This document shows positions 1-64,000 of a stretch of 64,000 nt of DNA, one piece after another. Location: contig NC_014633.1 in assembly GCF_000165505.1 (NCBI RefSeq), forward strand, positions 806,001 through 870,000, in the 5' to 3' direction. This stretch comes from Ilyobacter polytropus DSM 2926. GTDB taxonomy: Bacteria > Fusobacteriota > Fusobacteriia > Fusobacteriales > Fusobacteriaceae. How positions within the stretch are numbered: position 1 is the first letter of the stretch; every line of letters starts with the position of its first letter. The notes under the pieces are model-generated. The model was not told the origin of the DNA. It worked only from the letters and a program-made list of their open reading frames with translations, and did no database searches. The translations under genes were made by a program, and so were the position numbers.

Positions 1-28
1 TACCGTATCCGAAAACTGCTATATTCAT
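1..28 (-). CDS. dapB: 4-hydroxy-tetrahydrodipicolinate reductase, first 9 codons only (partial)
   Basis: Only the start is inside the window. The minus strand reads ATG followed by codons giving MNIAVFGYG, the beginning of a Rossmann nucleotide-binding motif typical of DapB, and a ribosome binding site (AGGGGTAGGTG) lies just before it. It begins 6 nt after the dapA stop codon, so it is the next gene of the lysine operon. DapB reduces the DapA product with NAD(P)H. The identification rests on nine residues plus position after dapA; another Rossmann-fold enzyme is possible but less likely. Confidence 0.7.
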
Positions 29-34
29 AATCAC

Positions 35-916
35 CTACCCCTTTAGTAAATTAATTTTTTCCATCTCTTTTGTTAATTTTGCAGTGGCATCTTCACTCAT
101 CTCATATAGAGGAAGTCTTAGTCCTCCTACCTCATGTCCTGTTAAATTCATGGCTTTTTTTATTGGAATAGGGTTTGTCTCAATAAATAAAGAATCTATA
201 AACGGCTTTAAATAAAGCTGAAGTTCTCTTGATTTTTCAACTTCTCCATTTAAAAACAGATCTACCATGTCATGAGTTTCTTTTGGTAAGATATTTGCCA
301 CAACAGATATTACACCCTTACCACCTATAGAAAGTATCGGAACTATTATATCATCATTTCCTGAGTACATTGCAAAATTATCATTACAAAGTCTTGCAAC
401 CTCAACAGCATAAGAGATATTTCCACTTGCCTCTTTTATTCCCACTATTTTATCATTTTTACTAAGGTGTTCCACTACATCTACAGGAATATTCATTCCT
501 GTTCTTCCTGGAACATTATAAAGAATAATCGGAATATTTACTGATTCAGCTATCTTTTCAAAATGTTTGATAAGGCCCTCTTTATTAGTTTTATTATAAT
601 AAGGAGTCACCTGAAGAAGTCCGTCTACACTTAGCTTCTCCGACTCTACGCTAAGCTCTATACCGTGTCTCGTATCGTTACTTCCTGTCCCTGCAATTAC
701 AGGTATTCTACCATTTACCGTATCCACTGCACATTTTATTACAGCAAGGTGCTCATCGTCAGAAAGTGTCGAAGCCTCTCCTGTAGTTCCTGTTATTATT
801 ATAGAATCTGTTTTATTCTCAATGTGAAACTCTATTAATTCCGCAAGTTTTTCAAAGTTAACTTCACCAGTTTTTTTAAACGGGGTAATTATAGCTACTC
901 CTGATCCTGTAAACAT
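35..916 (-). CDS. dapA: 4-hydroxy-tetrahydrodipicolinate synthase
   Basis: DapA condenses pyruvate with aspartate semialdehyde, the first committed step to diaminopimelate and lysine, in the cytoplasm. The 293-residue length is normal for the family. The N-terminal GSGVAIITPF, the GTTGEASTL phosphate-binding loop near residue 45, YNVPGRTG with the catalytic tyrosine near residue 135 and GIKEASGN with the Schiff-base lysine near residue 162 are all present. The start has a strong AAGGAGG site 7-8 nt upstream. It follows asd by 22 nt and precedes dapB by 6 nt, so it is part of the riboswitch-controlled lysA-lysC-dapF-asd-dapA-dapB unit. Confidence 0.96.
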   Translation of the reverse strand: MFTGSGVAIITPFKKTGEVNFEKLAELIEFHIENKTDSIIITGTTGEASTLSDDEHLAVIKCAVDTVNGRIPVIAGTGSNDTRHGIELSVESEKLSVDGLLQVTPYYNKTNKEGLIKHFEKIAESVNIPIILYNVPGRTGMNIPVDVVEHLSKNDKIVGIKEASGNISYAVEVARLCNDNFAMYSGNDDIIVPILSIGGKGVISVVANILPKETHDMVDLFLNGEVEKSRELQLYLKPFIDSLFIETNPIPIKKAMNLTGHEVGGLRLPLYEMSEDATAKLTKEMEKINLLKG

Positions 917-938
917 TATATTTCCTCCTTCATTGAGT

Positions 939-1937
939 TTAGATTAGACCCTTTTTAATTAAGAGTTCTGCAATCTGGACTGTATTTGTTGCAGCCCCTT
1001 TTCTGATATTGTCAGCCACACACCATATATTTACACTGTTTTCCCTGCTGAAGTCCCTTCTTATTCTTCCTACAAAGACTTCATCCTTTCCAGTAGCATG
1101 TATTGGCATAGGATAGACATTCTTTGATGTGTCATCCTCCACTATTATACCATCAAATCCCGTTAGTGCCTCAAATATTTCTGTCATCTCAAAGGATTTT
1201 TCAAGTTCAATATTTATAGATATACTGTGGCTGTTTTCCACAGGTACCCTGACACATGTAGCAGTTATTGCCATGTCTGGAGTTCCTAGTATTTTTCTTG
1301 TCTCATCTATCATCTTACGTTCTTCTTTTGTATATCCGTCCTCTAGAAACACATCTATATGAGGAAGGCAGTTGTTTGCTATAGGGTGAGGATAATTTTT
1401 AGGTTCTTTTCCCTCTAGACCTCTTTTTAAGTCCTCTATACCGTCAACTCCAGACCCTGAAACTGCCTGGTATGTAGAGTAAACTACTCTTTTTATTCCA
1501 AATTTTTCAGCCAAAGCCTTTAGTGGAAGCACCGACTGTATTGTAGAGCAGTTGGGATTTGCTATGATTCCATTGTGTTTTTCTACATCTTCAGGGTTTA
1601 CCTCTGGTACCACAAGTGGTATCTCAGGATACATTCTAAAAGCACTGCTGTTGTCTACCACTATTACTCCCTTATCTCTTGCAACTGGTGAAAATCTTTC
1701 ACTTGTTGCCCCACCTGCTGAGAATAATGCAATATCAATATCTCTGTCAAAAACTTCATCAGTTAGTTCTTCTACTGTGTAACTTTTTCCCTTGTATTCC
1801 ATCTTTTTTCCTGCAGATCTTTTAGATGCAAAAAGATATAGGTTTTCAATTGGAAAATCTCTTTCTGCAAGGACTTCTAAGAATTTTCTTCCTACCATTC
1901 CAGTTGCACCGGCAACTGCTATATTATATTTTTTCAT
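939..1937 (-). CDS. asd: Aspartate-semialdehyde dehydrogenase
   Basis: Asd reduces aspartyl phosphate to aspartate semialdehyde with NADPH, linking LysC to DapA. The sequence shows the dinucleotide-binding GATGMVG at the N terminus, the catalytic cysteine in NPNCST near residue 127 and the SGSG/GIEDL region in the middle. At 332 residues it has family length. An ATG lies three codons further upstream (1946), but the GGGAG box is only 2 nt from that codon and 11 nt from the ATG at 1937, so the shorter form beginning MKKYNIAV is chosen. It lies between dapF and dapA in the lysine operon, with a 59-nt gap after dapF. Confidence 0.95.
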   Translation of the reverse strand: MKKYNIAVAGATGMVGRKFLEVLAERDFPIENLYLFASKRSAGKKMEYKGKSYTVEELTDEVFDRDIDIALFSAGGATSERFSPVARDKGVIVVDNSSAFRMYPEIPLVVPEVNPEDVEKHNGIIANPNCSTIQSVLPLKALAEKFGIKRVVYSTYQAVSGSGVDGIEDLKRGLEGKEPKNYPHPIANNCLPHIDVFLEDGYTKEERKMIDETRKILGTPDMAITATCVRVPVENSHSISINIELEKSFEMTEIFEALTGFDGIIVEDDTSKNVYPMPIHATGKDEVFVGRIRRDFSRENSVNIWCVADNIRKGAATNTVQIAELLIKKGLI

Positions 1938-1996
1938 ATTTATCATATCTCCCAGTCAATTAATATTTTTAACACCTTTTGGAAAATCAAAATTTA

Positions 1997-2824
1997 TTAT
2001 TTGAAATAATGTCCTTCTGCTATCTTCTGACTTTCCCCTGTCATAAATACTCCATCATCAGTTAGTTCTATAAAAAGTTTTCCCCCAGGAACTGCTACTT
2101 CTACATTTTTGTCTAGCCGTCCTGTTAGATTTCCTATTACAACCACTGCACAGGCTCCTGTACCACAGGCAAATGTGTAACCAGCTCCTCTTTCCCAGGT
2201 TTTTACGTCTACTCTGTCCTTTGAGATTGCCTTGGCAAAATTAACATTGGTTTTATTCGGGAATATTGGATTTATTTCTAGATTTCTTCCATACTTATAT
2301 ATATCCAATGTTTCTAGATCATCTACAAAAGTTACACTGTGAGTAGTTCCCATAAAAAGAGCCGAAATGCTAAACTCCCTGTCATAAGACTCTATTTTTC
2401 TTTCAATATAATCTTTTTCTGAGACACTCATAGGTATACTGTCAGTCTCAAAAATAGGCATACCCATATTTACCCTGGCCAGATATCTGCCGTCTTTTTC
2501 CTCTGTTTTTATCAGCATGTTTCCTGCCAGAGTTTCTACAGCAATGAGATCTTTTTCTACGAGTTTATTATTTCTCACAAAGTGTGAAAAGCAACGAACT
2601 CCATTACCGCACATAGGAGCCTCACTACCATCGGCATTGTAAAATATCATTCTTATGTCTGCTTTTTCTGATTTTGCGGCAACCATCATTCCGTCTGCCC
2701 CTATACCGAAGTTTCTGTGGCAGACTTTCATAGCCAGCTCAGAATAATCTAGTCCCGCTACTTCTTCTTCCCTGAATATTATAAAATCATTTCCAATACC
2801 ATGATACTTTTCAAATTTTAACAT
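1997..2824 (-). CDS. dapF: Diaminopimelate epimerase
   Basis: DapF interconverts LL- and meso-diaminopimelate, giving the form used by LysA and by peptidoglycan synthesis. Both catalytic cysteines are visible: one in APMCGNGVRC near residue 73 and one in FACGTGACA near residue 220. The N-terminal KYHGIGNDFI is also diagnostic. The length, 275 residues, is normal. A GGAGGGG site sits just before the ATG, and the gene begins 8 nt after lysC. No DAP aminotransferase or DapD/DapH is in the window, so the middle of the pathway must be encoded elsewhere. Confidence 0.96.
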   Translation of the reverse strand: MLKFEKYHGIGNDFIIFREEEVAGLDYSELAMKVCHRNFGIGADGMMVAAKSEKADIRMIFYNADGSEAPMCGNGVRCFSHFVRNNKLVEKDLIAVETLAGNMLIKTEEKDGRYLARVNMGMPIFETDSIPMSVSEKDYIERKIESYDREFSISALFMGTTHSVTFVDDLETLDIYKYGRNLEINPIFPNKTNVNFAKAISKDRVDVKTWERGAGYTFACGTGACAVVVIGNLTGRLDKNVEVAVPGGKLFIELTDDGVFMTGESQKIAEGHYFK

Positions 2825-2832
2825 TGCCCCTC

Positions 2833-4035
2833 CTAGATATTAAATGCTTCTGAGATGGCCTCTACAGCGGCTGCCTTTCTGTCTTTATCCATTGTAAAAG
2901 AGATACTTATCTCAGATGTTGTCACCTGATAGAATTTTATATTCTTCTCTCCGAATATTTCAAAAAGTTTTCCTGCTACTCCAGAATGACTTATCATCCC
3001 CACTCCCACTACAGAAACCTTTATAAGATCCTGGTTCTTACTTATCTTCAGAGCCGGATTCTGAGTTGCAATGATCTCTACAGCTTTATCTAGAAGATCT
3101 TCCTCAGTGGCCGGGCAGGTAAAGCTTATGTCTACCATATCCTCTACAGACTGACTCTGACTAATCATATCCACATTTACATCCTGTTTTCCAAGGGCAG
3201 AAAATATATTTGCTATCTTCTGAGGTTTATTATATAAATTTTGTAAATTTACCATCAAAACATTTTCATTTATGCTAAGTCCTGTTATAAGTTTCTCTTC
3301 CATTATCTGCTCCTTTTCTAATATATAAGTTCCGTTCTTTTCTCCAAGACTTCTTCCCACGTATATTGGGACGCCAAATTTTTTCCCGAGCTCTACGGCC
3401 CTTACTTCCATGACCCCTGCTCCTAGATTTGACATCTCCATCATCTCTTCATAGGAGATCTTATCTATTTTCTTGGCTCCTTTGTGTACCCTAGGGTCAC
3501 ATGTGTATATACCATCTACATCAGTATATATCTCACACTGACAGCCTAAAGCTCCTGCTAAGGCCACTGCACTTGTATCAGATCCTCCACGTCCTAGGGT
3601 TGTTATATCCCCGGCCTCATTCATTCCCTGGAATCCTGCCACAATGACTATTTTCCCATCTGCAAGATGTTTTTCCATTCTTTCATTATTTATGCTTTTA
3701 ATCTTACTTTTTGTATGAGTTCCTGTTGTCTGTATCCCTGCTTGGCTTCCTGTAAGAGATACAGCTTCATGACCCATATTCTTTAGAGCCATAGACAGCA
3801 AGGCGATTGTCTGCTGTTCTCCTGTGGACATGAGCATATCTAGCTCACGCCTGTCAGGTCTGTTTGTGATCTCATTGGCCTTTTTTATCAGCTCATCTGT
3901 CATTTTACCCATTGCTGATACTACTACTACTACCTCATTTCCCTCTTTCCTTACCTTTATGAGGTGCTCTGCTATGGCCTTTATCTTTTCGATTGTCCCT
4001 ACTGATGTTCCCCCGTATTTTTGTACTATTCTCAA
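2833..4035 (-). CDS. lysC: Aspartokinase
   Basis: Aspartokinase phosphorylates aspartate, the first step of the aspartate-family pathway. The N-terminal kinase domain carries KYGGTSVG and VVSAMGK; the glycine-rich TTLGRGGSDTSA lies near residue 150. The last ~135 residues form tandem ACT domains, the usual site of feedback control by lysine or threonine. At 400 residues it is a normal monofunctional enzyme. The start is TTG, 8 nt after an AGGGGGG box. It lies 13 nt after lysA and 8 nt before dapF, so it falls under the lysine riboswitch, which gives transcriptional control in addition to likely allosteric control. Confidence 0.95.
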   Translation of the reverse strand: MRIVQKYGGTSVGTIEKIKAIAEHLIKVRKEGNEVVVVVSAMGKMTDELIKKANEITNRPDRRELDMLMSTGEQQTIALLSMALKNMGHEAVSLTGSQAGIQTTGTHTKSKIKSINNERMEKHLADGKIVIVAGFQGMNEAGDITTLGRGGSDTSAVALAGALGCQCEIYTDVDGIYTCDPRVHKGAKKIDKISYEEMMEMSNLGAGVMEVRAVELGKKFGVPIYVGRSLGEKNGTYILEKEQIMEEKLITGLSINENVLMVNLQNLYNKPQKIANIFSALGKQDVNVDMISQSQSVEDMVDISFTCPATEEDLLDKAVEIIATQNPALKISKNQDLIKVSVVGVGMISHSGVAGKLFEIFGEKNIKFYQVTTSEISISFTMDKDRKAAAVEAISEAFNI

Positions 4036-4048
4036 TTTTTATTCCCCC

Positions 4049-5350
4049 CTAATAAAGCTTGAGATCGTTTCTTATAAGATCCTCATAGCTCTCCCTTTTT
4101 ACAGCTACCTTACTTTCTCCGTCTTTTACAAAAACCACAGCAGGTTTTCTTATTCTGTTGTAGTTACTTGCCATGCTATAATTATAGGCCCCTGTGGTAC
4201 TGATTGCAAGTATATCTCCCTCTTTTGCTTCCTGAAGATATACATCTCTTAGAAGAAGGTCTCCTGATTCACAGCATTTCCCAGCTACTGTTACCAGATC
4301 CTCTGTTTTTTCATTTATTCTGTTGGCAATGACACCCTCATACTCAGCCTGATAAAGAGCAGGTCTTATGTTGTCTGTCATTCCCCCATCTACAAAGACA
4401 TATTTTTTACCGCTGTAAGTTACCTTGGTTCCACCTACTGTATAGAGAGTGGTTCCTGCATTTGCCACTATACTTCTTCCCGGTTCTATTATTACCTTAT
4501 CTAAATCTATCTCATATTCGTCTAGTTTTGATTCTAGGTCTTTTATCATCTCTTTGCAGAATTTTTCAAAGTCCACTGCGTCATCTCCGTCAAAATAATA
4601 CACTCCGAAACCTCCCCCGAGGTTTAATACTGTTGTATCAAGACCGGCCTCATCCTTCATCTGCTTTATGAATTTTAACATAGTGTCCATAGCTGCAAAG
4701 AAAGGCTTCTCGTCAAATATCTGAGACCCTATATGACAGTGAAATCCTTTTAGTTCCACATGCTCAGCCGCAATAAATTTTTTGATTATATCCTTTATAT
4801 TTTCATCAAATATAGATTCTCCAAACTTTGAAGAATAAGTAGAAGTCTGTATATATTCATGAGTGTGAGCCTCTATACCTGGGTTCACTCTCAAAAGAAC
4901 GTTTATTTTCTTTCCCTTTTCTCTGCATACTCTTTCTAACTTATCGAGCTCATCTCTGTTGTCTACGATTATCTCTCCGATACCGTAGTCTAGGCACATC
5001 TCAAGCTCTTCCCAAGTCTTGTTGTTTCCATGCATGTGTACTTTTTCCATAGGAAAACCTGCACTTTTTACTGTAAAAAGCTCTCCCCCTGAAACAACAT
5101 CCATGCTAAGTCCGTGCCTGTCTACGATCTGACACATCCCAGTAGTGAGAAAAGCCTTAGATGCGTAGACAACCTCAGTCTGAAACCTGTCTGATTTAAA
5201 AGCCGCCTTGAATGTCTCCATATTTTTGCTGATAAGAGCCTCGTCCATCACATACAAAGGTGACCCGTGCTTTTCCACAAGCTCTTTAGAGCTTATCCCG
5301 CCTATATAAAGCTGGTTGTCTTTGATCTCCATAGAACCAAAAAGTCTCAT
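4049..5350 (-). CDS. lysA: Diaminopimelate decarboxylase
   Basis: LysA decarboxylates meso-diaminopimelate to lysine using PLP. YASKAF near residue 65 holds the PLP lysine, GFHCHIGSQ near residue 200 is a family signature, GGGFG binds the cofactor phosphate and EPGRS and CCESGD complete the active site. The 433-residue length is normal. This is the first gene of the operon: its ATG follows AAGGGGG and lies 50 nt downstream of an intrinsic terminator that belongs to the lysine riboswitch, so lysine should shut off the whole operon from here on. Confidence 0.96.
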   Translation of the reverse strand: MRLFGSMEIKDNQLYIGGISSKELVEKHGSPLYVMDEALISKNMETFKAAFKSDRFQTEVVYASKAFLTTGMCQIVDRHGLSMDVVSGGELFTVKSAGFPMEKVHMHGNNKTWEELEMCLDYGIGEIIVDNRDELDKLERVCREKGKKINVLLRVNPGIEAHTHEYIQTSTYSSKFGESIFDENIKDIIKKFIAAEHVELKGFHCHIGSQIFDEKPFFAAMDTMLKFIKQMKDEAGLDTTVLNLGGGFGVYYFDGDDAVDFEKFCKEMIKDLESKLDEYEIDLDKVIIEPGRSIVANAGTTLYTVGGTKVTYSGKKYVFVDGGMTDNIRPALYQAEYEGVIANRINEKTEDLVTVAGKCCESGDLLLRDVYLQEAKEGDILAISTTGAYNYSMASNYNRIRKPAVVFVKDGESKVAVKRESYEDLIRNDLKLY

Positions 5351-5399
5351 ACATTTCCCCCTTAAAAAATCTCCATTTTTATATTAAAATTTTATAAAC

Positions 5400-5432
5400 A
5401 AAAAAAGTTGGCAGGGCACAATCCTACCAACT
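5400..5432 (-). terminator. Riboswitch-controlled intrinsic terminator before lysA
   Basis: On the minus strand AGTTGGTAGG pairs with CCTGCCAACT (10 bp, one G-T wobble) around an 11-13 nt loop and is followed by seven T. It stands between the lysine aptamer and lysA, where a lysine-responsive attenuator is expected. Confidence 0.9.
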
Positions 5433-5460
5433 AAATAATAATAAAAAATTATAGTTACGG

Positions 5461-5640
5461 TAAGATAGCACTCCATTGTCTTGGTATAGACAACGACAGT
5501 ACAACGGATATTTTCCGATGCCCCAACCCACTCTCCCGGCACAGAGAATGAATTTCGGCAGATCTCCCTTTTAGAAAACTTCACTGAGCTGGCCGGCCCT
5601 CTATTTTCCTACTAATGATCATCTGCAACCTCTATCTTTA
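5461..5640 (-). promoter_or_regulatory. Lysine riboswitch (L box) aptamer
   Basis: The minus-strand leader of lysA matches the L-box core in order: AGAGGTTGCAGATGATCA followed by TTAGTAG, then ATCTGCCGAA, a GTGGGTTGGGGCATCGG segment, ACTGTCGTTGTC and TGGAGTGCTATCTTA. The closing P1 stem is directly visible: TAAAGATAG at the 5' end pairs with CTATCTTA at the 3' end. It is followed 29 nt later by an intrinsic terminator and then lysA. By family knowledge, bound lysine favours the terminator, so expression is off when lysine is plentiful. A covariance-model search for Rfam RF00168 would settle it. Confidence 0.93.
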
Positions 5641-5645
5641 TTCTA

Positions 5646-5674
5646 ATTTAATTCTCAGTTTCTTTTTTAAACAA
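5646..5674 (-). promoter_or_regulatory. Probable sigma-70-type promoter of the lys operon
   Basis: On the minus strand TTGTTT, a 17-nt spacer and TTAAAT are followed a few bases later by the 5' strand of the riboswitch P1 stem. The position fits transcription beginning at the aptamer. The boxes are imperfect, so confidence is moderate. Confidence 0.5.
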
Positions 5675-6079
5675 ACTACTTTATAGACCTCCAATAAAAC
5701 ATCATTATAATCAAGTAATGATCAATCTATAAGTTGATTTGTTTTATTTTACAACACTTATACTTTTTTTAAAAATTCACAGGATATATTATAGAGATAT
5801 ACAAAACAAATGAAATATCTTTAGGTACTGTAATCACTGGGATATAGTTACACGCAGTTATGTTCGAAAAAATAACTTTTTCATAAAAAACTATAGTTTT
5901 TTTCCCTTACTATCTTTCCTTTTTCTGGAAAATCTGTTAATATTTAAGAATTATAAGAGTCTTTCATTTTTTTAAAAAAATTACATAAAAATTTCTATTG
6001 AAATTTAAGAGGTGATAGGCCAAATAAACAGAATTTAAAATTATATACGTCCGTTTTTTATTGAAATAAGGGGGAAACC
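5675..6079. other. Intergenic region between divergent lys operon and deacetylase gene
   Basis: About 400 nt of AT-rich DNA without a credible gene. It holds an 18-nt perfect palindrome (AAAAAACTATAGTTTTTT, 5886-5903) and the AAGGGGG ribosome binding site of the plus-strand gene at 6080. A plus-strand promoter must lie here but I could not single out convincing boxes, and there is no sign of a second riboswitch. Confidence 0.5.
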
Positions 6080-7210
6080 ATGGATTTAAAAGATTTGGGA
6101 AACCAGATAAAGACCTATAGACGAGAGCTTCACCAGATACCTGAGCTTGGGTTAGAGGAGTATAAAACCTGTGCTTATATAGGGGAAAAATTAAAAGAGT
6201 TTGGGCTGCATCCTTTCACCATCGCCAAAACTGGTGTCTATGTCTACATCGATGCCGGTTCAGATGAAACATACGCCTTCAGGGCAGATATGGATGCCCT
6301 AGAAGCAGAAGAGGAGAACGATGTAGAGTATTCATCAAAACATCCTGGTAAAATGCATGCCTGCGGTCATGACGGTCATATGGCCATGCTTTTAGGACTG
6401 GCCAAAGTCTTGTCAAAAACTGAAAATATCAAGAAAAACATTCTTTTGATCTTCCAGCCTGCTGAAGAGGGGCCCGGAGGAGCCAAGATAATAACTGAAA
6501 GTGGAATATTTGAAAAATATAACGTAAAGGGAATATTTGGTATCCACCTCTTCCCTACATTAGACGAAGGAATCATCGCTTCTAAGGCAGGTCCTTTTAT
6601 GGCTCAGTCTGGGGAAATAGATGTAATAATTAAAGGAGAAGGCGGTCACGGTGGTATGCCTCATAACGCCATCGACTCAATCCTTGTGGCTTCTAAATTT
6701 TTATCATCTTGTCAGTCAATTATCTCAAGGAGTATATCTCCTCTTGAGACTGCCGTTATCTCCTTTGGTAAGATAAGGGGGGGAAGTGCTAGAAATATCG
6801 TGGCTGAAAAAACACATATAGAGGGTACAGTGAGAACCTTTTCAAAGGAGACCTTTGGAATAATCAAGAAAAGAATCCTTCAGATTTCAAAGGGATTAGA
6901 GGAATCTTTTGACGTGGAGATTGATGTCAATCTAGAACCTTACTATCCGCCGGTAATAAACGACAAGGCTCTCTACAAAAAGGTAGCAGAAAAGGTTCAC
7001 ATAGAAGAAACCGATCCTGTTATGCTTGCAGAGGACTTCTCCTACTATCAGGAAAAAATACCAGGGGTATTTTATTTCCTAGGAAGTAGAAACAGAGAGC
7101 TTGGATTTGACTATCCTCTCCACAGCTGCAGCTTCAACTTTGATGAAAAGATTCTTTTAAAGGGTATTGAGCATTATATAAATATACTCACAGCTTTAGA
7201 GGCTATATAA
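6080..7210 (+). CDS. M20 family amidohydrolase, probable N-acetyldiaminopimelate deacetylase
   Basis: A metal-dependent M20D peptidase-family amidohydrolase of 376 residues. Visible motifs are RRELHQIPELG at the N terminus, ADMDAL near residue 74, MHACGHDGHMA near residue 95 (metal ligands), QPAEEGPGG near residue 135 and GEGGHGGMPH near residue 190. The closest family pattern I recognise is the N-acetyl-LL-diaminopimelate deacetylase of the acetylated DAP branch (as in Bacillus YkuR), and its position divergent from the lysine operon supports that. Alternatives are hippurate hydrolase or N-acyl-amino-acid amidohydrolase; the motifs alone do not separate these. It is followed by its own terminator, so it is probably monocistronic. 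Confidence 0.75.
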   Translation: MDLKDLGNQIKTYRRELHQIPELGLEEYKTCAYIGEKLKEFGLHPFTIAKTGVYVYIDAGSDETYAFRADMDALEAEEENDVEYSSKHPGKMHACGHDGHMAMLLGLAKVLSKTENIKKNILLIFQPAEEGPGGAKIITESGIFEKYNVKGIFGIHLFPTLDEGIIASKAGPFMAQSGEIDVIIKGEGGHGGMPHNAIDSILVASKFLSSCQSIISRSISPLETAVISFGKIRGGSARNIVAEKTHIEGTVRTFSKETFGIIKKRILQISKGLEESFDVEIDVNLEPYYPPVINDKALYKKVAEKVHIEETDPVMLAEDFSYYQEKIPGVFYFLGSRNRELGFDYPLHSCSFNFDEKILLKGIEHYINILTALEAI

Positions 7211-7219
7211 TTATTTATG

Positions 7220-7251
7220 AGAGACTGTTCTTCATGACAGTCTCTTTTTTT
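7220..7251 (+). terminator. Intrinsic terminator after the M20 amidohydrolase
   Basis: AGAGACTGT, an 8-nt loop and ACAGTCTCT form a perfect 9-bp stem followed by a run of T. Confidence 0.9.
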
Positions 7252-7282
7252 ATTAATTTAAGTTACTACTCTGAAGGAATTC

Positions 7283-7690
7283 TTATAAATTACTGACTTT
7301 ACAAGAATATTAAAGTCAAAATTATTTTGTCACGAATGAAAACCGATAAAAGGCAGAAAAATTAACACGAATAAGAAGAAAACCTTTTGACCACAGAGGG
7401 CACAGAGAAAAAGAGAAAGTTTCACAGAGTTAAGACGAAAACTAGATACGAGTTCTTTTGCGAGAGGTTTTCGATCTTTTTTCTTCTGCCATTGACAAAA
7501 TCAGCGTTAAGAATAACCGCAGTGAAATCCTTAGAAAAAATCGACTGTCTGAGCGTAGCGAGTTTCGAGTTTTTCTTGGATTTTCAAGGTTATTTAGCTG
7601 ATTTTTCACAGGCTTGAACTTTTGGTTACTTTTCTTTCAAGAGAAAAGTAACGACTTCTTGTAAATTCAATATTTTAATTTAAAATAAAG
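7283..7690 (+). repeat. Dispersed intergenic repeat, copy 1 (MITE-like, left end degenerate)
   Basis: This gene-free stretch shares long similarity with 28292-28790: both begin with TAAATTACTGACTTTA, both contain AGCGTTAAGAAT, CTGTCTGAGCG(T/C)AGCGAGTT and a TTTTTCACAGGC segment, and both end near TTTAATTTAAAATAAAG. The right arm at 7613-7652 is itself an imperfect palindrome, GTTACTTTTC...GAAAAGTAAC. Its reverse complement is identical over 40 nt to the left arm of copy 2 (28319-28358). The left inverted arm is missing here; instead there are three CACAGAG units (7392, 7401, 7423). An ORF of 76 codons across it is not a gene. Confidence 0.85.
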
Positions 7691-7837
7691 GTCTAAGGTT
7701 AATCAATCTATTTGAAAATTTTAAAGGAGCTTCTCAACTCTTGCAGAAAATTATTATATAGGATGTAGTATAAGTAATCTGGAAAAAGTCACAGTTTAAA
7801 TAAAAAGAGACTGTAACTTATTGTGAGGTGATCTTTT

Positions 7838-8701
7838 ATGAAAAATACAGCCCTTGTCTTAGAAGGCGGAGGGATGAGAGGAATATTCACCAGTGGGGTT
7901 TTGGATGCTTTCATAGAAAAAGGAATTGATATTCCCTATATTATAGGGGTTTCCATGGGAGCATACAACGGTGTTTCATATATTACCGGACAAAAAGAAA
8001 GAACCTTTAAGATGTTCATGGACTATATCTACGACCCAAGACTCCTTGACTATAAGAGAATTTTCAAGGGTGATTCCCTTTTAAACTCTGACTTCCTTAT
8101 AAACTTCATGGGAAAAAACAAGTACCCAGTGGATTATGACAAATTTTTTGAAAGTACAAAAAAATTTATCTGTGTCAGCACAAATTGCAACACTGGTAAA
8201 CCTGCATATTTTGAAAAGAATGGATATCCTCAAAAATACTTTAACCGAATATTAAAGTCATCATGCTCTTATCCCTTCCTCACAGACACTGTGAAAATAG
8301 GAGGTGAAGAGTATCTAGACGGAGGTATAGCCGATGCAATTCCTATAAAAAAAGCCTTAGACGACGGCAACAAAAAACTTATTGTCATACTCTGTCACCC
8401 AAAAGGATACGAAGATGAACCCAGCTGGTATCTCAACATATCCAAGCTCTGGTACCATTCCCATCCAAAGGTGGCCGAGGCCCTGAAAAAAAGATATATA
8501 GCCTATAACGGCACCCTTTACTTTCTCGATCTTTTGGAAAAAGAAAATATAGCTTTTGTTATAAGGCCGGAAAGCATGCCCTTATCTGTAATTGAGCAGG
8601 ACAAGGTAAAATTGAGACTTTTTTATAAAGCAGGTTATAATAAGGGTATAGAGGAATGTGAAAGATTAGAAAAATTTTTAAAAACCCCCTCATTGATCTG
8701 A
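7838..8701 (+). CDS. Patatin-like phospholipase family protein
   Basis: A serine lipase of the patatin fold, 287 residues, with no signal peptide. The oxyanion-hole glycine motif EGGGMRGIFTSG is at residues 9-20, the nucleophile serine is Ser39 in GVSMG, and the catalytic aspartate is in LDGGIADAIP near residue 162. It is expected to hydrolyse acyl esters of phospholipids or similar lipids; substrate is unknown. It resembles the short YjjU-like bacterial patatins rather than secreted toxins. Start ATG follows GAGGTG. It is a single-gene unit, downstream of the dispersed repeat and ending in a bidirectional terminator. Confidence 0.88.
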   Translation: MKNTALVLEGGGMRGIFTSGVLDAFIEKGIDIPYIIGVSMGAYNGVSYITGQKERTFKMFMDYIYDPRLLDYKRIFKGDSLLNSDFLINFMGKNKYPVDYDKFFESTKKFICVSTNCNTGKPAYFEKNGYPQKYFNRILKSSCSYPFLTDTVKIGGEEYLDGGIADAIPIKKALDDGNKKLIVILCHPKGYEDEPSWYLNISKLWYHSHPKVAEALKKRYIAYNGTLYFLDLLEKENIAFVIRPESMPLSVIEQDKVKLRLFYKAGYNKGIEECERLEKFLKTPSLI

Positions 8702-8719
8702 AATCAAAAGGGGGTTTTT
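8680..8719. terminator. Bidirectional intrinsic terminator
   Basis: AAAAACCCCCT and AGGGGGTTTTT form an 11-bp stem between two convergent genes; the lipase stop codon lies in the loop. It can serve both strands. Confidence 0.9.
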
Positions 8720-8720
8720 A

Positions 8721-9872
8721 TTATTTGTCTCTGTAAAAATCTGATATCTCTTTTACAGCTGTTATTGCCTCTGTTATTTCTTTTGACGTGTTGAAATATC
8801 CAAAAGAAAACCTCACGGCCCCAGTTTCATATGTTCCTATAGATTTGTGTGCAAGGGGGGCACAGTGCATTCCAGGCCTCACAGCTATGTCATATTCTTC
8901 GTCTAATATGGCACTTAATTCTGCCGGATCTATATCCCCTATATTGAGAGCAACCACAGGTGTCCTTTTTCCTGTTTCCGGTCCGTATACCCTGACTCCC
9001 TCTATACCTTTCACTCCTTTTATAAAGACCTCAGTGATCTCATCCTCATGTTTTCTTATATTTTCCATCCCTGTTTTCAGTATAAAGTCCACTCCTGCTC
9101 CGAGGGCTGCAATTCCAGGAGCATTTAATGTCCCGCATTCCAAAAGGTCAGGCATCTCTTGAGGCTGTCTCTTGAGTTTCGAATGACTCCCAGAGCCCCC
9201 TTCCATAAGTGGCTTTATCTCTACGCCTTTTCTAAGGTATATACCCCCTGTTCCCTGAGGTCCAAAAAGTGACTTATGCCCTGTGAAACACAGAATATCT
9301 ATATTCATCTTATTTACATCTATTTCTAAGATCCCAGCACTCTGGGAGGCATCCACTATAAGGAGAATTCCGTGTTTTTTTGCTATTTCTCCTATTTTTT
9401 CTATGGGAATTATGGTTCCTGTCAAGTTTGAAGCATGGGTTATAACTATGGCCTTTGTATTTTCCTGGATGGATTTTTCTATATCATCAAGGGATATTAG
9501 TCCCTGGTAATCTGCCTCTACTATTGTTAGATCTATTTTTTTCTGTTCTTCCATTGAGAATAGAGGTCTTAGTACAGAATTGTGCTCTAAGGAAGTGGTT
9601 ATCACGTGATCACCCTTTTCAAGGACTCCCTTTATTGCAAAATTCAGACTCATAGTTGCGTTTTGTGTAAAGGCTATTCTAAGTGGATCATCTATATTAA
9701 AGAGTTTTGCCAGCTTTACCCTTGTTTCATAGACTGCCCTAAAGGCCTCTATAGCCATCCTGTGGCTTCCCCTTCCTGGATTCCCGCCTTTATTTCTCAT
9801 AGTTTCTATTAAGACACTGTACACCTCATCAGGTTTGGGGTAACTAGTGGCTGCATTATCAAAATAAGACAT
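8721..9872 (-). CDS. Cysteine desulfurase family protein (class V aminotransferase fold)
   Basis: A PLP enzyme of 383 residues resembling the cysteine desulfurase/selenocysteine lyase group. FDNAATSYPKP opens the protein, TQNATMSLN binds PLP, TGHKSLFGPQGTGG near residue 205 holds the PLP lysine, and RPGMHCAPLAH near residue 340 contains the candidate persulfide cysteine. The pattern fits the subgroup described from Enterococcus EF2568 (sometimes near selenium genes) rather than classic IscS; no selenium genes are visible here. The ATG at 9872 has GAGG 8 nt before it and is preferred over the GTG three codons upstream. It would release sulfur or selenium from cysteine or selenocysteine; the acceptor is unknown. 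Confidence 0.85.
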   Translation of the reverse strand: MSYFDNAATSYPKPDEVYSVLIETMRNKGGNPGRGSHRMAIEAFRAVYETRVKLAKLFNIDDPLRIAFTQNATMSLNFAIKGVLEKGDHVITTSLEHNSVLRPLFSMEEQKKIDLTIVEADYQGLISLDDIEKSIQENTKAIVITHASNLTGTIIPIEKIGEIAKKHGILLIVDASQSAGILEIDVNKMNIDILCFTGHKSLFGPQGTGGIYLRKGVEIKPLMEGGSGSHSKLKRQPQEMPDLLECGTLNAPGIAALGAGVDFILKTGMENIRKHEDEITEVFIKGVKGIEGVRVYGPETGKRTPVVALNIGDIDPAELSAILDEEYDIAVRPGMHCAPLAHKSIGTYETGAVRFSFGYFNTSKEITEAITAVKEISDFYRDK

Positions 9873-10091
9873 TTTTTTCACCTCATTATTTTTTGTTTTG
9901 GTGATATAATAAATATATCATACAAAGTTTAAAGGAACTTTTCAGAAAAAGTAGAATATTTTTTATGTTTCTACTTTAATTAAATTAACTATTTTTATGG
10001 ATTCGTCTATTTTCGTCAAGGAAAAGTAACTATAATTAATCAATTAACTTATTATAACATCAAAACATATAAAAATTTGGAGGTTTTTTTC

Positions 10092-11429
10092 ATGAAAATT
10101 ATAATTATAGGAGGAGTGGCTGCAGGTATGAGTGCCGCTTCCAAAGCCAAAAGAACACTTAAAGATGCTGAAATTACCGTATATGAAAAAACTGACGTTA
10201 TTTCATGGGGTGCCTGCGGACTTCCCTATTATATAGGGGGATTTTTCCAAAGCACCAACAATATGATGGCTAGATCCATAGAAAAATTCAGAGAATCAGG
10301 AATTGATGTGCAAATAAAACACGAGGTCTTATCAGTAGACCACATCAATAAAAAAATTAAAATTAAAAAGCTGGTAAATGGTGAAATTTTTGAAGATTCT
10401 TATGATAAGCTTATGATCGCTACAGGGGCCAGTGCTATAATACCACCTATCAAAAATGTAAAACTTGAAAATGTATTCACACTGAAAGAGTTTCAGGACG
10501 GGGTGGACCTAAAGGATGCTGTCTCTAGGGAGGAAAATAAGAATATTGTGATAATAGGTGCTGGTTATATAGGTATAGAGGCTATAGAGGCTATGCACCA
10601 TCTCGGCAAAAATGTCAGAGTTATTCAGCTGGATAACAGGGTGCTTCCTGAGAGTTTTGATAAAGAGATCACCGATATTATGGAGAATGAGATTCTTTCT
10701 TATCAAAATATCAGCCTTCACCTTGGTGAAACTGTAAAAGAGTTAAAGGGAGAAAAACAAGTAAAAGCTGTCATAACCGATAAAGGAATCTATGAGGCAG
10801 ACATAATAATCATCGCAACTGGTATAAGACCGAATACAGCTTTTATAAAAGAAACCGGGATAGAAATGCTAAAAAACGGTGCCATTATCATCGACAAACA
10901 GGGAAGATCAAGCATTGAAGATATCTATTCTGCCGGAGACTGTGCCACAGTACCCCACAGGGTAAAAAATGAAAATGTCTACATCCCCCTTGCAACTACT
11001 GCAAATAAAATCGGAAGAGTGGTAGGAGAAAATCTTGCTGGAAAAAACAGTAGTTTCTTTGGAACTCTAGGATCTGCAGCTGTAAAAGTCCTGAACTTAG
11101 AGGCAGGAAGAACTGGAATATCCGAAACTGATGCCAAGAATATGAATATAAACTACGGTGTTGTATTTATAAAGGATAAAAATCAGACTAATTATTATCC
11201 AGGACAGGAAAATATATATATTAAGTTGATATATGAAAAAGATTCTAAAGTAATCCTGGGAGGACAGATAGTTGGAAAAAAAGGAGCGGTCCTTCGTATA
11301 GATGTCATTGCTGCCGCTATACATAATAAAATGACCACAGAGGATCTAGGTATGCTTGATCTATGCTATGCACCACCTTTCGCAAGAACCTGGGATGCCC
11401 TTAATATTGCAGGGAATGCAGCCAAGTAA
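10092..11429 (+). CDS. CoA-disulfide reductase / NADH oxidase-type flavoprotein
   Basis: An FAD-dependent pyridine nucleotide-disulfide oxidoreductase of 445 residues. IIIIGGVAAGMSAA is the FAD fold, a single redox cysteine at residue 42 lies in SWGACGLPYY, IIGAGYIGIEA near residue 155 is the NADH fold, and YSAGDCA near residue 280 contacts FAD; a dimerisation domain follows. The single Cys42 is typical of CoA-disulfide reductases and water-forming NADH oxidases, which protect anaerobes from oxygen and thiol stress; which reaction occurs cannot be told from sequence. The start is the ATG at 10092, 8 nt after GGAGG; a TTG five codons earlier would overlap that box. It ends in a strong terminator. 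Confidence 0.9.
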   Translation: MKIIIIGGVAAGMSAASKAKRTLKDAEITVYEKTDVISWGACGLPYYIGGFFQSTNNMMARSIEKFRESGIDVQIKHEVLSVDHINKKIKIKKLVNGEIFEDSYDKLMIATGASAIIPPIKNVKLENVFTLKEFQDGVDLKDAVSREENKNIVIIGAGYIGIEAIEAMHHLGKNVRVIQLDNRVLPESFDKEITDIMENEILSYQNISLHLGETVKELKGEKQVKAVITDKGIYEADIIIIATGIRPNTAFIKETGIEMLKNGAIIIDKQGRSSIEDIYSAGDCATVPHRVKNENVYIPLATTANKIGRVVGENLAGKNSSFFGTLGSAAVKVLNLEAGRTGISETDAKNMNINYGVVFIKDKNQTNYYPGQENIYIKLIYEKDSKVILGGQIVGKKGAVLRIDVIAAAIHNKMTTEDLGMLDLCYAPPFARTWDALNIAGNAAK

Positions 11430-11447
11430 GAATAAATTTTATAGTTT

Positions 11448-11476
11448 AAGACACCCTTTAAGGGTGTCTTTTTTTT
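11448..11476 (+). terminator. Intrinsic terminator after the CoA-disulfide reductase gene
   Basis: AAGACACCC, TTTA loop and GGGTGTCTT followed by T residues. Confidence 0.93.
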
Positions 11477-11481
11477 ATAGA

Positions 11482-11517
11482 AAAAGCTCACTTAGATCAA
11501 AATCTAAGTGAGCTTTT
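11482..11517. terminator. Second perfect hairpin, likely bidirectional terminator
   Basis: AAAAGCTCACTTAGAT and ATCTAAGTGAGCTTTT form a 16-bp perfect stem with a 4-nt loop just 5 nt after the previous terminator. The A and T runs at its base allow function on either strand. The following ~140 nt to 11658 show no gene. Confidence 0.65.
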
Positions 11518-11658
11518 AGGGAGGGTTCAGAACGGGGGAGTTCTGATTATGAAAATACTTATTGTTTATAAATCAAGTATACCTTATCTCTTTTGTAAAG
11601 AATAGGACAAGTGGCATAAATCTCAATTATTTTTCTTGTTTTTCAATAAAATTAGAAA

Positions 11659-11697
11659 TAAAAAAAGACCCACTGAATGTATTCTTCAGAGAGTCTT
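11659..11697 (-). terminator. Intrinsic terminator after the tandem small-protein genes
   Basis: On the minus strand AAGAC-TCT-CTGAA pairs with TTCAG-TGG-GTCTT (two 5-bp helices around an internal mismatch) followed by seven T. It lies about 80 nt after the second small gene. Confidence 0.7.
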
Positions 11698-11777
11698 AAA
11701 TTATAAAATTTGATTTTCCAAACACAAGAGATGTCCACTTCCCTTCCCAGTACTTTCTATTTCTTAAATTTTAAGAA

Positions 11778-11924
11778 TTAGAAATTAAAAACTATGTCTT
11801 CGTAGGAATCTTCCTTTTCATATAATTTATCCCAATCAACATTGGTTTTTAAAACTTCATATTTATTCTTTTCAACATAAGACATATACTCACAAAACTT
11901 TTCATAATCCATGTTCTTTTTCAT
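11778..11924 (-). CDS. 48-residue acidic small protein, tandem paralogue 2 (function unknown)
   Basis: A short reading frame starting ATG after a GGGAGG box 9 nt upstream and encoding 48 residues. I do not recognise the family. It ends DWDKLYEKEDSYEDIVFNF and is paralogous to the gene 35 nt upstream (11960-12106): the two are the same length and agree at 31 of 48 positions by hand alignment, most strongly in the last 19 residues. The protein is rich in Glu, Asp, Lys and Tyr, has one cysteine and no membrane segment. Paralogy, strong ribosome binding sites, one promoter and one terminator make a real gene likely. Confidence 0.82.
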   Translation of the reverse strand: MKKNMDYEKFCEYMSYVEKNKYEVLKTNVDWDKLYEKEDSYEDIVFNF

Positions 11925-11959
11925 AAATTTTCCTCCCTTTTCACAATCAGAGCGTTATA

Positions 11960-12106
11960 CTAAAAGTTAAAAACTATATCCTCGTATGAATCTTCACTTT
12001 CATAAAGTTTATCCCAGTCTATATTGTTTTCCATAACTTTGTACTTCTCTTTCTCTAGAAGAGACAGATATTCATGAATTCTTTTCAAGTCGTCATTATT
12101 TTTCAT
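11960..12106 (-). CDS. 48-residue acidic small protein, tandem paralogue 1 (function unknown)
   Basis: First of two tandem small genes. The ATG follows AAGGAGG by 8-9 nt. The 48-residue product shares the C-terminal DWDKLYE-x-EDSYEDIVFNF with its neighbour, with an N-terminal half that looks helical (EYLSLLEKEKYKVMENN). A good promoter lies 45-72 nt upstream and there is no other gene in the unit. Nothing in the sequence gives a function; the conserved acidic, aromatic tail suggests a binding surface, which is inference only. Confidence 0.82.
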   Translation of the reverse strand: MKNNDDLKRIHEYLSLLEKEKYKVMENNIDWDKLYESEDSYEDIVFNF

Positions 12107-12150
12107 GGCGGCTACCTCCTTAAAATTTTTTTATTTCTTCTTATGTAAAG

Positions 12151-12178
12151 AGTATAGCACGCCAATTTAAATTTACAA
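12151..12178 (-). promoter_or_regulatory. Promoter of the tandem small-protein genes
   Basis: Minus strand TTGTAA, 16-nt spacer, TATACT, followed by the leader and a strong ribosome binding site of the gene starting at 12106. Confidence 0.65.
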
Positions 12179-12233
12179 AATATATATTATTTTAAAAAAC
12201 TATATATAAAATAAATGGTTTGACCGTAAACAT

Positions 12234-12923
12234 CTAATTTATTGACTTCTCAGCTATTACAATTGCCGATGCGGCTTCAATAAATACGTCCATTACCGCT
12301 GCAATACATGGATATTTCAGCTCTTTATTGGGAGAAAAAGTAACCTGAACACGGTTTGGATATGATTGTGCAGTCAGAGCTGTCACCTTGGTAGATTTTA
12401 TTCCCATGCCAAATTGAATAGCCTCTATTTCTAAAACAGTTGAAAAAAGGAGTTTGGAAAGATCTGCCTTTATGAGGTTCATATCCACTTCTGCAGGAAG
12501 AGAACATTCTACAGTTCCTCCAAAAGAATCTTTGGTCATTATCATTTTTTGAATTCCTATTTTTATATACTCACTGTTCTTTTCATTGGTGCTTATACCG
12601 CCTATATCAATGGTTTTTCCTTCTATACTCCCCTTAACTAACTTCTTTGCAAGTACTCCGGCTAAAATTACTGCAGAGAATATATCACCCTTTTTGTATT
12701 CAAACTTGATATCCTCACCTGTGGTTTTTTCATCTATTATCCCTGAAACCACATCTATCTCTTCCTCAGGGTCTAGTGTGACTCCTTCCATCTCTCTTCT
12801 GGCTAGGTCTTTGCCAAAGTCCACGGCAGTGATATCTATCCCACCAGGAACTCCAGAAACGACTAGATCTACCCCATCGAAATTTTCCGTTATGTTTATT
12901 CTGAATCTCTCTCCAAACAACAT
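12234..12923 (-). CDS. Divergent, shortened chorismate-synthase-like protein
   Basis: A 229-residue protein whose landmarks follow chorismate synthase from end to end: FGERFRI at residues 3-9, VSGVPGGIDI near residue 24, DLARREMEG, IDVVSGIIDEKTTGEDI near residue 57, GGTVEC near residue 135, LEIEAIQFGMGI near residue 165 and a C-terminal YPCIAAVMDVFIEAA resembling the HDPC helix. True chorismate synthases are about 350-390 residues. Here the GESHG catalytic loop is replaced by ITENFDG and much of the centre is missing, so ordinary EPSP-to-chorismate activity is doubtful. Start ATG follows AGGAGGG. It stands alone, not beside aromatic genes. Function unknown. Confidence 0.75.
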   Translation of the reverse strand: MLFGERFRINITENFDGVDLVVSGVPGGIDITAVDFGKDLARREMEGVTLDPEEEIDVVSGIIDEKTTGEDIKFEYKKGDIFSAVILAGVLAKKLVKGSIEGKTIDIGGISTNEKNSEYIKIGIQKMIMTKDSFGGTVECSLPAEVDMNLIKADLSKLLFSTVLEIEAIQFGMGIKSTKVTALTAQSYPNRVQVTFSPNKELKYPCIAAVMDVFIEAASAIVIAEKSIN

Positions 12924-13031
12924 CTTTGCCCTCCTGTAATTTTAAATAGTTTTTTCAAGGCATTATACAACAAAACCAAAGCTTTTGAAAGGATAATGAA
13001 GCCCACAAATTTAAAGCTCTAAGAACTTTTA

Positions 13032-13078
13032 CTAAAAAATAAAACAGAAGCCAGAACCTTATCTTCTGACTTCTGTTT
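13032..13078 (-). terminator. Terminator at the end of the polysaccharide cluster
   Basis: On the minus strand AACAGAAG-T-CAGAA pairs with TTCTG-G-CTTCTGTT around a short loop and is followed by a T-rich run. It lies just after the last glycosyltransferase gene. Confidence 0.85.
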
Positions 13079-13092
13079 CTAAAGTATTTTAA

Positions 13093-14046
13093 CTAGATGT
13101 ATTCTATTATATTACATTTATCTTTTTCGTAGTGAAAGGACGGATTTACATACTTTTTTATAAACATTTCTGATTTTTTTGTAAATCTACCTCTAAATAG
13201 AACATAACATTTTTTTTCTAAAGAAAAAAATATGTGCATTATAAAAGCATCAAAACCAACGTAATATTTTACATTGCTAAGTTGGGATATAAAAAATATA
13301 TCCTCTACACTTGTTCTCCCTCTAAGATCGATGTCTATATAATCATATGCCTTTCTATCATTTTTTTTATCACTCATACTCCCCGTATGAATTATCTTCA
13401 AATTCTTTTCCAAGCTCAGATTTTTTACATAATTTTCAAGTTTGATATAATGTTTTTTTTTAATTCTAAACTTTCCAGAATCCAAATAATTATTAAATAA
13501 AACATATTGGTGATCTTTTAATATATTAAACCTGTTCCTAATTTCATTTTCAGACACCAAATTAATTAATCTAGGAATATATGTTGTTGTTTTTAGTTTT
13601 ATCCCTAATAAATCAGATGTTTTACTTACTAAATCCAGTGACAATGGCTTATCAATCCCAGGCCATGAAGTATCAATATATAAAATATTATTTTTTATTT
13701 TTTTTAGCTTTGATATAAATTCAATCCTTGTAATTATTAAATCAAACTCTTCCAAATCTGACTCTTTTCCCAAATTATAGCTGAGCTTTTCAAAGTAAAA
13801 TTTCATATTATTTATAGGAAATATTTTTACTTCAAATCCATTTTCAGTTAGAAAATGTCCTAATGGTTCAAAAAAAATATGATCTCCAAAATGCATAAAT
13901 TCATAAAACGGAAAGTATATCAAAATCTTTTTTATCTCTTTATCATTTATTTTTTTATAATAAAAATTATCAAAAATCTTGTATCTTTTTAATTTCTTTT
14001 TATCATAAATATTATATATTTTTTTTATTAATGATTTTACTTTCAT
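13093..14046 (-). CDS. Glycosyltransferase family 9-like protein
   Basis: A 317-residue protein with the layout of heptosyltransferase-type (GT9) enzymes: an N-terminal Rossmann half with IYFPFYEFMHFGDHIFF near residue 43, and a C-terminal half with IIHTGSMSDKKN and a DLRGRTSVEDIFFISQ stretch followed by YYVGFDAFIMHIF, equivalent to the family's DLTGKTS...SNDTGPMH pattern. The aspartate and His of that last motif are kept. It would transfer a sugar during surface polysaccharide or core assembly; donor and acceptor are unknown. It is the last gene of the cluster, very AT-rich, and starts after AGGGG. A purely structural relative without activity is possible. Confidence 0.65.
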   Translation of the reverse strand: MKVKSLIKKIYNIYDKKKLKRYKIFDNFYYKKINDKEIKKILIYFPFYEFMHFGDHIFFEPLGHFLTENGFEVKIFPINNMKFYFEKLSYNLGKESDLEEFDLIITRIEFISKLKKIKNNILYIDTSWPGIDKPLSLDLVSKTSDLLGIKLKTTTYIPRLINLVSENEIRNRFNILKDHQYVLFNNYLDSGKFRIKKKHYIKLENYVKNLSLEKNLKIIHTGSMSDKKNDRKAYDYIDIDLRGRTSVEDIFFISQLSNVKYYVGFDAFIMHIFFSLEKKCYVLFRGRFTKKSEMFIKKYVNPSFHYEKDKCNIIEYI

Positions 14047-14079
14047 TTTTTCCCCTAATTAATCATTTTTTAATTCATT

Positions 14080-14862
14080 TTAATAACTTCCTATGAAATA
14101 ATTCGTTTCAAGAGATGCATGTTTAGGCCACTCAAGGAATTCTCCTTTATATTGATGTTTTTTTCTTATCACATAAAATGAACTAACCGCTAAGTTTGGA
14201 AAAATATTAGCAAGTAATCTAGCAATAGATTTAGGAAACGGATAGAATTGTGCCCCATATATTTTTTCAACAGTACAGAATTCATTTCCAATATTTTTAT
14301 AAAAAGATTTCACATCTCTTTTTGAAAAAACTCTTATATGTGCAGAAGTAGACTTATTACATGTTGGATGAAAACCAAATAACATTAGTATCCGATTGTG
14401 TAATGATAAAACATTTGGTACTCCAAGAAACAAGAAACCATCCCGCTTTAAGCATCTAAATATTTCATGATTTATCCAAAAGATTTCTTTTGTATGCTCA
14501 AATACTTGATTAGCAATGACTATATCAATTGAATCATCTTCAAATGGTAATTTATCTTTCTCAATATCCAATGCTATTGGTTCAACTCCTAGTGATTGTA
14601 ACTTGGTATTATTCCAAAGCCCAAAGTCAATCCCATAAAGTTTGGCACTATTGTGATATTTTTTAACAATAGAAAGGTCTGCTCCGCCTCCACATCCAAT
14701 ATCGATACACTTATCAACGTTAATATATTGCATAAATTTATCAAGGTGATGTCTCCCATATGTTTCAGTATGGTCAACCATGGTCAATCGACTTGTTGAA
14801 CCTGTAATAACTTTTTTATAAATCACGCATCTTAACCTCCCATATTTTTGACAGCATTTCAT
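14080..14862 (-). CDS. SAM-dependent class I methyltransferase
   Basis: A 260-residue protein with methyltransferase motif I as CIDIGCGGGAD near residue 53, an acidic end of strand 2 in LYGIDFG, and DIVIANQVFEHTKE as motif II/III, typical of the Methyltransf_11/23 group. These often modify sugars or lipid-linked intermediates in surface polysaccharide clusters. The 5' end is uncertain: there is no clear ribosome binding site at 14862, and a later ATG at 14781 (MVDHTETYG) would still give the full fold. Its base composition is less extreme than that of the genes around it. It lies 52 nt after the GT4 gene and 33 nt before the GT9-like gene. Confidence 0.75.
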   Translation of the reverse strand: MKCCQKYGRLRCVIYKKVITGSTSRLTMVDHTETYGRHHLDKFMQYINVDKCIDIGCGGGADLSIVKKYHNSAKLYGIDFGLWNNTKLQSLGVEPIALDIEKDKLPFEDDSIDIVIANQVFEHTKEIFWINHEIFRCLKRDGFLFLGVPNVLSLHNRILMLFGFHPTCNKSTSAHIRVFSKRDVKSFYKNIGNEFCTVEKIYGAQFYPFPKSIARLLANIFPNLAVSSFYVIRKKHQYKGEFLEWPKHASLETNYFIGSY

Positions 14863-14914
14863 TGTGCATAAATAGTACTTTACTCACATAAAAATTTCAT
14901 TTTTATACAATATA

Positions 14915-15979
14915 TTAGTGTTTACCTAAATCATTTATTATTATTTGAGCTATTTTTTCATATGAAAATTTTCTTAGTATAAACTCCCTCATCTCATATA
15001 GATCTCTTGATTCCCGTTTTAATTTGATAAGCACTTCAGCTAAATTTTTAGAATCTTCTGTTTTAAAATACCTTACAGGTAAATCTGAATAAACTTCCTT
15101 AAAAACTTCAATATCTGATACAATGGCTTCTGTCCCTAAAAACAAGGCTTCCAATGGCGGAATTCCAAACCCCTCATAGAGAGAAGGTTGTACTAAAGCA
15201 AAAGCATTTGAAATCATCTCTCTTAATTTTTCATCATTAACATACCCTGTAAATATGACATCACCTCTACTAAATTTTTTAATATAATTTAATATGACAT
15301 CATCTTTGGTTCTAAAATTTTCTAAACTTCCAACTATAATTAACTTTTTATTGTATCCATTTTTTTTGGCTATTTCAAAAGCATCTAATAAAATTTTTAA
15401 GCCTTTATTTTTTTTGAAGTTTCCAACAAAAATTATGTAATCTTCGTTATAATTCTTATCATAGATTTGATGCTTATGTTCTATAATATGATTTGATATA
15501 CCATTTCCAGTCACATTTTTTTTCTTTTCTATACCAAAATATTTTTCTATACGACTTTTAGAAAAATTTGACACTGTAAAAATTACTTCAGATATTTTAA
15601 CAGCTCTTTTCAAAAATAATTTTCTGATTTTAAAACCTATATAACTATTTATTATCTCAGGCATATCTAAAAAAACTACGTCATGAATTGTTGAAAATAT
15701 AGGGATTTTTATACCCCAGGGAATATTGTAGTTAGGAGTATAGAATTTATCACACTCATTTATTTTTTTAACTGGAAATCCGATAGCTTCTTTAACAGAA
15801 AAAATCGGTATTTTGCAGTGGAGTATCTCTATATTTTCATATTCTAAATGACCAATTTTATACATGTCACCTATTAATAAAAATTCATATTTTTCTTTTA
15901 AAATATAAGGCAGTATTTCTCTTAAATAAGTTCCTATCCCCGATTGACTATACATCCTACAATCTATTGCTATCTTCAT
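14915..15979 (-). CDS. Glycosyltransferase family 4 protein
   Basis: A 354-residue GT-B enzyme. The N-terminal IDCRMYSQSGIGTYLREI is typical of mannosyltransferase-like GT4 proteins, FVGNFKKNKGL near residue 185 is the domain junction, FTGYVNDEKL near residue 245 follows, and EGFGIPPLEAL near residue 277 is the EX7E donor-binding motif. It should add a sugar from a nucleotide donor to the lipid-linked repeat unit at the cytoplasmic membrane face. Given GDP-fucose genes in the cluster, GDP-sugar donors are plausible, but this is inference. Codon use is strongly AT-biased. Confidence 0.85.
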   Translation of the reverse strand: MKIAIDCRMYSQSGIGTYLREILPYILKEKYEFLLIGDMYKIGHLEYENIEILHCKIPIFSVKEAIGFPVKKINECDKFYTPNYNIPWGIKIPIFSTIHDVVFLDMPEIINSYIGFKIRKLFLKRAVKISEVIFTVSNFSKSRIEKYFGIEKKKNVTGNGISNHIIEHKHQIYDKNYNEDYIIFVGNFKKNKGLKILLDAFEIAKKNGYNKKLIIVGSLENFRTKDDVILNYIKKFSRGDVIFTGYVNDEKLREMISNAFALVQPSLYEGFGIPPLEALFLGTEAIVSDIEVFKEVYSDLPVRYFKTEDSKNLAEVLIKLKRESRDLYEMREFILRKFSYEKIAQIIINDLGKH

Positions 15980-16040
15980 TTAATTAAACTCCTGAATGTT
16001 AAATATTCTTAAAATTTCAATAGTTTTTACTAACATTATT

Positions 16041-16775
16041 TTAATTAAACCCCAAAATAAACTTAATTGTATCTTTAAATAAATGAGAATAATTATACTT
16101 AACATTATATTTTTTAGAAATTTTAAAGCCTTCTTTATGAAAATTAAAATAATTATTACTCGATATCCCATCAATCCCATAAAAAGAGACTTTTTTTTCA
16201 ATAAATTTAATCTTTAAATTTGTTTTATTTCTTAAAACATTTAAAAAATAATCGTAATCCATTCTTATTTTATAAGTTAAATCATATTTTATTTTTTTAT
16301 ATATGCCTTTTGAAATAAATGTTGCCTGGTGAGCAGGCATACCTTTCATCATTGATGTCTTTACATTTTTAGGCATCTGCTTATTTTTACCTATTATTTT
16401 AACTTTCCCTGTAACAATATCAAAGTCCTCTTTGCAATTCTGAAATAAATCTTTTAATATATTTTTCTCATAAAAATAATCTCCAGAATTTAAAAAAATA
16501 ACATAGTCTCCGTTGGCTAATTTAGCACCTTTATTAAAAGCATCTGATATCCCTTTATCATCTTCACTTATCCAATTATAAGTGATATTTTGTTCTTTAA
16601 ATTTATTTTCATATAATTTTATTGTATCTACTGTATTATCTATTGAGTTTCCATCAATCAAAATATACTCGATATTGCTATAAGTCTGATTAAGCACTGA
16701 CTCTATTGTATCTCTTATTGTTTTTTCACTATTGTAACAAACGGTTATAACACTAATTAATAGCTTATTTCCCAT
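16041..16775 (-). CDS. Glycosyltransferase family 2 protein
   Basis: A 244-residue GT-A enzyme with ISVITVCYNSEKTI at the N terminus, IEYILIDGNSIDNTVD near residue 35 and the metal/nucleotide motif FLNSGDYF near residue 94. The KGISDAFNKGAKLANGDY stretch before it is typical of WcaA/colanic-acid-like GT2 proteins. The C terminus holds a QATFISKG region and a short basic tail. Start ATG follows AAGGAG. It lies between two GT4 genes and belongs to the repeat-unit assembly line; donor unknown. Confidence 0.85.
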   Translation of the reverse strand: MGNKLLISVITVCYNSEKTIRDTIESVLNQTYSNIEYILIDGNSIDNTVDTIKLYENKFKEQNITYNWISEDDKGISDAFNKGAKLANGDYVIFLNSGDYFYEKNILKDLFQNCKEDFDIVTGKVKIIGKNKQMPKNVKTSMMKGMPAHQATFISKGIYKKIKYDLTYKIRMDYDYFLNVLRNKTNLKIKFIEKKVSFYGIDGISSNNYFNFHKEGFKISKKYNVKYNYSHLFKDTIKFILGFN

Positions 16776-16818
16776 TTCTATTCTCCTTTTTATAAGCCCT
16801 TAAAAACTTGATTTCTTC

Positions 16819-17985
16819 TTATATTTTCTTTCTTTCCAATCCCCATTTAATCCCTTCTATTAAATCTTTTACATCCTTATATTTAGCCAAATATCCATTT
16901 TCTTTATGACTTATCATATCTGGTAACCCTCCTACATTAAAAGATATCGTTGGGATTCCACAATGTATACTTTCATTCACTGTATTTGGGAAATTATCTT
17001 CTAATGATGGAGCGACAAATATACGAGCGGAATTATAAATCAAAGCTAAAGTACTTTCATCATAAACTCTACCTAAAAATTTTGTTTTAAATGGTAATTT
17101 TTCAATATCATTTCCATGACTTGCTCCAAAAACTAATAGTTCAACTTTTTCTTTTAATTTTGGATTTTCTTTATCTAATAAAATTAAGGCTTCATTTAAA
17201 TACTTCCATCCTTTTCTCAGATCTCCTGTTGAATTAATAGCGCCAAAACAAATATATTGTTTTTCATTATCTAAATTTAAAACTTTTTTACAAAATTCTT
17301 TATCTAAAGATTTAAAAATGTTTGTATCTAATACATTAGCTTGAACTATTATTTTTTTATTTTTCAATAAACTACTATTTTTAGCACATTCTCCTAACCA
17401 ATTACTACAAGTTATAATCTCTATATCTAACTCTTTAAATATTTTTTCCTTTTTCTTCCATATTTTTCTAGTTATATCTTTTTCTTTATTTGTTTTTAAA
17501 ATTGAGCAATTTCCACATTTTTTTTCATAATTTTTACAATCATTTGCATAGTGACAACCACCTGTAAAAGCCCACATATCATGTAAAGTCCATCTTGTTT
17601 TTTTCCCTAATTTCCCAAGTTTTGCTATACTTTCTAAAGAAAGATATCCACCATTTATCCAATGTAAAAGAATTATATCAGCTTCTTTAATATATGGATG
17701 TTGTGATATATCAATCCCATACTTTCCACTTGAAAACATTATTGGATTTTCTCTATTTTTATATTTATTAAATATTAATTTCTCTCGGATTATTCTTATT
17801 TTAGAAAAAATATGTTTTTCAAAATCTCCATCAATTGCAGGTTTAATATTTAATTCATCACTACTTTTAGTTAAAACAAGCATTTTTGAGTCTATTCCTT
17901 GTTTTAACATCGACAGGTGTAATCTATGAGCAGCAATAGCTGCTCCTCCATTCATATCTGATGTATTTATATGCACTATTTTCAT
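16819..17985 (-). CDS. Glycosyltransferase family 4 protein (WcaC-like)
   Basis: A 388-residue GT-B enzyme. IVHINTSDMNGGAAIAAHRL at the N terminus and a TLHDMWAFTGGCHYANDC cysteine-containing segment near residue 135 are typical of WcaC-like transferases in extracellular polysaccharide clusters; the segment continues with further cysteines (CKNYEKKCGNC), possibly binding metal. FLGRVYDE, APSLEDNFPNTVNESI (donor site) and ISFNVGG follow in the C-terminal domain. The start overlaps the stop of the upstream gene as ATGA, with AAAGGAG before it, so the two are translationally coupled. Confidence 0.85.
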   Translation of the reverse strand: MKIVHINTSDMNGGAAIAAHRLHLSMLKQGIDSKMLVLTKSSDELNIKPAIDGDFEKHIFSKIRIIREKLIFNKYKNRENPIMFSSGKYGIDISQHPYIKEADIILLHWINGGYLSLESIAKLGKLGKKTRWTLHDMWAFTGGCHYANDCKNYEKKCGNCSILKTNKEKDITRKIWKKKEKIFKELDIEIITCSNWLGECAKNSSLLKNKKIIVQANVLDTNIFKSLDKEFCKKVLNLDNEKQYICFGAINSTGDLRKGWKYLNEALILLDKENPKLKEKVELLVFGASHGNDIEKLPFKTKFLGRVYDESTLALIYNSARIFVAPSLEDNFPNTVNESIHCGIPTISFNVGGLPDMISHKENGYLAKYKDVKDLIEGIKWGLERKKI

Positions 17986-19463
17986 TTTGCTCCTTTTATT
18001 TTTCTATACAAATAACGTATTATATTATAAATTTCTATTCTTTTTAATATATTTAAAATTAAAGATTTTGTGTTATTTTTTATTTTTATTTTGTAATATC
18101 TTAATTTTTGTTTTTTATTTAATAAAAGTATTTTAATTTTTTTATTTTCTACCAATGATTTCATTATTTCACAATCTATTTGGTCTTTTTTTCCATTTCT
18201 ATTTTTTTTCATCGAATATAATTGATTAAACGAAATAAATTTTAATCCATTATATTCAAAAAAATATTTTCCATCATATATAATATCTTGTTTGTTTATT
18301 TTATGATACTTTAATTCACTATCATGATTTTCAAAATTTGAATCACTAAATTTTATTTTTTTATGTTCAGATAGTAAATAATCAATATCCTTATTTTCTC
18401 TCAGACCGTATAACGAAAGCGTCATGCTTCCATCTAAAACTATATCTTCTGAATTAATTTGATTTTCATTCAAAAAAATTTTAAATTTATCTAGTTCTTT
18501 ATATTGATTTAAATATTTATACGGATAAGCATTATTTAAGAAATGTAATCCATTTCCATTCAAAATTAATTTAGAAATTCTTATAGCTTCTTCTTTGGTA
18601 TCTGTAATATGTATTGAGCTATATTCGAGGTCATACAAATCACGAACTTCTTGTTTTATCTTTCTAACATCTTCTAAGTTATTCGCTTGAAAAATAATGA
18701 CTTTAAAATCTTCAAAATTAGGAAAACATTCTATTAATTTTTGCTCTATCCCTTTAAAATTATTTTTTTCTGTTCCACTCCAGTCCATATGTTTATATAA
18801 TTCTGTTAATAAATTAAATGCTCCATTCGGATTTAAATTTATTTTTTTTTCATATACTATTTTTGAAAATTTTGATAATGCTTCTTGTTTTCTTTCTTTT
18901 CCTGAAGGCCATAAAAATGCTATATATGTGTTTAAATTAGAATATTCTATAAATGTTTTCATCGCAATCTCTAAAGCTTCATTAGATACCCCTCTTTCTT
19001 TAAACATTTTATAGTCACATTTCATTTCTTCTATTTCAGTCTCTATAGTAAAAACTTTTTTTTTTAAGTATATAGCACTTGCAACTCTATGAGCTCCATT
19101 TATAATGGTGCTATTATTTGATAATGGTATTATAGAATCTGTTTTATCAAATCCTTTTTTTTTTATATTATTATATGTCTGATCAAAAGTCTTTATAAAT
19201 TTATCAAAATCATTTTTTTCATTTTCATATTCAATAAATTTTCCAAAAGTTTGAGTTTTAATATCTTCTTTATATATTTTTTCACCTTCTTTTTTATTTT
19301 TATCTTTATTTTTTAGATAAAACAATTTAAATCCTAAATCTATTCTATTCCATGTTAATAATTCTTGTGCTTCTATTTCATTAGTTTTATATTCTTTTTC
19401 CATCATTTTTTTATAAATAAATGGTTCTATTTTATTTTTAATATTAGACTTTATTTCCACCAT
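17982..19463 (-). CDS. Two-domain protein: ParB/sulfiredoxin-like segment plus nucleotidyltransferase-like segment (unknown)
   Basis: A 493-residue cytoplasmic protein I do not recognise as a named family. Near residue 115 it has SIIPLSNNSTIINGAHRVAS, like the ParB/Srx substrate-binding loop (a GxHR-type pattern). The C-terminal part contains DGSMTLSLYGLRENKDIDYL near residue 345, fitting the GS...D-x-D signature of small nucleotidyltransferases, and later a MKKNRNGKKDQIDCEIM stretch similar to the K..R.KD..D helix of that fold. A basic tail ends the protein. It overlaps the next gene by 4 nt (ATGA) and overlaps the preceding GT2 gene by 13 nt, so it belongs to the cluster. Role unknown. Extremely AT-rich (6 G/C of 60 at 18061-18120). 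Confidence 0.7.
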   Translation of the reverse strand: MVEIKSNIKNKIEPFIYKKMMEKEYKTNEIEAQELLTWNRIDLGFKLFYLKNKDKNKKEGEKIYKEDIKTQTFGKFIEYENEKNDFDKFIKTFDQTYNNIKKKGFDKTDSIIPLSNNSTIINGAHRVASAIYLKKKVFTIETEIEEMKCDYKMFKERGVSNEALEIAMKTFIEYSNLNTYIAFLWPSGKERKQEALSKFSKIVYEKKINLNPNGAFNLLTELYKHMDWSGTEKNNFKGIEQKLIECFPNFEDFKVIIFQANNLEDVRKIKQEVRDLYDLEYSSIHITDTKEEAIRISKLILNGNGLHFLNNAYPYKYLNQYKELDKFKIFLNENQINSEDIVLDGSMTLSLYGLRENKDIDYLLSEHKKIKFSDSNFENHDSELKYHKINKQDIIYDGKYFFEYNGLKFISFNQLYSMKKNRNGKKDQIDCEIMKSLVENKKIKILLLNKKQKLRYYKIKIKNNTKSLILNILKRIEIYNIIRYLYRKIKGAK

Positions 19464-20365
19464 AATTTGCTTTTCACCTTTCTTAAAACTTTTTTTATAA
19501 AAGTAATATTATTTTTTTCGTATATTATTTTTTCTATCCTTCTCTCTAATTTAATTTCTTTATTTAATTTTACAAATTTATAATTTAATTCACTTTCTTT
19601 ATCAAACTCTTTATTTATCCCACAATGAACTCCAGAACCGTCCATTCCAATATTTCTTACCATTGTTTTTACAGGAAATAGCGTCATTTTACCTTGCTCT
19701 AATTGTGAATAAAGTTTTTTTATAGCCCAAGAATCCACTTTATTTTTTAGTTGTGCTTTTAATATTGATGTTCTAGAATTTCCAATTAACTTTTCATACT
19801 TCTTAATTTTTGCTTTGTTCTCTAATATTTCACGATAAAAATTTTGTTCCCAAACTATACTAAACCATCGATCTTTCCATATTGCCCATCCCCACGATGT
19901 ACTAATATGTGCTAAATATACTTCATTTTTATATTCTTTTGGAACGCTTATATTTGAATAACCAGAAATCACGAATATATCATCTTGATTTTTATAAATT
20001 TTTAATGCATTATTCATATATTCTAAAAAATAGGGACTTGTGATCAAATCATCTTCTAAAACAATTACTTTTTCATACTTATTTACTATTTCACTTACAC
20101 CTGCAACTACTGAATTTGCTAAACCTTTATTTTTCGATGCTTTTTTTATTACAATATTTTTAAAGCCATTTATTGTTTTTATATATTCTCTAACTTCCTT
20201 TACTGCTTCCATTGATTTTTCATTTTTAGGAGCATCTGAAAATATAAACAATTCACTTTCTTCTGCTAATCTATTTTTTTTTAATGCTTCTATTGTTTGC
20301 TTTGTATGATCTACTCGGTTATAAACAAATAATACTATAGGTGCTAGTAATTTATTGTTTTTCAT
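19451..20365 (-). CDS. Glycosyltransferase family 2 / GNT-I-like sugar transferase
   Basis: A 304-residue GT-A-like protein. APIVLFVYNRVDHTKQTIEAL opens it, IFSDAPKN follows near residue 45, and IVLEDDLITSPYFLEYMN near residue 115 carries the acidic metal-binding motif; STSWGWAIWKDRW near residue 165 is typical of this group in bacterial polysaccharide clusters. The ATG at 20365 has TGGGGT 6 nt before it, so I prefer it to the ATG five codons upstream. It follows the flippase fusion gene by 20 nt and overlaps the next gene by 13 nt. Confidence 0.8.
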   Translation of the reverse strand: MKNNKLLAPIVLFVYNRVDHTKQTIEALKKNRLAEESELFIFSDAPKNEKSMEAVKEVREYIKTINGFKNIVIKKASKNKGLANSVVAGVSEIVNKYEKVIVLEDDLITSPYFLEYMNNALKIYKNQDDIFVISGYSNISVPKEYKNEVYLAHISTSWGWAIWKDRWFSIVWEQNFYREILENKAKIKKYEKLIGNSRTSILKAQLKNKVDSWAIKKLYSQLEQGKMTLFPVKTMVRNIGMDGSGVHCGINKEFDKESELNYKFVKLNKEIKLERRIEKIIYEKNNITFIKKVLRKVKSKLWWK

Positions 20366-20385
20366 TTTTATACCCCACATAAATT

Positions 20386-22374
20386 TTAATTATTTTTCTT
20401 ATAAAGATAATCATGATTTGTTAACTTTTCTATTAAAAAATATTCTTCTCCCAAATACCTTTCTATTTCATCTTTATATTTTTTCTGTTGAACTTCTATT
20501 AATATATAATTAATTTTTATTTTATCAAAATTTACACCTTTTAACACTTCTAATTCAAAACCTTCTACATCTAAGGAAAAGAAATCAATTTCTTTTATTT
20601 TATTTTCATCTAAAAGTTTCTGTAAAGTTATTGTAGGTACTTTTGTAGTATAGCTTTCTTTTATGTTTTGACATTCAAGTCCTTTTTTAATATGTTCTTT
20701 TTTATTTAATCTTGTTTTAGAAACTACAGACATTAAGTTTGCAAACTCCATTTCTATATAATCGTTATCAAAATCTTTTCCTACTAATGCATAATTATAC
20801 ACAGATGATTTCTTTCTTTCTTTTTTACACTTTTCATATAGCTCTGGAATCCCTTCAACTAATATCCCATTCCAATTTTTAATTTTTTCTAAAAAATACG
20901 TATTACTTTGCGTTTTTCCGTCGTTTCCTCCAACTTCAATAAAAGTACCTTCACTAAAATCTAAATATTTTTTTAATTTATTATCTAAATCATTTAACCC
21001 CATTTTGTGAAATCTTGTTTCTATCTTCATTTTTTCTAAAAAAAAACATAATATTTTCTTTATTTTGTTTTTCATTTTACTCTCCTCTTTATTGTTAATA
21101 ATCAACTTTATTTTTTTCATAAAAATAGCCTTAGTTCTCATTTTAATATGCTCTTTATCCTTAACAAATATATAAAATAAATAAGCTGATATGCTCATTG
21201 AAATTACAGTAGTCCAAGCCGCTCCTACAATTCCAAATTTTCTGATAAAATATAAATTTAAAATAAAATTTACAATTCCACCTGTTAATGTTGAATATAG
21301 TTGTAAATCATTTCTATTTTCTAACAATAAATATTTAGAAGTCGAAACTCCTAATGCAACAAAAACTCCTGCCCAGCTATATATTCTAAATACATCTCCT
21401 GCTGAACTGTATTCCATTCCATATGCTAATTCTATAAACCATTTTCCTAGTATAGTTGCTCCTATCGCAAACAATGTACAAATAAACACATTTATATTTC
21501 CTAATTTTACAAATTCATTAACATATTCATCTTTAGATTTATTTTTTTTCCCATCAAGTATTCTAGGGAAATATGCTGTTGCTATTGTTACTGGTATAAA
21601 ATAAACTAATTCTGATAATTTAACTCCTACTGAATATATTCCAACTTCTTTTACACTTAACATTTTCCCTACCATTAATTGATCCACCTTCATATAAATA
21701 AATATAGATACACTTGCAACTAATAATGGTGATGATTCTTTAATTAATTTCTTTAAATATTTAAAATCTACTTGAAACTTAAAGGTATTTTTTTTCTTAT
21801 ATCTTAATAAAAGTATTATTGAATAAATAACCTTTTCTCCTAAAAATAATATTGCATACCAATATAAGCTCCCCTTCATAATTACAAAATTGACCTTTAA
21901 AATAACTCCTATAAAATAAGCAATTTGAGAGGCTATTACCTCATTTTTATTTAATCCTTTAGCTTGAAAAAATAATTTAAACACTATAAATGCATTTAAT
22001 AATTGATTAACAGAAAAAATTAAAAATAAATCTAATAATTCTTGATTTCCATTAGTAAAACTACTAAACATATAATACCAAATGGGCAACGTTAGTATAT
22101 AAATTACTACTCTAAAAAACATTACTGATGATAATATTTTATTTATATCTTTATCTTCAGACATTCCTATTTCTTTTAAAATTATTGCATTCATTCCAAA
22201 TATACTTAAAACTTCAAAAAAACCTAAAAATGCTAAAACATAACTTATTTTACCAAGATTTTCACTACCTAAATATCTTGCAATCATTATCGAAATCCCA
22301 AATCCAACAAGTATTTTTATTATTTTATCCACTAACATTATAATTGTATTTTTTTTTATTGAGATTTTTTTCAT
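20386..22374 (-). CDS. Flippase (Wzx-like) fused to FkbM-family methyltransferase
   Basis: A 662-residue reading frame joining two proteins. Residues 1 to about 420 form a multi-helix polysaccharide flippase of the MATE/MVF superfamily (IMIARYLGSENLGKISYVLA at the N terminus, about 12 hydrophobic segments), which would move lipid-linked repeat units across the membrane. Residues about 434-662 are an FkbM methyltransferase (FIEVGGNDGK near residue 482, FFSLDVEGFELEVLKG near residue 605). At the joint there is an in-frame ATG (21075) 5-6 nt after GAGGAG, so the methyltransferase may also be made alone (229 residues, 20386-21075). The start overlaps the fcl stop as TAATG. Fusion through loss of a stop codon is the simplest reading. 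Confidence 0.85.
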   Translation of the reverse strand: MKKISIKKNTIIMLVDKIIKILVGFGISIMIARYLGSENLGKISYVLAFLGFFEVLSIFGMNAIILKEIGMSEDKDINKILSSVMFFRVVIYILTLPIWYYMFSSFTNGNQELLDLFLIFSVNQLLNAFIVFKLFFQAKGLNKNEVIASQIAYFIGVILKVNFVIMKGSLYWYAILFLGEKVIYSIILLLRYKKKNTFKFQVDFKYLKKLIKESSPLLVASVSIFIYMKVDQLMVGKMLSVKEVGIYSVGVKLSELVYFIPVTIATAYFPRILDGKKNKSKDEYVNEFVKLGNINVFICTLFAIGATILGKWFIELAYGMEYSSAGDVFRIYSWAGVFVALGVSTSKYLLLENRNDLQLYSTLTGGIVNFILNLYFIRKFGIVGAAWTTVISMSISAYLFYIFVKDKEHIKMRTKAIFMKKIKLIINNKEESKMKNKIKKILCFFLEKMKIETRFHKMGLNDLDNKLKKYLDFSEGTFIEVGGNDGKTQSNTYFLEKIKNWNGILVEGIPELYEKCKKERKKSSVYNYALVGKDFDNDYIEMEFANLMSVVSKTRLNKKEHIKKGLECQNIKESYTTKVPTITLQKLLDENKIKEIDFFSLDVEGFELEVLKGVNFDKIKINYILIEVQQKKYKDEIERYLGEEYFLIEKLTNHDYLYKKNN

Positions 22375-23303
22375 TATTTATTATTCTCCAAATACCATCT
22401 ATATACTCTTTCTATTCCATCTTTTAACTCTACTCTATGAGTATATCCAGTATATTTTAATCTCGTTACATCGAGTAGCTTTCTTGGTGTCCCGTCTGGT
22501 TTAGACAGGTCATTTACTATCACTCCTTCATATCCTACTACCTCTTTTATAATTTGAGCTAGTTCTCCAATCTCTATATCTTCACCTGTACCCATATTTA
22601 CATGCATATCTTCTGAATAGTTTAGCATTAAATGAGTAAGGCCATCAGCAAGGTCATCCACGTACATAAACTCTCTTTTAGGTTTACCAGTTCCCCACAT
22701 TAATACCTCTTTATGGTCGTTTATCTTTGCGTCATGAAACTTCCTTATAAGAGCAGGCATTACGTGAGAAGATTCGAGGTCAAAATTATCATTTATACCG
22801 TATAAATTTGTTGGCATAGCTGATATGAAGTCGCAGCCATATTGCTGTCTGTAAAATTTGCATAGCTGTATCCCTGATATTTTTGCTGTTGCATATGCTT
22901 CATTGGTCGGTTCTAGATGCCCCCCCAGTAAGTGTTCCTCTTTTATAGGTTGCTCTGTATATTTTGGATAAATACAAGAACTTCCCAAGAAAAGAAGTTT
23001 TGTTACATTATATTTGTAGGCATTATGAATAATATTTGACTGAATCATGAGATTATCATAGATAAATTCTGCAGGATAAGTATTATTTGCATGTATTCCC
23101 CCAACTTTAGCTGCTGCAAGAAATACATATTCAGGTTTTTCATCTTTAAAGAATTTTTCCACCTCTGTTTGTCTTCTGAGGTCAAGTTCTTTTGAATTTT
23201 TATATATTATATTTGAATATCCTAGCTCTTCTAGTCTTCTAACTATTGCAGATCCCACCATACCACGGTGTCCTGCTACGTATATTTTTGAATTTTTTTC
23301 CAA
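22374..23303 (-). CDS. fcl: GDP-L-fucose synthase
   Basis: Fcl (WcaG) epimerises and reduces GDP-4-keto-6-deoxymannose to GDP-L-fucose with NADPH. The NAD(P) motif GHRGMVGSA, AAAKVGGI near residue 67, GSSCIYP near residue 107 and the catalytic YATAK near residue 136 are present, and the length of 309 residues is normal. A GTG at 23312 would overlap the ribosome binding site GAGGTGG; TTG at 23303, 7 nt after the box, is the better start. Together with gmd it makes GDP-fucose for the polysaccharide, although a glycosyltransferase-like gene sits between them. Confidence 0.93.
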   Translation of the reverse strand: MEKNSKIYVAGHRGMVGSAIVRRLEELGYSNIIYKNSKELDLRRQTEVEKFFKDEKPEYVFLAAAKVGGIHANNTYPAEFIYDNLMIQSNIIHNAYKYNVTKLLFLGSSCIYPKYTEQPIKEEHLLGGHLEPTNEAYATAKISGIQLCKFYRQQYGCDFISAMPTNLYGINDNFDLESSHVMPALIRKFHDAKINDHKEVLMWGTGKPKREFMYVDDLADGLTHLMLNYSEDMHVNMGTGEDIEIGELAQIIKEVVGYEGVIVNDLSKPDGTPRKLLDVTRLKYTGYTHRVELKDGIERVYRWYLENNK

Positions 23304-23371
23304 GATTTCCACCTCTTTTTTTGTTTTGATACAAGACTATCACGAGATTGTGTAAAAGACATTTTTCTTTT

Positions 23372-23405
23372 AATCAGATTTTAGTCTGTAGCAATCTCTG
23401 TCTGA
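23372..23405. repeat. Direct repeat flanking the GT gene, copy 1
   Basis: 34 nt that match 24414-24447 at 27 positions without gaps. It covers the last codons of the gene at 23374-24375. Confidence 0.6.
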
Positions 23406-24375
23406 GATCCAAATAATCTATTCTTCTAAGACAATTTTCACTTATAGAGATTGCCCTACCTTGTTTTTTTAATTCATTAATTATATGGGTGTCTTCCAAT
23501 ACTCCATCTCTTTCCATTAGAACCATTGGGGTTTCTCCACAGATAGCTTCAGCTACTGTCCCCCAGCCCGCCTTAGAAATAATGAGTTCACTTGCTGCTA
23601 TATAATTCTGGGTATCTCTTATATCTAATGGTAGTTGACAAATATTAGCGCCAGCACTCTCTACCTGGATTCCCGATGTACAAAATATCGTGCCGTTAAA
23701 ATTTTCAACTCTTATTTTTTCTAAGCTGGCTGATTTCCCGCAGCTTAGAAAGATACTTTTTCCATGAATTTCCCTTATATCTTGTACTTTGGTATCATCA
23801 ATTTTTCTTGAAATATAATCTATATATTTTTTTTTACATTTCATATGGCCTATATCTAGGTGTAATGGGTAAGCATGAAATTCATCGTATATCTGATCTA
23901 TTTCATGATATTTTTCTACTATATCTTCAGCTAGGTTCAAGTTCTTATACTGCAAATACCAAGTGAAATTAGAACTGCCTATTATCTTTTTCTTAAGGGT
24001 TTTTCCAACAAGTACACCTATCGGTGATATATCCGTGTATATATCCACTATGTCTAATCCACCTAGATTTGAAACTTCACTTTTTATAGTCTCATCCCAT
24101 GAAGATATAAACTCTTTAAGAATCTTTTCTAGTCTAATCTTGTCAATTGTCAGGCTTTTTTCTATGTTTATAAGGCCTATGTCAGTTACGATATCTGAGA
24201 ATCTCAGTCTTTTTTTATAATCTTGCAAGTATAGTTTTGAAAACTCATTTTGTTTTTCTCCACAGGCAATATAGATGTTGTAATTAGTTTCCTCTAATAT
24301 CTTTTCTATATGTGCAAGACATCTAGTGAGATGTCCAAACCCATGACTTGATATGTAAAATACTTTATATTTCAT
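23374..24375 (-). CDS. GT28/MurG-like glycosyltransferase family protein
   Basis: A 333-residue protein beginning YISSHGFGHLTRCLAHIEKI, the pattern of UDP-glycosyltransferase/MurG-like GT-B proteins and of the N-terminal domain of arabinokinases. The C-terminal half has FLSCGKSASLEKIR and ELIISKAGWGTVAEAICGETPMVL, the classic donor-binding loop of the Glyco_tran_28_C domain. It may transfer a sugar or act on a nucleotide sugar; the precise role is unknown. It interrupts the usual gmd-fcl pair, and the same 34-nt sequence occurs at its 3' end and just before its 5' end, suggesting it was inserted as a unit. Confidence 0.7.
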   Translation of the reverse strand: MKYKVFYISSHGFGHLTRCLAHIEKILEETNYNIYIACGEKQNEFSKLYLQDYKKRLRFSDIVTDIGLINIEKSLTIDKIRLEKILKEFISSWDETIKSEVSNLGGLDIVDIYTDISPIGVLVGKTLKKKIIGSSNFTWYLQYKNLNLAEDIVEKYHEIDQIYDEFHAYPLHLDIGHMKCKKKYIDYISRKIDDTKVQDIREIHGKSIFLSCGKSASLEKIRVENFNGTIFCTSGIQVESAGANICQLPLDIRDTQNYIAASELIISKAGWGTVAEAICGETPMVLMERDGVLEDTHIINELKKQGRAISISENCLRRIDYLDLRQRLLQTKI

Positions 24376-24413
24376 AATTAGACACCTTCTTTGTTTTCGA
24401 CAAATGACTTTTT

Positions 24414-24447
24414 AGTCATATCTTAATTTGTAGCAGTCTGTGTCTGA
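24414..24447. repeat. Direct repeat flanking the GT gene, copy 2
   Basis: Lies between the gmd stop codon and the start of the GT gene; matches 23372-23405 at 27 of 34 positions in the same orientation. It looks like a leftover 3' end of the same gene. Confidence 0.6.
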
Positions 24448-24452
24448 TTTCT

Positions 24453-25538
24453 TTAGTCAAAAGCCTTTTTTATTCTATCTTCTTTTTCAACGAGTGCCAT
24501 ATCAGACTTCATCATTATATTGACCAGTTCTTCAAATGAAGTTTTAGTAGGATTCCATCCAAGTACTGTCCTTGCTTTTGTAGGGTCTCCCAATAACTGT
24601 TCTACTTCTGCAGGTCTAAAATATTTAGGGTCTACTTCTACAAGCACTTTCCCTGTTCTTTTGCATATCCCTTTTTCATCCATACCTGTTCCCTGCCATT
24701 CTAATTCTATTCCAGCTTCTCTGAATGCGTATGTAGTAAATTTTCTTACTGTATGCATTTCTCCAGTTGCTATAACAAAATCTTCAGGTTTATCGTGCTG
24801 CAGCATAAGCCACATACATTCCACATAGTCTTTTGCGTAACCCCAGTCCCTTTTAGCATCTAGATTACCTAAATAAATTTTTTTTTGTTTCCCCTGGGCT
24901 ATTCTGGCAGCAGCAAGAGTAATTTTTCTAGTTACAAAGGTCTCCCCACGTCTTTCTGATTCGTGATTAAATAATATTCCATTTACAGCAAACATATCAT
25001 AGGATTCCCTATAATTTTTGGTGATCCAAAACCCGTACAATTTTGCCACACCATAAGGAGATCTAGGATAAAACGGTGTGGTTTCTTTTTGAGGTACCTC
25101 TTGTACCTTACCGTAAAGCTCTGATGTAGATGCCTGATAAATTCTTGTCTTCTTCTCCATCCCAAGAAGCCTTACTGCCTCGAGTATTCTGAGAGTCCCA
25201 ATTCCGTCAGTATCCGCAGTATATTCAGGCATGTCAAATGATACCTTTACATGAGACTGTGCCGCTAGGTTGTATATCTCATCAGGCTGTATCTTTTGTA
25301 TAAGCCTTATCAGGTTTGACGAATCTGTCATGTCCCCATAGTGAAGGTTTATCTTTCTAGGTAACTTCATATCTTCTATCAAATCATCCATATATAAATG
25401 TTCTATCCTACCTGTGTTAAAAGATGATGATCTTCTGATAATGCCATGTACTTCATATCCTTTTTCTAGTAAGAATTCTGCCAAAAAAGAACCATCCTGT
25501 CCCGTTATACCTGTAATAAGTGCCACTTTATTTGACAT
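24453..25538 (-). CDS. gmd: GDP-mannose 4,6-dehydratase
   Basis: Gmd converts GDP-mannose to GDP-4-keto-6-deoxymannose, the precursor of GDP-fucose and GDP-rhamnose-type sugars. [19 protein letters not shown] is the NADP fold, [12 protein letters not shown] near residue 92, STSELYG near residue 130 and YGVAK near residue 157 complete the SDR active site, and [12 protein letters not shown] is the family signature. The length of 361 residues is normal. Start ATG follows GGAGGG. GDP-mannose synthesis genes (manB/manC) are not in the window. Confidence 0.96.
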
Positions 25539-25568
25539 TGATGCCCTCCATTTATTATGTTAAAAATC

Positions 25569-26819
25569 CTATCTTCCCTTTCCAAATAAAACAATCTTTA
25601 TCGTCTTAAAAAAAATCAATATATCTAATATGATTTTCTGGTGTTTAATATAATAAAGGTCATATTCTAGCTTCCTAAGAGAATCCTCTATACTCGACCC
25701 ATAGGGGTACATCACCTGGGCCCACCCTGTGAGTCCAGGCCTCACAAGATGTCTCATATTATAATAAGGCAGTTCCCTTTCCAGCTGATCTATAAAAATT
25801 CTCCTTTCTGGTCTCGGACCGATGAAACTCATCTCTCCTTTCAATATATTCCAAAGCTGCGGGAGCTCGTCTATCCTGGCCTTCCTCATAAAATTTCCAA
25901 ACTTAGTTATTCTCGGATCATTCTCACTGGACCACTGAGGTCCATTTTTTTCTGCATCAGCCCTCATAGACCTGAACTTAATGAGTTCAAACTCTTTTCC
26001 TCCAAGTCCAACCCTCTTCTGTCGGTAAAAAACAGGCCCCTCGCTCTCAAGCTTTATAATAACAGAAGACAAAATCATTATCGGAAGGGTCAAAATCCCA
26101 AAAATTATAGCTAACCCAATATCTGCAATAGTTTTTACCTTTTTTTCAAAACCATCACTTAATATTTCAAACCCACTGCTTAAGAGAAACCATTTATCAG
26201 ATATATTTTTAACATCTATTTTTTTTTCTATCTCTTCTTGATATTGCCAGGTAAGCAGTACGCGAATTCCTCTCAATTTCATTTTTAGAAATTCATTCTG
26301 GTGAACATTTGATATCTCCTCTTTTACAACCACTGCCTCTATACCCTCATCTTCTAAACAAGAAAAAATATTCATCTCATTTAAATCTTTAATCCTTCTG
26401 ACAAAATTGAAAAAATTGATTCTACTACCCAAAATACATTTTTCAAAATCTTCTTGAGAACCAACAAAAATAGCCTTTGTATCCTGTTTCACAAATTTAA
26501 CTATAATCTCTCTCAATATATTACTAAAAAACCAAAGTATCAGGAATTTGAAAAACAAAATGTTGCTCTTAGAAAAAGACCATAATAGAATTGACAAAGC
26601 TATATTAATAACAGATGATGTTATCCAAGGGCTGTACTTACCCTTTTTATCATCAAAATTTAAAAAATCTGTCAGATAATAGTAAAAATATAACATGAAA
26701 AATATAGTATAAACATAGATTTTCATTGGAGTTCCATAATAAAAGTTCCCAAAATAAAATAAAAAGTAAAATAAAATTATGTAAACTGTACGAAAATACC
26801 CTAGATGTCTTGTTTTCAT
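25569..26819 (-). CDS. Undecaprenyl-phosphate sugar phosphotransferase (WcaJ/WbaP type)
   Basis: A 416-residue membrane protein that should transfer the first sugar phosphate to undecaprenyl phosphate and so begin repeat-unit synthesis. The N-terminal ~110 residues contain four to five hydrophobic segments; a central soluble region follows; the C-terminal bacterial sugar transferase domain begins with a membrane segment near residue 225 and contains EGPVFYRQKRVG, KFRSMRADAE, ARIDELPQLWNIL and SFIGPRPER, the family's catalytic signatures. It is the promoter-proximal gene of the cluster; start ATG follows AAAGGGAG. The first sugar cannot be told from sequence. Confidence 0.92.
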   Translation of the reverse strand: MKTRHLGYFRTVYIILFYFLFYFGNFYYGTPMKIYVYTIFFMLYFYYYLTDFLNFDDKKGKYSPWITSSVINIALSILLWSFSKSNILFFKFLILWFFSNILREIIVKFVKQDTKAIFVGSQEDFEKCILGSRINFFNFVRRIKDLNEMNIFSCLEDEGIEAVVVKEEISNVHQNEFLKMKLRGIRVLLTWQYQEEIEKKIDVKNISDKWFLLSSGFEILSDGFEKKVKTIADIGLAIIFGILTLPIMILSSVIIKLESEGPVFYRQKRVGLGGKEFELIKFRSMRADAEKNGPQWSSENDPRITKFGNFMRKARIDELPQLWNILKGEMSFIGPRPERRIFIDQLERELPYYNMRHLVRPGLTGWAQVMYPYGSSIEDSLRKLEYDLYYIKHQKIILDILIFFKTIKIVLFGKGR

Positions 26820-27035
26820 AAAAACTCCCTTTTATCACCGGTGAATAATACTAGATATGTCGACTTAACTTTTTTTGAATTTGAATAAAATTTCAATAAT
26901 CTTCTAAAAAATTTTGTAATAATTTTAACTGATAAGCTACTCTGAAGAGTTTTAACACTTATATTTTTAATTAACTGTTAATCTTATTCATATCTACTGT
27001 CAATATAGTTTACTATAGAAATCATCGGTTGCATA

Positions 27036-27081
27036 ATAAAAAACCTGTAAAAAAACTTTTTCAAGTCTTGGCCACAGGTTC
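27036..27081 (-). terminator. Terminator after the small cysteine-containing protein gene
   Basis: Minus strand AACCTGT and ACAGGTT enclose a 25-nt loop and are followed by a T-rich run. Between it and the cluster start (26820) nothing gene-like is seen; the cluster promoter must lie there but is not obvious. Confidence 0.65.
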
Positions 27082-27097
27082 TATTTTATCTTTTTAT

Positions 27098-27382
27098 TCA
27101 GCTGACATTAAAATTTTTTTTCAGCTTTTCTATCATATAGATGGCCTTATCGGCATCTTTTTCAGCCATTATAAAAAGTTTCCCAAGAGGGCTCTTTAAC
27201 GCACTGTGATCCATACATGGATTTGAGCACCCAGATACCAGAAGCCATATATCTGCATTCTCAGAGTCTTCCTGAGATATAAAGACATCCTTACTAAAGT
27301 AATCTTTTATCTTTTCAAAAGCCACATCAGAATCATACTCGATATGACTGCATCCTTTGCATTTCATAACCCCTATTTTCAT
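27098..27382 (-). CDS. Small cysteine-rich protein of unknown function
   Basis: A 94-residue cytoplasmic protein. It has a CKGC motif at the N terminus (MKIGVMKCKGCSH) and a second cysteine pair in VSGCSNPCMDH near residue 55, which together could bind a metal ion or form disulfides. The layout is loosely like CGGC-type metal-binding proteins but I do not see that signature, so no family is assigned. The ATG at 27382 lies 8 nt after AGGGGG and is preferred over the GTG three codons upstream. It has its own terminator and no obvious operon partner. Confidence 0.7.
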   Translation of the reverse strand: MKIGVMKCKGCSHIEYDSDVAFEKIKDYFSKDVFISQEDSENADIWLLVSGCSNPCMDHSALKSPLGKLFIMAEKDADKAIYMIEKLKKNFNVS

Positions 27383-27503
27383 GAGAACCACCCCCTATAC
27401 CCTCTAAATTAATAAAGTTTAAATTACGTATAATATAATTACCGAAAACAATCTTCTTTCCTTTTAAATAAACTGGAAAATTATGTTTCTTTTATCCTTT
27501 ATC

Positions 27504-28211
27504 TCACCTGTAAACTTTTATATAATCCAGGTAAGATACTGCACTTTCCTTTGTATTATCTGTGTCATTCATTATTATTATGCTAGCTAGAGCAGGAGGC
27601 TCTTTTCCGAAGGCCCTTATATAGTCTTTTACAATATCTACTTTTTCAGTCTTCCACATCCCCACATGGGCATCTCCCTTTTGAAGGAGTATCATCTGAG
27701 CCTGGTTGGTATATGCGTTGGCTATAATATCCTCTTCATGATTTTTATTTGCCCATATGTAATTGAGAGAACTGTCAGGAGGATAGTCGCCGTAAAGAAG
27801 TTTGGCAGTATTATATTTAATACGTTTCCCGAAGCTAGCTTTTTCAGAGTCATATTTAAAGGCAATATATATTCTGATAGAATAATCGTCGCCCTCCTTT
27901 GATTTTGCATCTCCGTTTTTTATTATGTTCTCCACCTTCCACTTCCACTCTATAATTGGATACTGATATACATCAAAGTCACCCTTATAAATAATGGCAG
28001 AAGCCGAGGTCTTACTTTCAGTTTTCAAGATATCTCCCTCTATTATAGTGTATACAGAATGTTCTTTTATTTTGGGGAATTCATAGGCCTCCCAGTTGTC
28101 TAGATTTTTAAACTCCTCATTTATCCTAACCTCTTCTACAGGTTCAGAAAAAGTCACTAAGACTGTCGTGGCAAAAATAAGAATGATTACGATAATACGT
28201 TTTATGTTCAC
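27504..28211 (-). CDS. DUF3047-type exported protein
   Basis: A 235-residue protein with an N-terminal signal sequence (about 22 residues, KRIIVIILIFATTVLVTFS). The body shows EWKWKVENII near residue 88, DDYSIRIYIAFKY near residue 108, LNYIWANK near residue 148 and VSYLDYIKVYR at the end, the pattern of the DUF3047 family, whose role is unknown and whose fold is probably a beta-sandwich. Start is GTG, 5 nt after GGGAGG. It is followed by no clear partner and preceded by the dispersed repeat, so probably a single-gene unit. Confidence 0.8.
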   Translation of the reverse strand: MNIKRIIVIILIFATTVLVTFSEPVEEVRINEEFKNLDNWEAYEFPKIKEHSVYTIIEGDILKTESKTSASAIIYKGDFDVYQYPIIEWKWKVENIIKNGDAKSKEGDDYSIRIYIAFKYDSEKASFGKRIKYNTAKLLYGDYPPDSSLNYIWANKNHEEDIIANAYTNQAQMILLQKGDAHVGMWKTEKVDIVKDYIRAFGKEPPALASIIIMNDTDNTKESAVSYLDYIKVYR

Positions 28212-28291
28212 TTAAACCTCCCTAAAGAATAATTTTTCGATTTAAAATGGTTAAATATATTTGACCTGAATTAACTTAAATTTCTATTTAG

Positions 28292-28790
28292 AATAAATTA
28301 CTGACTTTATCGGAACCTGTTACTTTTCTCTTGAAAGAAAAGTAACCAAAAGTTCAAGAATTTTCAAATGTCTAGGAAGTAGATATTTCTTTTATCGCCT
28401 TTGTGAGCTACAGTCCTCGGTTCCCTGCGGAACTTATTCTGTAGGACGGCTGAGTGCAGGTTCTTTTCTGTATAAGCCCTGTGACTTGAAAATTCAAAAA
28501 ATATAAAAGCATATGGTCTCGCTTAAGAAGCAGGCGCAAAGGTATACCAAAGTTTACGCACACAAAAGGTTTTTTTTAGTTTTTGGCAATTGATAAAATA
28601 AGCGTTAAGAATGACTGAGAGAAATCTCTAGAAAAAATCAACTGTCTGAGCGCAGCGAGTTTTGATTTTTACTTAGATTTCCGAAGGAATTTAGCTTATT
28701 TTTCACAGGCCTTGATTTTTGGTTACTTTTCATCAAGGAAAAGTAACGGAACTTTGGAGAAATTCAATAATTTAATTTAAAATAAAGTTA
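28292..28790 (+). repeat. Dispersed intergenic repeat, copy 2, with terminal inverted repeats (MITE-like)
   Basis: A gene-free element of about 500 nt. The left arm (28319-28358) and the right arm (28711-28747) are inverted copies of each other: both contain GTTACTTTTC...GAAAAGTAACC followed by an AAAA(G/A)(T)TCAAG segment, and the outer flanks (28292-28318 and 28748-28790) also resemble each other in inverted orientation. Each arm is itself a palindrome. The inner right half from AGCGTTAAGAAT to the right arm matches copy 1 at 7465-7690. No transposase or other gene is inside, so it is a non-autonomous or structural repeat. Confidence 0.85.
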
Positions 28791-28799
28791 ATCCTTAAT

Positions 28800-29294
28800 T
28801 TACCTCGGTTCTATTATTATAGTCACAGGAAGTTGGAGAAGCTCCCATATTTCGTCCATCTCTTCATTTGTGACCCCTATACACCCCTCAGTCCACTCTT
28901 CTTTAGACAGACTGCCCTTTTTCTGCCCGTGTATGGTGATATCTCCCCCTGGATCCCACCCCTTTTGTGCTGCAGCGGCCTTGTCCTTTTCATTGGGGTA
29001 GGATATATGGATACTCTTATAATAAATACTCTGACTGTTTTTATAGTCGAGAGTATAAATCCCCTCGGGAGTTTTATTGTCTCCAGATTTTCCCTTGTGC
29101 CCTATAGGATCTATCCCCAAAGATATATCATAGATTTTTATCACCTGGTTTCCTGACATAAGAAACATCTTTTTCGAAGATTTATCTACTTTTACAAGAT
29201 CTATTTTTTTATCTGCATAAACTGCAGAACAGATAATAAAAAATATAAGTAAAAACTTATTAGTTAATTTAGTTGATATTCTCTTCATATTCAT
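28800..29294 (-). CDS. L,D-transpeptidase (YkuD domain) with signal peptide
   Basis: A 164-residue exported protein. The first ~25 residues form a signal peptide ending near VYA. The rest is a YkuD domain with DPIGHKGKSGDNKTPEG near residue 60 and the catalytic DITIHGQ...WTEGCIGVTNEEM near residues 124-148, with the active cysteine in EGCIG. By family knowledge it would cross-link peptidoglycan through meso-DAP or attach proteins to it. The start is uncertain: GTG at 29303 overlaps the upstream stop; ATG at 29294 is chosen and translation is probably coupled to the upstream small membrane protein. Confidence 0.85.
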   Translation of the reverse strand: MNMKRISTKLTNKFLLIFFIICSAVYADKKIDLVKVDKSSKKMFLMSGNQVIKIYDISLGIDPIGHKGKSGDNKTPEGIYTLDYKNSQSIYYKSIHISYPNEKDKAAAAQKGWDPGGDITIHGQKKGSLSKEEWTEGCIGVTNEEMDEIWELLQLPVTIIIEPR

Positions 29295-29299
29295 TTTTA

Positions 29300-29542
29300 T
29301 CACTCTATTATTAATAAAACAATATAGGGAGCCAAATTAAACAAAAAAATACCCAGTTTGTAAAAGGCCATTCCCTTATAATGAATAGCGTGAAACTCCT
29401 CTAAAGAAATTTTAAACCATCTGCTGTGAAATTGATAGATCCAGTTGCTTCCCCCAATAAACATGAGCATCCAAAAGAAAAGAGCTATACTATTTATGAT
29501 TGTACACCAAAGAAAAAAATCCTGAAAAAATTTTATATTCAT
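29300..29542 (-). CDS. Small membrane protein, DUF6868-like
   Basis: An 80-residue protein with two hydrophobic segments: DFFLWCTIINSIALFFWMLM near the N terminus and LGIFLFNLAPYIVLLI at the C terminus, separated by WIYQFHSRWFKISLEEFHAI and HYKGMAFYK. The pattern matches small proteins of the DUF6868 group as I know them; function unknown. The ATG at 29542 has AAGGAGG 5-6 nt upstream; an extension to 29584 has no such support. It directly precedes and overlaps the start region of the L,D-transpeptidase gene, so they probably form an operon. Confidence 0.75.
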   Translation of the reverse strand: MNIKFFQDFFLWCTIINSIALFFWMLMFIGGSNWIYQFHSRWFKISLEEFHAIHYKGMAFYKLGIFLFNLAPYIVLLIIE

Positions 29543-29727
29543 AAATCCTCCTTTTTTTAACTTTTTGATAACTTTACTCGTCAAAAAATTGCTAGATCAG
29601 TTTAAAATAATAAACTGTTTTTGGATATTATTAAAAACCTTTACTTGACTTGTAATTGTATATCGACTATAAATGAATTATTGAACTTTTTTAAAAAAAT
29701 TATAGTTTGAAAAATTTAAAAAAATAT

Positions 29728-29761
29728 AAGAATTATAATACCAACTTATATTATAATTCTT
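29728..29761. repeat. AT-only inverted repeat in a divergent intergenic region
   Basis: AAGAATTATAAT and ATTATAATTCTT are a perfect 12-bp inverted pair with a 10-nt loop, each arm containing TATAAT. It lies in the ~316-nt gap between the divergent genes at 29542 (minus) and 29859 (plus). It could be an operator, or symmetrical -10 elements; well-spaced -35 boxes were not found. Nothing else is seen in the gap. Confidence 0.45.
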
Positions 29762-29858
29762 GAATAAGTTATCAACTCCTTTTTTAATGTGTAAAATATA
29801 AGAAAAAATCTGAAACCAAAATTTTATTGAACTAAATATACTGGGAGGAATATCCGTT

Positions 29859-30467
29859 ATGAGTTGGAACATGATAATTCTACCTGTGGTCGCATCTGCA
29901 TTCTTGGCAGTTGGTGGTTACAGCGCCGTCTCTTCTCTAAAAAAGCAAAATTTAATAAAAGAATTGGCAAAAAATAATAAGCTGATTTTTAAAAATAAAG
30001 AGACCAAAATTTTGGAGAAAAAACTTAATAAAAAACTCGCCATCGAAGGAAAGGGAAAAATGAGGTCTTTTATCAAGGTGAGGGATCTTATTAAGGACGA
30101 TGAGGTCTCAGTTTTCAGATATATTGAGCTTTTGGATCTAGGAAAAGAAGATCCCGATGAAAAACCCCAGCAGGCCCGTGTCGGAGCTTCCTTTGAGGTC
30201 CCTTTAGATGTTGATCTTTTTTTTACCACAGACGAAGAAAAAGAATTTTTCAGTTTATATCCAGCAGGGAAGCTTCTTTCTAAAGACGGATATTTCCAGA
30301 AAATAAAACCCATATTAGAGGAAAACCCCCATGAAAACCCCGTGACAGTAAGCTTCAGAAGAGGAAGGGCTTTGCTCTATGTCAACACAAACACAAAATC
30401 CAAAGAGAATATAAAAGACCTTCAGTATTTGGTAGATATAAGCAGAAAAATAAAAGAGGCAGTTTGA
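29859..30467 (+). CDS. Membrane-anchored protein of unknown function
   Basis: A 202-residue protein with one N-terminal hydrophobic segment (about residues 5-26, MIILPVVASAFLAVGGYSAV) that looks like an uncleaved anchor, then a basic stretch and a mixed charged domain containing RVGASFEVPLDVDLFFTTDEE near residue 107 and VTVSFRRGRALLYVNTN near residue 165. I recognise no family. Start ATG follows GGGAGGA. It is a single gene with its own terminator, whose stem includes the last codons. Confidence 0.75.
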   Translation: MSWNMIILPVVASAFLAVGGYSAVSSLKKQNLIKELAKNNKLIFKNKETKILEKKLNKKLAIEGKGKMRSFIKVRDLIKDDEVSVFRYIELLDLGKEDPDEKPQQARVGASFEVPLDVDLFFTTDEEKEFFSLYPAGKLLSKDGYFQKIKPILEENPHENPVTVSFRRGRALLYVNTNTKSKENIKDLQYLVDISRKIKEAV

Positions 30468-30492
30468 GTTAATCTTAAACTGCCTCTTTTTT
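30452..30492 (+). terminator. Intrinsic terminator overlapping the gene end
   Basis: AAAAGAGGCAGTTT and AAACTGCCTCTTTT form a 14-bp stem followed by T residues; the stop codon lies in the loop. Confidence 0.93.
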
Positions 30493-30753
30493 CTTTACAT
30501 AAATTATAACAAAATAAAAAATATCTATAATAATCTCAACTTTTCCAAAAACATGGAAAAAATCAAAATCTTCTCCTTTAAAAATTAAAAAAGCCATACA
30601 ACTTATAAAAACATTAAGAGGAAATTTTCAAAATAGCTTATAAAATACTTGTAGAAAGTATTATATAAAGATAGATAGCTCAGGTTAATTTATTAAATGC
30701 TGATTTTCTAAGAGAAAAGTAGCAGAAGAATATTTATAAACAGGAGGATACAT

Positions 30754-31509
30754 ATGAAAAAAATAAGATGTTTTATAATGATGATTTTTTTTATTACAAT
30801 AACTGCAACCTCTATAGGAGCCTCTCTTAAATCTATATCATACAAGATAGATGATAAAGTTTATGAAGGATACTACTCTATAAGCAAGTCCCCTGAAGCT
30901 CCACTAGTCCTTCTGGTTCACGACTGGGATGGACTCACAGACTATGAAATCAAACGTTCGGAGATGCTAGCAGATTTAGGATACTCTGTTTTCACAGTGG
31001 ACCTCTTTGGAAAAGGGATACGTCCTACCGAGATAAAAGACAGACGTCAACATACAGGAGAACTCTACGCTGACCGACAGAAAATGCGTTCACTTATGCT
31101 AGGAGCTCTTGAAGTGGCCAGATTAAAGGGTGGAAATATCCATAATGCTGTGGCTATGGGATATTGCTTTGGAGGTGCTGCAGTGCTTGAGTTTGCCAGA
31201 TCTGGTATAAATCTAAAAGGTTTTGCCACTTTTCACGGTGGACTAACTACTCCTGAGAATCAGGATTATTCCAGAACCAAGGGAAAAATCTTAATTCTCC
31301 ACGGTACTGCCGATGCAAATATCACAATGGATGACTTTGCAAAACTTGCAGTAGAGCTAGAAAATAACGGTGTTTCTCATGAAATGATAACTTACAGTCA
31401 AGCTCCCCACGCCTTTACTGTCTTTGGGTCTAAAAGCTACAGAAAAGATGCCGATGAAAAATCATGGAAAAGATTCACTGAATTTTTAGAGGAAACTCTC
31501 AAAAGATAA
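30754..31509 (+). CDS. Dienelactone hydrolase family protein, exported
   Basis: An alpha/beta hydrolase of 251 residues with an N-terminal signal peptide (cleavage near SIGAS, residue 24). LLVHDWDGL near residue 53 gives the oxyanion region, MGYCFGGAA near residue 131 carries the nucleophilic cysteine of the dienelactone hydrolase type, HGTADANI holds the acid and APHAFT the catalytic histidine. Substrate is unknown; it acts in the periplasm if the signal is used. Start ATG follows AGGAGG. Ends in a bidirectional terminator facing mprF. Confidence 0.88.
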   Translation: MKKIRCFIMMIFFITITATSIGASLKSISYKIDDKVYEGYYSISKSPEAPLVLLVHDWDGLTDYEIKRSEMLADLGYSVFTVDLFGKGIRPTEIKDRRQHTGELYADRQKMRSLMLGALEVARLKGGNIHNAVAMGYCFGGAAVLEFARSGINLKGFATFHGGLTTPENQDYSRTKGKILILHGTADANITMDDFAKLAVELENNGVSHEMITYSQAPHAFTVFGSKSYRKDADEKSWKRFTEFLEETLKR

Positions 31510-31512
31510 ACT

Positions 31513-31548
31513 AAAATAAAACACCAGACTTTTCTGGTGTTTTATTTT
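31513..31548. terminator. Bidirectional intrinsic terminator
   Basis: AAAATAAAACACCAGA and TCTGGTGTTTTATTTT, a 16-bp perfect stem with a 4-nt loop, between convergent genes. Confidence 0.93.
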
Positions 31549-31587
31549 ACACAATTGCCAGCCAAATTAAATCCAATAATAAAATAT

Positions 31588-34128
31588 CTATTTTTTAATG
31601 ATCCCTTTCAATCCACCTGAAACAAGTATATAAACGTCCTTTAAAACACTTAAAAGAGAAAGATCTCCTGAAAAAACTATATATTTTGAGCGCCACTGTG
31701 GAGAAAATTTATCCTTATAATTTCTTAGGCCCTTAAAGTTATAAAATTGTCCACCGAGATTAAAGACAAAATTTCCAAAACGATTCCAGAATACAGAGAG
31801 TTCTCTTCCCTCTATTCCAGACAAAGGAGCCATACCAAGGTTAAACCATTTATAATTATTTTCCTTACCCCAAAGCATGAGATTTATAAATAAAAATTCC
31901 ATAACAGAATCAGGGGAATCTGGTCTGTATCTCATTAAATCTATAGAAAGTTCATTTTTACCTGAAGTTTCCCAAAGGTTGCAAAAGGCAGTTATTTTTC
32001 CATTTTTTTCGATAACTCCTATTCTAAAGTTTTTTATATACCCTTCCTCAAAACTTCCAAGAGAGAATCTTTTTTCAGAACCTTTTTTCAAGTCAAGCCA
32101 CCCATCGGAAATCTCCTTAAGTTCATCTATTACACTCTCTATCTCCAATGGCTCAATTATTCTAAAGGAACACCCCTCTTTCTGTAGTTTGTTATAAGTG
32201 TATCTAAGCCCCTTCCGAGAACCTCCAGTAAGGGAAAACTCATATAAATCCACGACTGCTTCTTCACCTATTTTCAATACGTTTAATCCTATATCCAAAT
32301 AATAGTTTAAGTATTCTGTGCCAACCTCATAAAAGACAACTCTCTTACCATTTTTCATTGCTATTTCATAAAAAAGCCATATGAGCTCAGAAATACCTTC
32401 GCTGTTCCCTACAGGGTCTCCCATAGCGATCATGCTCTTACCACTGACTCCGTACATTATAAAAGAATCTCTATCTTTATCAAACACTATGGATTTATCT
32501 CCTATAAGAACTAAGTTGGAATATGTTTTTATAGATGTTGTAAGTATTTTTCTAGCATCTTCCATTCCCTTACCCTTGTTTTCCATTGTATAGTCAGTTA
32601 CAGGTTTCAGAAGCTTAGCAATTGTATAGAGAATTGTTGCTAAGGCTATTCCAAGAGTCGAACGTAAAAATCTAGGAGCATTTTTTTTAAACTCAAACTG
32701 CCACCAAAGTTCCTTGGAATATTCTACGTGTTTATAAGAAAAAAATCCTATCCAAAGAGCTGATGCAGTGGCTAAAAATATTAACAACATTCCGTTTACA
32801 CTCAAATAACTCGTAAGAGCTGAAGCTTTTCTGTAAAAATGTTTTTTCGAAGGAATCAGTAAAAGAAGTATAACAAAAAGTATAAAAGCTTCTTCATAAT
32901 CCCATCCTTTAAGAAGGGAAGACAAAATACCTATTACCAAGAGAAGTATCGATATAAAATAAGCACTGTTTAACCTTCGCTTTATACCTGTGGCTAGCAT
33001 CAAAAGTAAAAACCCTGTTATACTTCCGATAAAATGAGAAACCTCTAAAGTGGCAACTGGAAAAAATCTTTCCAGCCATTCTATCCTCCATAATTCCGAG
33101 GGAGTAGATCCAGATAACAGCATTATAAATCCTCCTGCAAACATCCCAGTAGCCAATACTAGAGGAACAAATGGAGCTATGAAACTATCAAAAAAATCTG
33201 CAAGTCGTGAAAAAGCTTCCCTCTTAACAGAAATTTCATAAGCCCCCAAGAGAGCAACGGCAAAAAATAAAGGGAGAAGATAATATATCATTCTATAAAG
33301 AATCAAACCACTCAATATTTCATGGACAGAAATAAACTGAGATAAAAATGAGATCATGATAAATTCAAAGGCCCCTATACCCCCAGGCAGATTGCTTATA
33401 ACACCGATTAGCTGCGCAGTTATAAATATAGACATAAATGTAAAAAAATTTATTTTAGCTGCATTTACTAAAAGTACATATAGTACACATCCAGCAATAC
33501 TCCATTCGACTAATGATAAAGATATCTGAATAAAGGTGATAGATAATGTTGGAAACTCAAAATGCCAATTTATATGCTTTCTTCCAATTGAAAAAACTAC
33601 ATAGCAAATAGACAGTAATATAAAAATAATCCCTATGCTTTTGTTGTCCTTTATGAAAAAATTGAATTTTGAAGGTATTGTCACAGGCCAGAATGTAAAA
33701 ATAAAACCTCCTGCAGCGATGAGTCCTATCCAAGAGGTTGAATAACAAAAGGTAATGATTTTTATTATTTTATTATATGGTACACCCCAAAGAGAAAAAA
33801 ATCTGAATCTTATGGCAGAAGAACTAAGGGCCGAAATTCCTAGATTATTTCCAAAAGCCCGACTGACAAAAGATACAAAAATTATTTTATAATATTCAAA
33901 TTTTAATCCTGTGTATCTAAAGGCAAGAGAGTCTAAAAAAATTAAAAGAATATAGCTTAAAATAGACAAAGAAACAGATATCAAAATCATTTCCCTATTT
34001 ATTTCTGAAACAGCATTTTTAATATCGGTGTAACTATAATTTGCAAGCTCTTTTTCGATTAAAATTATCGTAGCTATAAACAATATTATGCTTAATAAAA
34101 ATCTAAATATTTTAGATCTTTTCCTCAT
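31588..34128 (-). CDS. mprF: Phosphatidylglycerol lysyltransferase/flippase MprF
   Basis: An 846-residue membrane protein with the MprF layout: an N-terminal flippase region of many hydrophobic helices (to about residue 500; SNLPGGIGAFEFIM near residue 245 is the family signature) and a C-terminal cytoplasmic DUF2156 aminoacyltransferase domain (FIMYGVSGKSMIAMGDPVGN near residue 550, FNLGMAPLSGIEGRE near residue 760). By family knowledge it adds lysine (or another amino acid) from tRNA to phosphatidylglycerol and flips the product, reducing susceptibility to cationic peptides. Start ATG follows GGGAGG. Its function in this group of Gram-negative-type anaerobes is less studied. Confidence 0.92.
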   Translation of the reverse strand: MRKRSKIFRFLLSIILFIATIILIEKELANYSYTDIKNAVSEINREMILISVSLSILSYILLIFLDSLAFRYTGLKFEYYKIIFVSFVSRAFGNNLGISALSSSAIRFRFFSLWGVPYNKIIKIITFCYSTSWIGLIAAGGFIFTFWPVTIPSKFNFFIKDNKSIGIIFILLSICYVVFSIGRKHINWHFEFPTLSITFIQISLSLVEWSIAGCVLYVLLVNAAKINFFTFMSIFITAQLIGVISNLPGGIGAFEFIMISFLSQFISVHEILSGLILYRMIYYLLPLFFAVALLGAYEISVKREAFSRLADFFDSFIAPFVPLVLATGMFAGGFIMLLSGSTPSELWRIEWLERFFPVATLEVSHFIGSITGFLLLMLATGIKRRLNSAYFISILLLVIGILSSLLKGWDYEEAFILFVILLLLIPSKKHFYRKASALTSYLSVNGMLLIFLATASALWIGFFSYKHVEYSKELWWQFEFKKNAPRFLRSTLGIALATILYTIAKLLKPVTDYTMENKGKGMEDARKILTTSIKTYSNLVLIGDKSIVFDKDRDSFIMYGVSGKSMIAMGDPVGNSEGISELIWLFYEIAMKNGKRVVFYEVGTEYLNYYLDIGLNVLKIGEEAVVDLYEFSLTGGSRKGLRYTYNKLQKEGCSFRIIEPLEIESVIDELKEISDGWLDLKKGSEKRFSLGSFEEGYIKNFRIGVIEKNGKITAFCNLWETSGKNELSIDLMRYRPDSPDSVMEFLFINLMLWGKENNYKWFNLGMAPLSGIEGRELSVFWNRFGNFVFNLGGQFYNFKGLRNYKDKFSPQWRSKYIVFSGDLSLLSVLKDVYILVSGGLKGIIKK

Positions 34129-34177
34129 AAAATCCTCCCTAAGATGTTATTACTTGTTTATTATTTTTCTATAACTT

Positions 34178-35214
34178 TTATCTCAAATCATAAAAAGTTA
34201 TCTCATTTTTAGACCCTAGCCTCATTGGTGGACCCCATGTTCCTGTTCCTGGAGACACATATATATAGTTATTGTCTACTTTATACAAACCTTTTATATA
34301 TTTGGTTGTAAGTCTCACCAAAAGGTTGAATGGAACTATCTGACCGTAATGAGTATGCCCACTCACAGTTAATTTTATCCTTTTATCACCATGGTCAAGA
34401 GGGATATGGTTCATAAGAATAACAGGTTTGTCATGGGAAAATTCTAAGTCTGATAATACTTCTATAGCCCTATTCTTATCACGTCTATATTTCAACCCTA
34501 CAATCTGAACCCCATGAAAAATATCCACCTCATCTCTCAGTACCTTCACTCTGGAATTTTCAATAATTTCTGAAATTTTATCAGCATCAATATAGTATTC
34601 GTGATTTCCAGTTACAAAGTATGATTTTGCATTTAGTTCCTTCAGTGGCTCAAATTTTCTGTTATAGGTGTATCCTGTGAGACCATATCGCCGGTTATCA
34701 AGACTATATCAGGGTTCATAAGGTTTATCTTCTCTGTTATTGCAGGAAGTCCCTTGGAAGATTCTGACGAAAGGTGGAGGTCACTTATCTGGACAATCTT
34801 TATCTCCTTCCCAAAGTCATCTATTTTTACAGTTTCTACAGATATATTTCTTGCATTGTGAAGAGAATAAATAATCAGTATAAAGGCCATTCCAAAAGCT
34901 GCTAATTCCATATTTTTAAGAGGAATTTTAAAAATTATGCTTAATATTCTAAAGGATATAAGAGATACAAAAGAAAGAAAAAAGACACCCATCAAAATTC
35001 CAGATGCCCTATATAACCACTGGGTTAAAAGATTGTTATTTTTACCTATCAAAATAGTTGCTGGTATGATCATAATAGATGTAAAAAAAGCGAGTATAAA
35101 AAGAAAACTTTTGTTTTTGACATGGAAAAATAAAGCTATCTTTAAAATCACATAAAAATACATGAAAAAATTAACTGTTAATAAAGAGATCAATCCAAAT
35201 ATAAACTTTGGCAT
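34178..35214 (-). pseudogene. Membrane-anchored metallophosphoesterase split by a -1 frameshift
   Basis: Two frames together make one protein of about 345 residues. The first (35214 to 34642) has N-terminal membrane segments and ISDLHLSS plus LITGDMV; the second frame continues with EPLKELNAKSYFVTGNHEYY, then NHIPLDHG and VSGHTHYGQ (34178-34549 and the stretch up to 34657). All metal-binding motifs of the YkuE/YaeI-like metallophosphoesterases are therefore intact once a -1 shift is made at 34651-34657. There the codons read GAA AAT TTG and the -1 frame gives AAA TTT; A-AAT-TTG fits the X-XXY-YYZ slippery pattern. A deleted A in an A-run (real or sequencing error) is the simplest explanation. 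Substrate unknown. Confidence 0.85.
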
Positions 35215-35362
35215 TTTGTCACCTCACTTTTTTATATAAATCACTGATTCGAATATTTACAAAGAACTATGTAACCTACTTATACAAGCTTAAATCCTCC
35301 ATCCTCCAAAGAAAAGCATATTAAAAAACAGGTATGAATTAAGTTTTCTGTCAAAAAATTGG

Positions 35363-35391
35363 TTTACAATATCATTCAAGGGTGCTATAAT
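35363..35391 (+). promoter_or_regulatory. Promoter of the histidine operon
   Basis: TTTACA, 17-nt spacer, TATAAT: a near-consensus sigma-70 promoter, with the leader peptide start about 39 nt downstream. Confidence 0.88.
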
Positions 35392-35429
35392 ACACAAAAC
35401 TTATTAATAATATCTTAGGAGGAAAAGAA

Positions 35430-35477
35430 ATGCTGAGAAAGACTTTTATAGCTTTCCATCACCATCATCACTGCTGA
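35430..35477 (+). CDS. hisL: Histidine operon leader peptide with five consecutive His codons
   Basis: A 15-codon reading frame, MLRKTFIAFHHHHHC, with AGGAGG 6-7 nt before its ATG. The five histidine codons run from 35457 to 35471. It lies between a strong promoter and a terminator followed by hisZ, the arrangement of classical his attenuation: when charged His-tRNA is scarce the ribosome stalls on the His codons and the terminator does not form. The peptide itself is not expected to have another function. Confidence 0.95.
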   Translation: MLRKTFIAFHHHHHC

Positions 35478-35497
35478 CAAGGTTTGTAATCTTTTAT

Positions 35498-35623
35498 GAT
35501 ACAGACCTGTTTCGTGCAACAAAAAACTAGGTTCTGTATCTGGGATGATGATGAAACATTTCTTGAAACTAAGAATTTTTTTAAGAGTACCCGGATGCCA
35601 TAGTGTATCCGGGTATTTTTTTT
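35498..35623 (+). promoter_or_regulatory. Histidine attenuator: alternative hairpins and terminator
   Basis: Directly visible elements are a hairpin of GATACAGACCT (35498-35508) with AGGTTCTGTATC (35529-35540), a GATGATGATG stretch (35544-35553) able to pair with the His-codon CATCATCA (35463-35470), and a terminator TACCCGGAT / ATCCGGGTA (35588-35615) followed by eight T. The exact antiterminator pairing was not computed. Ribosome position on the leader peptide should decide which structure forms. Confidence 0.88.
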
Positions 35624-35634
35624 AGGGGGGGAAT

Positions 35635-36726
35635 ATGAAAAACTACAGAAAAGAAGAAGAATTCGTAATGGACCTTGAAAAGGTCTTTGAATCATATGGA
35701 TATGATAAAATAAGGCTTAATGCCTTTGAAAGGTACGAGACATATTTTGAAAACAAGGATATTATCCGAGAAGGGAATTTATTAAAAATAATCAATCCCA
35801 AGGGTGATCTCTATGTATTAAGACCTGATATGACGCTGCCGGTGGTAAAGTATTTCTCTGATACTCAGGCAAACAGAGGAAAATTTTACTATAATGACAG
35901 CGTATTCCGTACAGATAAAAAAGGTCTTGGCTTTGGTGAAAGAAAACAGGTGGGGATAGAATATCTAGGAGGAGAAAACATCCTTTCAGATGTAGAGGTT
36001 TTAGACCTTGCTGTACAGACCTTAGAAAAACTTGATGAAAACTATCTCTTGTGTATCTCACACACTGAGTTCATCAAAGAGATGGTCAACTCCATATCAG
36101 AAGACCAAGAAATAAGAAACCAGATATTAGATTATTTATATAGAAGGAGCAGCGATCTGGAAAGCTACCTGAATAAATTAGGCGTTGACCAGAAGAAAAT
36201 ATCTCAGGTAACCAAGCTAAATCTTTTCTTCGGAAATTTTGAAAAGGAAAAAGATACTCTCTATGAGATGGCAGTAACTGAGAAACAAAAGAAAATATTA
36301 GAGGACCTTGAAATGATTTTAAAGGCACTCAACAAAAAATATCCTCAAGACAGGATAAAGGTTGATTTTTCAATAAGTGTAGCTCTTGATTATTACAACG
36401 GACTGATCTTCAAAGGTTATATATCTGAAATCAGAAAGCCTATATTAAGTGGCGGAAGATACGATACCCTTGTGAAAAGATTTGGAAAAGACGCCTCTGC
36501 CTTAGGATTTTGTGTGGAGATAGACAATTATTTTGATTCTATAAAAAGAGAAGGTACAAAGATCGATTATCTGTTTCTTTACTCAGATATCGAAAGCGGA
36601 TTCGAAGCCATGGAAAAGGCCAGAGAGATGAGAAAACACGGTAAAACAGTAAGAGTGCTGTCAGAAGATAAGAGTGAGTCTCCTGAAGAGCTAAAAGAAA
36701 AATATTCAATTATTCAGTATTTCTAG
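35635..36726 (+). CDS. hisZ: ATP phosphoribosyltransferase regulatory subunit
   Basis: HisZ is a catalytically inactive relative of histidyl-tRNA synthetase that binds short-form HisG and is needed for its activity and feedback inhibition by histidine. At 363 residues it has the synthetase core: VLRPDMTLPVVKYF near residue 62 and a motif-2-like FRTDKKGLGFGERKQVGIE near residue 90, and SGGRYDTLVKRFG near residue 272. There is no full anticodon-binding domain, which separates it from HisS. Start ATG follows AGGGGGGG. It is the first structural gene after the attenuator and is followed by the short hisG, as expected. Confidence 0.93.
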   Translation: MKNYRKEEEFVMDLEKVFESYGYDKIRLNAFERYETYFENKDIIREGNLLKIINPKGDLYVLRPDMTLPVVKYFSDTQANRGKFYYNDSVFRTDKKGLGFGERKQVGIEYLGGENILSDVEVLDLAVQTLEKLDENYLLCISHTEFIKEMVNSISEDQEIRNQILDYLYRRSSDLESYLNKLGVDQKKISQVTKLNLFFGNFEKEKDTLYEMAVTEKQKKILEDLEMILKALNKKYPQDRIKVDFSISVALDYYNGLIFKGYISEIRKPILSGGRYDTLVKRFGKDASALGFCVEIDNYFDSIKREGTKIDYLFLYSDIESGFEAMEKAREMRKHGKTVRVLSEDKSESPEELKEKYSIIQYF

Positions 36727-36736
36727 GGGGGAATTT

Positions 36737-37354
36737 ATGTATATCAATATAGCTCTGCCTAAGGGCAGATTGGGAAAAAAGTCATATGAACTTTTAAAAA
36801 AAATAGGTTATTCATGTAAAGAACTAGAAGAGGAAAACAGGAAACTTGTATTCACAAGTGAGGAAAACAAGGTAAGATATTTCTGGGTAAAACCAAGTGA
36901 TGTGCCTGTATACGTTGAAAAAGGTATAGCAGACATAGGTGTTGCCGGGGTAGATGTTCTCCTAGAAAGTGAAGCAGATGTTTATGACATGCTCGATCTA
37001 GGTTTTGGAAAATGTTATTTTGCCATAGCGGCTCCAAAGGGATGGAAGAGTACTAACAGAACTCTAAAAATAGCCACAAAATATATCAACTATTCAAGAA
37101 AACATTTTGAAAAAATAGAAAGAAAAGTTGAGCTTATAAAATTAAACGGGTCAGTAGAACTAGCTCCGATTGTAGGACTTTCTGACGCAATTGTAGATAT
37201 CGTAGAAACCGGTGCCACATTAAAAGAAAATAATCTAGAGATAGTAGAAAAATTAGAAGATATAAGTGCAAGGGTAATAGTAAATAAGGTAAATTATAAA
37301 TTTAAAAATGAAACTATAGAAAAAGTACTAGGGGATATGAAGGGGGAGCTTTAA
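36737..37354 (+). CDS. hisG: ATP phosphoribosyltransferase, short form
   Basis: HisG catalyses the first step of histidine synthesis, joining ATP and PRPP. The 205-residue length and lack of the C-terminal regulatory domain mark the short form that works as a hetero-octamer with HisZ. IALPKGRLG opens the protein, GVAGVDVL is near residue 70 and IVDIVETGATLKENNL near residue 153 is the PRPP loop. It lies 10 nt after hisZ and overlaps hisD as TAATG. Confidence 0.95.
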   Translation: MYINIALPKGRLGKKSYELLKKIGYSCKELEEENRKLVFTSEENKVRYFWVKPSDVPVYVEKGIADIGVAGVDVLLESEADVYDMLDLGFGKCYFAIAAPKGWKSTNRTLKIATKYINYSRKHFEKIERKVELIKLNGSVELAPIVGLSDAIVDIVETGATLKENNLEIVEKLEDISARVIVNKVNYKFKNETIEKVLGDMKGEL

Positions 37355-38637
37355 TGAAAATACTCAGAAGTTCAGAGTATGATGCCATAAAGGCTGAAAT
37401 ACTCTCAAGGGGTGATCTCGACTACAAAGATATCAATGTCACTGTAGAAAAGATCGTCAAAAATGTAAAGGAAAACGGAGACAAAGCGGTACTTGGGTAT
37501 ACTGCAAAGTTTGACGGGGCAGAATTAGAAAATATGGAAGTCACAAAAGAAGAGATAGACATAGCATGGGAAAGAACTCCTGAATCTCTTAAAAACGCCC
37601 TCACAGAAGCTGGAAACAGCATAAGGACATTCCATGAAAAACAAAAGAGAAATTCATTTATGGATAACTCATTAAAGGGAAAAATCACCGGTCAGCTTAT
37701 AAACCCTATAGAGAAGGTGGGAATCTATGTCCCTGGAGGAAAGTCTCCATATCCTTCAACTGTACTTATGAATGCCATCCCGGCAAAGGTGGCAGGAGTA
37801 AAAGAACTCACAATGATAACTCCCCCTGGAAAGTCGGGAGAGATAATGGATAATATCCTTGTGGCTGCAAAAATAGCTGGAGTTGACAGGATCTTCAAAA
37901 TAGGGGGAGCCCAGGGAGTTGCTGCTCTAGCTTATGGAACTGAAACAGTACCAAAGGTATACAAGATCACAGGTCCGGGAAATATCTACGTTGCCCTTGC
38001 TAAAAAACAGGTCTATGGAATGGTAGATATCGACATGATAGCAGGACCTAGTGAGATACTAATAATAGCAGACGATACAGCTAATCCAAGATATATCGCT
38101 GCTGATCTACTCTCTCAAGCAGAACACGACGAGCTTGCTTCATCTATACTTGTGACTCCTAGTGAAAAACTGGCAGAGGCAGTATCTAAAGAGGTGGACG
38201 TACAGTTAGCTAAACTTGCTAAAAAAGAGATAGCAGAAAAATCTTTAGAAAATTATGGAAGAATCATAATAACAAAGGATCTAGATGAGGCTATCGATAT
38301 GGCAAACGACATCGCCACAGAACATTTAGAACTAATGGTTGCTGAGCCTTTTTTATACATAAATTCCATTAAAAATGCAGGGGCTATATTTGTGGGTGAA
38401 AACAGTCCTGAACCTTTAGGAGACTACTATGCAGGTCCAAATCACACCCTTCCTACAAACGGTACTTCAAAATTTTCATCTCCTTTATCGGTGGATGATT
38501 TCATAAAAAAGACCTCGGTAATTTACTATTCTAAGGAAGCCTTGAGAGGGGTAAAAGATACTGTACTTGAAATATCAGACAGTGAGGGACTCACAGCTCA
38601 CAGCAATTCTATCAGAATAAGATTTGAGGAGGAGTAA
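37354..38637 (+). CDS. hisD: Histidinol dehydrogenase
   Basis: HisD performs the last two oxidations from histidinol to histidine with NAD and zinc. The 427-residue protein has PGGKSPYPSTVLMNAIPAKV near residue 127, ITGPGNIYVALAKK near residue 206, DMIAGPSEILI near residue 228, AEHDE near residue 256 (zinc region) and YYAGPNHTLPT near residue 352. The start overlaps the hisG stop by one base and hisC begins 2 nt after its end, giving tight translational coupling. Confidence 0.96.
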   Translation: MKILRSSEYDAIKAEILSRGDLDYKDINVTVEKIVKNVKENGDKAVLGYTAKFDGAELENMEVTKEEIDIAWERTPESLKNALTEAGNSIRTFHEKQKRNSFMDNSLKGKITGQLINPIEKVGIYVPGGKSPYPSTVLMNAIPAKVAGVKELTMITPPGKSGEIMDNILVAAKIAGVDRIFKIGGAQGVAALAYGTETVPKVYKITGPGNIYVALAKKQVYGMVDIDMIAGPSEILIIADDTANPRYIAADLLSQAEHDELASSILVTPSEKLAEAVSKEVDVQLAKLAKKEIAEKSLENYGRIIITKDLDEAIDMANDIATEHLELMVAEPFLYINSIKNAGAIFVGENSPEPLGDYYAGPNHTLPTNGTSKFSSPLSVDDFIKKTSVIYYSKEALRGVKDTVLEISDSEGLTAHSNSIRIRFEEE

Positions 38638-38639
38638 TC

Positions 38640-39689
38640 ATGAAGTTTTGGAGTAATATTACCAAGAGTCTGACTCCCTATGTACCTGGAGAACAGCTCA
38701 ATGAAACTGATATAGTAAAATTAAATACAAACGAAAATCCATTTCCGCCCTCTCCTAAGGTTTTAGAGAGTATACAAGATGCCATCGGATCTCAGCTGAA
38801 AAAATATCCCGATCCTGAAAGCACTAAATTAAAAGATGCCATCGGAGATTTCTATAAGATAGAGTCTGAAAATGTCTTTGTGGGAAATGGATCTGATGAG
38901 GTTTTAGCCCATGTATTCATGGCCTTTTTCAAAGATAAAAAACTTTATTTTCCAAATATCACATACAGCTTTTATCCTGTATACTGCGGTCTTTATGAGA
39001 TAGACTATCAGCCTATCTCTTTAAACTATAAATTCCAAATGGAAACAGAAGACTACTTAGGACTAGACGGAAACATTATATTCCCAAATCCAAATGCTCC
39101 TACAGGTATAGAGGTTGAATTATCTACTATAGAAGAGATACTTATAAAGAATCCAGACAACCTTGTAGTTGTAGATGAAGCCTATGTTGATTTCGGCGGA
39201 AAGTCGGCAGTAGAACTTATAGGCAAATACAAAAATCTTCTTATTGTCCAGACTTTTTCAAAATCAAGATCTCTTGCCGGTATGAGAGTAGGATTTGCCA
39301 TAGGAGATACAGAACTTATAGAGGGCCTTGTTAGGGTAAAAGATTCCTTTAACTCTTATCCCCTAGACAGACTTGCTCAGGCTGCAGGAGAAGCAGCTAT
39401 AAAGGACAGAGAATATTTTGAATATACATGCAGTGAGATAATAAAAAACAGAGAATGGACAGTGGCAGAACTTGAAAAGAGAGGTATAGAGGTACTTCCA
39501 TCTACAGCAAACTTTATATTTGCAAAGGTAGAAAATGCTGAAAATATATATGCGGAACTAAAATCTAGAAAGGTTCTTGTAAGATACTTTAAAAAACCTC
39601 TTATAAATAGCTATCTCAGAATTTCCATAGGAACAAAGGAAGAGATGGAAAAGCTGATAAAAAACATAGATCAGATTATGGGGGTGTAA
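38640..39689 (+). CDS. hisC: Histidinol-phosphate aminotransferase
   Basis: A class I/II PLP aminotransferase of 349 residues converting imidazole-acetol phosphate to histidinol phosphate. LNTNENPFPPSP is near residue 28, NPNAPTG near residue 149, VVDEAYVDF near residue 178 and VQTFSKSRSLAGMRVG near residue 202 carries the PLP lysine. Context inside the his operon separates it from related aromatic or aspartate aminotransferases. Start ATG follows GAGGAGG, which lies in the end of hisD. Confidence 0.95.
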   Translation: MKFWSNITKSLTPYVPGEQLNETDIVKLNTNENPFPPSPKVLESIQDAIGSQLKKYPDPESTKLKDAIGDFYKIESENVFVGNGSDEVLAHVFMAFFKDKKLYFPNITYSFYPVYCGLYEIDYQPISLNYKFQMETEDYLGLDGNIIFPNPNAPTGIEVELSTIEEILIKNPDNLVVVDEAYVDFGGKSAVELIGKYKNLLIVQTFSKSRSLAGMRVGFAIGDTELIEGLVRVKDSFNSYPLDRLAQAAGEAAIKDREYFEYTCSEIIKNREWTVAELEKRGIEVLPSTANFIFAKVENAENIYAELKSRKVLVRYFKKPLINSYLRISIGTKEEMEKLIKNIDQIMGV

Positions 39690-39691
39690 GT

Positions 39692-40276
39692 GTGAGAACA
39701 GGTCAGGTAATGAGAAACACAAAAGAAACCAATATAGAGCTCGAGTTAAATCTTGACGGAACTGGAAAATACGACATCTCAACAGGTGTGGGTTTTTTTG
39801 ATCATATGATGGAGCTTTTTACAAGACACGGTTTATTTGATATAAAGCTAAAAGTAAAGGGAGACACCTATATCGACTGCCATCACTCGGTAGAAGATGC
39901 AGGAATCGCACTAGGTAAGGCTTTTAAAGATGCTCTCGGGGATATGAAGGGAATAAAAAGATATGGAAGTTTTTATCTTCCTATGGATGAAACCCTGACT
40001 CTAAGTGCAGTGGACATAAGTGGAAGGTCCTATCTTTATATGGATCCTATCCCTGATAAAAGAGTGGGAGATATGGAGAGTGAGATGGTAAAGGAATTTT
40101 TTTGGGGTTTTGTAAGAAATGCCGGGATAACACTTCATATAAAGCTTATTCACGGGGAGAATACTCATCATATAATAGAGAGTATATTTAAAGGTGTAGC
40201 CCGAGCTTTGGATCAGGCTGTGACTATAGATAGCAGAACTATAGGGGAGATCCCTTCTACAAAAGGAGTGATATAA
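39692..40276 (+). CDS. hisB: Imidazoleglycerol-phosphate dehydratase
   Basis: The monofunctional dehydratase of 194 residues; the phosphatase domain found in enterobacterial HisB is absent, so histidinol phosphatase must be encoded elsewhere. GVGFFDHMMELFTRHGLFDI near residue 31 and YIDCHHSVEDAGI near residue 62 give the manganese ligands; a second ligand set is HIIES near residue 150 with SIFKGVARALDQA. The start is GTG, 7 nt after GGGGG; an ATG six codons later is a weaker alternative. Confidence 0.95.
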   Translation: MRTGQVMRNTKETNIELELNLDGTGKYDISTGVGFFDHMMELFTRHGLFDIKLKVKGDTYIDCHHSVEDAGIALGKAFKDALGDMKGIKRYGSFYLPMDETLTLSAVDISGRSYLYMDPIPDKRVGDMESEMVKEFFWGFVRNAGITLHIKLIHGENTHHIIESIFKGVARALDQAVTIDSRTIGEIPSTKGVI

Positions 40277-40277
40277 T

Positions 40278-40892
40278 ATGATCGCAATTATAGATTACGG
40301 TGTGGGAAATATTCACTCTGTTATGAGTGCCTTAAATAAACTTAATATCGAAAATATTTTGACTGCCGATCCTGAGATAATAAAAAAAGCCGATGGAATA
40401 CTTCTTCCTGGGGTGGGTGCATTTAGAGATGCCATAAAAAGTCTCGAAGATACGGGTCTGGTTCCCCTCATAAAAGATTGTGTGGCTGAGGGTAAGCCAT
40501 TGCTCGGAATCTGTCTGGGTATGCAGCTGCTATATGAAAAAAGTTTTGAAGACGGAGAATATGAAGGTCTTGGGCTACTAAAAGGAGAAGTTATATCTTT
40601 TAAATCCCGTATATCTGAGGATTTGAAAATACCCCATATGGGATGGAATAGATTAAATGTAAAAAAAGATTCTCAACTTTTTAAGTATCTAGGAGAGGAT
40701 GAATTTGTATATTATGTACACAGCTATTATGCTAGCGGGAAAAGTGAAGACTTACTGGCGTCTAGCGAGTATGGTATAGAGGTTCCAGGGGTAGTGGGAC
40801 ACGGAAATATAATGGGGATGCAGTTCCACCCTGAAAAAAGTAGCAGTACAGGATTAAAACTATTAAAAGCATTTGGGGAGATGGTGAAATGA
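40278..40892 (+). CDS. hisH: Imidazole glycerol phosphate synthase, glutaminase subunit
   Basis: HisH releases ammonia from glutamine and channels it to HisF. The 204-residue class I glutamine amidotransferase has IIDYGVGNIHS at the N terminus, GICLGMQLLY with the nucleophilic cysteine near residue 79 and MQFHPEKSS with the catalytic His-Glu near residue 184. Its end overlaps hisA by 4 nt (ATGA). Confidence 0.96.
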   Translation: MIAIIDYGVGNIHSVMSALNKLNIENILTADPEIIKKADGILLPGVGAFRDAIKSLEDTGLVPLIKDCVAEGKPLLGICLGMQLLYEKSFEDGEYEGLGLLKGEVISFKSRISEDLKIPHMGWNRLNVKKDSQLFKYLGEDEFVYYVHSYYASGKSEDLLASSEYGIEVPGVVGHGNIMGMQFHPEKSSSTGLKLLKAFGEMVK

Positions 40893-41587
40893 TAATTTTT
40901 CCGGCAATAGATCTAAAAGACGGAAAGGCAGTGAGACTGAGCAAGGGGGACTTCAACAGAGTTGACGTTTTTTCAGACAAACCATGGGAAGTTGCAAAGG
41001 GTTTTGAAGAAAAAGGTGCAGAGTGGATACACCTTGTAGACTTAGATGGTGCAAAAGATGGGGAAAATAAAAATCTTGATGTAATAAAAAAAATAAGAGA
41101 AGTGGTAAATGTAAAACTTCAGCTAGGAGGAGGAATAAGAACCCTTGAAACTGCTGAAATGCTTTTAAACATGGGAATAGACAGAATAATTTTGGGAACA
41201 GCAGCAATTGAAAATCCAGATTTGCTGAAAGTCCTTGTTGAAAAATATAAAGAGAAGATAGCTGTATCTGTAGATGAAAAAAATGGAAAGGCCGCTACAA
41301 AAGGATGGCTTGAAGAAAGCAGCATCGATGCATTTGATCTTTGTAAATCCCTAAAAGAAATAGGGGTAAAAACAATAATCTATACAGATATATCAAAAGA
41401 CGGGATGATGGCCGGACCAAACTTTGATGCCTATGTGAAAATAAATAAACTTGGGGTAGATGTAATAGCCTCTGGAGGAGTAAGTGCTCCTGAAGATATA
41501 GCGGTCTTGAGAAAAGCCGATATTTACGGAGCTATAGTTGGAAAAGCTATATATTTAGGTAAGATAAAACTTGAAGAAGTGCTTTAG
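40889..41587 (+). CDS. hisA: Phosphoribosylformimino-5-aminoimidazole carboxamide ribotide isomerase
   Basis: A TIM-barrel isomerase of 232 residues. IIFPAIDLKDGKAVRLSKGD carries the first catalytic aspartate, LQLGGGIR near residue 75 and YTDISKDGMMAGP near residue 163 carry the phosphate sites and second aspartate, and IASGGV near residue 195 completes it. The overlap with hisH and the 9-nt gap to hisF fit a single transcript. Confidence 0.96.
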   Translation: MIIFPAIDLKDGKAVRLSKGDFNRVDVFSDKPWEVAKGFEEKGAEWIHLVDLDGAKDGENKNLDVIKKIREVVNVKLQLGGGIRTLETAEMLLNMGIDRIILGTAAIENPDLLKVLVEKYKEKIAVSVDEKNGKAATKGWLEESSIDAFDLCKSLKEIGVKTIIYTDISKDGMMAGPNFDAYVKINKLGVDVIASGGVSAPEDIAVLRKADIYGAIVGKAIYLGKIKLEEVL

Positions 41588-41596
41588 GAGGTAATT

Positions 41597-42355
41597 ATGA
41601 TAACCAAGAGAATTATCCCGTGTTTAGATGTAAGAAATGGTCAGGTGGTTAAGGGGGTCAACTTTGAAGGAGTCAGAGATATTGATAATCCTGTAAACCT
41701 TGCCGAAATGTACAACGAGATGGGAGCCGACGAACTGGTTTTTTATGATATAACTGCCACCAATGAAGGAAGAGAGCTTTTCAGTGATATCGTAGAGCAG
41801 GTGGCAAATGAAGTATTTATACCGCTTACAGTGGGAGGGGGTATAAATACTTTGCAGGACTTTGACAGGGTTTTAAAAGCCGGGGCGGACAAAGTAAGTG
41901 TGAACTCAGGAGCTATAAAAAATCCTGAGCTTATAAGAGAAGCTGCACTAAAGTACGGTAATCAATGTGTAGTCCTATCTGTAGATATAAAAAGAGTAAA
42001 TGGAATCTTCAAAGTTTTTTTAAACGGTGGAAGAAAGGAAACTGATCTAGAAGCCATAGAATGGATAAAATATGGATGCAGTCTCGGAGCTGGAGAAGTA
42101 GTGGTAAACAGTATAGACACCGACGGGGTAAAAGGCGGATTCGACTTAGAACTTCTAAAGGCTGTGGGAGATGTTGTAGACGTCCCTGTAATTGCCTCAG
42201 GAGGAGCTGGAAAAATGGAGGATTTCAAGATACTTTTTGAAAAACTTCCAAAAATAGATGCAGGTCTTGCAGCCTCTATTTTCCACTTTGGAGAGGTAAA
42301 AATACCTGATCTCAAGAAATACTTGAAAGAACAGGGAATCGAAATCAGAATATAA
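41597..42355 (+). CDS. hisF: Imidazole glycerol phosphate synthase, cyclase subunit
   Basis: HisF uses ammonia from HisH to close the imidazole ring, releasing AICAR. The 252-residue TIM barrel starts [18 protein letters not shown] (catalytic Asp11), with [13 protein letters not shown] near residue 46, VGGGIN near residue 81, [16 protein letters not shown] near residue 170 and [11 protein letters not shown] near residue 200. Start ATG follows AGGAGG. Confidence 0.97.
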
Positions 42356-42371
42356 ATTTGGGGGAATAAAA

Positions 42372-42980
42372 ATGGATAATATCAAATTTGATGAAAAAGG
42401 ACTGATACCTGCAATAATACAAGACAGTACAAGCGGACAGGTATTGATGCTGGCATATATGAACGAAGAAAGCTATAAAAAAACCATCGAAACAAAACAG
42501 ACATGGTTTTATTCTAGAAGCAGAAAAGAACTCTGGAATAAAGGAGCTACCTCTGGTAATACCCAGACAGTAAAGGAACTTTCCTACGACTGCGACGGAG
42601 ATACTCTTCTTATAAAAGTCGACCAAAAAGGCCCTGCATGTCACACTGGGGAAAAGTCATGTTTTTTCAACAGGGTAACTGAAGAAAAAAATATGAGCCT
42701 TGGAGAGATTCTAGGAGCTCTTGATGATATACTGAAAGACAGAAAGGCCAACCCTGTAGAGGGTTCTTACACTACTTACCTCTATACAGAGGGAGTGGAC
42801 AAGATCCTTAAAAAGGTAGGAGAAGAAAGCGCTGAAGTAATTATCGCCGCTAAAAATCCTGACAGATCTGAACTTGTTTATGAAGCAAGTGACCTTATCT
42901 ATCACCTGCTGGTACTTTTGAACGAACGTGGGGTAGAATTAGACGAAATAACAACACAGCTTACAGGAAGAATGAAATAA
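42372..42980 (+). CDS. hisIE: Bifunctional phosphoribosyl-AMP cyclohydrolase / phosphoribosyl-ATP pyrophosphatase
   Basis: A natural HisI-HisE fusion of 202 residues for steps 2 and 3 of the pathway. The HisI part (1 to about 110) shows [20 protein letters not shown] near residue 44, DCDGDTLL and the zinc-binding [11 protein letters not shown] near residue 96; the HisE part has [14 protein letters not shown] near residue 153 and [13 protein letters not shown]. It is the last gene of the operon and is followed by a terminator. With it, every pathway step except histidinol-phosphate phosphatase is present here. Confidence 0.96.
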
Positions 42981-42991
42981 AATTTCAAATA

Positions 42992-43020
42992 AACTGCCAG
43001 ATTTATTCTGGTGGTTTTTT
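42992..43020 (+). terminator. Terminator of the histidine operon
   Basis: ACTGCCAGA and TCTGGTGGT pair (with two G-T wobbles) around a short loop, followed by TTTTTT. Confidence 0.85.
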
Positions 43021-43108
43021 ATTTTTTGTGAAACTAACTACCTAAAAGTACAAATTAAAAAATAGTTTTTCAAATTTTAAATATATCTGATAGATTTCAG
43101 AAGAGGTT

Positions 43109-43136
43109 TTGAAACAAAGAATAATATTTTTATAAG
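43109..43136 (+). promoter_or_regulatory. Candidate promoter for the VOC protein gene
   Basis: TTGAAA, 16-nt spacer, TATAAG, about 60 nt before the ATG at 43198. Confidence 0.5.
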
Positions 43137-43197
43137 AGGAATTTTCCCAGAGAAAGCTAAAAACTATTATAAGAACTTAATATTAAAGGAGGTTGTC

Positions 43198-43572
43198 ATG
43201 GCTACTATTACTCATTTTCAAATTCCTGCTGAGGACATACAACGAGCAAAAAAATTTTATCAAGAGTTGTTTGGATGGAAAATTGAAAAGGTTCCAGGTG
43301 ATCTTCAATATTATTTCATAGAAACCACTGATGCTGATGGAACTATAGGAGTCGGCGGTGGAATAATGAAAAGAGAAACTCCTGAAGAACAGATAACTAA
43401 TTTTATAGGGGTTTCTTCTATCAATGAATGTTGCCCTAAAATAGTCGCTCTCGGTGGAAAAATCCTTCAGCCTAAGTCACCTGTTGTTAACTGGGGCTAT
43501 TTTGCAATTTTCTGTGATACAGAAAATAATATATTCGGCTTATGGGAAGACGATAAAGATGCAACAATGTAG
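43198..43572 (+). CDS. VOC (glyoxalase/bleomycin-resistance) family protein
   Basis: A 124-residue single-unit VOC protein: ITHFQIPAEDIQRAKKFYQELFGW at the N terminus (given in part), GVGGGIMKR in the middle, WGYFAIFCDTENNIFGLWED at the C terminus. The metal ligands appear as His5 and Glu near the end of the last strand. Family members are glyoxalases, dioxygenases or antibiotic-binding proteins; no more precise call is possible. Start ATG follows AAAGGAGG. The cyclic-nucleotide-domain gene follows after 63 nt and may be cotranscribed. Confidence 0.85.
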   Translation: MATITHFQIPAEDIQRAKKFYQELFGWKIEKVPGDLQYYFIETTDADGTIGVGGGIMKRETPEEQITNFIGVSSINECCPKIVALGGKILQPKSPVVNWGYFAIFCDTENNIFGLWEDDKDATM

Positions 43573-43635
43573 GATATAAGTCAGAGAATAGCCCATGAAA
43601 TAGAAGAAAATAACTAGATGAACAGGGGGGAAGTT

Positions 43636-44130
43636 ATGAAAAACTATGAGGCCATATTAAACGTGGAAGAAATAGCCCCTATACTCAAAAAAATATCCAT
43701 TTTTACTGGGATATCCAATTCCAAATTGTGTAAACTCGTCCCTAGTCTTAAAAAGGTAGAATATGAGGACTCTGAACTTATATTTTCTCAAGGAAGCCCA
43801 CCTTCACACATATATATAATAATGAGAGGACGGGTAAAGCTGATAGAGTACGTCAACTACACACCATACCAGCTTTTTGAGTTAGGAGAGGGCAACTGTA
43901 TAGGGGAAGCCTCTATAATAGGTATACAAACCCATGAGGTAACAGCCGTTTCAAAGGGAAATACAGAATTTATAGTCCTTCCTAAAAAAGTATTTTTAGA
44001 AATTTTCGAAACAGATAAAGAGCTTTTTTGTCTGCTAGTACTTAATATTGCAAAAGAGGTGTCAAAAAGACTTGCAAAAACAGATAATCTTTTACTTCAA
44101 TATATAGATAAAAACAAACACCCCTATTAG
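43636..44130 (+). CDS. Cyclic-nucleotide-binding-domain protein without DNA-binding domain
   Basis: A 164-residue protein consisting of a Crp/Fnr-type beta-roll: FTGISNSKLCKLVPSLKKVEY (given in part) near residue 22, IFSQGSPPSHIYIIMRGRVKL near residue 52, FELGEGNCIGEASIIG near residue 83, and the long C-helix to the end. It stops where a helix-turn-helix would begin, so it is not an ordinary Crp/Fnr regulator. The phosphate-binding Arg of cAMP sites is replaced (EASIIGIQTHE), so ligand is uncertain. The ATG at 43636 follows GGGGGGAAG; an ATG six codons earlier lacks a site. A 66-residue gene follows at 16 nt. Confidence 0.82.
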   Translation: MKNYEAILNVEEIAPILKKISIFTGISNSKLCKLVPSLKKVEYEDSELIFSQGSPPSHIYIIMRGRVKLIEYVNYTPYQLFELGEGNCIGEASIIGIQTHEVTAVSKGNTEFIVLPKKVFLEIFETDKELFCLLVLNIAKEVSKRLAKTDNLLLQYIDKNKHPY

Positions 44131-44146
44131 AAAGGAGAAAGACTTT

Positions 44147-44347
44147 ATGAAAATATTCATAGATGACGCCAGAATAAAGGAACTCATAAAATATATTCTA
44201 AAAAATAATTTTGATTTGAATAATTCCGACGATATAAAAAATATCGAAAAAGAGATTATGAAAAGATTTGATGAAAAAGATGTGATCGCTTTTCTGTACA
44301 GTTATATAAATGATCTTTTAAAGGATATCATAAAGGGAAATAATTAA
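44147..44347 (+). CDS. 66-residue protein of unknown function
   Basis: A small, highly charged, probably helical protein (KIFIDDARIKELIKYIL at the start, DVIAFLYSYINDLLKDIIKG at the end) with no membrane segment or recognised motif. AAAGGAG precedes the ATG and it lies 16 nt after the cyclic-nucleotide-domain gene, so the two are probably cotranscribed and may work together; that is inference. The 200 nt that follow are AT-rich without visible features up to a terminator. Confidence 0.65.
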   Translation: MKIFIDDARIKELIKYILKNNFDLNNSDDIKNIEKEIMKRFDEKDVIAFLYSYINDLLKDIIKGNN

Positions 44348-44548
44348 CCCTTTAAACTGATTTTACTTCTAATACTTTATATATTGATTTTAAAGTTAAT
44401 GATAAATTATAAAAACATAAATTCAGAGTAAAAGACTTACTTTCTCTAATTATTGGATTCTGACTATTTAAAAACTTTTAACGAAAATAATCAAAGGCCA
44501 TAGAAATTCTGGATAATAATAATTTAAAATATATTTTTATTCAAATAC

Positions 44549-44594
44549 TAAAAAAGAGTCCCCTATACTAATAGTAAAGGAGACTCTTTTTTTT
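44549..44594. terminator. Terminator after TRAP unit 1, usable on both strands
   Basis: AAAAAAGAGTC and GACTCTTTTTT pair, with CCCCTATACTAATAG inner bases partly extending the stem; T runs occur on both sides. It lies at the 3' end of the TRAP permease on the minus strand. Confidence 0.8.
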
Positions 44595-46584
44595 AAGCCT
44601 TCGAGGCCTCTTTATTTAATTTTATCCTGCTGATCATAAAGATCGCAACAAACAGAGACACTCCTGTCAAATCTGAATATAAACCTGGTTTTATGAGAAG
44701 CAAAGCTGCTGTAAGTAGCAGAATCCTTTCTAAAAAATTCAGGTCTTTATTGAGATACCCCTCTACTGCGGCGCCTAATGCCATTACCCCTATAGATGCA
44801 GTTATCACTACCAATATAGTCTTTACAAGAGTAGTATCCACTAACAGTAGTGATGGAGAATAGACAAAAACATATGGTACTATAAATCCTGCCAGAGCAA
44901 GTTTTACCGCCTCAAATCCAGTTTTTGAAGGACTTCCACCTGCTATACCTGCCCCTGCAAAGGCTGCCAATGCAACAGGCGGAGTGAGATTGGCCAGCAT
45001 CCCAAAATAGAATACAAACATATGGGATACAAGGTGCGGAACTCCCATTTTATAAAGTGCCGGAGCAGCCATTGTAGCTGTTATTATATAAGCCGGTATT
45101 GATGGTAGACCCATTCCTAGAACTATACAGGCTACCATTGTCAGTACCAAAGTCAAAAACAATTTCCCTTTTCCCAAAAACAGGATGGCCCCTGCAAGTT
45201 TCAGACCAAATCCTGTCTGCGTCGCTACACCTATTATAAGTCCAACTACTGCACAGGACATAGCAACTCCAAGAGCAGTACGTGCTCCACTTTCTAGAGA
45301 ATCGATTATGTCTCCAAAACTCATTCTAGTCTCTTTCTTAAGTGCGCTGGCAACTATAGTAAGAAGTATAGACCAAAATGCAGCATAAATAGGTGTCTTA
45401 CCACTCAAAAGAAAATAAAGCAGACCAAATAGCGGAAGCAAGAGGTGTCCTTTTTCCTTTAAAACTACCCCAGCCTTAGGAAGCTGATCCTTTGGCAGGC
45501 CATTAAGTCCTCTTTTACATGCTCTCAGGTGTATTATTACTATTACCCCTAGATAATATAAAAGTGCTGGAATTACAGCTGATTTTGCTATGGTTATATA
45601 CTTAACTCCCAGATACTCTGCCATGATAAAAGCAGTTGCTCCCATAACAGGAGGTAATATCTGTCCACCGCAAGAAGCTGCAGCCTCTACTCCCCCTGAA
45701 AATTCTTTATCATAACCTATTTTTTTCATAAGTGGTATGGTGAAGGCCCCGGTAGTTACAACGTTGGCTATAGCACTACCATTTATTGACCCTAAGAATC
45801 CACTCGAGATTACTGCGACTTTTGCAGGTCCCCCTTTTCCAGAACCAGCAAGGGCCATGGAAAGATCATTGAAAAACTGTCCCATTCCTGATTTTTGAAG
45901 AAAGGCACCAAATAAAACAAAAAGGAAAATATAAGTAGAGGAAACCCCTATAGCTATACCATATATCCCCTCTGTAGAAAGATACATGTAATCTGCAATA
46001 TCCCTTATGCCGTATCCTCTATGTGCAATAAGACCAGGAAGTCTCGGTCCCAAAAATGCATATAAAAGAAAAATTGTGGCGAGAATTGTTATCTCTTTTC
46101 CGGTTATTCTTCTGGCCGCTTCAAGTACCAAAAGTATTGCCATAATACCAAAGGCGATGTCAATGTCATTTGGCATCCCTGCCCTCATTACCAATGCATT
46201 GTAATTAATAACAATATAGGCTCCGAGACTCAGGGAAAGAGCCGAAAAGCTCCAGTCCAATATTGTCGGCTTATTTTTAGGAGATTTTTTTGTAAATGGA
46301 TAAAGAATAAAAATCAAAGACATTATAACTGATGTATGTACCGCTCTGTGCATTAGAGTAACCAGTGGACCTCTCCATGCTGTGTACAGATGAAAGATTG
46401 ATAAAGCCACTGCCATTATAAATACAATTTTACCAGGTGTGGTTTCTCTTCCAAATTTTCTAAATCTAGCCTCTGTATCAAATTTTTCAAGTAGCTCCTC
46501 ATCGGCAACTTCAGGTTCTACATCACACGTTGACTCGGAACAATTAATTATTTCTTCATCATCTAGAAGTTTTTTATCCTGCAT
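44593..46584 (-). CDS. TRAP transporter fused permease (4TM/12TM), TAXI type, copy 1
   Basis: A 663-residue membrane protein combining the small (DctQ-like) and large (DctM-like) subunits of a TRAP transporter, the form associated with TAXI binding proteins. After a ~55-residue acidic cytoplasmic N terminus come many hydrophobic helices; GSINGSAIANVVTTGAFTIPLMK near residue 265 (given in part), SCGGQILPPVMGATAFIMAEYL and GMGLPSIPAYIITATMAAPAL are conserved. It takes up a carboxylate or amino acid with an ion gradient, probably Na+ in this organism; substrate unknown. Start ATG follows GGAGGTG. It is closely similar to the permease at 48035-50023. Confidence 0.92.
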   Translation of the reverse strand: MQDKKLLDDEEIINCSESTCDVEPEVADEELLEKFDTEARFRKFGRETTPGKIVFIMAVALSIFHLYTAWRGPLVTLMHRAVHTSVIMSLIFILYPFTKKSPKNKPTILDWSFSALSLSLGAYIVINYNALVMRAGMPNDIDIAFGIMAILLVLEAARRITGKEITILATIFLLYAFLGPRLPGLIAHRGYGIRDIADYMYLSTEGIYGIAIGVSSTYIFLFVLFGAFLQKSGMGQFFNDLSMALAGSGKGGPAKVAVISSGFLGSINGSAIANVVTTGAFTIPLMKKIGYDKEFSGGVEAAASCGGQILPPVMGATAFIMAEYLGVKYITIAKSAVIPALLYYLGVIVIIHLRACKRGLNGLPKDQLPKAGVVLKEKGHLLLPLFGLLYFLLSGKTPIYAAFWSILLTIVASALKKETRMSFGDIIDSLESGARTALGVAMSCAVVGLIIGVATQTGFGLKLAGAILFLGKGKLFLTLVLTMVACIVLGMGLPSIPAYIITATMAAPALYKMGVPHLVSHMFVFYFGMLANLTPPVALAAFAGAGIAGGSPSKTGFEAVKLALAGFIVPYVFVYSPSLLLVDTTLVKTILVVITASIGVMALGAAVEGYLNKDLNFLERILLLTAALLLIKPGLYSDLTGVSLFVAIFMISRIKLNKEASKA

Positions 46585-46670
46585 ATAAAATTCACACCTC
46601 CAAAATTAGTCATTTATATATATATATGCGTTGTTAAAGGGCATTATACAATGCCCTTTAACTAGAAATT

Positions 46671-47651
46671 TTATTTATGCTCGTTAAAATATTTTTCTGC
46701 CCCAGGATGAAGTGGTATAGGCATCCCTTTTCTAACTGCTTCAAGCTGTATGCTGTTTGCTGCTGAGTGTGTTTCTTTTAATGCATCTAAATTTTCAAAT
46801 ATAGTCTTTGTTATGTTGTATACTAAGTCATCACTTAGATCTGCTCTTGTTACAAGAAGAGTCTGTACTGCTGCTGTCTCTACATCCTCTTCATTGTCAT
46901 AAGTTCCTGCTGGGATAACTTCTGATGCATAGAAAGGATATTCTTCTGCAAGCTTTTCAACAGTCGCCTTTCTTATAGGTATAATCTTTACATCTTGAGT
47001 TGTTGATAAATCCATTATAGTAGAATTTGGAAGACCTGAAGTAAGGAATGCTGCATCTACAGCTCCGTTTTTCATCTGCTCTACTGCCTCTGCATATGAC
47101 AGATAATCCGCCTTGATATCATCATAAGTGATTCCGTAAGCTTTTAGGATTTGACGTGCATTAACCTCTGTTCCACTTCCTGGAGCACCGACTCCAACTC
47201 TTTTTCCTTTTAAGTCTGAAACTTCTTTAATTCCAGTCTTTTCTACTGTTATTAGTTGAACAAAATTTGGATACAAAGCAGCTATACCTCTTAGGTTTTC
47301 TACCTTACCCTTTTCTTTAAATACTTCTGTTCCTGTATATGCATAGCTAACTACATCATTCATAGCAAAGGCAAGCTCAACTTTTTCAGTTCCCAATAAA
47401 GTTGCATTTACCGCAGAAGCTCCTGTAGATTGTACTGAAGAGTTAACTCCTTCTATCTTCTGATTAAGCTGATTTGATATAGCTCCTCCAAGAGCAAAAT
47501 AAGCCCCTGAACTTCCACCTGTTGCAATAGTTACAAAGGCAGGTCCGGCTGATTTTTCTCCTCCAGCCTCTTCTTTTTTTCCTGAACAACCTGTAAATAA
47601 CCCTAGCACAACTAAAACTAGTACTGCTAAAATACTACCTTTCTTTTTCAT
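46671..47651 (-). CDS. TRAP transporter solute-binding lipoprotein, TAXI family, copy 1
   Basis: A 326-residue binding protein with a lipoprotein signal: hydrophobic stretch and LFTGC with Cys22. ATGGSSGAYFALGGAISNQLN near the mature N terminus (given in part), GVGAPGSGTEVNARQIL near residue 150 and AFLTSGLPNSTIMDLS near residue 200 are TAXI-family landmarks; such proteins bind glutamate, 2-oxoglutarate or other carboxylates. The start is ATG 47651; GGGGGG lies just upstream, so the ORF extension to 47666 is unlikely. It precedes permease copy 1 by 86 nt. Most of it is almost identical to 50106-51086 at DNA level. Confidence 0.92.
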   Translation of the reverse strand: MKKKGSILAVLVLVVLGLFTGCSGKKEEAGGEKSAGPAFVTIATGGSSGAYFALGGAISNQLNQKIEGVNSSVQSTGASAVNATLLGTEKVELAFAMNDVVSYAYTGTEVFKEKGKVENLRGIAALYPNFVQLITVEKTGIKEVSDLKGKRVGVGAPGSGTEVNARQILKAYGITYDDIKADYLSYAEAVEQMKNGAVDAAFLTSGLPNSTIMDLSTTQDVKIIPIRKATVEKLAEEYPFYASEVIPAGTYDNEEDVETAAVQTLLVTRADLSDDLVYNITKTIFENLDALKETHSAANSIQLEAVRKGMPIPLHPGAEKYFNEHK

Positions 47652-47993
47652 TAAATATCCCCCCATTTGTATTTTATTAAAATTGTATTAAAACACTAAA
47701 ATAACAAAAAACTACAAATATATTGTACTAAGTCAAACATTAAATTCCTTTTATATTAAAACATTTTATCTTATTTCACCTAAAAAATTCCCGTTTTTAT
47801 ACACAAGTCTTATTTTAACGTTTTGGATAGTTTTATAATTTAAAAACACAAAATAAATTCAATCAATGCTTTTTAAGTTTTAAATTCATTCAGTGTATAA
47901 TAACATTTTTTAATCTACTTGTAAAATAAAATATCACCGCAAATCCCAATCAAAGTGAGGAAAATAAGTCGCAGTTAAAAAATTTTATAAATA
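47652..47993. other. Intergenic region between the two TRAP units
   Basis: About 340 nt of AT-rich DNA without a credible reading frame. It should contain the promoter of TRAP unit 1 on the minus strand; no convincing -35/-10 pair was found. AACGTTTTG at 47818 and CCGTTTTTA at 47789 are loosely like LytTR half-sites but their spacing is wrong. Confidence 0.5.
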
Positions 47994-48024
47994 AAAAAAT
48001 CCCCTATACCGCAAAGTATAGGGG
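47994..48024 (-). terminator. Terminator after TRAP unit 2
   Basis: Minus strand CCCCTATAC, 6-nt loop, GTATAGGGG, followed by ATTTTTTT. It ends the transcript just after the permease copy 2 stop codon. Confidence 0.93.
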
Positions 48025-48034
48025 AAGAGAGTTT

Positions 48035-50023
48035 TTATGCCTCGGAAACTGCCTTAGCTAAACTAATTTTACTCAATACAAATAGTGTTCCAAATATTAT
48101 TACTCCTGCAATATCAGTATATATTCCAGGTATAATCAACATGAGTGAAGCTGCAAACATTGCCATTCTCTCGCCCATATTCAGATTTTTATTGAGATAT
48201 CCCTCTACTGATGCTCCCATAGCCAAAACTCCCAGAGCGGCTGTAGCAACTACCAGTATAGTCTTGGTAATTGTTGTGTCAATAAGAAGTAGTGAAGGTG
48301 AGTAAACAAAAACATATGGTACTATAAATCCTGCAAGAGCAAGTTTCACTGCCTCAAATCCTGTTTTTGAAGGACTTCCCCCTGCTATACCTGCCCCTGC
48401 AAAGGCTGCCAATGCAACAGGTGGAGTGAGGTTAGCTAGCATACCAAAGTAAAATACAAACATATGAGATACAAGATGTGGTACTCCCATTTTAGCAAGT
48501 GCCGGAGCAGCCATTGTAGCTGTAATTATGTAAGCCGGTATTGATGGTAGACCCATTCCTAGAACTATACAAGCTACCATTGTGAGCATCAAAGTTAATA
48601 GTAATTTTCCTTTCCCTAAGAATAAAATTGCCCCTGCTAATTTTAGTCCAAAACCTGTCTGAGTAGCTACACCTATTATAAGTCCAACTACTGCACAAGA
48701 CATGGCAACTCCAAGTGCTGTACGAGATCCATCTTCAAGGCAGTCTATTATATCCTTGAAACTCATTCTAGTCTCTTTTCTAAGAGAGCTGGCAATTATG
48801 GTAAATATAATAGACCAAAAAGCTGCATAAATTGGTGTTTTACCACTTATTAAGAAATAAAGGAGTCCAAATAACGGCAATAATAGATGTCCTTTCTCTT
48901 TCATCACCAGGCTGGTTTTAGGAAGCTGATCTTTTGGCATACCATTTAGCCCTTTTTTACAGGCTCTTAAATGAATTATTACTATTACTCCCATGTAGTA
49001 TAAAAGTGCAGGAATTATTGCTGCAGTTGCTATCTTGATATATTTCACTCCGAGATACTCTGCCATTATAAATGCAGTTGCACCCATAACAGGAGGTAGT
49101 ATCTGTCCACCGCAAGAAGCTGCCGCCTCTACTGCACCGGCAAATTCCTTGTCATATCCTATTTTTTTCATAAGTGGTATTGTAAATGCCCCTGTTGTAA
49201 CAACATTTGCAATGGCACTACCATTTATTGACCCTAAAAATCCGCTTGAAATTACTGCAACCTTTGCAGGTCCTCCCTTTCCTGATCCTGCGAGAGCCAT
49301 GGAAAGGTCGTTAAAAAATTGTCCCATCCCTGACTTTTGTAAAAACGATCCAAAGAGTACAAAAAGAAATATATAAGTAGAAGAAACCCCTATAGCAATT
49401 CCGTATATTCCCTCTGTTGAAAGGTACATATAATCAGCTATATCTCTTATTCCATATCCTCTGTGTGCTATTAGATTGGGAAGTTTTGATCCAAAAAATG
49501 CATAAAGTAAGAATATACTAGCAAGAATAGCGATCTCTTTTCCTGTTATTCTTCTTCCAGCTTCAAGCACTAATATTATAGCCATAATTCCAAAGGCTAT
49601 ATCAAGGTTATTTGGCATACCTGCTCTCATAACCAAACTATTATAATTTAAAACAATATATCCTGCGAGACTCAGGGACAATCCGGAAAAAACCCAATCC
49701 AGTATAGAGGGCTTTTCTCTTGAGGATTTTTTACTGGCCGGATAAAGAAGATAAACTAAGGACATTATTACAGAAACGTGTACAGATCTGTGTACAAGAG
49801 TAACTAATGGGCCACTCCAAGCGGTATAGAGGTGGAAAATAGACAAAGCTACCGCCACTAAAAATACAATCTTACCAGAAGTGGTCTCTCTACCAAATTT
49901 TCTAAATCTAGCCTCTGTATCAAATTTTTCAAGTAAATTTTCATCAGCTATTTCAGGCTTGATATCACAAGAATAATCCGTACAGTCAATTATTTTTTCT
50001 TCCTTTACTTCATCGTTTTTCAT
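48035..50023 (-). CDS. TRAP transporter fused permease (4TM/12TM), TAXI type, copy 2
   Basis: A 662-residue paralogue of the permease at 44593-46584 with the same domain plan and the same conserved segments (GSINGSAIANVV, SCGGQILPPVMGATAF, GMGLPSIPAYIITATMAAP). Differences concentrate in the acidic N-terminal tail, in loops and in the last helices. At DNA level many third codon positions differ between the two permeases. Start ATG follows GGAGGTG. It follows its binding-protein gene by 82 nt, as in unit 1, and both units end in separate terminators. Confidence 0.92.
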   Translation of the reverse strand: MKNDEVKEEKIIDCTDYSCDIKPEIADENLLEKFDTEARFRKFGRETTSGKIVFLVAVALSIFHLYTAWSGPLVTLVHRSVHVSVIMSLVYLLYPASKKSSREKPSILDWVFSGLSLSLAGYIVLNYNSLVMRAGMPNNLDIAFGIMAIILVLEAGRRITGKEIAILASIFLLYAFFGSKLPNLIAHRGYGIRDIADYMYLSTEGIYGIAIGVSSTYIFLFVLFGSFLQKSGMGQFFNDLSMALAGSGKGGPAKVAVISSGFLGSINGSAIANVVTTGAFTIPLMKKIGYDKEFAGAVEAAASCGGQILPPVMGATAFIMAEYLGVKYIKIATAAIIPALLYYMGVIVIIHLRACKKGLNGMPKDQLPKTSLVMKEKGHLLLPLFGLLYFLISGKTPIYAAFWSIIFTIIASSLRKETRMSFKDIIDCLEDGSRTALGVAMSCAVVGLIIGVATQTGFGLKLAGAILFLGKGKLLLTLMLTMVACIVLGMGLPSIPAYIITATMAAPALAKMGVPHLVSHMFVFYFGMLANLTPPVALAAFAGAGIAGGSPSKTGFEAVKLALAGFIVPYVFVYSPSLLLIDTTITKTILVVATAALGVLAMGASVEGYLNKNLNMGERMAMFAASLMLIIPGIYTDIAGVIIFGTLFVLSKISLAKAVSEA

Positions 50024-50105
50024 TTTAAATTTTACACCTCCAAATTTCTATAAAACAAACAAATATATTTAAGGGTCATTTTACAATGCCCCTTAAATAA
50101 GCTTC

Positions 50106-51086
50106 CTATTTATGCTCGTTAAAATATTTTTCTGCCCCAGGATGAAGTGGTATAGGCATCCCTTTTCTAACTGCTTCAAGCTGTATGCTGTTTGCTGCTG
50201 AGTGTGTTTCTTTTAATGCATCTAAATTTTCAAATATAGTCTTTGTTATGTTGTATACTAAGTCATCACTTAGATCTGCTCTTGTTACAAGAAGAGTCTG
50301 TACTGCTGCCGTCTCTACATCTTCTTCATTGTCATAAGTTCCTGCTGGGATAACTTCTGATGCATAGAAAGGATATTCTTCTGCAAGTTTTTCAACTGAT
50401 TCCTTTCTTATAGGTATAATCTTTACATCTTGAGTTGTTGATAAGTCCATTATAGTAGAATTTGGAAGACCTGAAGTAAGGAATGCTGCATCTACAGCTC
50501 CGTTTTTCATCTGCTCTATTGCCTCTGCATATGACAGATAATCCGCTTTGATATCGTCATAAGTGATTCCATGAGCCTTCAATATTTGACGTGCATTAAC
50601 CTCTGTTCCACTTCCTGGAGCACCGACTCCAACTCTTTTTCCTTTTAAGTCTGAAACTTCTTTAATTCCAGTCTTTTCTACTGTTATTAGTTGAACAAAG
50701 TTTGGATACAAAGCAGCTATACCTCTTAAGGTTTCTACCTTCCCCTTTTCTTTAAATACTTCTGTTCCTGTATATGCATAACTAACTACGTCATTCATAG
50801 CAAAGGCAAGTTCAACTTTTTCAGTTCCCAATAAAGTTGCATTTACTGCAGAAGCTCCTGTAGATTGTACAGATGAGTTGATTCCTTCAACTTTCTGATT
50901 AAGCTGATTTGATATAGCTCCTCCAAGAGCAAAATAAGCCCCTGAACTTCCACCAGTTGCAATAGTTACAAAAACATTTTCAGCTTTTTTACCTTGTGCA
51001 CCATCCTCTTTCTCACCGCTACATCCAGTCATTACCATTAACATAAAAAGAACAAATCCAACTAATACAGAACTTTTATTTCTCAT
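50106..51086 (-). CDS. TRAP transporter solute-binding lipoprotein, TAXI family, copy 2
   Basis: A 326-residue paralogue of the protein at 46671-47651. The signal peptide differs (MRNKSSVLVGFVLFMLMVM) but also ends in a lipobox, MTGC with Cys22; from about residue 40 to the end only a handful of residues differ. The ATG at 51086 follows GGGAGGG; the ORF extension to 51101 is rejected. The near identity means that both proteins should bind the same ligand. It is the first gene of TRAP unit 2, transcribed away from the LytTR regulator end. Confidence 0.92.
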   Translation of the reverse strand: MRNKSSVLVGFVLFMLMVMTGCSGEKEDGAQGKKAENVFVTIATGGSSGAYFALGGAISNQLNQKVEGINSSVQSTGASAVNATLLGTEKVELAFAMNDVVSYAYTGTEVFKEKGKVETLRGIAALYPNFVQLITVEKTGIKEVSDLKGKRVGVGAPGSGTEVNARQILKAHGITYDDIKADYLSYAEAIEQMKNGAVDAAFLTSGLPNSTIMDLSTTQDVKIIPIRKESVEKLAEEYPFYASEVIPAGTYDNEEDVETAAVQTLLVTRADLSDDLVYNITKTIFENLDALKETHSAANSIQLEAVRKGMPIPLHPGAEKYFNEHK

Positions 51087-51206
51087 TAAAAACCCTCCCA
51101 ATCTAATTTTTCTAACTAATAGGATTTTAGTATATTATTTCCGAAATAAGAATATCTTTTATTTATCATACATTCTTAGAAATTAAAATACATTATCGCA
51201 AAATAA

Positions 51207-51229
51207 AATACAGGACTAAGTCCTGTATT
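51207..51229 (-). terminator. Terminator after the LytTR regulator gene
   Basis: AATACAGGAC and GTCCTGTATT form a perfect 10-bp stem with a 3-nt loop; the minus strand continues with a T-rich run. The regulator's stop codon lies at its edge. Confidence 0.75.
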
Positions 51230-51983
51230 AAATTCCAAAAAAATTCTTGAATTTTTTTAAATAATTTCTGCTAACTTGTATATCACAATCTTTCAAGCCT
51301 TTTACTTCTATTTTATATGTATAATTAAACCAGGGTATAATTTCATCTATATAATCTATATTTATTATCGTACTCTTATGTATTCTCATAAACTTATCTT
51401 CTCTTAATCTAGTCTCCAATTCCTTTAAAGAATGACTGCATTCATAAGCAGAATTTAAAGTATGTACCAAAATTACATTTTTTTCTGATTTAATAAAGAT
51501 TATCTTATTTACATCTATTAACACTAACTTATTATTCTTTTGAATACACAATTTTTCAAGAGAAGTATTACTTTCACTTTCAGTATTCTTATCTTTTTCT
51601 CCATTATTAAGATTCTTATTTATTATTTTATCTCTGACCCTATCAATGGTAAGCTTTATTCTGTCTTCTGAAAAAGGCTTTAGTATATAATCTGCCGCGT
51701 TCACTTCAAACCCCTGCACAGCATAATGATCATATGCAGTTGCAAAAACAATCAACGGATGATTTTTATTTTCAGATATTTTTCTAGCAATCAACATCCC
51801 ACTATTGTTTTGCAGGTTTATATCCATAAATACACAGTCTGGTTTTAGTTCCTCTATCTTTTCTAGAGCTTCGTCACCGTCTCCACTCTCACCACATATT
51901 TCGACATCATTATATTTTTCTAAAAAATATCTGATCTCATTTCTGATATATTTTTCGTCATCTACGATAAAAATTCTAATCAT
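51228..51983 (-). CDS. LytTR-family response regulator
   Basis: A 251-residue two-component regulator. The receiver domain (1 to about 120) has IVDDE at residues 6-10, the phospho-acceptor Asp54 in FMDINL, ATAYD and the lysine in YILKPF near residue 103. After a ~25-residue charged linker comes a LytTR DNA-binding domain (IIFIKSEKNVILVHTL, KFMRIHKSTIINIDYI, DIQVSRNYLKKFK). Members regulate by binding paired sites. The likely partner is the LytS-type kinase at 55233-56909, on the same strand beyond the korDABC operon. Start ATG follows AGGAGGAGG. Confidence 0.93.
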   Translation of the reverse strand: MIRIFIVDDEKYIRNEIRYFLEKYNDVEICGESGDGDEALEKIEELKPDCVFMDINLQNNSGMLIARKISENKNHPLIVFATAYDHYAVQGFEVNAADYILKPFSEDRIKLTIDRVRDKIINKNLNNGEKDKNTESESNTSLEKLCIQKNNKLVLIDVNKIIFIKSEKNVILVHTLNSAYECSHSLKELETRLREDKFMRIHKSTIINIDYIDEIIPWFNYTYKIEVKGLKDCDIQVSRNYLKKFKNFFGI

Positions 51984-52487
51984 TTTACCTCCTCCTAAAT
52001 TGTAGCTTAAACAAGTATCTAAGAACCCTGCCTGATTTCAGATGTTCTTACATATTAAGGATATTTTTATTATATCAACTGTATTTACTAGAAATATTTT
52101 CAAAAACAAATCATTTATACAATATATTATACTTTATTAATAAGAACTTTTGTTAATCTTTATAGATTTTTTATAAAGTTTTTCAATATACAACTCTTTT
52201 CTAGATCTAAAAAAAGCAGTTTCATTGTAACTTTAAACTTATTTTACACTTTATTTGAAAATAATGCACTAAATTAAAAATTAATGCAACAAAACAGTAA
52301 ACTATGTTCTAATAAATTTTTATATATTACAATTATAATATAAATATTGTTTAAGACTAAATAAATTGAATTAATTTCAAAACTTTATTATCTCAATTTA
52401 CAAATCTACCTGTCTTTAAACTTTATTACCATTTATATGTAAATCAATAAATCTAATCATAAAAATTACTTTAGCAAGGAGGCCAGT
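51984..52487. other. Regulatory region between LytTR gene and korDABC
   Basis: About 500 nt, very AT-rich, between divergent genes. No reading frame is credible. It must hold the promoters of the regulator (minus) and of korDABC (plus), but I cannot name boxes with confidence. The AAGGAGG site of korD is at its end. Its length is large for simple promoters and it is a good place to look for regulator sites. Confidence 0.5.
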
Positions 52488-52682
52488 GTGGAAGAAAAAG
52501 TACTTGTTGTAAAAAAAGGGTTGTGTAAGGGCTGTGAAATCTGTGTTGAATTCTGTCCAAAGGACGTCTTAGACATGAAAGATGGAAAAGTCAATGTTAA
52601 AAATATCAGTGCATGCATACAGTGTAATATGTGTGGTAAACTATGTCCTGATTATGCTATCGGTATTAGGAGGAATGGATAA
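52488..52682 (+). CDS. korD: 2-oxoacid:ferredoxin oxidoreductase, ferredoxin-like subunit
   Basis: A 64-residue 2x[4Fe-4S] ferredoxin: CKGCEICVEFCP near residue 13 and CIQCNMCGKLCP near residue 43 each have the CX2CX2CX3CP pattern. In this enzyme class it passes electrons from the thiamine centre to free ferredoxin. The start is GTG, 7 nt after AAGGAGG. Its stop overlaps the next start as TAATG, so it is coupled to the alpha subunit. Confidence 0.92.
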   Translation: MEEKVLVVKKGLCKGCEICVEFCPKDVLDMKDGKVNVKNISACIQCNMCGKLCPDYAIGIRRNG

Positions 52683-53815
52683 TGAGCAAAATTAAGTTTA
52701 TGCAAGGAAACGAAGCGTGTGTTGAAGGTGCAATCGCTGCTGGAATGAAATTTTTTGCAGGATATCCTATCACACCGTCAACTGAAGTTATGGAAAAATC
52801 TGCTGAAATGCTTCCTAAAGTTGAAGGAAAATTTATTCAGATGGAAGATGAGATTGCCGGTATAGCTGCTGCAATCGGTGGATCAATTGCAGGATCAAAG
52901 TCTATGACTGCAACAAGCGGACCTGGATTCTCACTTAAAATGGAAAACCTAGGATATGCAGTAATCGCCGAGATTCCTTTAGTTGTAGTAAACGTTCAGA
53001 GAAACGGGCCAAGTACAGGTCTTCCTACATCACCATCTCAAGGAGATATGATGCAGGCTAAATGGGGAACTCACGGTGACCATCCTGTAATTGCTCTTTC
53101 ACCATCTACAGTGCAAGAGTGCTATTCTCTTACTGCTAGAGCCTTCAACCTTGCTGAAAAATATAGAATGCCTGTTCTTTTCATGCTAGATGAGGTTGTT
53201 GGACATATGAGAGAAAAAGTGGTTTTAGACACGACTCTTATTGAGGAAATAGTAGACAGAGCGAAGCCTGCAAAAGACGATGCTTCTTATCTTCCTTACG
53301 GAGTTTCAGGAGACGAACTTGTTCCTAAAATGTCTTCATTTGGGGAGGGACACAGATACCATATCACAGGTCTTGTGCATGACGAGACAGGTTTCCCTAC
53401 AAACAGTACAAAAGTAGCAGATAAGTTAATGACAAGATTAATGGATAAAGTTGAAAAAAATAAAGATGACATTATTCAGTATGAAGAGTACATGATGGAA
53501 GATGCTGAATATGTTATATTCTCTTATGGAAGTACAGCCAGATCTTCAAAGCAGGCGGTTATGGACCTTAGAGAAAAAGGTATAAAAGCAGGACTATTCA
53601 GAGCCATTACAATCTGGCCTTTCCCTGAGGATAGAATCAGAGAATTAGCTCAAAAATCAAAAGGAATTCTTGTGGCTGAGATGAACCTTGGACAGATGGT
53701 ACTTGAGGTTGAGCGTATTGCCAACGGAAGCTGTCCTGTAAAATTAATGGGTAAAGGTAACGGAGAGTTCATAAGCCCTGCTGAAATAGTTGAAAAATTT
53801 GGGGAGGTAATGTAA
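52682..53815 (+). CDS. korA: 2-oxoacid:ferredoxin oxidoreductase, alpha subunit
   Basis: A 377-residue subunit with the pyruvate-ferredoxin oxidoreductase N-terminal domain (GNEACVEGAIAAGMKFFAGY and PITPSTEVME, EDEIAGIAAAIGGSIAG, TATSGPGFSLKMENLGYA, GLPTSPSQGDMMQAKWG) followed by the domain II pyrimidine-binding region. The four-gene DABC layout and the alpha sequence fit 2-oxoglutarate (or branched-chain 2-oxoacid) oxidoreductases rather than single-chain pyruvate enzymes. It makes acyl-CoA, CO2 and reduced ferredoxin, or runs in reverse for reductive carboxylation. The exact substrate is not settled by sequence. Confidence 0.88.
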   Translation: MSKIKFMQGNEACVEGAIAAGMKFFAGYPITPSTEVMEKSAEMLPKVEGKFIQMEDEIAGIAAAIGGSIAGSKSMTATSGPGFSLKMENLGYAVIAEIPLVVVNVQRNGPSTGLPTSPSQGDMMQAKWGTHGDHPVIALSPSTVQECYSLTARAFNLAEKYRMPVLFMLDEVVGHMREKVVLDTTLIEEIVDRAKPAKDDASYLPYGVSGDELVPKMSSFGEGHRYHITGLVHDETGFPTNSTKVADKLMTRLMDKVEKNKDDIIQYEEYMMEDAEYVIFSYGSTARSSKQAVMDLREKGIKAGLFRAITIWPFPEDRIRELAQKSKGILVAEMNLGQMVLEVERIANGSCPVKLMGKGNGEFISPAEIVEKFGEVM

Positions 53816-53817
53816 TA

Positions 53818-54642
53818 ATGGATACTTGTAAAAATAAAAGCTATTATAGAGAAGATAAATTACCTCACATCTGGTGTCCTGGATGTGCTCACGGTATAGT
53901 AATGCACGCACTGGTTAACGCCATAGAAAATATAGGTCTAAATAAAGACGACGTATGTGTAGTATCTGGAATAGGATGTTCATCTAGAGCTCCTGGATAT
54001 TTAGACTTCAACACTTTACATACTACTCACGGAAGATCTCTTGCATTTGCTACAGGGATAAAGATGGCAAAACCTGGTATGAAAGTAATCGCACTAGGAG
54101 GAGACGGTGACTTCACTGCAATCGGAGGTAACCACTTAATCCATGCTGCAAGAAGAAACATCGACATCGCAGCAATTATTTTTAACAACAACATCTACGG
54201 AATGACAGGAGGTCAATTCTCTCCTACTACTCCTGTTGGTGATTATGCTACTACGACTCCAACTGGAAATATCGATCCGAACTTTGATATAGTAAAGCTT
54301 GTAGACGGTGCCGGAGCTAGTTATGTTGCAAGAGGTACTGCATATCACTTTGATGCTCTTGTAAAATTATTTGAAAATGCCATCAACCACAAAGGATTCT
54401 CTCTTGTAGAGGCAGTAAGTACTTGTCCTACAAGTTACGGAAGAAAAAACAAAGGATTCAAGGGAAATCCTGCAGCTATGCTTAAGTATATGAGAGACAA
54501 CACTGTTCCTGTGGCTGCTGTTGCAAAACTTCCAAAGGAAAAAGTAGAAGGAAAGCTTGTTATCGGAGAATTCAAAAATGAGCAGAGACCTGAGTACACA
54601 GAAGAATATCAAAAAATCATAGATAAAGTAAGAGGGGTGTAA
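53818..54642 (+). CDS. korB: 2-oxoacid:ferredoxin oxidoreductase, beta (thiamine-binding) subunit
   Basis: A 274-residue thiamine pyrophosphate subunit: IWCPGCAHGIV near residue 18, SGIGCSSRAPGY near residue 49, and the TPP motif ALGGDGDFTAIGG near residue 92 ending in FNNNIYGMTGGQ near residue 121. STCPTSYGRKN follows near residue 200. It starts 2 nt after korA and ends 3 nt before korC. Confidence 0.92.
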   Translation: MDTCKNKSYYREDKLPHIWCPGCAHGIVMHALVNAIENIGLNKDDVCVVSGIGCSSRAPGYLDFNTLHTTHGRSLAFATGIKMAKPGMKVIALGGDGDFTAIGGNHLIHAARRNIDIAAIIFNNNIYGMTGGQFSPTTPVGDYATTTPTGNIDPNFDIVKLVDGAGASYVARGTAYHFDALVKLFENAINHKGFSLVEAVSTCPTSYGRKNKGFKGNPAAMLKYMRDNTVPVAAVAKLPKEKVEGKLVIGEFKNEQRPEYTEEYQKIIDKVRGV

Positions 54643-54645
54643 GAA

Positions 54646-55167
54646 ATGGCAAAGGAAATCAGATTAAGCGGTTCAGGTGGACAGGGTCTTATTTTGGCAG
54701 GTATCATCCTTGCAGAAGCTGCCTTACATCAGGGTAAAGTAGCTGTTCAGTCACAATCTTACGGTCCTGAGGCAAGAGGAGGAGCCAGTAAGTCAGAGGT
54801 AATCATAAGTGATACTGAGATTCTTTACCCGAAGGTAAATCATTCTGATATATTTCTTTCACTGACTCAGAAATCTTTTGATACATATTCAAGTGGAAAC
54901 AAAGAAAATTGTATCATAGTAATCGATTCAAGTGTTAAGACTCCAGAAGGTTTAAATGTAGTAAAACTTCCTATTCTTGAAACAGCTAAGGAAAAAGTAG
55001 GAAACTCAATAGTTGCAAACATTGTATCTCTAGGTGCCATACAGGCAGCTACAAATATTGTAGACAGAGATGTTCTAGAAGAGACTATCCTTGGAAGAGT
55101 TCCTGCCCATGTAAAAGAATTAAATAAAAAGGCATTCCAGTCTGGTATTGATTTAGTTAAATTATAA
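54646..55167 (+). CDS. korC: 2-oxoacid:ferredoxin oxidoreductase, gamma subunit
   Basis: A 173-residue gamma domain: EIRLSGSGGQGLILAGIILAEAA at the N terminus (given in part), SYGPEARGGASKSEVIIS near residue 38 and SLGAIQAATNIV near residue 130, all typical of the POR/KOR gamma family. Start ATG follows GGGGTG. It ends the operon before a strong terminator shared with the convergent kinase gene. Confidence 0.92.
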   Translation: MAKEIRLSGSGGQGLILAGIILAEAALHQGKVAVQSQSYGPEARGGASKSEVIISDTEILYPKVNHSDIFLSLTQKSFDTYSSGNKENCIIVIDSSVKTPEGLNVVKLPILETAKEKVGNSIVANIVSLGAIQAATNIVDRDVLEETILGRVPAHVKELNKKAFQSGIDLVKL

Positions 55168-55190
55168 ATCTTATATTACTTTGAATCCAA

Positions 55191-55221
55191 AGAAAAAAGG
55201 ACTTTAAAAAGTCCTTTTTTC
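55191..55221. terminator. Bidirectional terminator between korC and the LytS-type kinase
   Basis: AGAAAAAAGGACTTT and AAAGTCCTTTTTTCT form a perfect stem; both strands carry T runs, so it can end transcripts from both convergent genes. Confidence 0.93.
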
Positions 55222-55232
55222 TATCTTATTAA

Positions 55233-56909
55233 TTACTCTTCTGCCACTGGAATACTTAAAGATACTGTAGTACCTTTATCTTTTTCACTAAATACCTGGA
55301 GACCATATTCTTCTCCAAAAATACCCTTTAATCTCATATCTACATTTTTAAACCCAACCGAGTCCCCTGTGTTTAAATCTCCATATAATAAGTCATCTAA
55401 TTTATTTTTATCGATTCCCACGCCATCATCAGAAATTTCTAAATTTACAACATTAGAATTTTTATGCCCAAACACTTTAACTATCCCGCCATTTTTTTTA
55501 GGAAGTATACCATGTTTAATTGCATTTTCTACAATCGGTTGGAGCGTCAAAGGTGGCAGAAAACAATTTAAATTTTCAGGCACATCATAAATCACTTTAA
55601 GCTTTTCTTCAAATCTAGCCATTTCTATATATACATATGATTTTACGTGATTAATTTCAGTCTGAAGATCAACCATATCTTTTCTTAAATTAAGGGATCT
55701 TCTGTAAAAGTCACTCAAATGTATTATTAAATTTCTGGATTTTTCGACATCAATTCTACACAGAGATCCTATCACTGTGAGAGAATTAAATAAAAAATGA
55801 GGATTTATCTGTGCCTGAAGAATTTTTAATTCTGATTGCTCCAATAATTTCGAATCATTTTCAAGCTTGGTTAGAGTCAATTGAGTTGAAAATAATTTGG
55901 CTAATCCATTTCCAATTTCTAAATCTACAGAACTCATAGACCTAGATAACTTTTTATATAATTCAAGAATTCCAATAACTTTTCCATTTTCTTTTAGAGG
56001 CAACATAAGAAGAGTATATGGTGTTTTTTTCTCGTTTTTTATATCTATGTATACATCAACAACAAGAGGTTTACCACTCTCAGTTACATAAGCGATATTA
56101 GTAAGTTCTTCTTTGATCTCATCTTTTATTCCAAAACCAGTATGAGCTACTAAAACTCCAGACTCCATTATCCTAACTATATCAAATTCAGTCATTTCGT
56201 ATATGACTTCAGATACCTTTTTTACATTGTCAGAACATAAACCATTTTTTAAAAACGGTAAAGCTTTATCAACTGTTTTAAGAGTGAGATTTGATTGATA
56301 GGCTATCATTTTTTCCTGTTCTTTAAATATATTTTCAATTATCATAAACAAAAGTGCCAGTCCAACTGAATTAATGATTATCATAGGCAGCCAGACATTA
56401 CTGACAAATTCCAGAGCTTTTTCAAAGGGTTTAGAAATCAAAAGAACAGAGACTTTTCTCATTAGTTCTGCTATTGTTCCAGTCAGTGCTGCATAGACCC
56501 ATTTATTGTTTCTGTTACGTATAAAAACACCCATCACACCTGCCATAAGACCTTCAAATATAGTAGATACAGCACAGGCAAGACCTGTAAACTCCCCACT
56601 TTTTATAAGACCTCTGTGTACACCAGCAATCACACCAGATAACAGACCTACGAAGGGACCCCCTATAAGTCCACCTGTAGCCACACCTATAATCCGTGTA
56701 TTTATAAGTCCGCCATAATATTCAAAACTAAAATACGTTCCCACTATACCAAAAATTCCAAAAACAATTGACAATAATATTTTATCAGATAAATTGATAT
56801 TTTTTTTGGCAACTAAACTTCTAAAGGGTTTTAATCTCGATAATACAAAGGCAAATATAAATAAAATCCCTAATTTATTTCCAAGCAAAGTTATTAAATC
56901 CAGCTCCAT
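55233..56909 (-). CDS. LytS-type sensor histidine kinase
   Basis: A 558-residue membrane kinase. The first ~205 residues hold about six hydrophobic helices of the 5TM-5TMR_LYT type (NTRIIGVATGGLIGGPFVGL near residue 72). A GAF-like domain follows (about 215-345), then a HisKA_7TM-like dimerisation segment with the phospho-accepting QINPHFLFNSL near residue 372 and a HATPase domain (LQPIVENAIKHG near residue 452, ISDDGVGID near residue 490). Known relatives sense envelope state or external carboxylates/pyruvate. The expected partner is the LytTR regulator at 51228-51983; kinase and regulator flank korDABC instead of being adjacent. Start ATG follows AAAGGGG. Confidence 0.92.
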   Translation of the reverse strand: MELDLITLLGNKLGILFIFAFVLSRLKPFRSLVAKKNINLSDKILLSIVFGIFGIVGTYFSFEYYGGLINTRIIGVATGGLIGGPFVGLLSGVIAGVHRGLIKSGEFTGLACAVSTIFEGLMAGVMGVFIRNRNNKWVYAALTGTIAELMRKVSVLLISKPFEKALEFVSNVWLPMIIINSVGLALLFMIIENIFKEQEKMIAYQSNLTLKTVDKALPFLKNGLCSDNVKKVSEVIYEMTEFDIVRIMESGVLVAHTGFGIKDEIKEELTNIAYVTESGKPLVVDVYIDIKNEKKTPYTLLMLPLKENGKVIGILELYKKLSRSMSSVDLEIGNGLAKLFSTQLTLTKLENDSKLLEQSELKILQAQINPHFLFNSLTVIGSLCRIDVEKSRNLIIHLSDFYRRSLNLRKDMVDLQTEINHVKSYVYIEMARFEEKLKVIYDVPENLNCFLPPLTLQPIVENAIKHGILPKKNGGIVKVFGHKNSNVVNLEISDDGVGIDKNKLDDLLYGDLNTGDSVGFKNVDMRLKGIFGEEYGLQVFSEKDKGTTVSLSIPVAEE

Positions 56910-57016
56910 TTTAGACCCCTTTCAAAAATTAACATCAATTGCAATTACTCAATATATTACTCTATAGCCTAATTATATCATAATATTCGTATAAATGCTT
57001 TTTTAGGTCTCCCCGA

Positions 57017-57059
57017 TAAAAAAACCTTCCTAATTAACCTTTTAATAATTAGGAAGGTT
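57017..57059 (-). terminator. Terminator after bioC
   Basis: AACCTTCCTAATTA and TAATTAGGAAGGTT form a 14-bp perfect stem with a 9-nt loop, followed on the minus strand by a T run. Confidence 0.92.
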
Positions 57060-57072
57060 GATATTTTTATAT

Positions 57073-57852
57073 TTAATAATTCTTACCTAAGATCATGTAT
57101 ATCAGGTGATTAGTAACCTCTATACTGTCTCCAGAACAGTAATTTTTCCTATACTCATCTTCTAGCCTGTTAAATTTGTCCCGGGTAAAAGGTTTACTAT
57201 TGGACAAAGCACTATTGGCACCTATACCCTTTATCATTTTTAAAAAATCCATCACGCAGTGATAATTTTCCTTTATCCTTTCCTCTTCAGCAGCAAGTAT
57301 CTTGTATTTGTCATCCAAAACTTTTTTTAGATCTTCAAGGGATATGAAGTTTTGCGAATATTCCAAGTCTGGATCAATGGACTTAAGACTTTCCCTTAGC
57401 TCAAAGTATGTATCCTTACCAAAGGTTGAAAATAAAATGAGCCCACCAGGTTTGAGAAAAGAGTCTAAATGATCAAACAGCCCCTTTTTATTTTGTATCC
57501 ACTGAAATGTAGCATTGGAGAAAATAAGATCATATTTTTTTTGAGGTTGATATTTTTCAATATCCTCCACTATAAAATTCAAATTTTCTTTAGAACCTAT
57601 TTTATCCTTGACATTTTTTATCATATCATGAGATATGTCTAAAAAATCTATGTTTGAATTAGGAAATTTATTCAGTATTTTTTCTGAAAATATACCTGTT
57701 CCGCATCCTATCTCAAGTATATTAAAAACTTCTTCTGAATCTTCAATAAATATGCCTAATTTATCAGCCATGTGTCTTTGGATTAAAGCGTATTCGTCAT
57801 AGGTTTTAGCACCTTTGGAAAAATTTCGATTCACTTTTTTCTTATCAATCAT
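57073..57852 (-). CDS. bioC: Malonyl-ACP O-methyltransferase
   Basis: BioC methylates malonyl-ACP to begin biotin synthesis through the fatty acid machinery. The 259-residue SAM enzyme has VNRNFSKGAKTYDEYALIQ at the N terminus (the BioC signature), ILEIGCGTGIFSEKIL near residue 45 (motif I), LIFSNATFQWIQNK near residue 108 and LKPGGLILFSTFG near residue 133. It follows bioB by 20 nt on the same strand, supporting the biotin role over a general methyltransferase. Confidence 0.9.
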   Translation of the reverse strand: MIDKKKVNRNFSKGAKTYDEYALIQRHMADKLGIFIEDSEEVFNILEIGCGTGIFSEKILNKFPNSNIDFLDISHDMIKNVKDKIGSKENLNFIVEDIEKYQPQKKYDLIFSNATFQWIQNKKGLFDHLDSFLKPGGLILFSTFGKDTYFELRESLKSIDPDLEYSQNFISLEDLKKVLDDKYKILAAEEERIKENYHCVMDFLKMIKGIGANSALSNSKPFTRDKFNRLEDEYRKNYCSGDSIEVTNHLIYMILGKNY

Positions 57853-57872
57853 AGGTATTCCCCTTTTCTAAA

Positions 57873-58838
57873 TTATGACCACATTTTTTTTATATTTTCA
57901 ATGAATGCAAAATCTTCTTCAGCAGTTCTTCCCTTAACTGTAAGATAACCTCCTACGAGCATCCCATTAGCACCACTCATAAAAGCCATCCCCATAAAGT
58001 CTTTTAAGATTCCTTCTCTTCCTGCGCCTATTTTAATAACTTTATCTTTGAATATTATCCTGTAAACAGCTATAGTTTTGAGTATTTCATCCATAGAAAG
58101 GTGTTCTCTGTCTCCTAAAGGCGTCCCCTCTATAGGATTCAAAATATTTATAGGTATCCCGTCTACCTCCAACTCTTTTAGTGTAAAGGCCATGTCTATC
58201 CTGTCCTCCCAGGTCTCACCCATGCCGATTATACCGCCACTGCATACTTCCATACCTATTTTCTTAGCAGCTTTTATAGTTTCTAGTCTGTCATCTATCT
58301 TATGTGTTGTTGCCACTATTTTGTTGTAAGCACTTATAGAAGTCTGCATGTTGCTATGAAACCTAGTTACACCAGTATCTTTCAGTTCTTTTAGTTCATT
58401 TTCATCAAGGAGACCTATAGAACAGCAGATATTTGTATTTATGTTTTCTTCTTTAGCATCTCTTACAAAATCTTTTATACTGTCAAATTCTTCAGATCCT
58501 TTTTTTATACTTCTTCCACTTGTTACCAGTCCAAATTTACTGCTTCCAAGCTGTTCTGCTCTTTTATATTCAGACATGAGAGTGTCTTTTTCTTTCAAAT
58601 CATAGGTTGTAAGGTTGGTATTATAGTGAGCCGACTGGGCACAAAATTTACAGTCTTCTTCACATTCTCCTGATTTTGCATTGGAAATGGTACAGGTATG
58701 AATGGTGTTTCCACAATATTTTTCTCTTATTTCATTTGCAACGGAAAAAAGCTCATTTAATTTGGATCCTTTTACTTTAAAAAGCTCTAAGGCTTCCTCT
58801 TTTGTTATATCTTCATTTATAAATCTCTTTAAATTCAT
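57873..58838 (-). CDS. bioB: Biotin synthase
   Basis: BioB is the radical-SAM enzyme that inserts sulfur into dethiobiotin. At 321 residues it has the cluster-binding CX3CX2C as Cys59, Cys63 and Cys66 in GECEEDCKFCAQSAHY, and NINTNICCSIGLL, RFHSNMQTS, CSGGIIGMGE and PINILNPIEGTPL in the expected order. Biotin is needed by MmdC encoded just upstream in the window, and the proximity of bioB-bioC to the mmd genes may reflect this demand. An AAGGAG box lies 14 nt before the ATG, a rather long spacing. Confidence 0.95.
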   Translation of the reverse strand: MNLKRFINEDITKEEALELFKVKGSKLNELFSVANEIREKYCGNTIHTCTISNAKSGECEEDCKFCAQSAHYNTNLTTYDLKEKDTLMSEYKRAEQLGSSKFGLVTSGRSIKKGSEEFDSIKDFVRDAKEENINTNICCSIGLLDENELKELKDTGVTRFHSNMQTSISAYNKIVATTHKIDDRLETIKAAKKIGMEVCSGGIIGMGETWEDRIDMAFTLKELEVDGIPINILNPIEGTPLGDREHLSMDEILKTIAVYRIIFKDKVIKIGAGREGILKDFMGMAFMSGANGMLVGGYLTVKGRTAEEDFAFIENIKKMWS

Positions 58839-58863
58839 AAGTTCCCAACGACTCCTTCACAGT

Positions 58864-58911
58864 TTAAAAAAATTCCCTCAAAAGAGCCCTTAAAGCTGCA
58901 TTTGAGGGAAT
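58864..58911 (-). terminator. Terminator after mmdB
   Basis: Minus strand ATTCCCTCAAA and TTTGAGGGAAT pair (11 bp) around an 18-nt loop and are followed by seven T. It ends the mmd operon before bioB. Confidence 0.9.
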
Positions 58912-58920
58912 CTGTAAATT

Positions 58921-60108
58921 TTATCCAAATAATGAAAGTAGTACACCTGCAGATACTGCAGATCCTATTACTCCTGCAACGTTTGGTCCCATTGCATGCA
59001 TCAGTAGGAAGTTTGATGGGTCAGCTTTCTGTCCCACTACCTGTGATACCCTTGCTGCCATTGGTACTGCAGATACTCCTGCAGATCCTAGTAATGGATT
59101 TATAGGGGTCTTGCTCATCTTATTCATAAGCTTAGCAAGAAGTACTCCTGATCCTGTTCCTATTCCAAAGGCAACTACTCCTAGTGCTAGGATAGCTAGA
59201 GTTTCTACTTTTAGGAAGGCTTCAGCTGTTGCTGTTGCTCCAACTGTTACACCTAGGAAGATTGTGATAATGTTGATAAGCGCATTCTTTGCTGTATCTT
59301 CTAGTCTTCCTACTACTCCACATTCTCTGAATAGGTTTCCAAGCATTAACATTCCGATTAGAGTTGCTGCTGGAGGTACTATTAGAGATACTATGATAGT
59401 AACTACGATAGGGAAGATTACCTTCTCTTTCTTTGTTACCATTCTTAGTTGAGACATCTTTATCTTTCTCTCTTTTTCACTTGTAAGAGCTGTCATGATA
59501 GGCGGCTGAATGATTGGTACAAGCGCCATATATGAATAAGCTGCTACAGCTATTGGTCCCATTAGGTGCGGAGCCAGTTTTGAAGAAAGGAAGATCGCAG
59601 TAGGTCCATCTGCTCCTCCGATAATTCCGATTGAAGCTGCTTCCTGAGCTGTAAACAGTCCAGAACCTATAGCTCCTAAGAAAGTAACGAAGATACCAAA
59701 CTGAGCTGCTGCTCCAAGAAGAAGTGATTTAGGATTTGCAATTAACGGACCAAAGTCTGTCATCGCCCCTACACCCATAAAGATTAATGGAGGGAATATT
59801 CCCAAGTGATCTCCTTGGAATAAGTAATAAAGTAATCCTCCAGGTTCTGCTGTATGAACTACATACTGCACAGCTCCTGAAGCTGTTATATGCTCTTTTA
59901 CTTCCATTAAAGGCTCTGCCATCATACCTGCAAATGGAAGGTTAGTAAGAAGCATTCCGAAAGAGATAGGAACCAATAATAGAGGCTCAAATCCTTTTAC
60001 TATAGCAAGGTAAAGGAAAATACAGGCAACTATCATCATTAAGATGGAACCTATATTTATACCATAAAAACCTGTACTAGTATAAAAATCCATTAAAGCT
60101 TGTAACAT
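58921..60108 (-). CDS. mmdB: Na+-translocating methylmalonyl-CoA decarboxylase, beta subunit
   Basis: The membrane subunit that decarboxylates carboxybiotin and pumps Na+ outward. The 395-residue protein has about nine to eleven hydrophobic helices; [22 protein letters not shown] near residue 90 (given in part), the conserved [22 protein letters not shown] near residue 177 (in part), and [20 protein letters not shown] near residue 340 are signatures of the OadB/MmdB/GcdB family, including the Na+-binding aspartate in GADGPT. Sequence alone does not separate oxaloacetate from methylmalonyl-CoA enzymes; the adjacent epimerase and meaB genes favour methylmalonyl-CoA. Confidence 0.93.
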
Positions 60109-60129
60109 AACAATTGTCCCCCTCTAGAT

Positions 60130-60525
60130 TTAAGATAATACTACTAGTATATCTCCTGCATTAACTGAAGCACCTTGCTGCACTCTTACTTCAGAAACTG
60201 TTCCGTCATGAGGAGCCATAATTTCATTTTCCATTTTCATTGCTTCTAATACTACTAAGATGTCACCTTTAGAAACTTTTGCTCCTGCGTGGCATCCTAC
60301 GTTGATTATTGTACCAGGCATAGGTGCAGTTACTGTATTTGTTCCTGCTCCTGCCCCTGCTGCAGTAGTTACTGGTTTTGGTGCTGCTGCTGGCTTTGGT
60401 GCTGCTGGCTTTGGCGCTGCTGGCGCTGCTGCAGGTCTTGCTGCTGGTGCAGAAGATACTCCTCCGATTTCTTCTACTGCTACATCATACTCATTTCCAT
60501 TAACTACTATTTTGAAGTTTTTCAT
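60130..60525 (-). CDS. mmdC: Methylmalonyl-CoA decarboxylase, biotin carrier subunit
   Basis: A 131-residue biotin carboxyl carrier protein. An N-terminal ~20-residue segment is followed by a flexible Ala/Pro/Lys linker (about residues 24-62) and a biotinyl domain with APMPGTI and EAMKMEN, where Lys97 is the biotin attachment site. It carries CO2 from MmdA to MmdB. The Ala/Pro linker makes this stretch much GC-richer than its surroundings and creates spurious long frames on the other strand. Start ATG follows AGGGAGG. Confidence 0.94.
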
Positions 60526-60587
60526 AATTTAATTTTTCCTCCCTAAGATTCATTTAAAATCAAAATGTTTTTTTAATCTACTAAAAA

Positions 60588-61004
60588 TTAAAATCTTGTG
60601 CTCATCTGATCTACAATACCTGCTTTTCCCCATGCTGGAGCAGCATCTGCAACTCTTCTGATGTTTCTTACAACAAGGTTACTTGTTGAAGTTCCTAACT
60701 GAGCCGCTACTGCAGCAGCTATTACAGCCACTAGCTCTTCATCATTTGTTGCAACCTCTTCTTCCTGTACTGGTGCAGATTGAGCAGGTGTTGCAGATGG
60801 TGTACTCTCTGCTACTGGTTTTGGCTTTTCAGCCATAACGCTTGTCATAAATCCTATTAAATACATTATAAATATAAGTGCTAACACTGTGATACCCATT
60901 CCTAGTATTACAGTTACACCTACACCCATCATTTTATCCCCGGCACTAAGGGATTTGATGGTTTCAGGATTACCAAACAACTTCATAAGTTCTGCAATAT
61001 TCAT
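60588..61004 (-). CDS. mmdD: Methylmalonyl-CoA decarboxylase, delta subunit
   Basis: A 138-residue OadG/MmdD-type subunit: one membrane helix near residues 25-52 (MMGVGVTVILGMGITVLALI, continuing), a Pro/Ala/Ser linker with acidic residues (about 58-85), then a C-terminal domain with ELVAVIAAAVAAQLG and the tail RNIRRVADAAPAWGKAGIVDQ. By family knowledge it anchors and stabilises the complex between MmdA and MmdB. It lies between mmdA and mmdC, the order A-D-C-B known from Propionigenium modestum. Confidence 0.9.
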   Translation of the reverse strand: MNIAELMKLFGNPETIKSLSAGDKMMGVGVTVILGMGITVLALIFIMYLIGFMTSVMAEKPKPVAESTPSATPAQSAPVQEEEVATNDEELVAVIAAAVAAQLGTSTSNLVVRNIRRVADAAPAWGKAGIVDQMSTRF

Positions 61005-61027
61005 CTATTCATCACTCCAATTGGTTT

Positions 61028-62581
61028 TTATAAAGGGATATTTCCATGCTTTTTAGCAGGTAATTTTTCCCTCTTACCTTCAAGCATATTAAAGGCGTCA
61101 GCTAGTCTCTGCCTAGTAGTCTTAGGTTCGATTACGTCATCGACCATACCTCTTTTTGCTGCTTGATATGGACTGGCAAATTCTTCAGTATACTCGTCAA
61201 ATCTTTTCTTAGCCATAGCATCCTTGTCTGCGGCTGCTTTGATGTCATTTCTGAAGATTATGTTAACAGCTCCAGCTGCTCCCATTACTGCGATTTCAGC
61301 TGTAGGCCAAGCTAACACTACATCTGCTCCCATAGCCTTAGAACTCATAGCAAGGTATGCTCCACCGTAAGCTTTACGAGTAATTAATGTGATTTTTGGT
61401 ACAGTTGCTTCACTGTAAGCATAAAGCATTTTTGCTCCATGTCTGATGATTCCCCCGTATTCCTGAGTAGTTCCAGGAAGGAATCCAGGTACGTCAACTA
61501 TTGTTAATAGAGGAATGTTGAATGCGTCACAAGTTCTTACAAACTTAGCACATTTATCCCCTGCGTTCATATCCAAGCATCCAGCCATTACTTTAGGTTG
61601 GTTTGCTACGATACCTACAGATTTACCGTTGATTCTAGCAAAACAAGTTATTAGGTTTTTAGAGTAGTGTGGCTGATATTCCATGTAGTCTCCGTCATCA
61701 ACTAACTGAGATATTACATCAAACATCTCATAAGCTCTGTTCGGGCTGTCTGGAATAATTGTATTTAGATCATCTAACATAACATTTAAATCACCATCGA
61801 AAGCAAATTCAGGTGCTTTTTCCATGTTATTTGATGGTAAGAATCCGATTAGTCTTCTGATATCGTCAAGACAAGCTTTGTCGTCTTGTGATACAAATTG
61901 AGCACATCCACTTACAGAGTTGTGAGTCATAGCTCCACCAAGCTCTTCAGCCGTAACTATTTCTCCAGTTACAGTTTTGATAACTTGAGGTCCTGTGATG
62001 AACATCTGAGAAGTTTGATCTACCATGAATATAAAGTCAGTAAGAGCTGGTGAATAAACTGCTCCTCCTGCACAAGGTCCCATTATTGCAGAGATTTGAG
62101 GTATAACACCAGAGTATATAGAGTTTCTGTAGAAGATATCTCCGTATCCAGAAAGTGCATCTACAGCCTCTTGTATTCTAGCTCCACCTGAATCGTTTAA
62201 CCCTACGAAAGGGGCTCCTACTTTAGCAGACATCTCCATTGCTTTACATATTTTTTTTGCGTGCATTTCACCAAGTGATCCACCAGTTACAGTAAAGTCT
62301 TGTGAAAAAGCATATACAAGTCTTCCGTCAATCATTCCGTAACCAGTTACTACTGATTCAGATGGAAGATCTTGTTTGTCCATTCCAAAGTTTGTACATC
62401 TGTGTTGTACGAAAGCATCGATTTCTACAAAACTTCCAGCATCAAAGAAATACTCAAGTCTCTCACGAGCTGTCATTTTACCTTTTTCGTGTTGTTTTTC
62501 TATTCTCTTAGCACCACCGCCAAGAGAAATTTTTTCTTTCATTTTTAGCATCTTCTCTAATTTAGAAGCAGCAACAGACAT
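61028..62581 (-). CDS. mmdA: Methylmalonyl-CoA decarboxylase, alpha (carboxyltransferase) subunit
   Basis: MmdA moves the carboxyl group of (S)-methylmalonyl-CoA to biotin on MmdC, giving propionyl-CoA. The 517-residue protein has the acyl-CoA carboxylase carboxyltransferase fold in two halves: GKMTARERLEYFFDAGSFVE near residue 30, GGSLGEMHAKKI near residue 100, GLNDSGGARIQEAVDAL near residue 123, IMGPCAGGAVYSPAL near residue 162, VDVPGFLPGTTQEYGGIIRHG near residue 365 (in part) and ITRKAYGGAYLAMSSK near residue 405. Propionyl-CoA carboxylase beta subunits look the same; the flanking mmdD, C and B genes decide the call. Start ATG follows AAGGGGG. Confidence 0.95.
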   Translation of the reverse strand: MSVAASKLEKMLKMKEKISLGGGAKRIEKQHEKGKMTARERLEYFFDAGSFVEIDAFVQHRCTNFGMDKQDLPSESVVTGYGMIDGRLVYAFSQDFTVTGGSLGEMHAKKICKAMEMSAKVGAPFVGLNDSGGARIQEAVDALSGYGDIFYRNSIYSGVIPQISAIMGPCAGGAVYSPALTDFIFMVDQTSQMFITGPQVIKTVTGEIVTAEELGGAMTHNSVSGCAQFVSQDDKACLDDIRRLIGFLPSNNMEKAPEFAFDGDLNVMLDDLNTIIPDSPNRAYEMFDVISQLVDDGDYMEYQPHYSKNLITCFARINGKSVGIVANQPKVMAGCLDMNAGDKCAKFVRTCDAFNIPLLTIVDVPGFLPGTTQEYGGIIRHGAKMLYAYSEATVPKITLITRKAYGGAYLAMSSKAMGADVVLAWPTAEIAVMGAAGAVNIIFRNDIKAAADKDAMAKKRFDEYTEEFASPYQAAKRGMVDDVIEPKTTRQRLADAFNMLEGKREKLPAKKHGNIPL

Positions 62582-62603
62582 AATTTTATAGCCCCCTTAG
62601 TTT

Positions 62604-63008
62604 TTATTGTCTTTCACTTAATTCGATTAATACTCCGCAAGTTCCCTTTGGATGCATAAATGCTATTTTTGCTCCTCCAGCACCATATCTAGGAGATTCG
62701 TCGATCATTCTGTATCCTTTTTCTTTCATATCTGCAATAGCTTCCTCAATGTTTTCTACTTTAAAAGCTACGTGTTGAACTCCTTCACCTTTTTTGTCGA
62801 TGAATTTTGCAATAGGACCGTCTGGAGAAGTAGACTCTAATAATTCAATCTCAGTGTCTCCAACTGGCATAAAAGCAACTCTTACTTTTTGCTCTTCTAC
62901 AGTTTCGATTCCGTGTAGTGGGATACCCATTACGTCCTCATAAAATTTTACAACAGCGTCAAGATCTTTTACAGCAATACCAATGTGATCTACTTTTAAT
63001 GCTTTCAT
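62604..63008 (-). CDS. mce: Methylmalonyl-CoA epimerase
   Basis: A 134-residue VOC-family enzyme that interconverts the (R) and (S) forms of methylmalonyl-CoA, linking mutase and decarboxylase. VDHIGIAVKDLDAVVKFYED at the N terminus carries the first histidine ligand, GEGVQHVAFKVENIEEAI the second, and CGVLIELSE the final glutamate. It sits between meaB and mmdA with gaps of 22 nt on each side, within one operon. Start ATG follows GGGAGG. Confidence 0.95.
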   Translation of the reverse strand: MKALKVDHIGIAVKDLDAVVKFYEDVMGIPLHGIETVEEQKVRVAFMPVGDTEIELLESTSPDGPIAKFIDKKGEGVQHVAFKVENIEEAIADMKEKGYRMIDESPRYGAGGAKIAFMHPKGTCGVLIELSERQ

Positions 63009-63030
63009 TTTTACCTCCCATTTATTTTTA

Positions 63031-63969
63031 TTAATTCATATTTATTTTTTCTAATATCATTTCTGCAGCTGAATAAGGATCTGTTTCCTTTTTGGCAACC
63101 TTTTGAGATAAATCATCTATAACTTCACCGTTATATGTTTTCTCAAAAAGCTTTCTTGTCATTCTTTCTTTAACTATTGTCAAAAGCTCACTTTTTCTGT
63201 TCTCTACTCTTCTGACATGACCTTTTCCACTACCAGTCATATATTCACGGTGTTCAAATATAGAGTCAAGCAGCTCTTTAATACCCTGATTTTCAACAGC
63301 AATAGCCATATTAACCGGAGGATTCCACTCATTTTTATTGAATTCGAGCATCATCCGAATTTCACGTGCTGTTTTTTCAGCTCCGTCTCTGTCTGCTTTG
63401 TTTATTACAAACACATCTCCGATTTCCATAACTCCTGCTTTGATTGCCTGGATATCGTCCCCTAATCCTGGGACCATTACCATAAGTGTTGTATCACATG
63501 ATTTTACGATGTCAACTTCTGACTGTCCTACTCCCACAGTTTCAACAAATATGTACTCGCAGCCGTATATATCCAATACATCCACAGCTACTCCTGTAGC
63601 CTCTGAGATTCCTCCCAGATTTCCTCTAGCACCCATTGATCTTATAAAAACACCTGGGTCTGTATTAAGATCGCTCATTCTTATTCTATCACCAAGGATA
63701 GCTCCACCTGTGAATGGACTTGTAGGGTCTACTGCAATAACTCCTACTTTGTGTCCTGCGGCTCTGCATACTTTTACAAGTTTGTCTGTCAAAGTACTTT
63801 TTCCTGCCCCAGGAGGGCCGGTAACACCTATAACATAGGCGTTACCAGTTTTGTGATAAAGCTCTTTTATCACATCTAAAGCCTCTTGTTGTCCGTTTTC
63901 ACCCATGGATATCAATCTAGCAGCAGCCCTTTTCTTCCCTTCTAAAAGTCCTTGCTTAAAATCTTCCAT
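63031..63969 (-). CDS. meaB: Methylmalonyl-CoA mutase-associated GTPase MeaB
   Basis: A 312-residue G3E-family GTPase that guards and reloads cobalamin in methylmalonyl-CoA mutase. The Walker A loop is GVTGPPGAGKSTLTDKL near residue 48, IAVDPTSPFTGGAILGDRIR near residue 79, FVETVGVGQSEVDI near residue 140 (switch) and VFVINKADRDG near residue 187 (NKxD). C-terminal helices of the dimer arm follow. Start ATG follows AGGAG. Its presence implies a B12-dependent mutase, probably encoded by the gene cut at the window edge. Confidence 0.95.
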   Translation of the reverse strand: MEDFKQGLLEGKKRAAARLISMGENGQQEALDVIKELYHKTGNAYVIGVTGPPGAGKSTLTDKLVKVCRAAGHKVGVIAVDPTSPFTGGAILGDRIRMSDLNTDPGVFIRSMGARGNLGGISEATGVAVDVLDIYGCEYIFVETVGVGQSEVDIVKSCDTTLMVMVPGLGDDIQAIKAGVMEIGDVFVINKADRDGAEKTAREIRMMLEFNKNEWNPPVNMAIAVENQGIKELLDSIFEHREYMTGSGKGHVRRVENRKSELLTIVKERMTRKLFEKTYNGEVIDDLSQKVAKKETDPYSAAEMILEKINMN

Positions 63970-63979
63970 AGCACTTCTC

Positions 63980-64000
63980 CTAAGAAACTATTTTTTTACG
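63980..64000 (-). CDS. 3' end of an upstream gene, possibly methylmalonyl-CoA mutase subunit (partial)
   Basis: Reading back from the window edge, one minus-strand frame ends ...RKKIVS and stops at 63980-63982, 10 nt before meaB. Only six codons are visible, so the gene cannot be identified from sequence. Its position just before meaB-mce-mmd makes the B12-binding mutase subunit the first candidate, which is inference. Confidence 0.35.
   Translation of the reverse strand, partial: RKKIVS

What the first reader, a model, noticed from the sequence alone, without database searches (positions are those of the whole stretch)
11659..12178. Tandem pair of paralogous 48-residue proteins with no recognisable family
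Two small frames (11778-11924 and 11960-12106, minus strand) have the same length, agree at 31 of 48 residues by hand alignment and share an almost invariant 19-residue acidic/aromatic tail (DWDKLYE-x-EDSYEDIVFNF). Each has a strong ribosome binding site; there is one clear promoter and one terminator, and no larger gene in the unit. They are too short for usual gene callers. A dedicated two-gene transcript for such proteins suggests a regulatory or binding role (sRNA-like peptide, inhibitor, or partner protein), which is inference.
Basis: partly seen in the sequence, partly recalled or inferred. Interest (0 to 1): 0.62.

Follow-up and report, generated by a model that had tools for sequence, protein, structure and literature searches.

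The report
Genus-only paired small acidic proteins
Two neighbouring, related 48-residue protein genes are real and strongly conserved in three species of one bacterial genus, but nothing like them was found anywhere else, so what they do can only be inferred: probably small abundant cytoplasmic proteins that bind a shared partner through their acidic tail.

Summary
Two 48-codon frames (11960-12106 and 11778-11924, minus strand) are 31/48 identical. The unit has a conserved extended -10 promoter, strong ribosome-binding sites and a rho-independent terminator. Orthologous units sit at the same place, directly downstream of a 229-residue chorismate-synthase-like gene, in the only two other genomes of the genus held: one has two copies, the other three. 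No relative was found in 95 other Fusobacteriota genomes, GTDB genomes, viral contigs, plasmids or phages, and no family or structure match: a genus-restricted orphan family. AlphaFold gives an N-terminal helix and a low-confidence tail. Best explanation (inferred): abundant cytosolic binding proteins whose paralogue-specific helix gives oligomerisation or specificity, while the common tail ending in F-x-F-COOH docks on one shared partner. A mimic of the SSB tail was tested and lacks its defining residues. The neighbouring conserved C-rich sRNA-like gene shows no special pairing with the unit.

The parts
11960..12106 (-). ORF1, 48 aa: MKNNDDLKRIHEYLSLLEKEKYKVMENNIDWDKLYESEDSYEDIVFNF; pI 4.5
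   Evidence: orthologues in G041 (GTG start) and G042, 46/48 identical each
11778..11924 (-). ORF2, 48 aa: MKKNMDYEKFCEYMSYVEKNKYEVLKTNVDWDKLYEKEDSYEDIVFNF; pI 4.6
   Evidence: orthologues in G041 (46/48) and two tandem copies in G042 (44/48 each)
12151..12178 (-). promoter-like site TTGTAA-16-TATACT with TG extension
   Evidence: -10 region invariant and -35 region nearly so in the three species
12114..12121 (-). ribosome-binding site of ORF1 (AAGGAGGT)
   Evidence: invariant in three species
11931..11940 (-). ribosome-binding site of ORF2 (AAAGGGAGGA)
   Evidence: invariant in three species
11658..11697 (-). rho-independent terminator of the unit
   Evidence: folds as a hairpin with T run in all three species
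12234..12923 (-). upstream neighbour in all three species: 229-aa chorismate-synthase-like protein; homologues elsewhere in the family lack the small genes
11481..11619 (-). sRNA-like gene downstream (neighbour, not part of the protein unit): conserved upstream block, -10 TATACT, C-rich hairpin loop, terminator

Best explanation
Two paralogous, genus-restricted small-protein genes in one short transcription unit. Shown: they are conserved, intact, under strong amino-acid-level purifying selection, and the duplication into ORF1 and ORF2 is older than the split of the three species. Inferred: strong ribosome-binding sites and a good promoter give abundant soluble acidic proteins. Each has an N-terminal helix (about residues 3-26) that differs between the paralogues and gives oligomerisation or individual specificity. 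The common acidic-aromatic tail (DWDxLYE..DSYEDIVFNF, with a free C-terminal Phe) docks on one shared partner protein. They would act as stoichiometric adaptors or inhibitors of that partner.
For: Only two other genomes carry relatives, both of the same genus, at the same place. Synonymous difference 0.34-0.92 against amino-acid difference 0.017-0.057 per site between orthologues. The aligned proteins show an invariant tail and a paralogue-specific N-terminal half. Between ORF1 and ORF2 of this genome the tail has 0.86 synonymous but only 0.06 amino-acid difference, whereas residues 2-29 have 0.80 and 0.32, so tail identity here is selection, not recent gene conversion. AlphaFold models of both paralogues agree on the N-terminal helix (block means up to pLDDT 85-87) with a low-confidence tail. 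pI 4.5-4.6, hydrophilic; no signal peptide or membrane segment is apparent in the sequence.
Against: No partner is identified, no structure or family match exists, and no expression data are available. The helix's amphipathicity is only weakly above shuffles (p 0.03 and 0.08). In G041 and G042 the tails of the paralogues are closer at synonymous sites (0.46, 0.31), so exchange between copies probably contributes to tail identity there.
Confidence: 0.42

Rival explanations
1. SSB-tail decoy: the tail imitates the C-terminus of single-stranded-DNA-binding protein and competes for SSB-binding repair and replication proteins.
For: The host's own SSB ends ESFEDDDEFPF and the small proteins end EDSYEDIVFNF: both have S-aromatic-E-D followed by F-x-F-COOH.
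Against: In all 27 SSB tails read from the phylum the end is acidic residues then FPF; the small proteins lack the penultimate Pro and have Ile-Val where SSB has acids. The comparison is post hoc.
Confidence: 0.08
2. Partner or regulator of the adjacent 229-residue chorismate-synthase-like protein, rather than of a distant target.
For: That gene is the only neighbour kept on one side in all three species while the other flanks are rearranged, and no terminator is seen between them.
Against: 21 homologues of the 229-aa gene elsewhere in the family have no such small genes next to them; three related species are few.
Confidence: 0.12
3. Precursor peptides (RiPP, bacteriocin or signal peptide) made as tandem near-copies whose conserved C-terminus is the product.
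For: Tandem paralogues with variable copy number (2, 2, 3) and an invariant C-terminus.
Against: No modification enzyme, protease or exporter recognised directly next to the unit in the window or evident from the translations in the other two species; no leader cleavage motif or signal sequence.
Confidence: 0.05
4. Antitoxin-like or orphan antitoxin pair.
For: Small, acidic, paired, helix plus uncertain tail.
Against: No toxin frame in the unit in three species, no match in PADLOC, Pfam or NCBIfam.
Confidence: 0.04
5. Leader peptides or a regulatory RNA rather than functional proteins.
For: A short transcript; its untranslated leader and spacer are also well conserved.
Against: Changes fall on third codon positions; random placement of changes gives about four to six times more amino-acid changes; the genes beyond the terminator differ between species.
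Confidence: 0.04

Closest known systems
Lineage-restricted (orphan) bacterial small proteins that bind and modulate a larger partner (general class, own knowledge)
   Same: About 50 residues, soluble, helical, strong ribosome-binding site, no family match, purifying selection
   Different: Here two to three tandem paralogues share an invariant C-terminal tail; no partner known
SSB C-terminal tail (SSB-Ct) of the same species and phylum
   Same: Acidic stretch after S-aromatic, ends F-x-F with free carboxylate
   Different: No penultimate proline, Ile-Val instead of acidic residues, no OB-fold domain

Membership tests
Any Pfam, NCBIfam, PHROG or PADLOC family | Profile score above cut-off or significant E-value | tested here: not met
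   nothing above cut-off; best PHROG E 0.03, not significant; a Pfam match at E 0.007 (poxvirus protein) is below that family's cut-off
SSB-tail (SSB-Ct) mimic | Acidic residues directly followed by a hydrophobic residue, Pro and terminal Phe, as in the host's SSB | tested here: not met
   host SSB DDDEFPF, small proteins YEDIVFNF; terminal Phe and F at -3 met, Pro and acids at -4/-5 not
Protein-coding gene (as against chance frame) | Synonymous change exceeds amino-acid change between species, frame intact | tested here: met
Type II toxin-antitoxin module | Adjacent toxin gene | tested here: not met
   no further frame in the unit in any of three species
Small binding or inhibitor protein | Physical interaction with a partner | not testable with these tools
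   needs pull-down or two-hybrid; only monomer structure prediction was available

The most novel reading that the evidence does not exclude
A genus-specific protein family that evolved a C-terminal acidic F-x-F tail to plug into the partner pocket of a core protein-interaction hub (for example the SSB-binding proteins), with tandem paralogues differing mainly in their helical specificity part.
Probability: 0.07. Interest if true: 0.6.

Novelty: new member of a known kind. Interest (0 to 1): 0.33.

Why it matters
It is a clean example of a real, strongly selected small-protein family that is confined, as far as searched, to one genus and its large second replicon, with a recent extra duplication visible in one species, so it is a usable test case for how orphan small proteins arise and find partners. 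The function is unknown, and nothing shown here overturns current views.

Tried and rejected
Relatives outside the genus: sought over 95 further Fusobacteriota genomes by single sequence and by profile, GTDB genome contigs (9, 26), viral contigs (10, 25), plasmids and phages: none. Weak hits with short open frames (L037, L042, L043, L046, L050) were read and look like chance. Regulation of ORF2 by the neighbouring C-rich sRNA-like gene through its AGGGAGG ribosome-binding site: the predicted pairing ranks 34th of 69 (near copy) and 18th of 69 (chromosomal copy) among start regions of the window, so not special. Rfam search of the region: nothing above gathering score. Fold search against the PDB: no match. 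Literature on I. polytropus or Fusobacterium small proteins gave nothing on these genes; papers on FoxI and FoxJ of Fusobacterium nucleatum (PMC11005410) bear on the sRNA only.

Full report
Observation. Both frames are present as described. They are 48 codons each, 35 nt apart, 31 of 48 residues identical, and preceded by AAGGAGGT and AAAGGGAGGA. A TTGTAA-16-TATACT promoter with TG extension lies at 12178-12151. That scan finds no excess of promoter-like sites over shuffles, but this site is conserved in all three species. A hairpin with a T run at about 11697-11658 folds in all three species. No terminator is seen between the unit and the upstream gene ending at 12234, so read-through from it is possible.

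Source. The window is positions 806001-870000 of a 961,624-base replicon in a 3.13 Mb genome of three contigs. Replicon number and sizes fit Ilyobacter polytropus and its large plasmid; this identification is from memory, and the record itself was not held. The two related species carry the unit on replicons of 965,686 and 869,888 bases.

Relatives. Of 96 genomes of the order and 98 of the phylum searched, only the window's own genome and two others of the same genus have relatives. G041 has two copies, with a GTG start at the ORF1 position. G042 has three copies at a period of 181 bases. Nothing was found in GTDB genome contigs, viral contigs, plasmids or phages, and no significant match in Pfam, NCBIfam, PHROGs, PADLOC or the PDB.

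Selection. Between orthologues the synonymous difference is 0.34 to 0.92 per site and the amino-acid difference 0.017 to 0.057. Random placement of the same base changes gives on average 6 to 15 amino-acid changes where 1 to 4 are seen (p at most 1.5e-4 in each of four pairs). All frames are intact. ORF1 and ORF2 group with their orthologues by identity (92-98% against 58-69%), so the duplication predates the three species. Within this genome the paralogues' tails have 0.86 synonymous but 0.06 amino-acid difference, against 0.80 and 0.32 for residues 2-29: the tail is held by selection. In G042 the end of the second copy and the spacer after it resemble those of ORF1, as expected if the third copy arose by unequal crossing-over in the tail (reading; inference).

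Surroundings. Upstream in all three species is a 229-residue protein with a partial chorismate-synthase match. The flanks beyond this block are rearranged: G041 lacks the window's neighbours at 2546-11432, and G042 has other genes on the polysaccharide side. The 229-residue gene has full-length homologues in 21 genomes of the family outside the genus, and reading of small frames next to those found no similar genes. Downstream lies an sRNA-like gene (see noticed in passing).

Structure and mechanism. AlphaFold gives a helix at residues 3-26 or 5-28 with fair confidence and an uncertain, partly helical tail; a fold search gave no match. The proteins are acidic (pI 4.5-4.6) and hydrophilic. The most economical reading is an abundant cytosolic binding protein: a paralogue-specific helix and a common docking tail ending in F-x-F-COOH. 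The genes and their selection are shown; abundance, docking and the adaptor or inhibitor role are inferred.

Tail comparison. The host's SSB ends ESFEDDDEFPF; the small proteins end EDSYEDIVFNF. The 27 SSB tails read from the phylum all end in acidic residues followed by FPF; the small proteins lack the penultimate Pro and the acids at -4/-5. The SSB-mimic reading is therefore kept only as a low-probability rival.

Verdict.

Noticed in passing
window 11481-11619 (-); paralogue at G000:C1:995352-995494 (L070); also L054, L055, L071: An sRNA-like gene family found only in the genus at strong scores: a conserved block TTATGCCAYYTGTCCTATTCTTTA upstream of a -10 box, a hairpin with a C-rich (C5-C7) loop, and a terminator; five pairs show changes on both sides. 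One copy lies next to the small-protein unit, one on another replicon. The C-rich seed recalls FoxI/FoxJ of Fusobacterium nucleatum (PMC11005410); no homology shown.
   Followed up: partly
L072 around 1501-1522 (G042:C4:100003-100146): The G042 copy of that sRNA-like gene next to the unit has its hairpin loop inverted (GGGGGA for TCCCCC) and lacks the conserved upstream block; probably a decayed copy.
   Followed up: no
window 12234-12923 (-): A 229-residue divergent chorismate-synthase-like protein (matches only an N-terminal part of the Pfam profile), kept in 24 genomes of the family at 43-51% identity outside the genus, beside a separate relative in an open frame of 339 residues elsewhere in the same genome.
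   Followed up: partly

Follow-up and report, generated by a model that had tools for sequence, protein, structure and literature searches.

Concerted evolution of duplicated genes is already known in prokaryotes. The survey of this phenomenon (PMC6053082) treats 26 genes, such as tuf, psbA, amoA-E and mtrA, and its text attributes long-lasting concerted evolution mainly to recurrent gene conversion; as presented there, the genes have high identity over nearly their full length and in at least five species. In the Salmonella account cited here (PMC5485169), conversion between tufA and tufB, which lie 762 kb apart in inverse orientation, runs to the bounds of the genes and is blocked by large heterology. 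For binding-protein genes, we found nothing on the subject of gene conversion in the open-licence literature.

Here we describe two tandem transporter units of Ilyobacter polytropus, an anaerobic fusobacterium, each with a gene for a solute-binding protein (S1, S2) and a gene for a permease (P1, P2). As in VcGluP-VcGluQM and Thermus TtGluBP, the binding protein is of the TAXI family and is joined by a single fused permease. Like the genes of the survey (PMC6053082), with copies assigned by synteny, the S paralogs are in their 3' half more alike than the orthologs, at silent sites too. They differ from the survey genes in that the effect is confined to the mature receptor gene of a two-gene unit, and to three genomes of one genus; neither of the survey's two tables names a solute transporter, and its main text does not contain the word Fusobacteria. 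The limits of conversion agree with those of tufA/tufB in being set by gene ends or heterology, but S1 and S2 are direct repeats 3.4 kb apart (compare PMC5485169). The process is ordinary concerted evolution, but its site, the receptor half of a two-gene transporter, is unusual.

Layout and origin of the tandem units

The window, meaning the whole 64,000-nt stretch that we analysed, belongs to chromosome II of I. polytropus (positions 806001-870000). The published genome of strain CuHbu1 has 3,132,314 bases, divided among chromosome I (2,046,464), chromosome II (961,624) and a plasmid (124,226 bp) (PMC3035301). On the minus strand the reading order is LytTR response regulator, S2, P2, a terminator-like hairpin, S1 and P1, with a gap of 368 nt from P2 to S1 (Table 1). 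Both units are TRAP-TAXI transporters, a TIGR02122 protein lying beside a single TIGR02123 fused permease, with all matches well above the curated cut-offs.

Table 1. Features of the two TRAP-TAXI units and their surroundings (window coordinates)
Feature	Position	Strand	Evidence or remark
P1, fused TRAP permease, unit 1	44593-46584	-	TIGR02123 TRAP_fused, 781 bits (cut-off 321)
S1, TAXI-type solute-binding protein, unit 1	46671-47666	-	TIGR02122 TRAP_TAXI, 395 bits (cut-off 84); PF16868
P2, fused TRAP permease, unit 2	48035-50023	-	TIGR02123, 777 bits
S2, TAXI-type solute-binding protein, unit 2	50106-51101	-	TIGR02122, 396 bits
LytTR response regulator, upstream of S2	51228-51983	-	PF00072, PF04397
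LytS-type histidine kinase (5TMR-LYT)	55233-56909	-	PF07694, PF06580
Terminator-like hairpin and T run after P2, dividing the units	48000-48025	-	
Hairpin in S1-P1 spacer	46633-46662	-	13-bp perfect stem; spacer unconverted, 3' conversion limit
Hairpin in S2-P2 spacer	50066-50099	-	Counterpart of S1-P1 hairpin
Identical tract, S1	46672-46874	-	Counterpart of 50107-50309
Identical tract, S2	50107-50309	-	Counterpart of 46672-46874
Concertedly evolving zone of S1, mature protein (codons 46-331)	46671-47531	-	S2 partner 50106-50966
S1 signal peptide, lipobox-like motif and linker, diverged	47532-47666	-	Groups by copy (tree of columns 1-135, 100/100)

The true start of S1 is likely at 47651 and that of S2 at 51086, the latter being the ATG at codon 6 of the longest ORF, behind GGGAGGG. 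The motifs FTGC and MTGC, which were read by eye in S1 and S2, we take to be lipobox-like. Upstream of S2, the stretch 51102-51227 (minus strand) appears near-invariant by eye across the three genomes compared below and is possibly a strongly constrained control region. The LytS-type kinase is presumed to be the partner of the LytTR regulator, by analogy with three clostridial loci where the two are adjacent; in the window, the genes for the alpha, beta and gamma subunits of a 2-oxoacid:ferredoxin oxidoreductase sit between them, preceded by a small ferredoxin-like ORF identified by eye (52488-55167, plus strand). No ORF of at least 100 aa lies between 44130 and 44593. A third and distant TAXI-permease pair, with about 36% identity, is found elsewhere on chromosome II of I. 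polytropus (L054:5202-8443).

In a search of 61 genomes of the family, matches above 50% identity were confined to three genomes of this genus, the window's own and two relatives (G001 and G002), and our comparison covers these three. In both relatives the tandem is present in synteny, its genes following the regulator in the order seen here. In G002, the region between the regulator-like gene and P1 (L053:3846-7282) holds ORFs that by eye resemble a polysaccharide flippase, a UDP-galactopyranose mutase and a glycosyltransferase. In G002, S1 (L053:9536-10533) has a frameshift near codon 58, either as a pseudogene or through a sequencing error, and a shorter upstream region than S1 has in the window's genome and G001.

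Four clostridial 21-kb loci (L043-L046) each have one S and one P above 80 bits, in the order kinase, regulator, S, P in L043-L045, whereas L046 has no kinase or regulator match above 80 bits. In a permease tree with seven Bacillota sequences (LG+G4; in two of these, internal stops were translated as X), all P1 and P2 copies from the three genomes fall in a single clade (100/100). Because P1 and P2 are sisters with respect to the Bacillota permeases, the pattern fits a single tandem duplication that arose in this lineage and predates the split of the genus, and both the synteny and the unconverted flanks make the duplication older than the split of the species. In our reading, a cassette that also occurs in Clostridia (LytS kinase, LytTR regulator, S and P) underwent tandem duplication of its S-P part before the three genomes separated.

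Divergence of receptor and permease genes within and between genomes

The preliminary description of this DNA had reported a mismatch-free stretch at the 3' ends of S1 and S2, near identity as far as the signal-peptide region, and permeases differing at many silent positions. All three observations hold, and the end at 51086 given there coincides with the likely start of S2. The identical tract is exact: at an offset of 3435 it runs for 203 nt, beginning with the first base of codon 265 and ending two bases into the stop codon, so that the last 67 codons of the mature genes have zero mismatches. The bases on either side of it differ, at 46671 (stop codon, position 3) and at 46875 (codon 264, position 3). 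The chance of 203 identical sites at the tract's mean orthologous rate (0.090 per site) is 4.5e-9, and we take this tract as the most recently converted part of S. The remainder of the mature gene (46875-47531) has 33 mismatches, against 50 within the 135 nt of the signal and linker region (codons 1-45). DNA identity over the whole gene is 91.6% for S1/S2 and 77.8% for P1/P2. The permeases have 284 synonymous differences on 480.3 synonymous sites (dS about 1.15-1.165), whereas the S pair gives a dS of 0.206 over the entire gene and 0.144 over the mature part, so that windowed dS is clearly unequal in the two genes.

Comparison with the related species, which had been proposed as a check, shows the same in all three genomes: paralog dS of mature S (0.144 in the window's genome, 0.306 in G001 and 0.187 in G002) is lower than every orthologous value (0.38-0.59), and the permeases show the opposite, with paralog dS of 1.15-1.25 against 0.33-0.60 between orthologs. 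The effect is strongest in S codons 179-331, where paralog dS is 0.083, 0.128 and 0.050 (genomes in the same order) against 0.41-0.57 between orthologs. For codons 46-178 the corresponding values are 0.214, 0.554 and 0.367 against 0.30-0.60; those of G001 and G002 fall inside the orthologous range and only the window's pair stands out. In codons 1-45 the paralogs are distant (dS 0.85-2.7) and the orthologs close (0.22-0.55). DNA identity over the whole of S is accordingly variable: in the window's genome the paralogs are the closest (91.6% versus 89.6 and 90.0%), in G001 orthologs are closer (91.6% versus 88.0% for the paralogs), and G002 is mixed (paralogs 90.2%, S1 orthologs 91.6 and 90.0%). 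Paralogs are thus closer than orthologs at S columns 541-998 in all three genomes, while for the whole gene this is not so in G001 and only partly so in G002.

We classified a variable site as genome-type, when the two copies of one genome share a base that none of the other genomes' four copies has, or copy-type, when the site separates copy 1 from copy 2. The 236 variable sites of S comprise 63 genome-type, 34 copy-type and 139 of neither type, and the 639 of the permease 19, 187 and 433, respectively. Copy-type sites of S are concentrated in the first 126 columns (29 of 34); the other five, at 213-215 and 521-531, are two small remnants, and beyond column 531 there are 42 genome-type sites and no copy-type site. 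The S-P spacers, with gapped columns left out, have 19 copy-type and no genome-type sites. The longest agreeing run of variable sites in S was reached in 2, 0 and 1 of 10,000 shuffles for the three genomes, and that in P in 333, 2864 and 5975; the longest exact aligned paralog match measures 203, 196 and 162 nt for S, against 43, 41 and 29 nt for P.

The DNA-level grouping switches inside the S gene. The last 458 columns (541-998) group by genome, with supports of 100/99, 100/99 and 88/93, the last for the G002 pair, and copy 1 as a clade is rejected (p-AU 1e-43). For columns 136-540 only the window's pair is grouped (99/99); copy 1 as a clade is weakly rejected (p-AU 0.033), and the other two within-genome pairs are not rejected (p-AU 0.27 and 0.31). 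The trees of columns 1-135 and of the whole permease group by copy (100/100), and every within-genome pair is rejected. The whole-S protein tree also groups by copy (S1 99/97, S2 85/95; five rows, the frameshifted S1 of G002 being left out), a result that we attribute to the signal region, given how little the mature proteins differ. Two codons are copy-specific in all three genomes and may be unconverted remnants: codon 177 specifies Tyr in copy 1 but His in copy 2, and codon 71 is Ile/Val. Specialised docking as the meaning of such residues was rejected, as both states of codon 177 occur among nine outgroup proteins (six His, three Tyr).

Divergence of the permease is itself uneven. At codons 481-575 or thereabouts, paralog dS is 0.38-0.53 (0.38 in the window's genome), about the level between species, and cross-species cross-copy dS is 0.40-0.52, near the orthologous 0.15-0.59. 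The tree of this part groups by copy with only 83/89, and within-genome pairs are not rejected in the window's genome and G001 (p-AU 0.17 and 0.11) but are rejected in G002 (0.014). No other part of the permease has the look of conversion. It is possible that these codons carry an older event of this kind, which would probably predate the species split, as the cross-species values suggest and because the tree still leans to grouping by copy.

Conversion of the receptor core and its alternatives

Since columns 541-998 of S group by genome, the flanks group by copy and the duplication precedes the split, we conclude from these sequences that the 3' part of S is homogenised by gene conversion separately in three lineages; in the middle of the gene, homogenisation is clear only in the window's genome. 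The limits are sharp, at the signal-peptide region on the 5' side and at the stop codon on the 3' side. We consider it highly probable that a tandem duplication before the split was followed by repeated, lineage-wise conversion of the S core while the flanks evolved independently. The earlier proposal of gene conversion in the binding-protein genes is therefore supported, as a recurrent process rather than one recent event. Homologous recombination, presumably of the RecA type, between direct repeats 3.4 kb apart would copy mature S between the units, repeatedly and in each lineage separately, above all in the 3' half of the gene. Homology may feed itself in this process: the conserved S core is similar, recombines, and so stays similar, with heterology bounding both ends. 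The permeases, the signal-peptide regions and the S-P spacers would have drifted below the similarity that recombination needs and would now be independent.

Selection could be part of the explanation, if two identical ligand-binding proteins are favoured, for dosage or for one specificity, so that converted copies are kept and conversion is adaptive. The low dN between mature S paralogs (0.011-0.015) is in favour of this, as is the retention of both permeases under purifying selection in three genomes, though a crossover in S would be expected to delete a unit. However, dN/dS of the S paralogs (0.08, 0.05 and 0.07) is near that of the P paralogs (about 0.1), so that constraint on S is not visibly much stronger, the S1 of G002 is frameshifted, and homology-bounded conversion accounts for the pattern with no need of selection. 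We regard adaptive conversion as possible but doubtful; selection for dosage or one ligand alone cannot yield identity at silent sites, and it could at most account for why converted copies were kept. A more elaborate proposal, which we rate as improbable, is that recombination acts as a lock at the level of the module, keeping one receptor sequence for two transporters that are free to specialise their channels, export signals and promoters, with the spacer hairpin serving as an element that sets the expression ratio and as a fixed 3' boundary or start point of conversion.

The hairpin behind the S stop codon might provoke breaks and so start recombination, with the greatest homogeneity at the 3' end as a result. 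All six S-P spacers fold as a stem-loop (-14.5 to -18.6 kcal/mol in the first 45 nt). When the 13-pair stem of the S1-P1 spacer is projected onto the six spacers, pairing is kept in 92.2% of cells, a level attained by 1 of 500 shuffles. Double-sided changes occur at four pairs (26 of 500), and the covariation score is reached in none of 500 shuffles, while the count of pair types does not stand out (378 of 500); with only six related sequences, compensatory change is no more than suggestive. Paralog mismatches also fall toward the 3' end in each of the three genomes (rank correlation -0.09, -0.13 and -0.16; orthologs -0.07, p 0.055). This trend is weak, though, and would equally follow from lower homology at the 5' edge, and stable S-P hairpins are present in one-unit clostridial loci as well (e.g. 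L045, L046 and L047), where there is no second copy, so that we consider initiation at the hairpin unlikely. Because no T run follows the stem, a full terminator is less likely, and the hairpin is more likely a stabiliser of the S message or an attenuator of P.

Could the copies have stayed alike since the duplication without any conversion, S being highly expressed and codon-biased, with slowly changing silent sites? Cells often make more binding protein than permease, and a hairpin follows S in six of six units, which is as this explanation would have it. Yet slow silent change is no explanation, because orthologous dS is as high in mature S as in P, and the neighbouring genes (korABC 0.21-0.35, hisF 0.24-0.79) do not mark S as a slow gene, its values exceeding those of korABC though not two of the three for hisF. 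In addition, the shared bases are lineage-specific, and columns 541-998 group by genome. The paralogs therefore evolve in concert at synonymous sites without a low substitution rate as the cause, and we rejected codon bias or slow silent change as highly improbable, since paralog dS of mature S is below every orthologous value in all three genomes. No more credible is an artefact of assembly, in which near-identical S copies were merged; assemblers can collapse repeats, but the copies retain 33 differences in the mature part and 50 in the signal region, the pattern recurs in two further genomes with bases of their own, and the reported coverage is 91.0x in pyrosequence and 124.8x in Illumina data (PMC3035301). 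If each lineage had recently duplicated S, or the unit, on its own, paralogs would likewise be closer than orthologs, but we dismiss this as the least probable reading of all, as the same tandem stands in synteny in three genomes, the permease, signal-peptide region and spacer around the S core group by copy, and it is implausible that three lineages each gained just the S core at one and the same position.

Ligand, regulation and significance

In glutamate-type TAXI proteins a Gln and a Glu contact the amino group of the ligand (Q93 and E125 of VcGluP; contacts as given in PMC11574862). With the VcGluP residues placed only by way of the Thermus chain, this Gln and Glu were found in neither S1 nor S2, where the glutamate contacts of VcGluP and TtGluBP are replaced by Met and Asn. 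Because of these replacements, the ligand of S1 and S2 is probably other than glutamate. The best matches of the neighbouring oxidoreductase are to 2-oxoacid/2-oxoglutarate models, only the general alpha-subunit model passing its cut-off, and the account cited above (PMC11574862) places a TAXI transporter for 2-oxoglutarate in Proteus mirabilis; a 2-oxoacid such as 2-oxoglutarate would be our guess. Both units probably import the same ligand, and the likeliest use of the duplication lies in amount or in separate regulation. The regions upstream of S1 and S2 have no clear mutual similarity by eye, which points to separate regulation of the units. Orthologous dN of the permeases (0.014-0.024, against the dS given above) indicates that both are under purifying selection in the three genomes even though a unit could be lost by recombination between the S copies, and for this reason both units seem useful.

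This locus offers a compact natural example of opposite fates after the joint duplication of two genes, the receptor being homogenised and the channel diverging, and it permits direct tests of what limits gene conversion in bacteria. It also implies that the ages of duplicated transporters, when estimated from their binding proteins alone, could be badly wrong.
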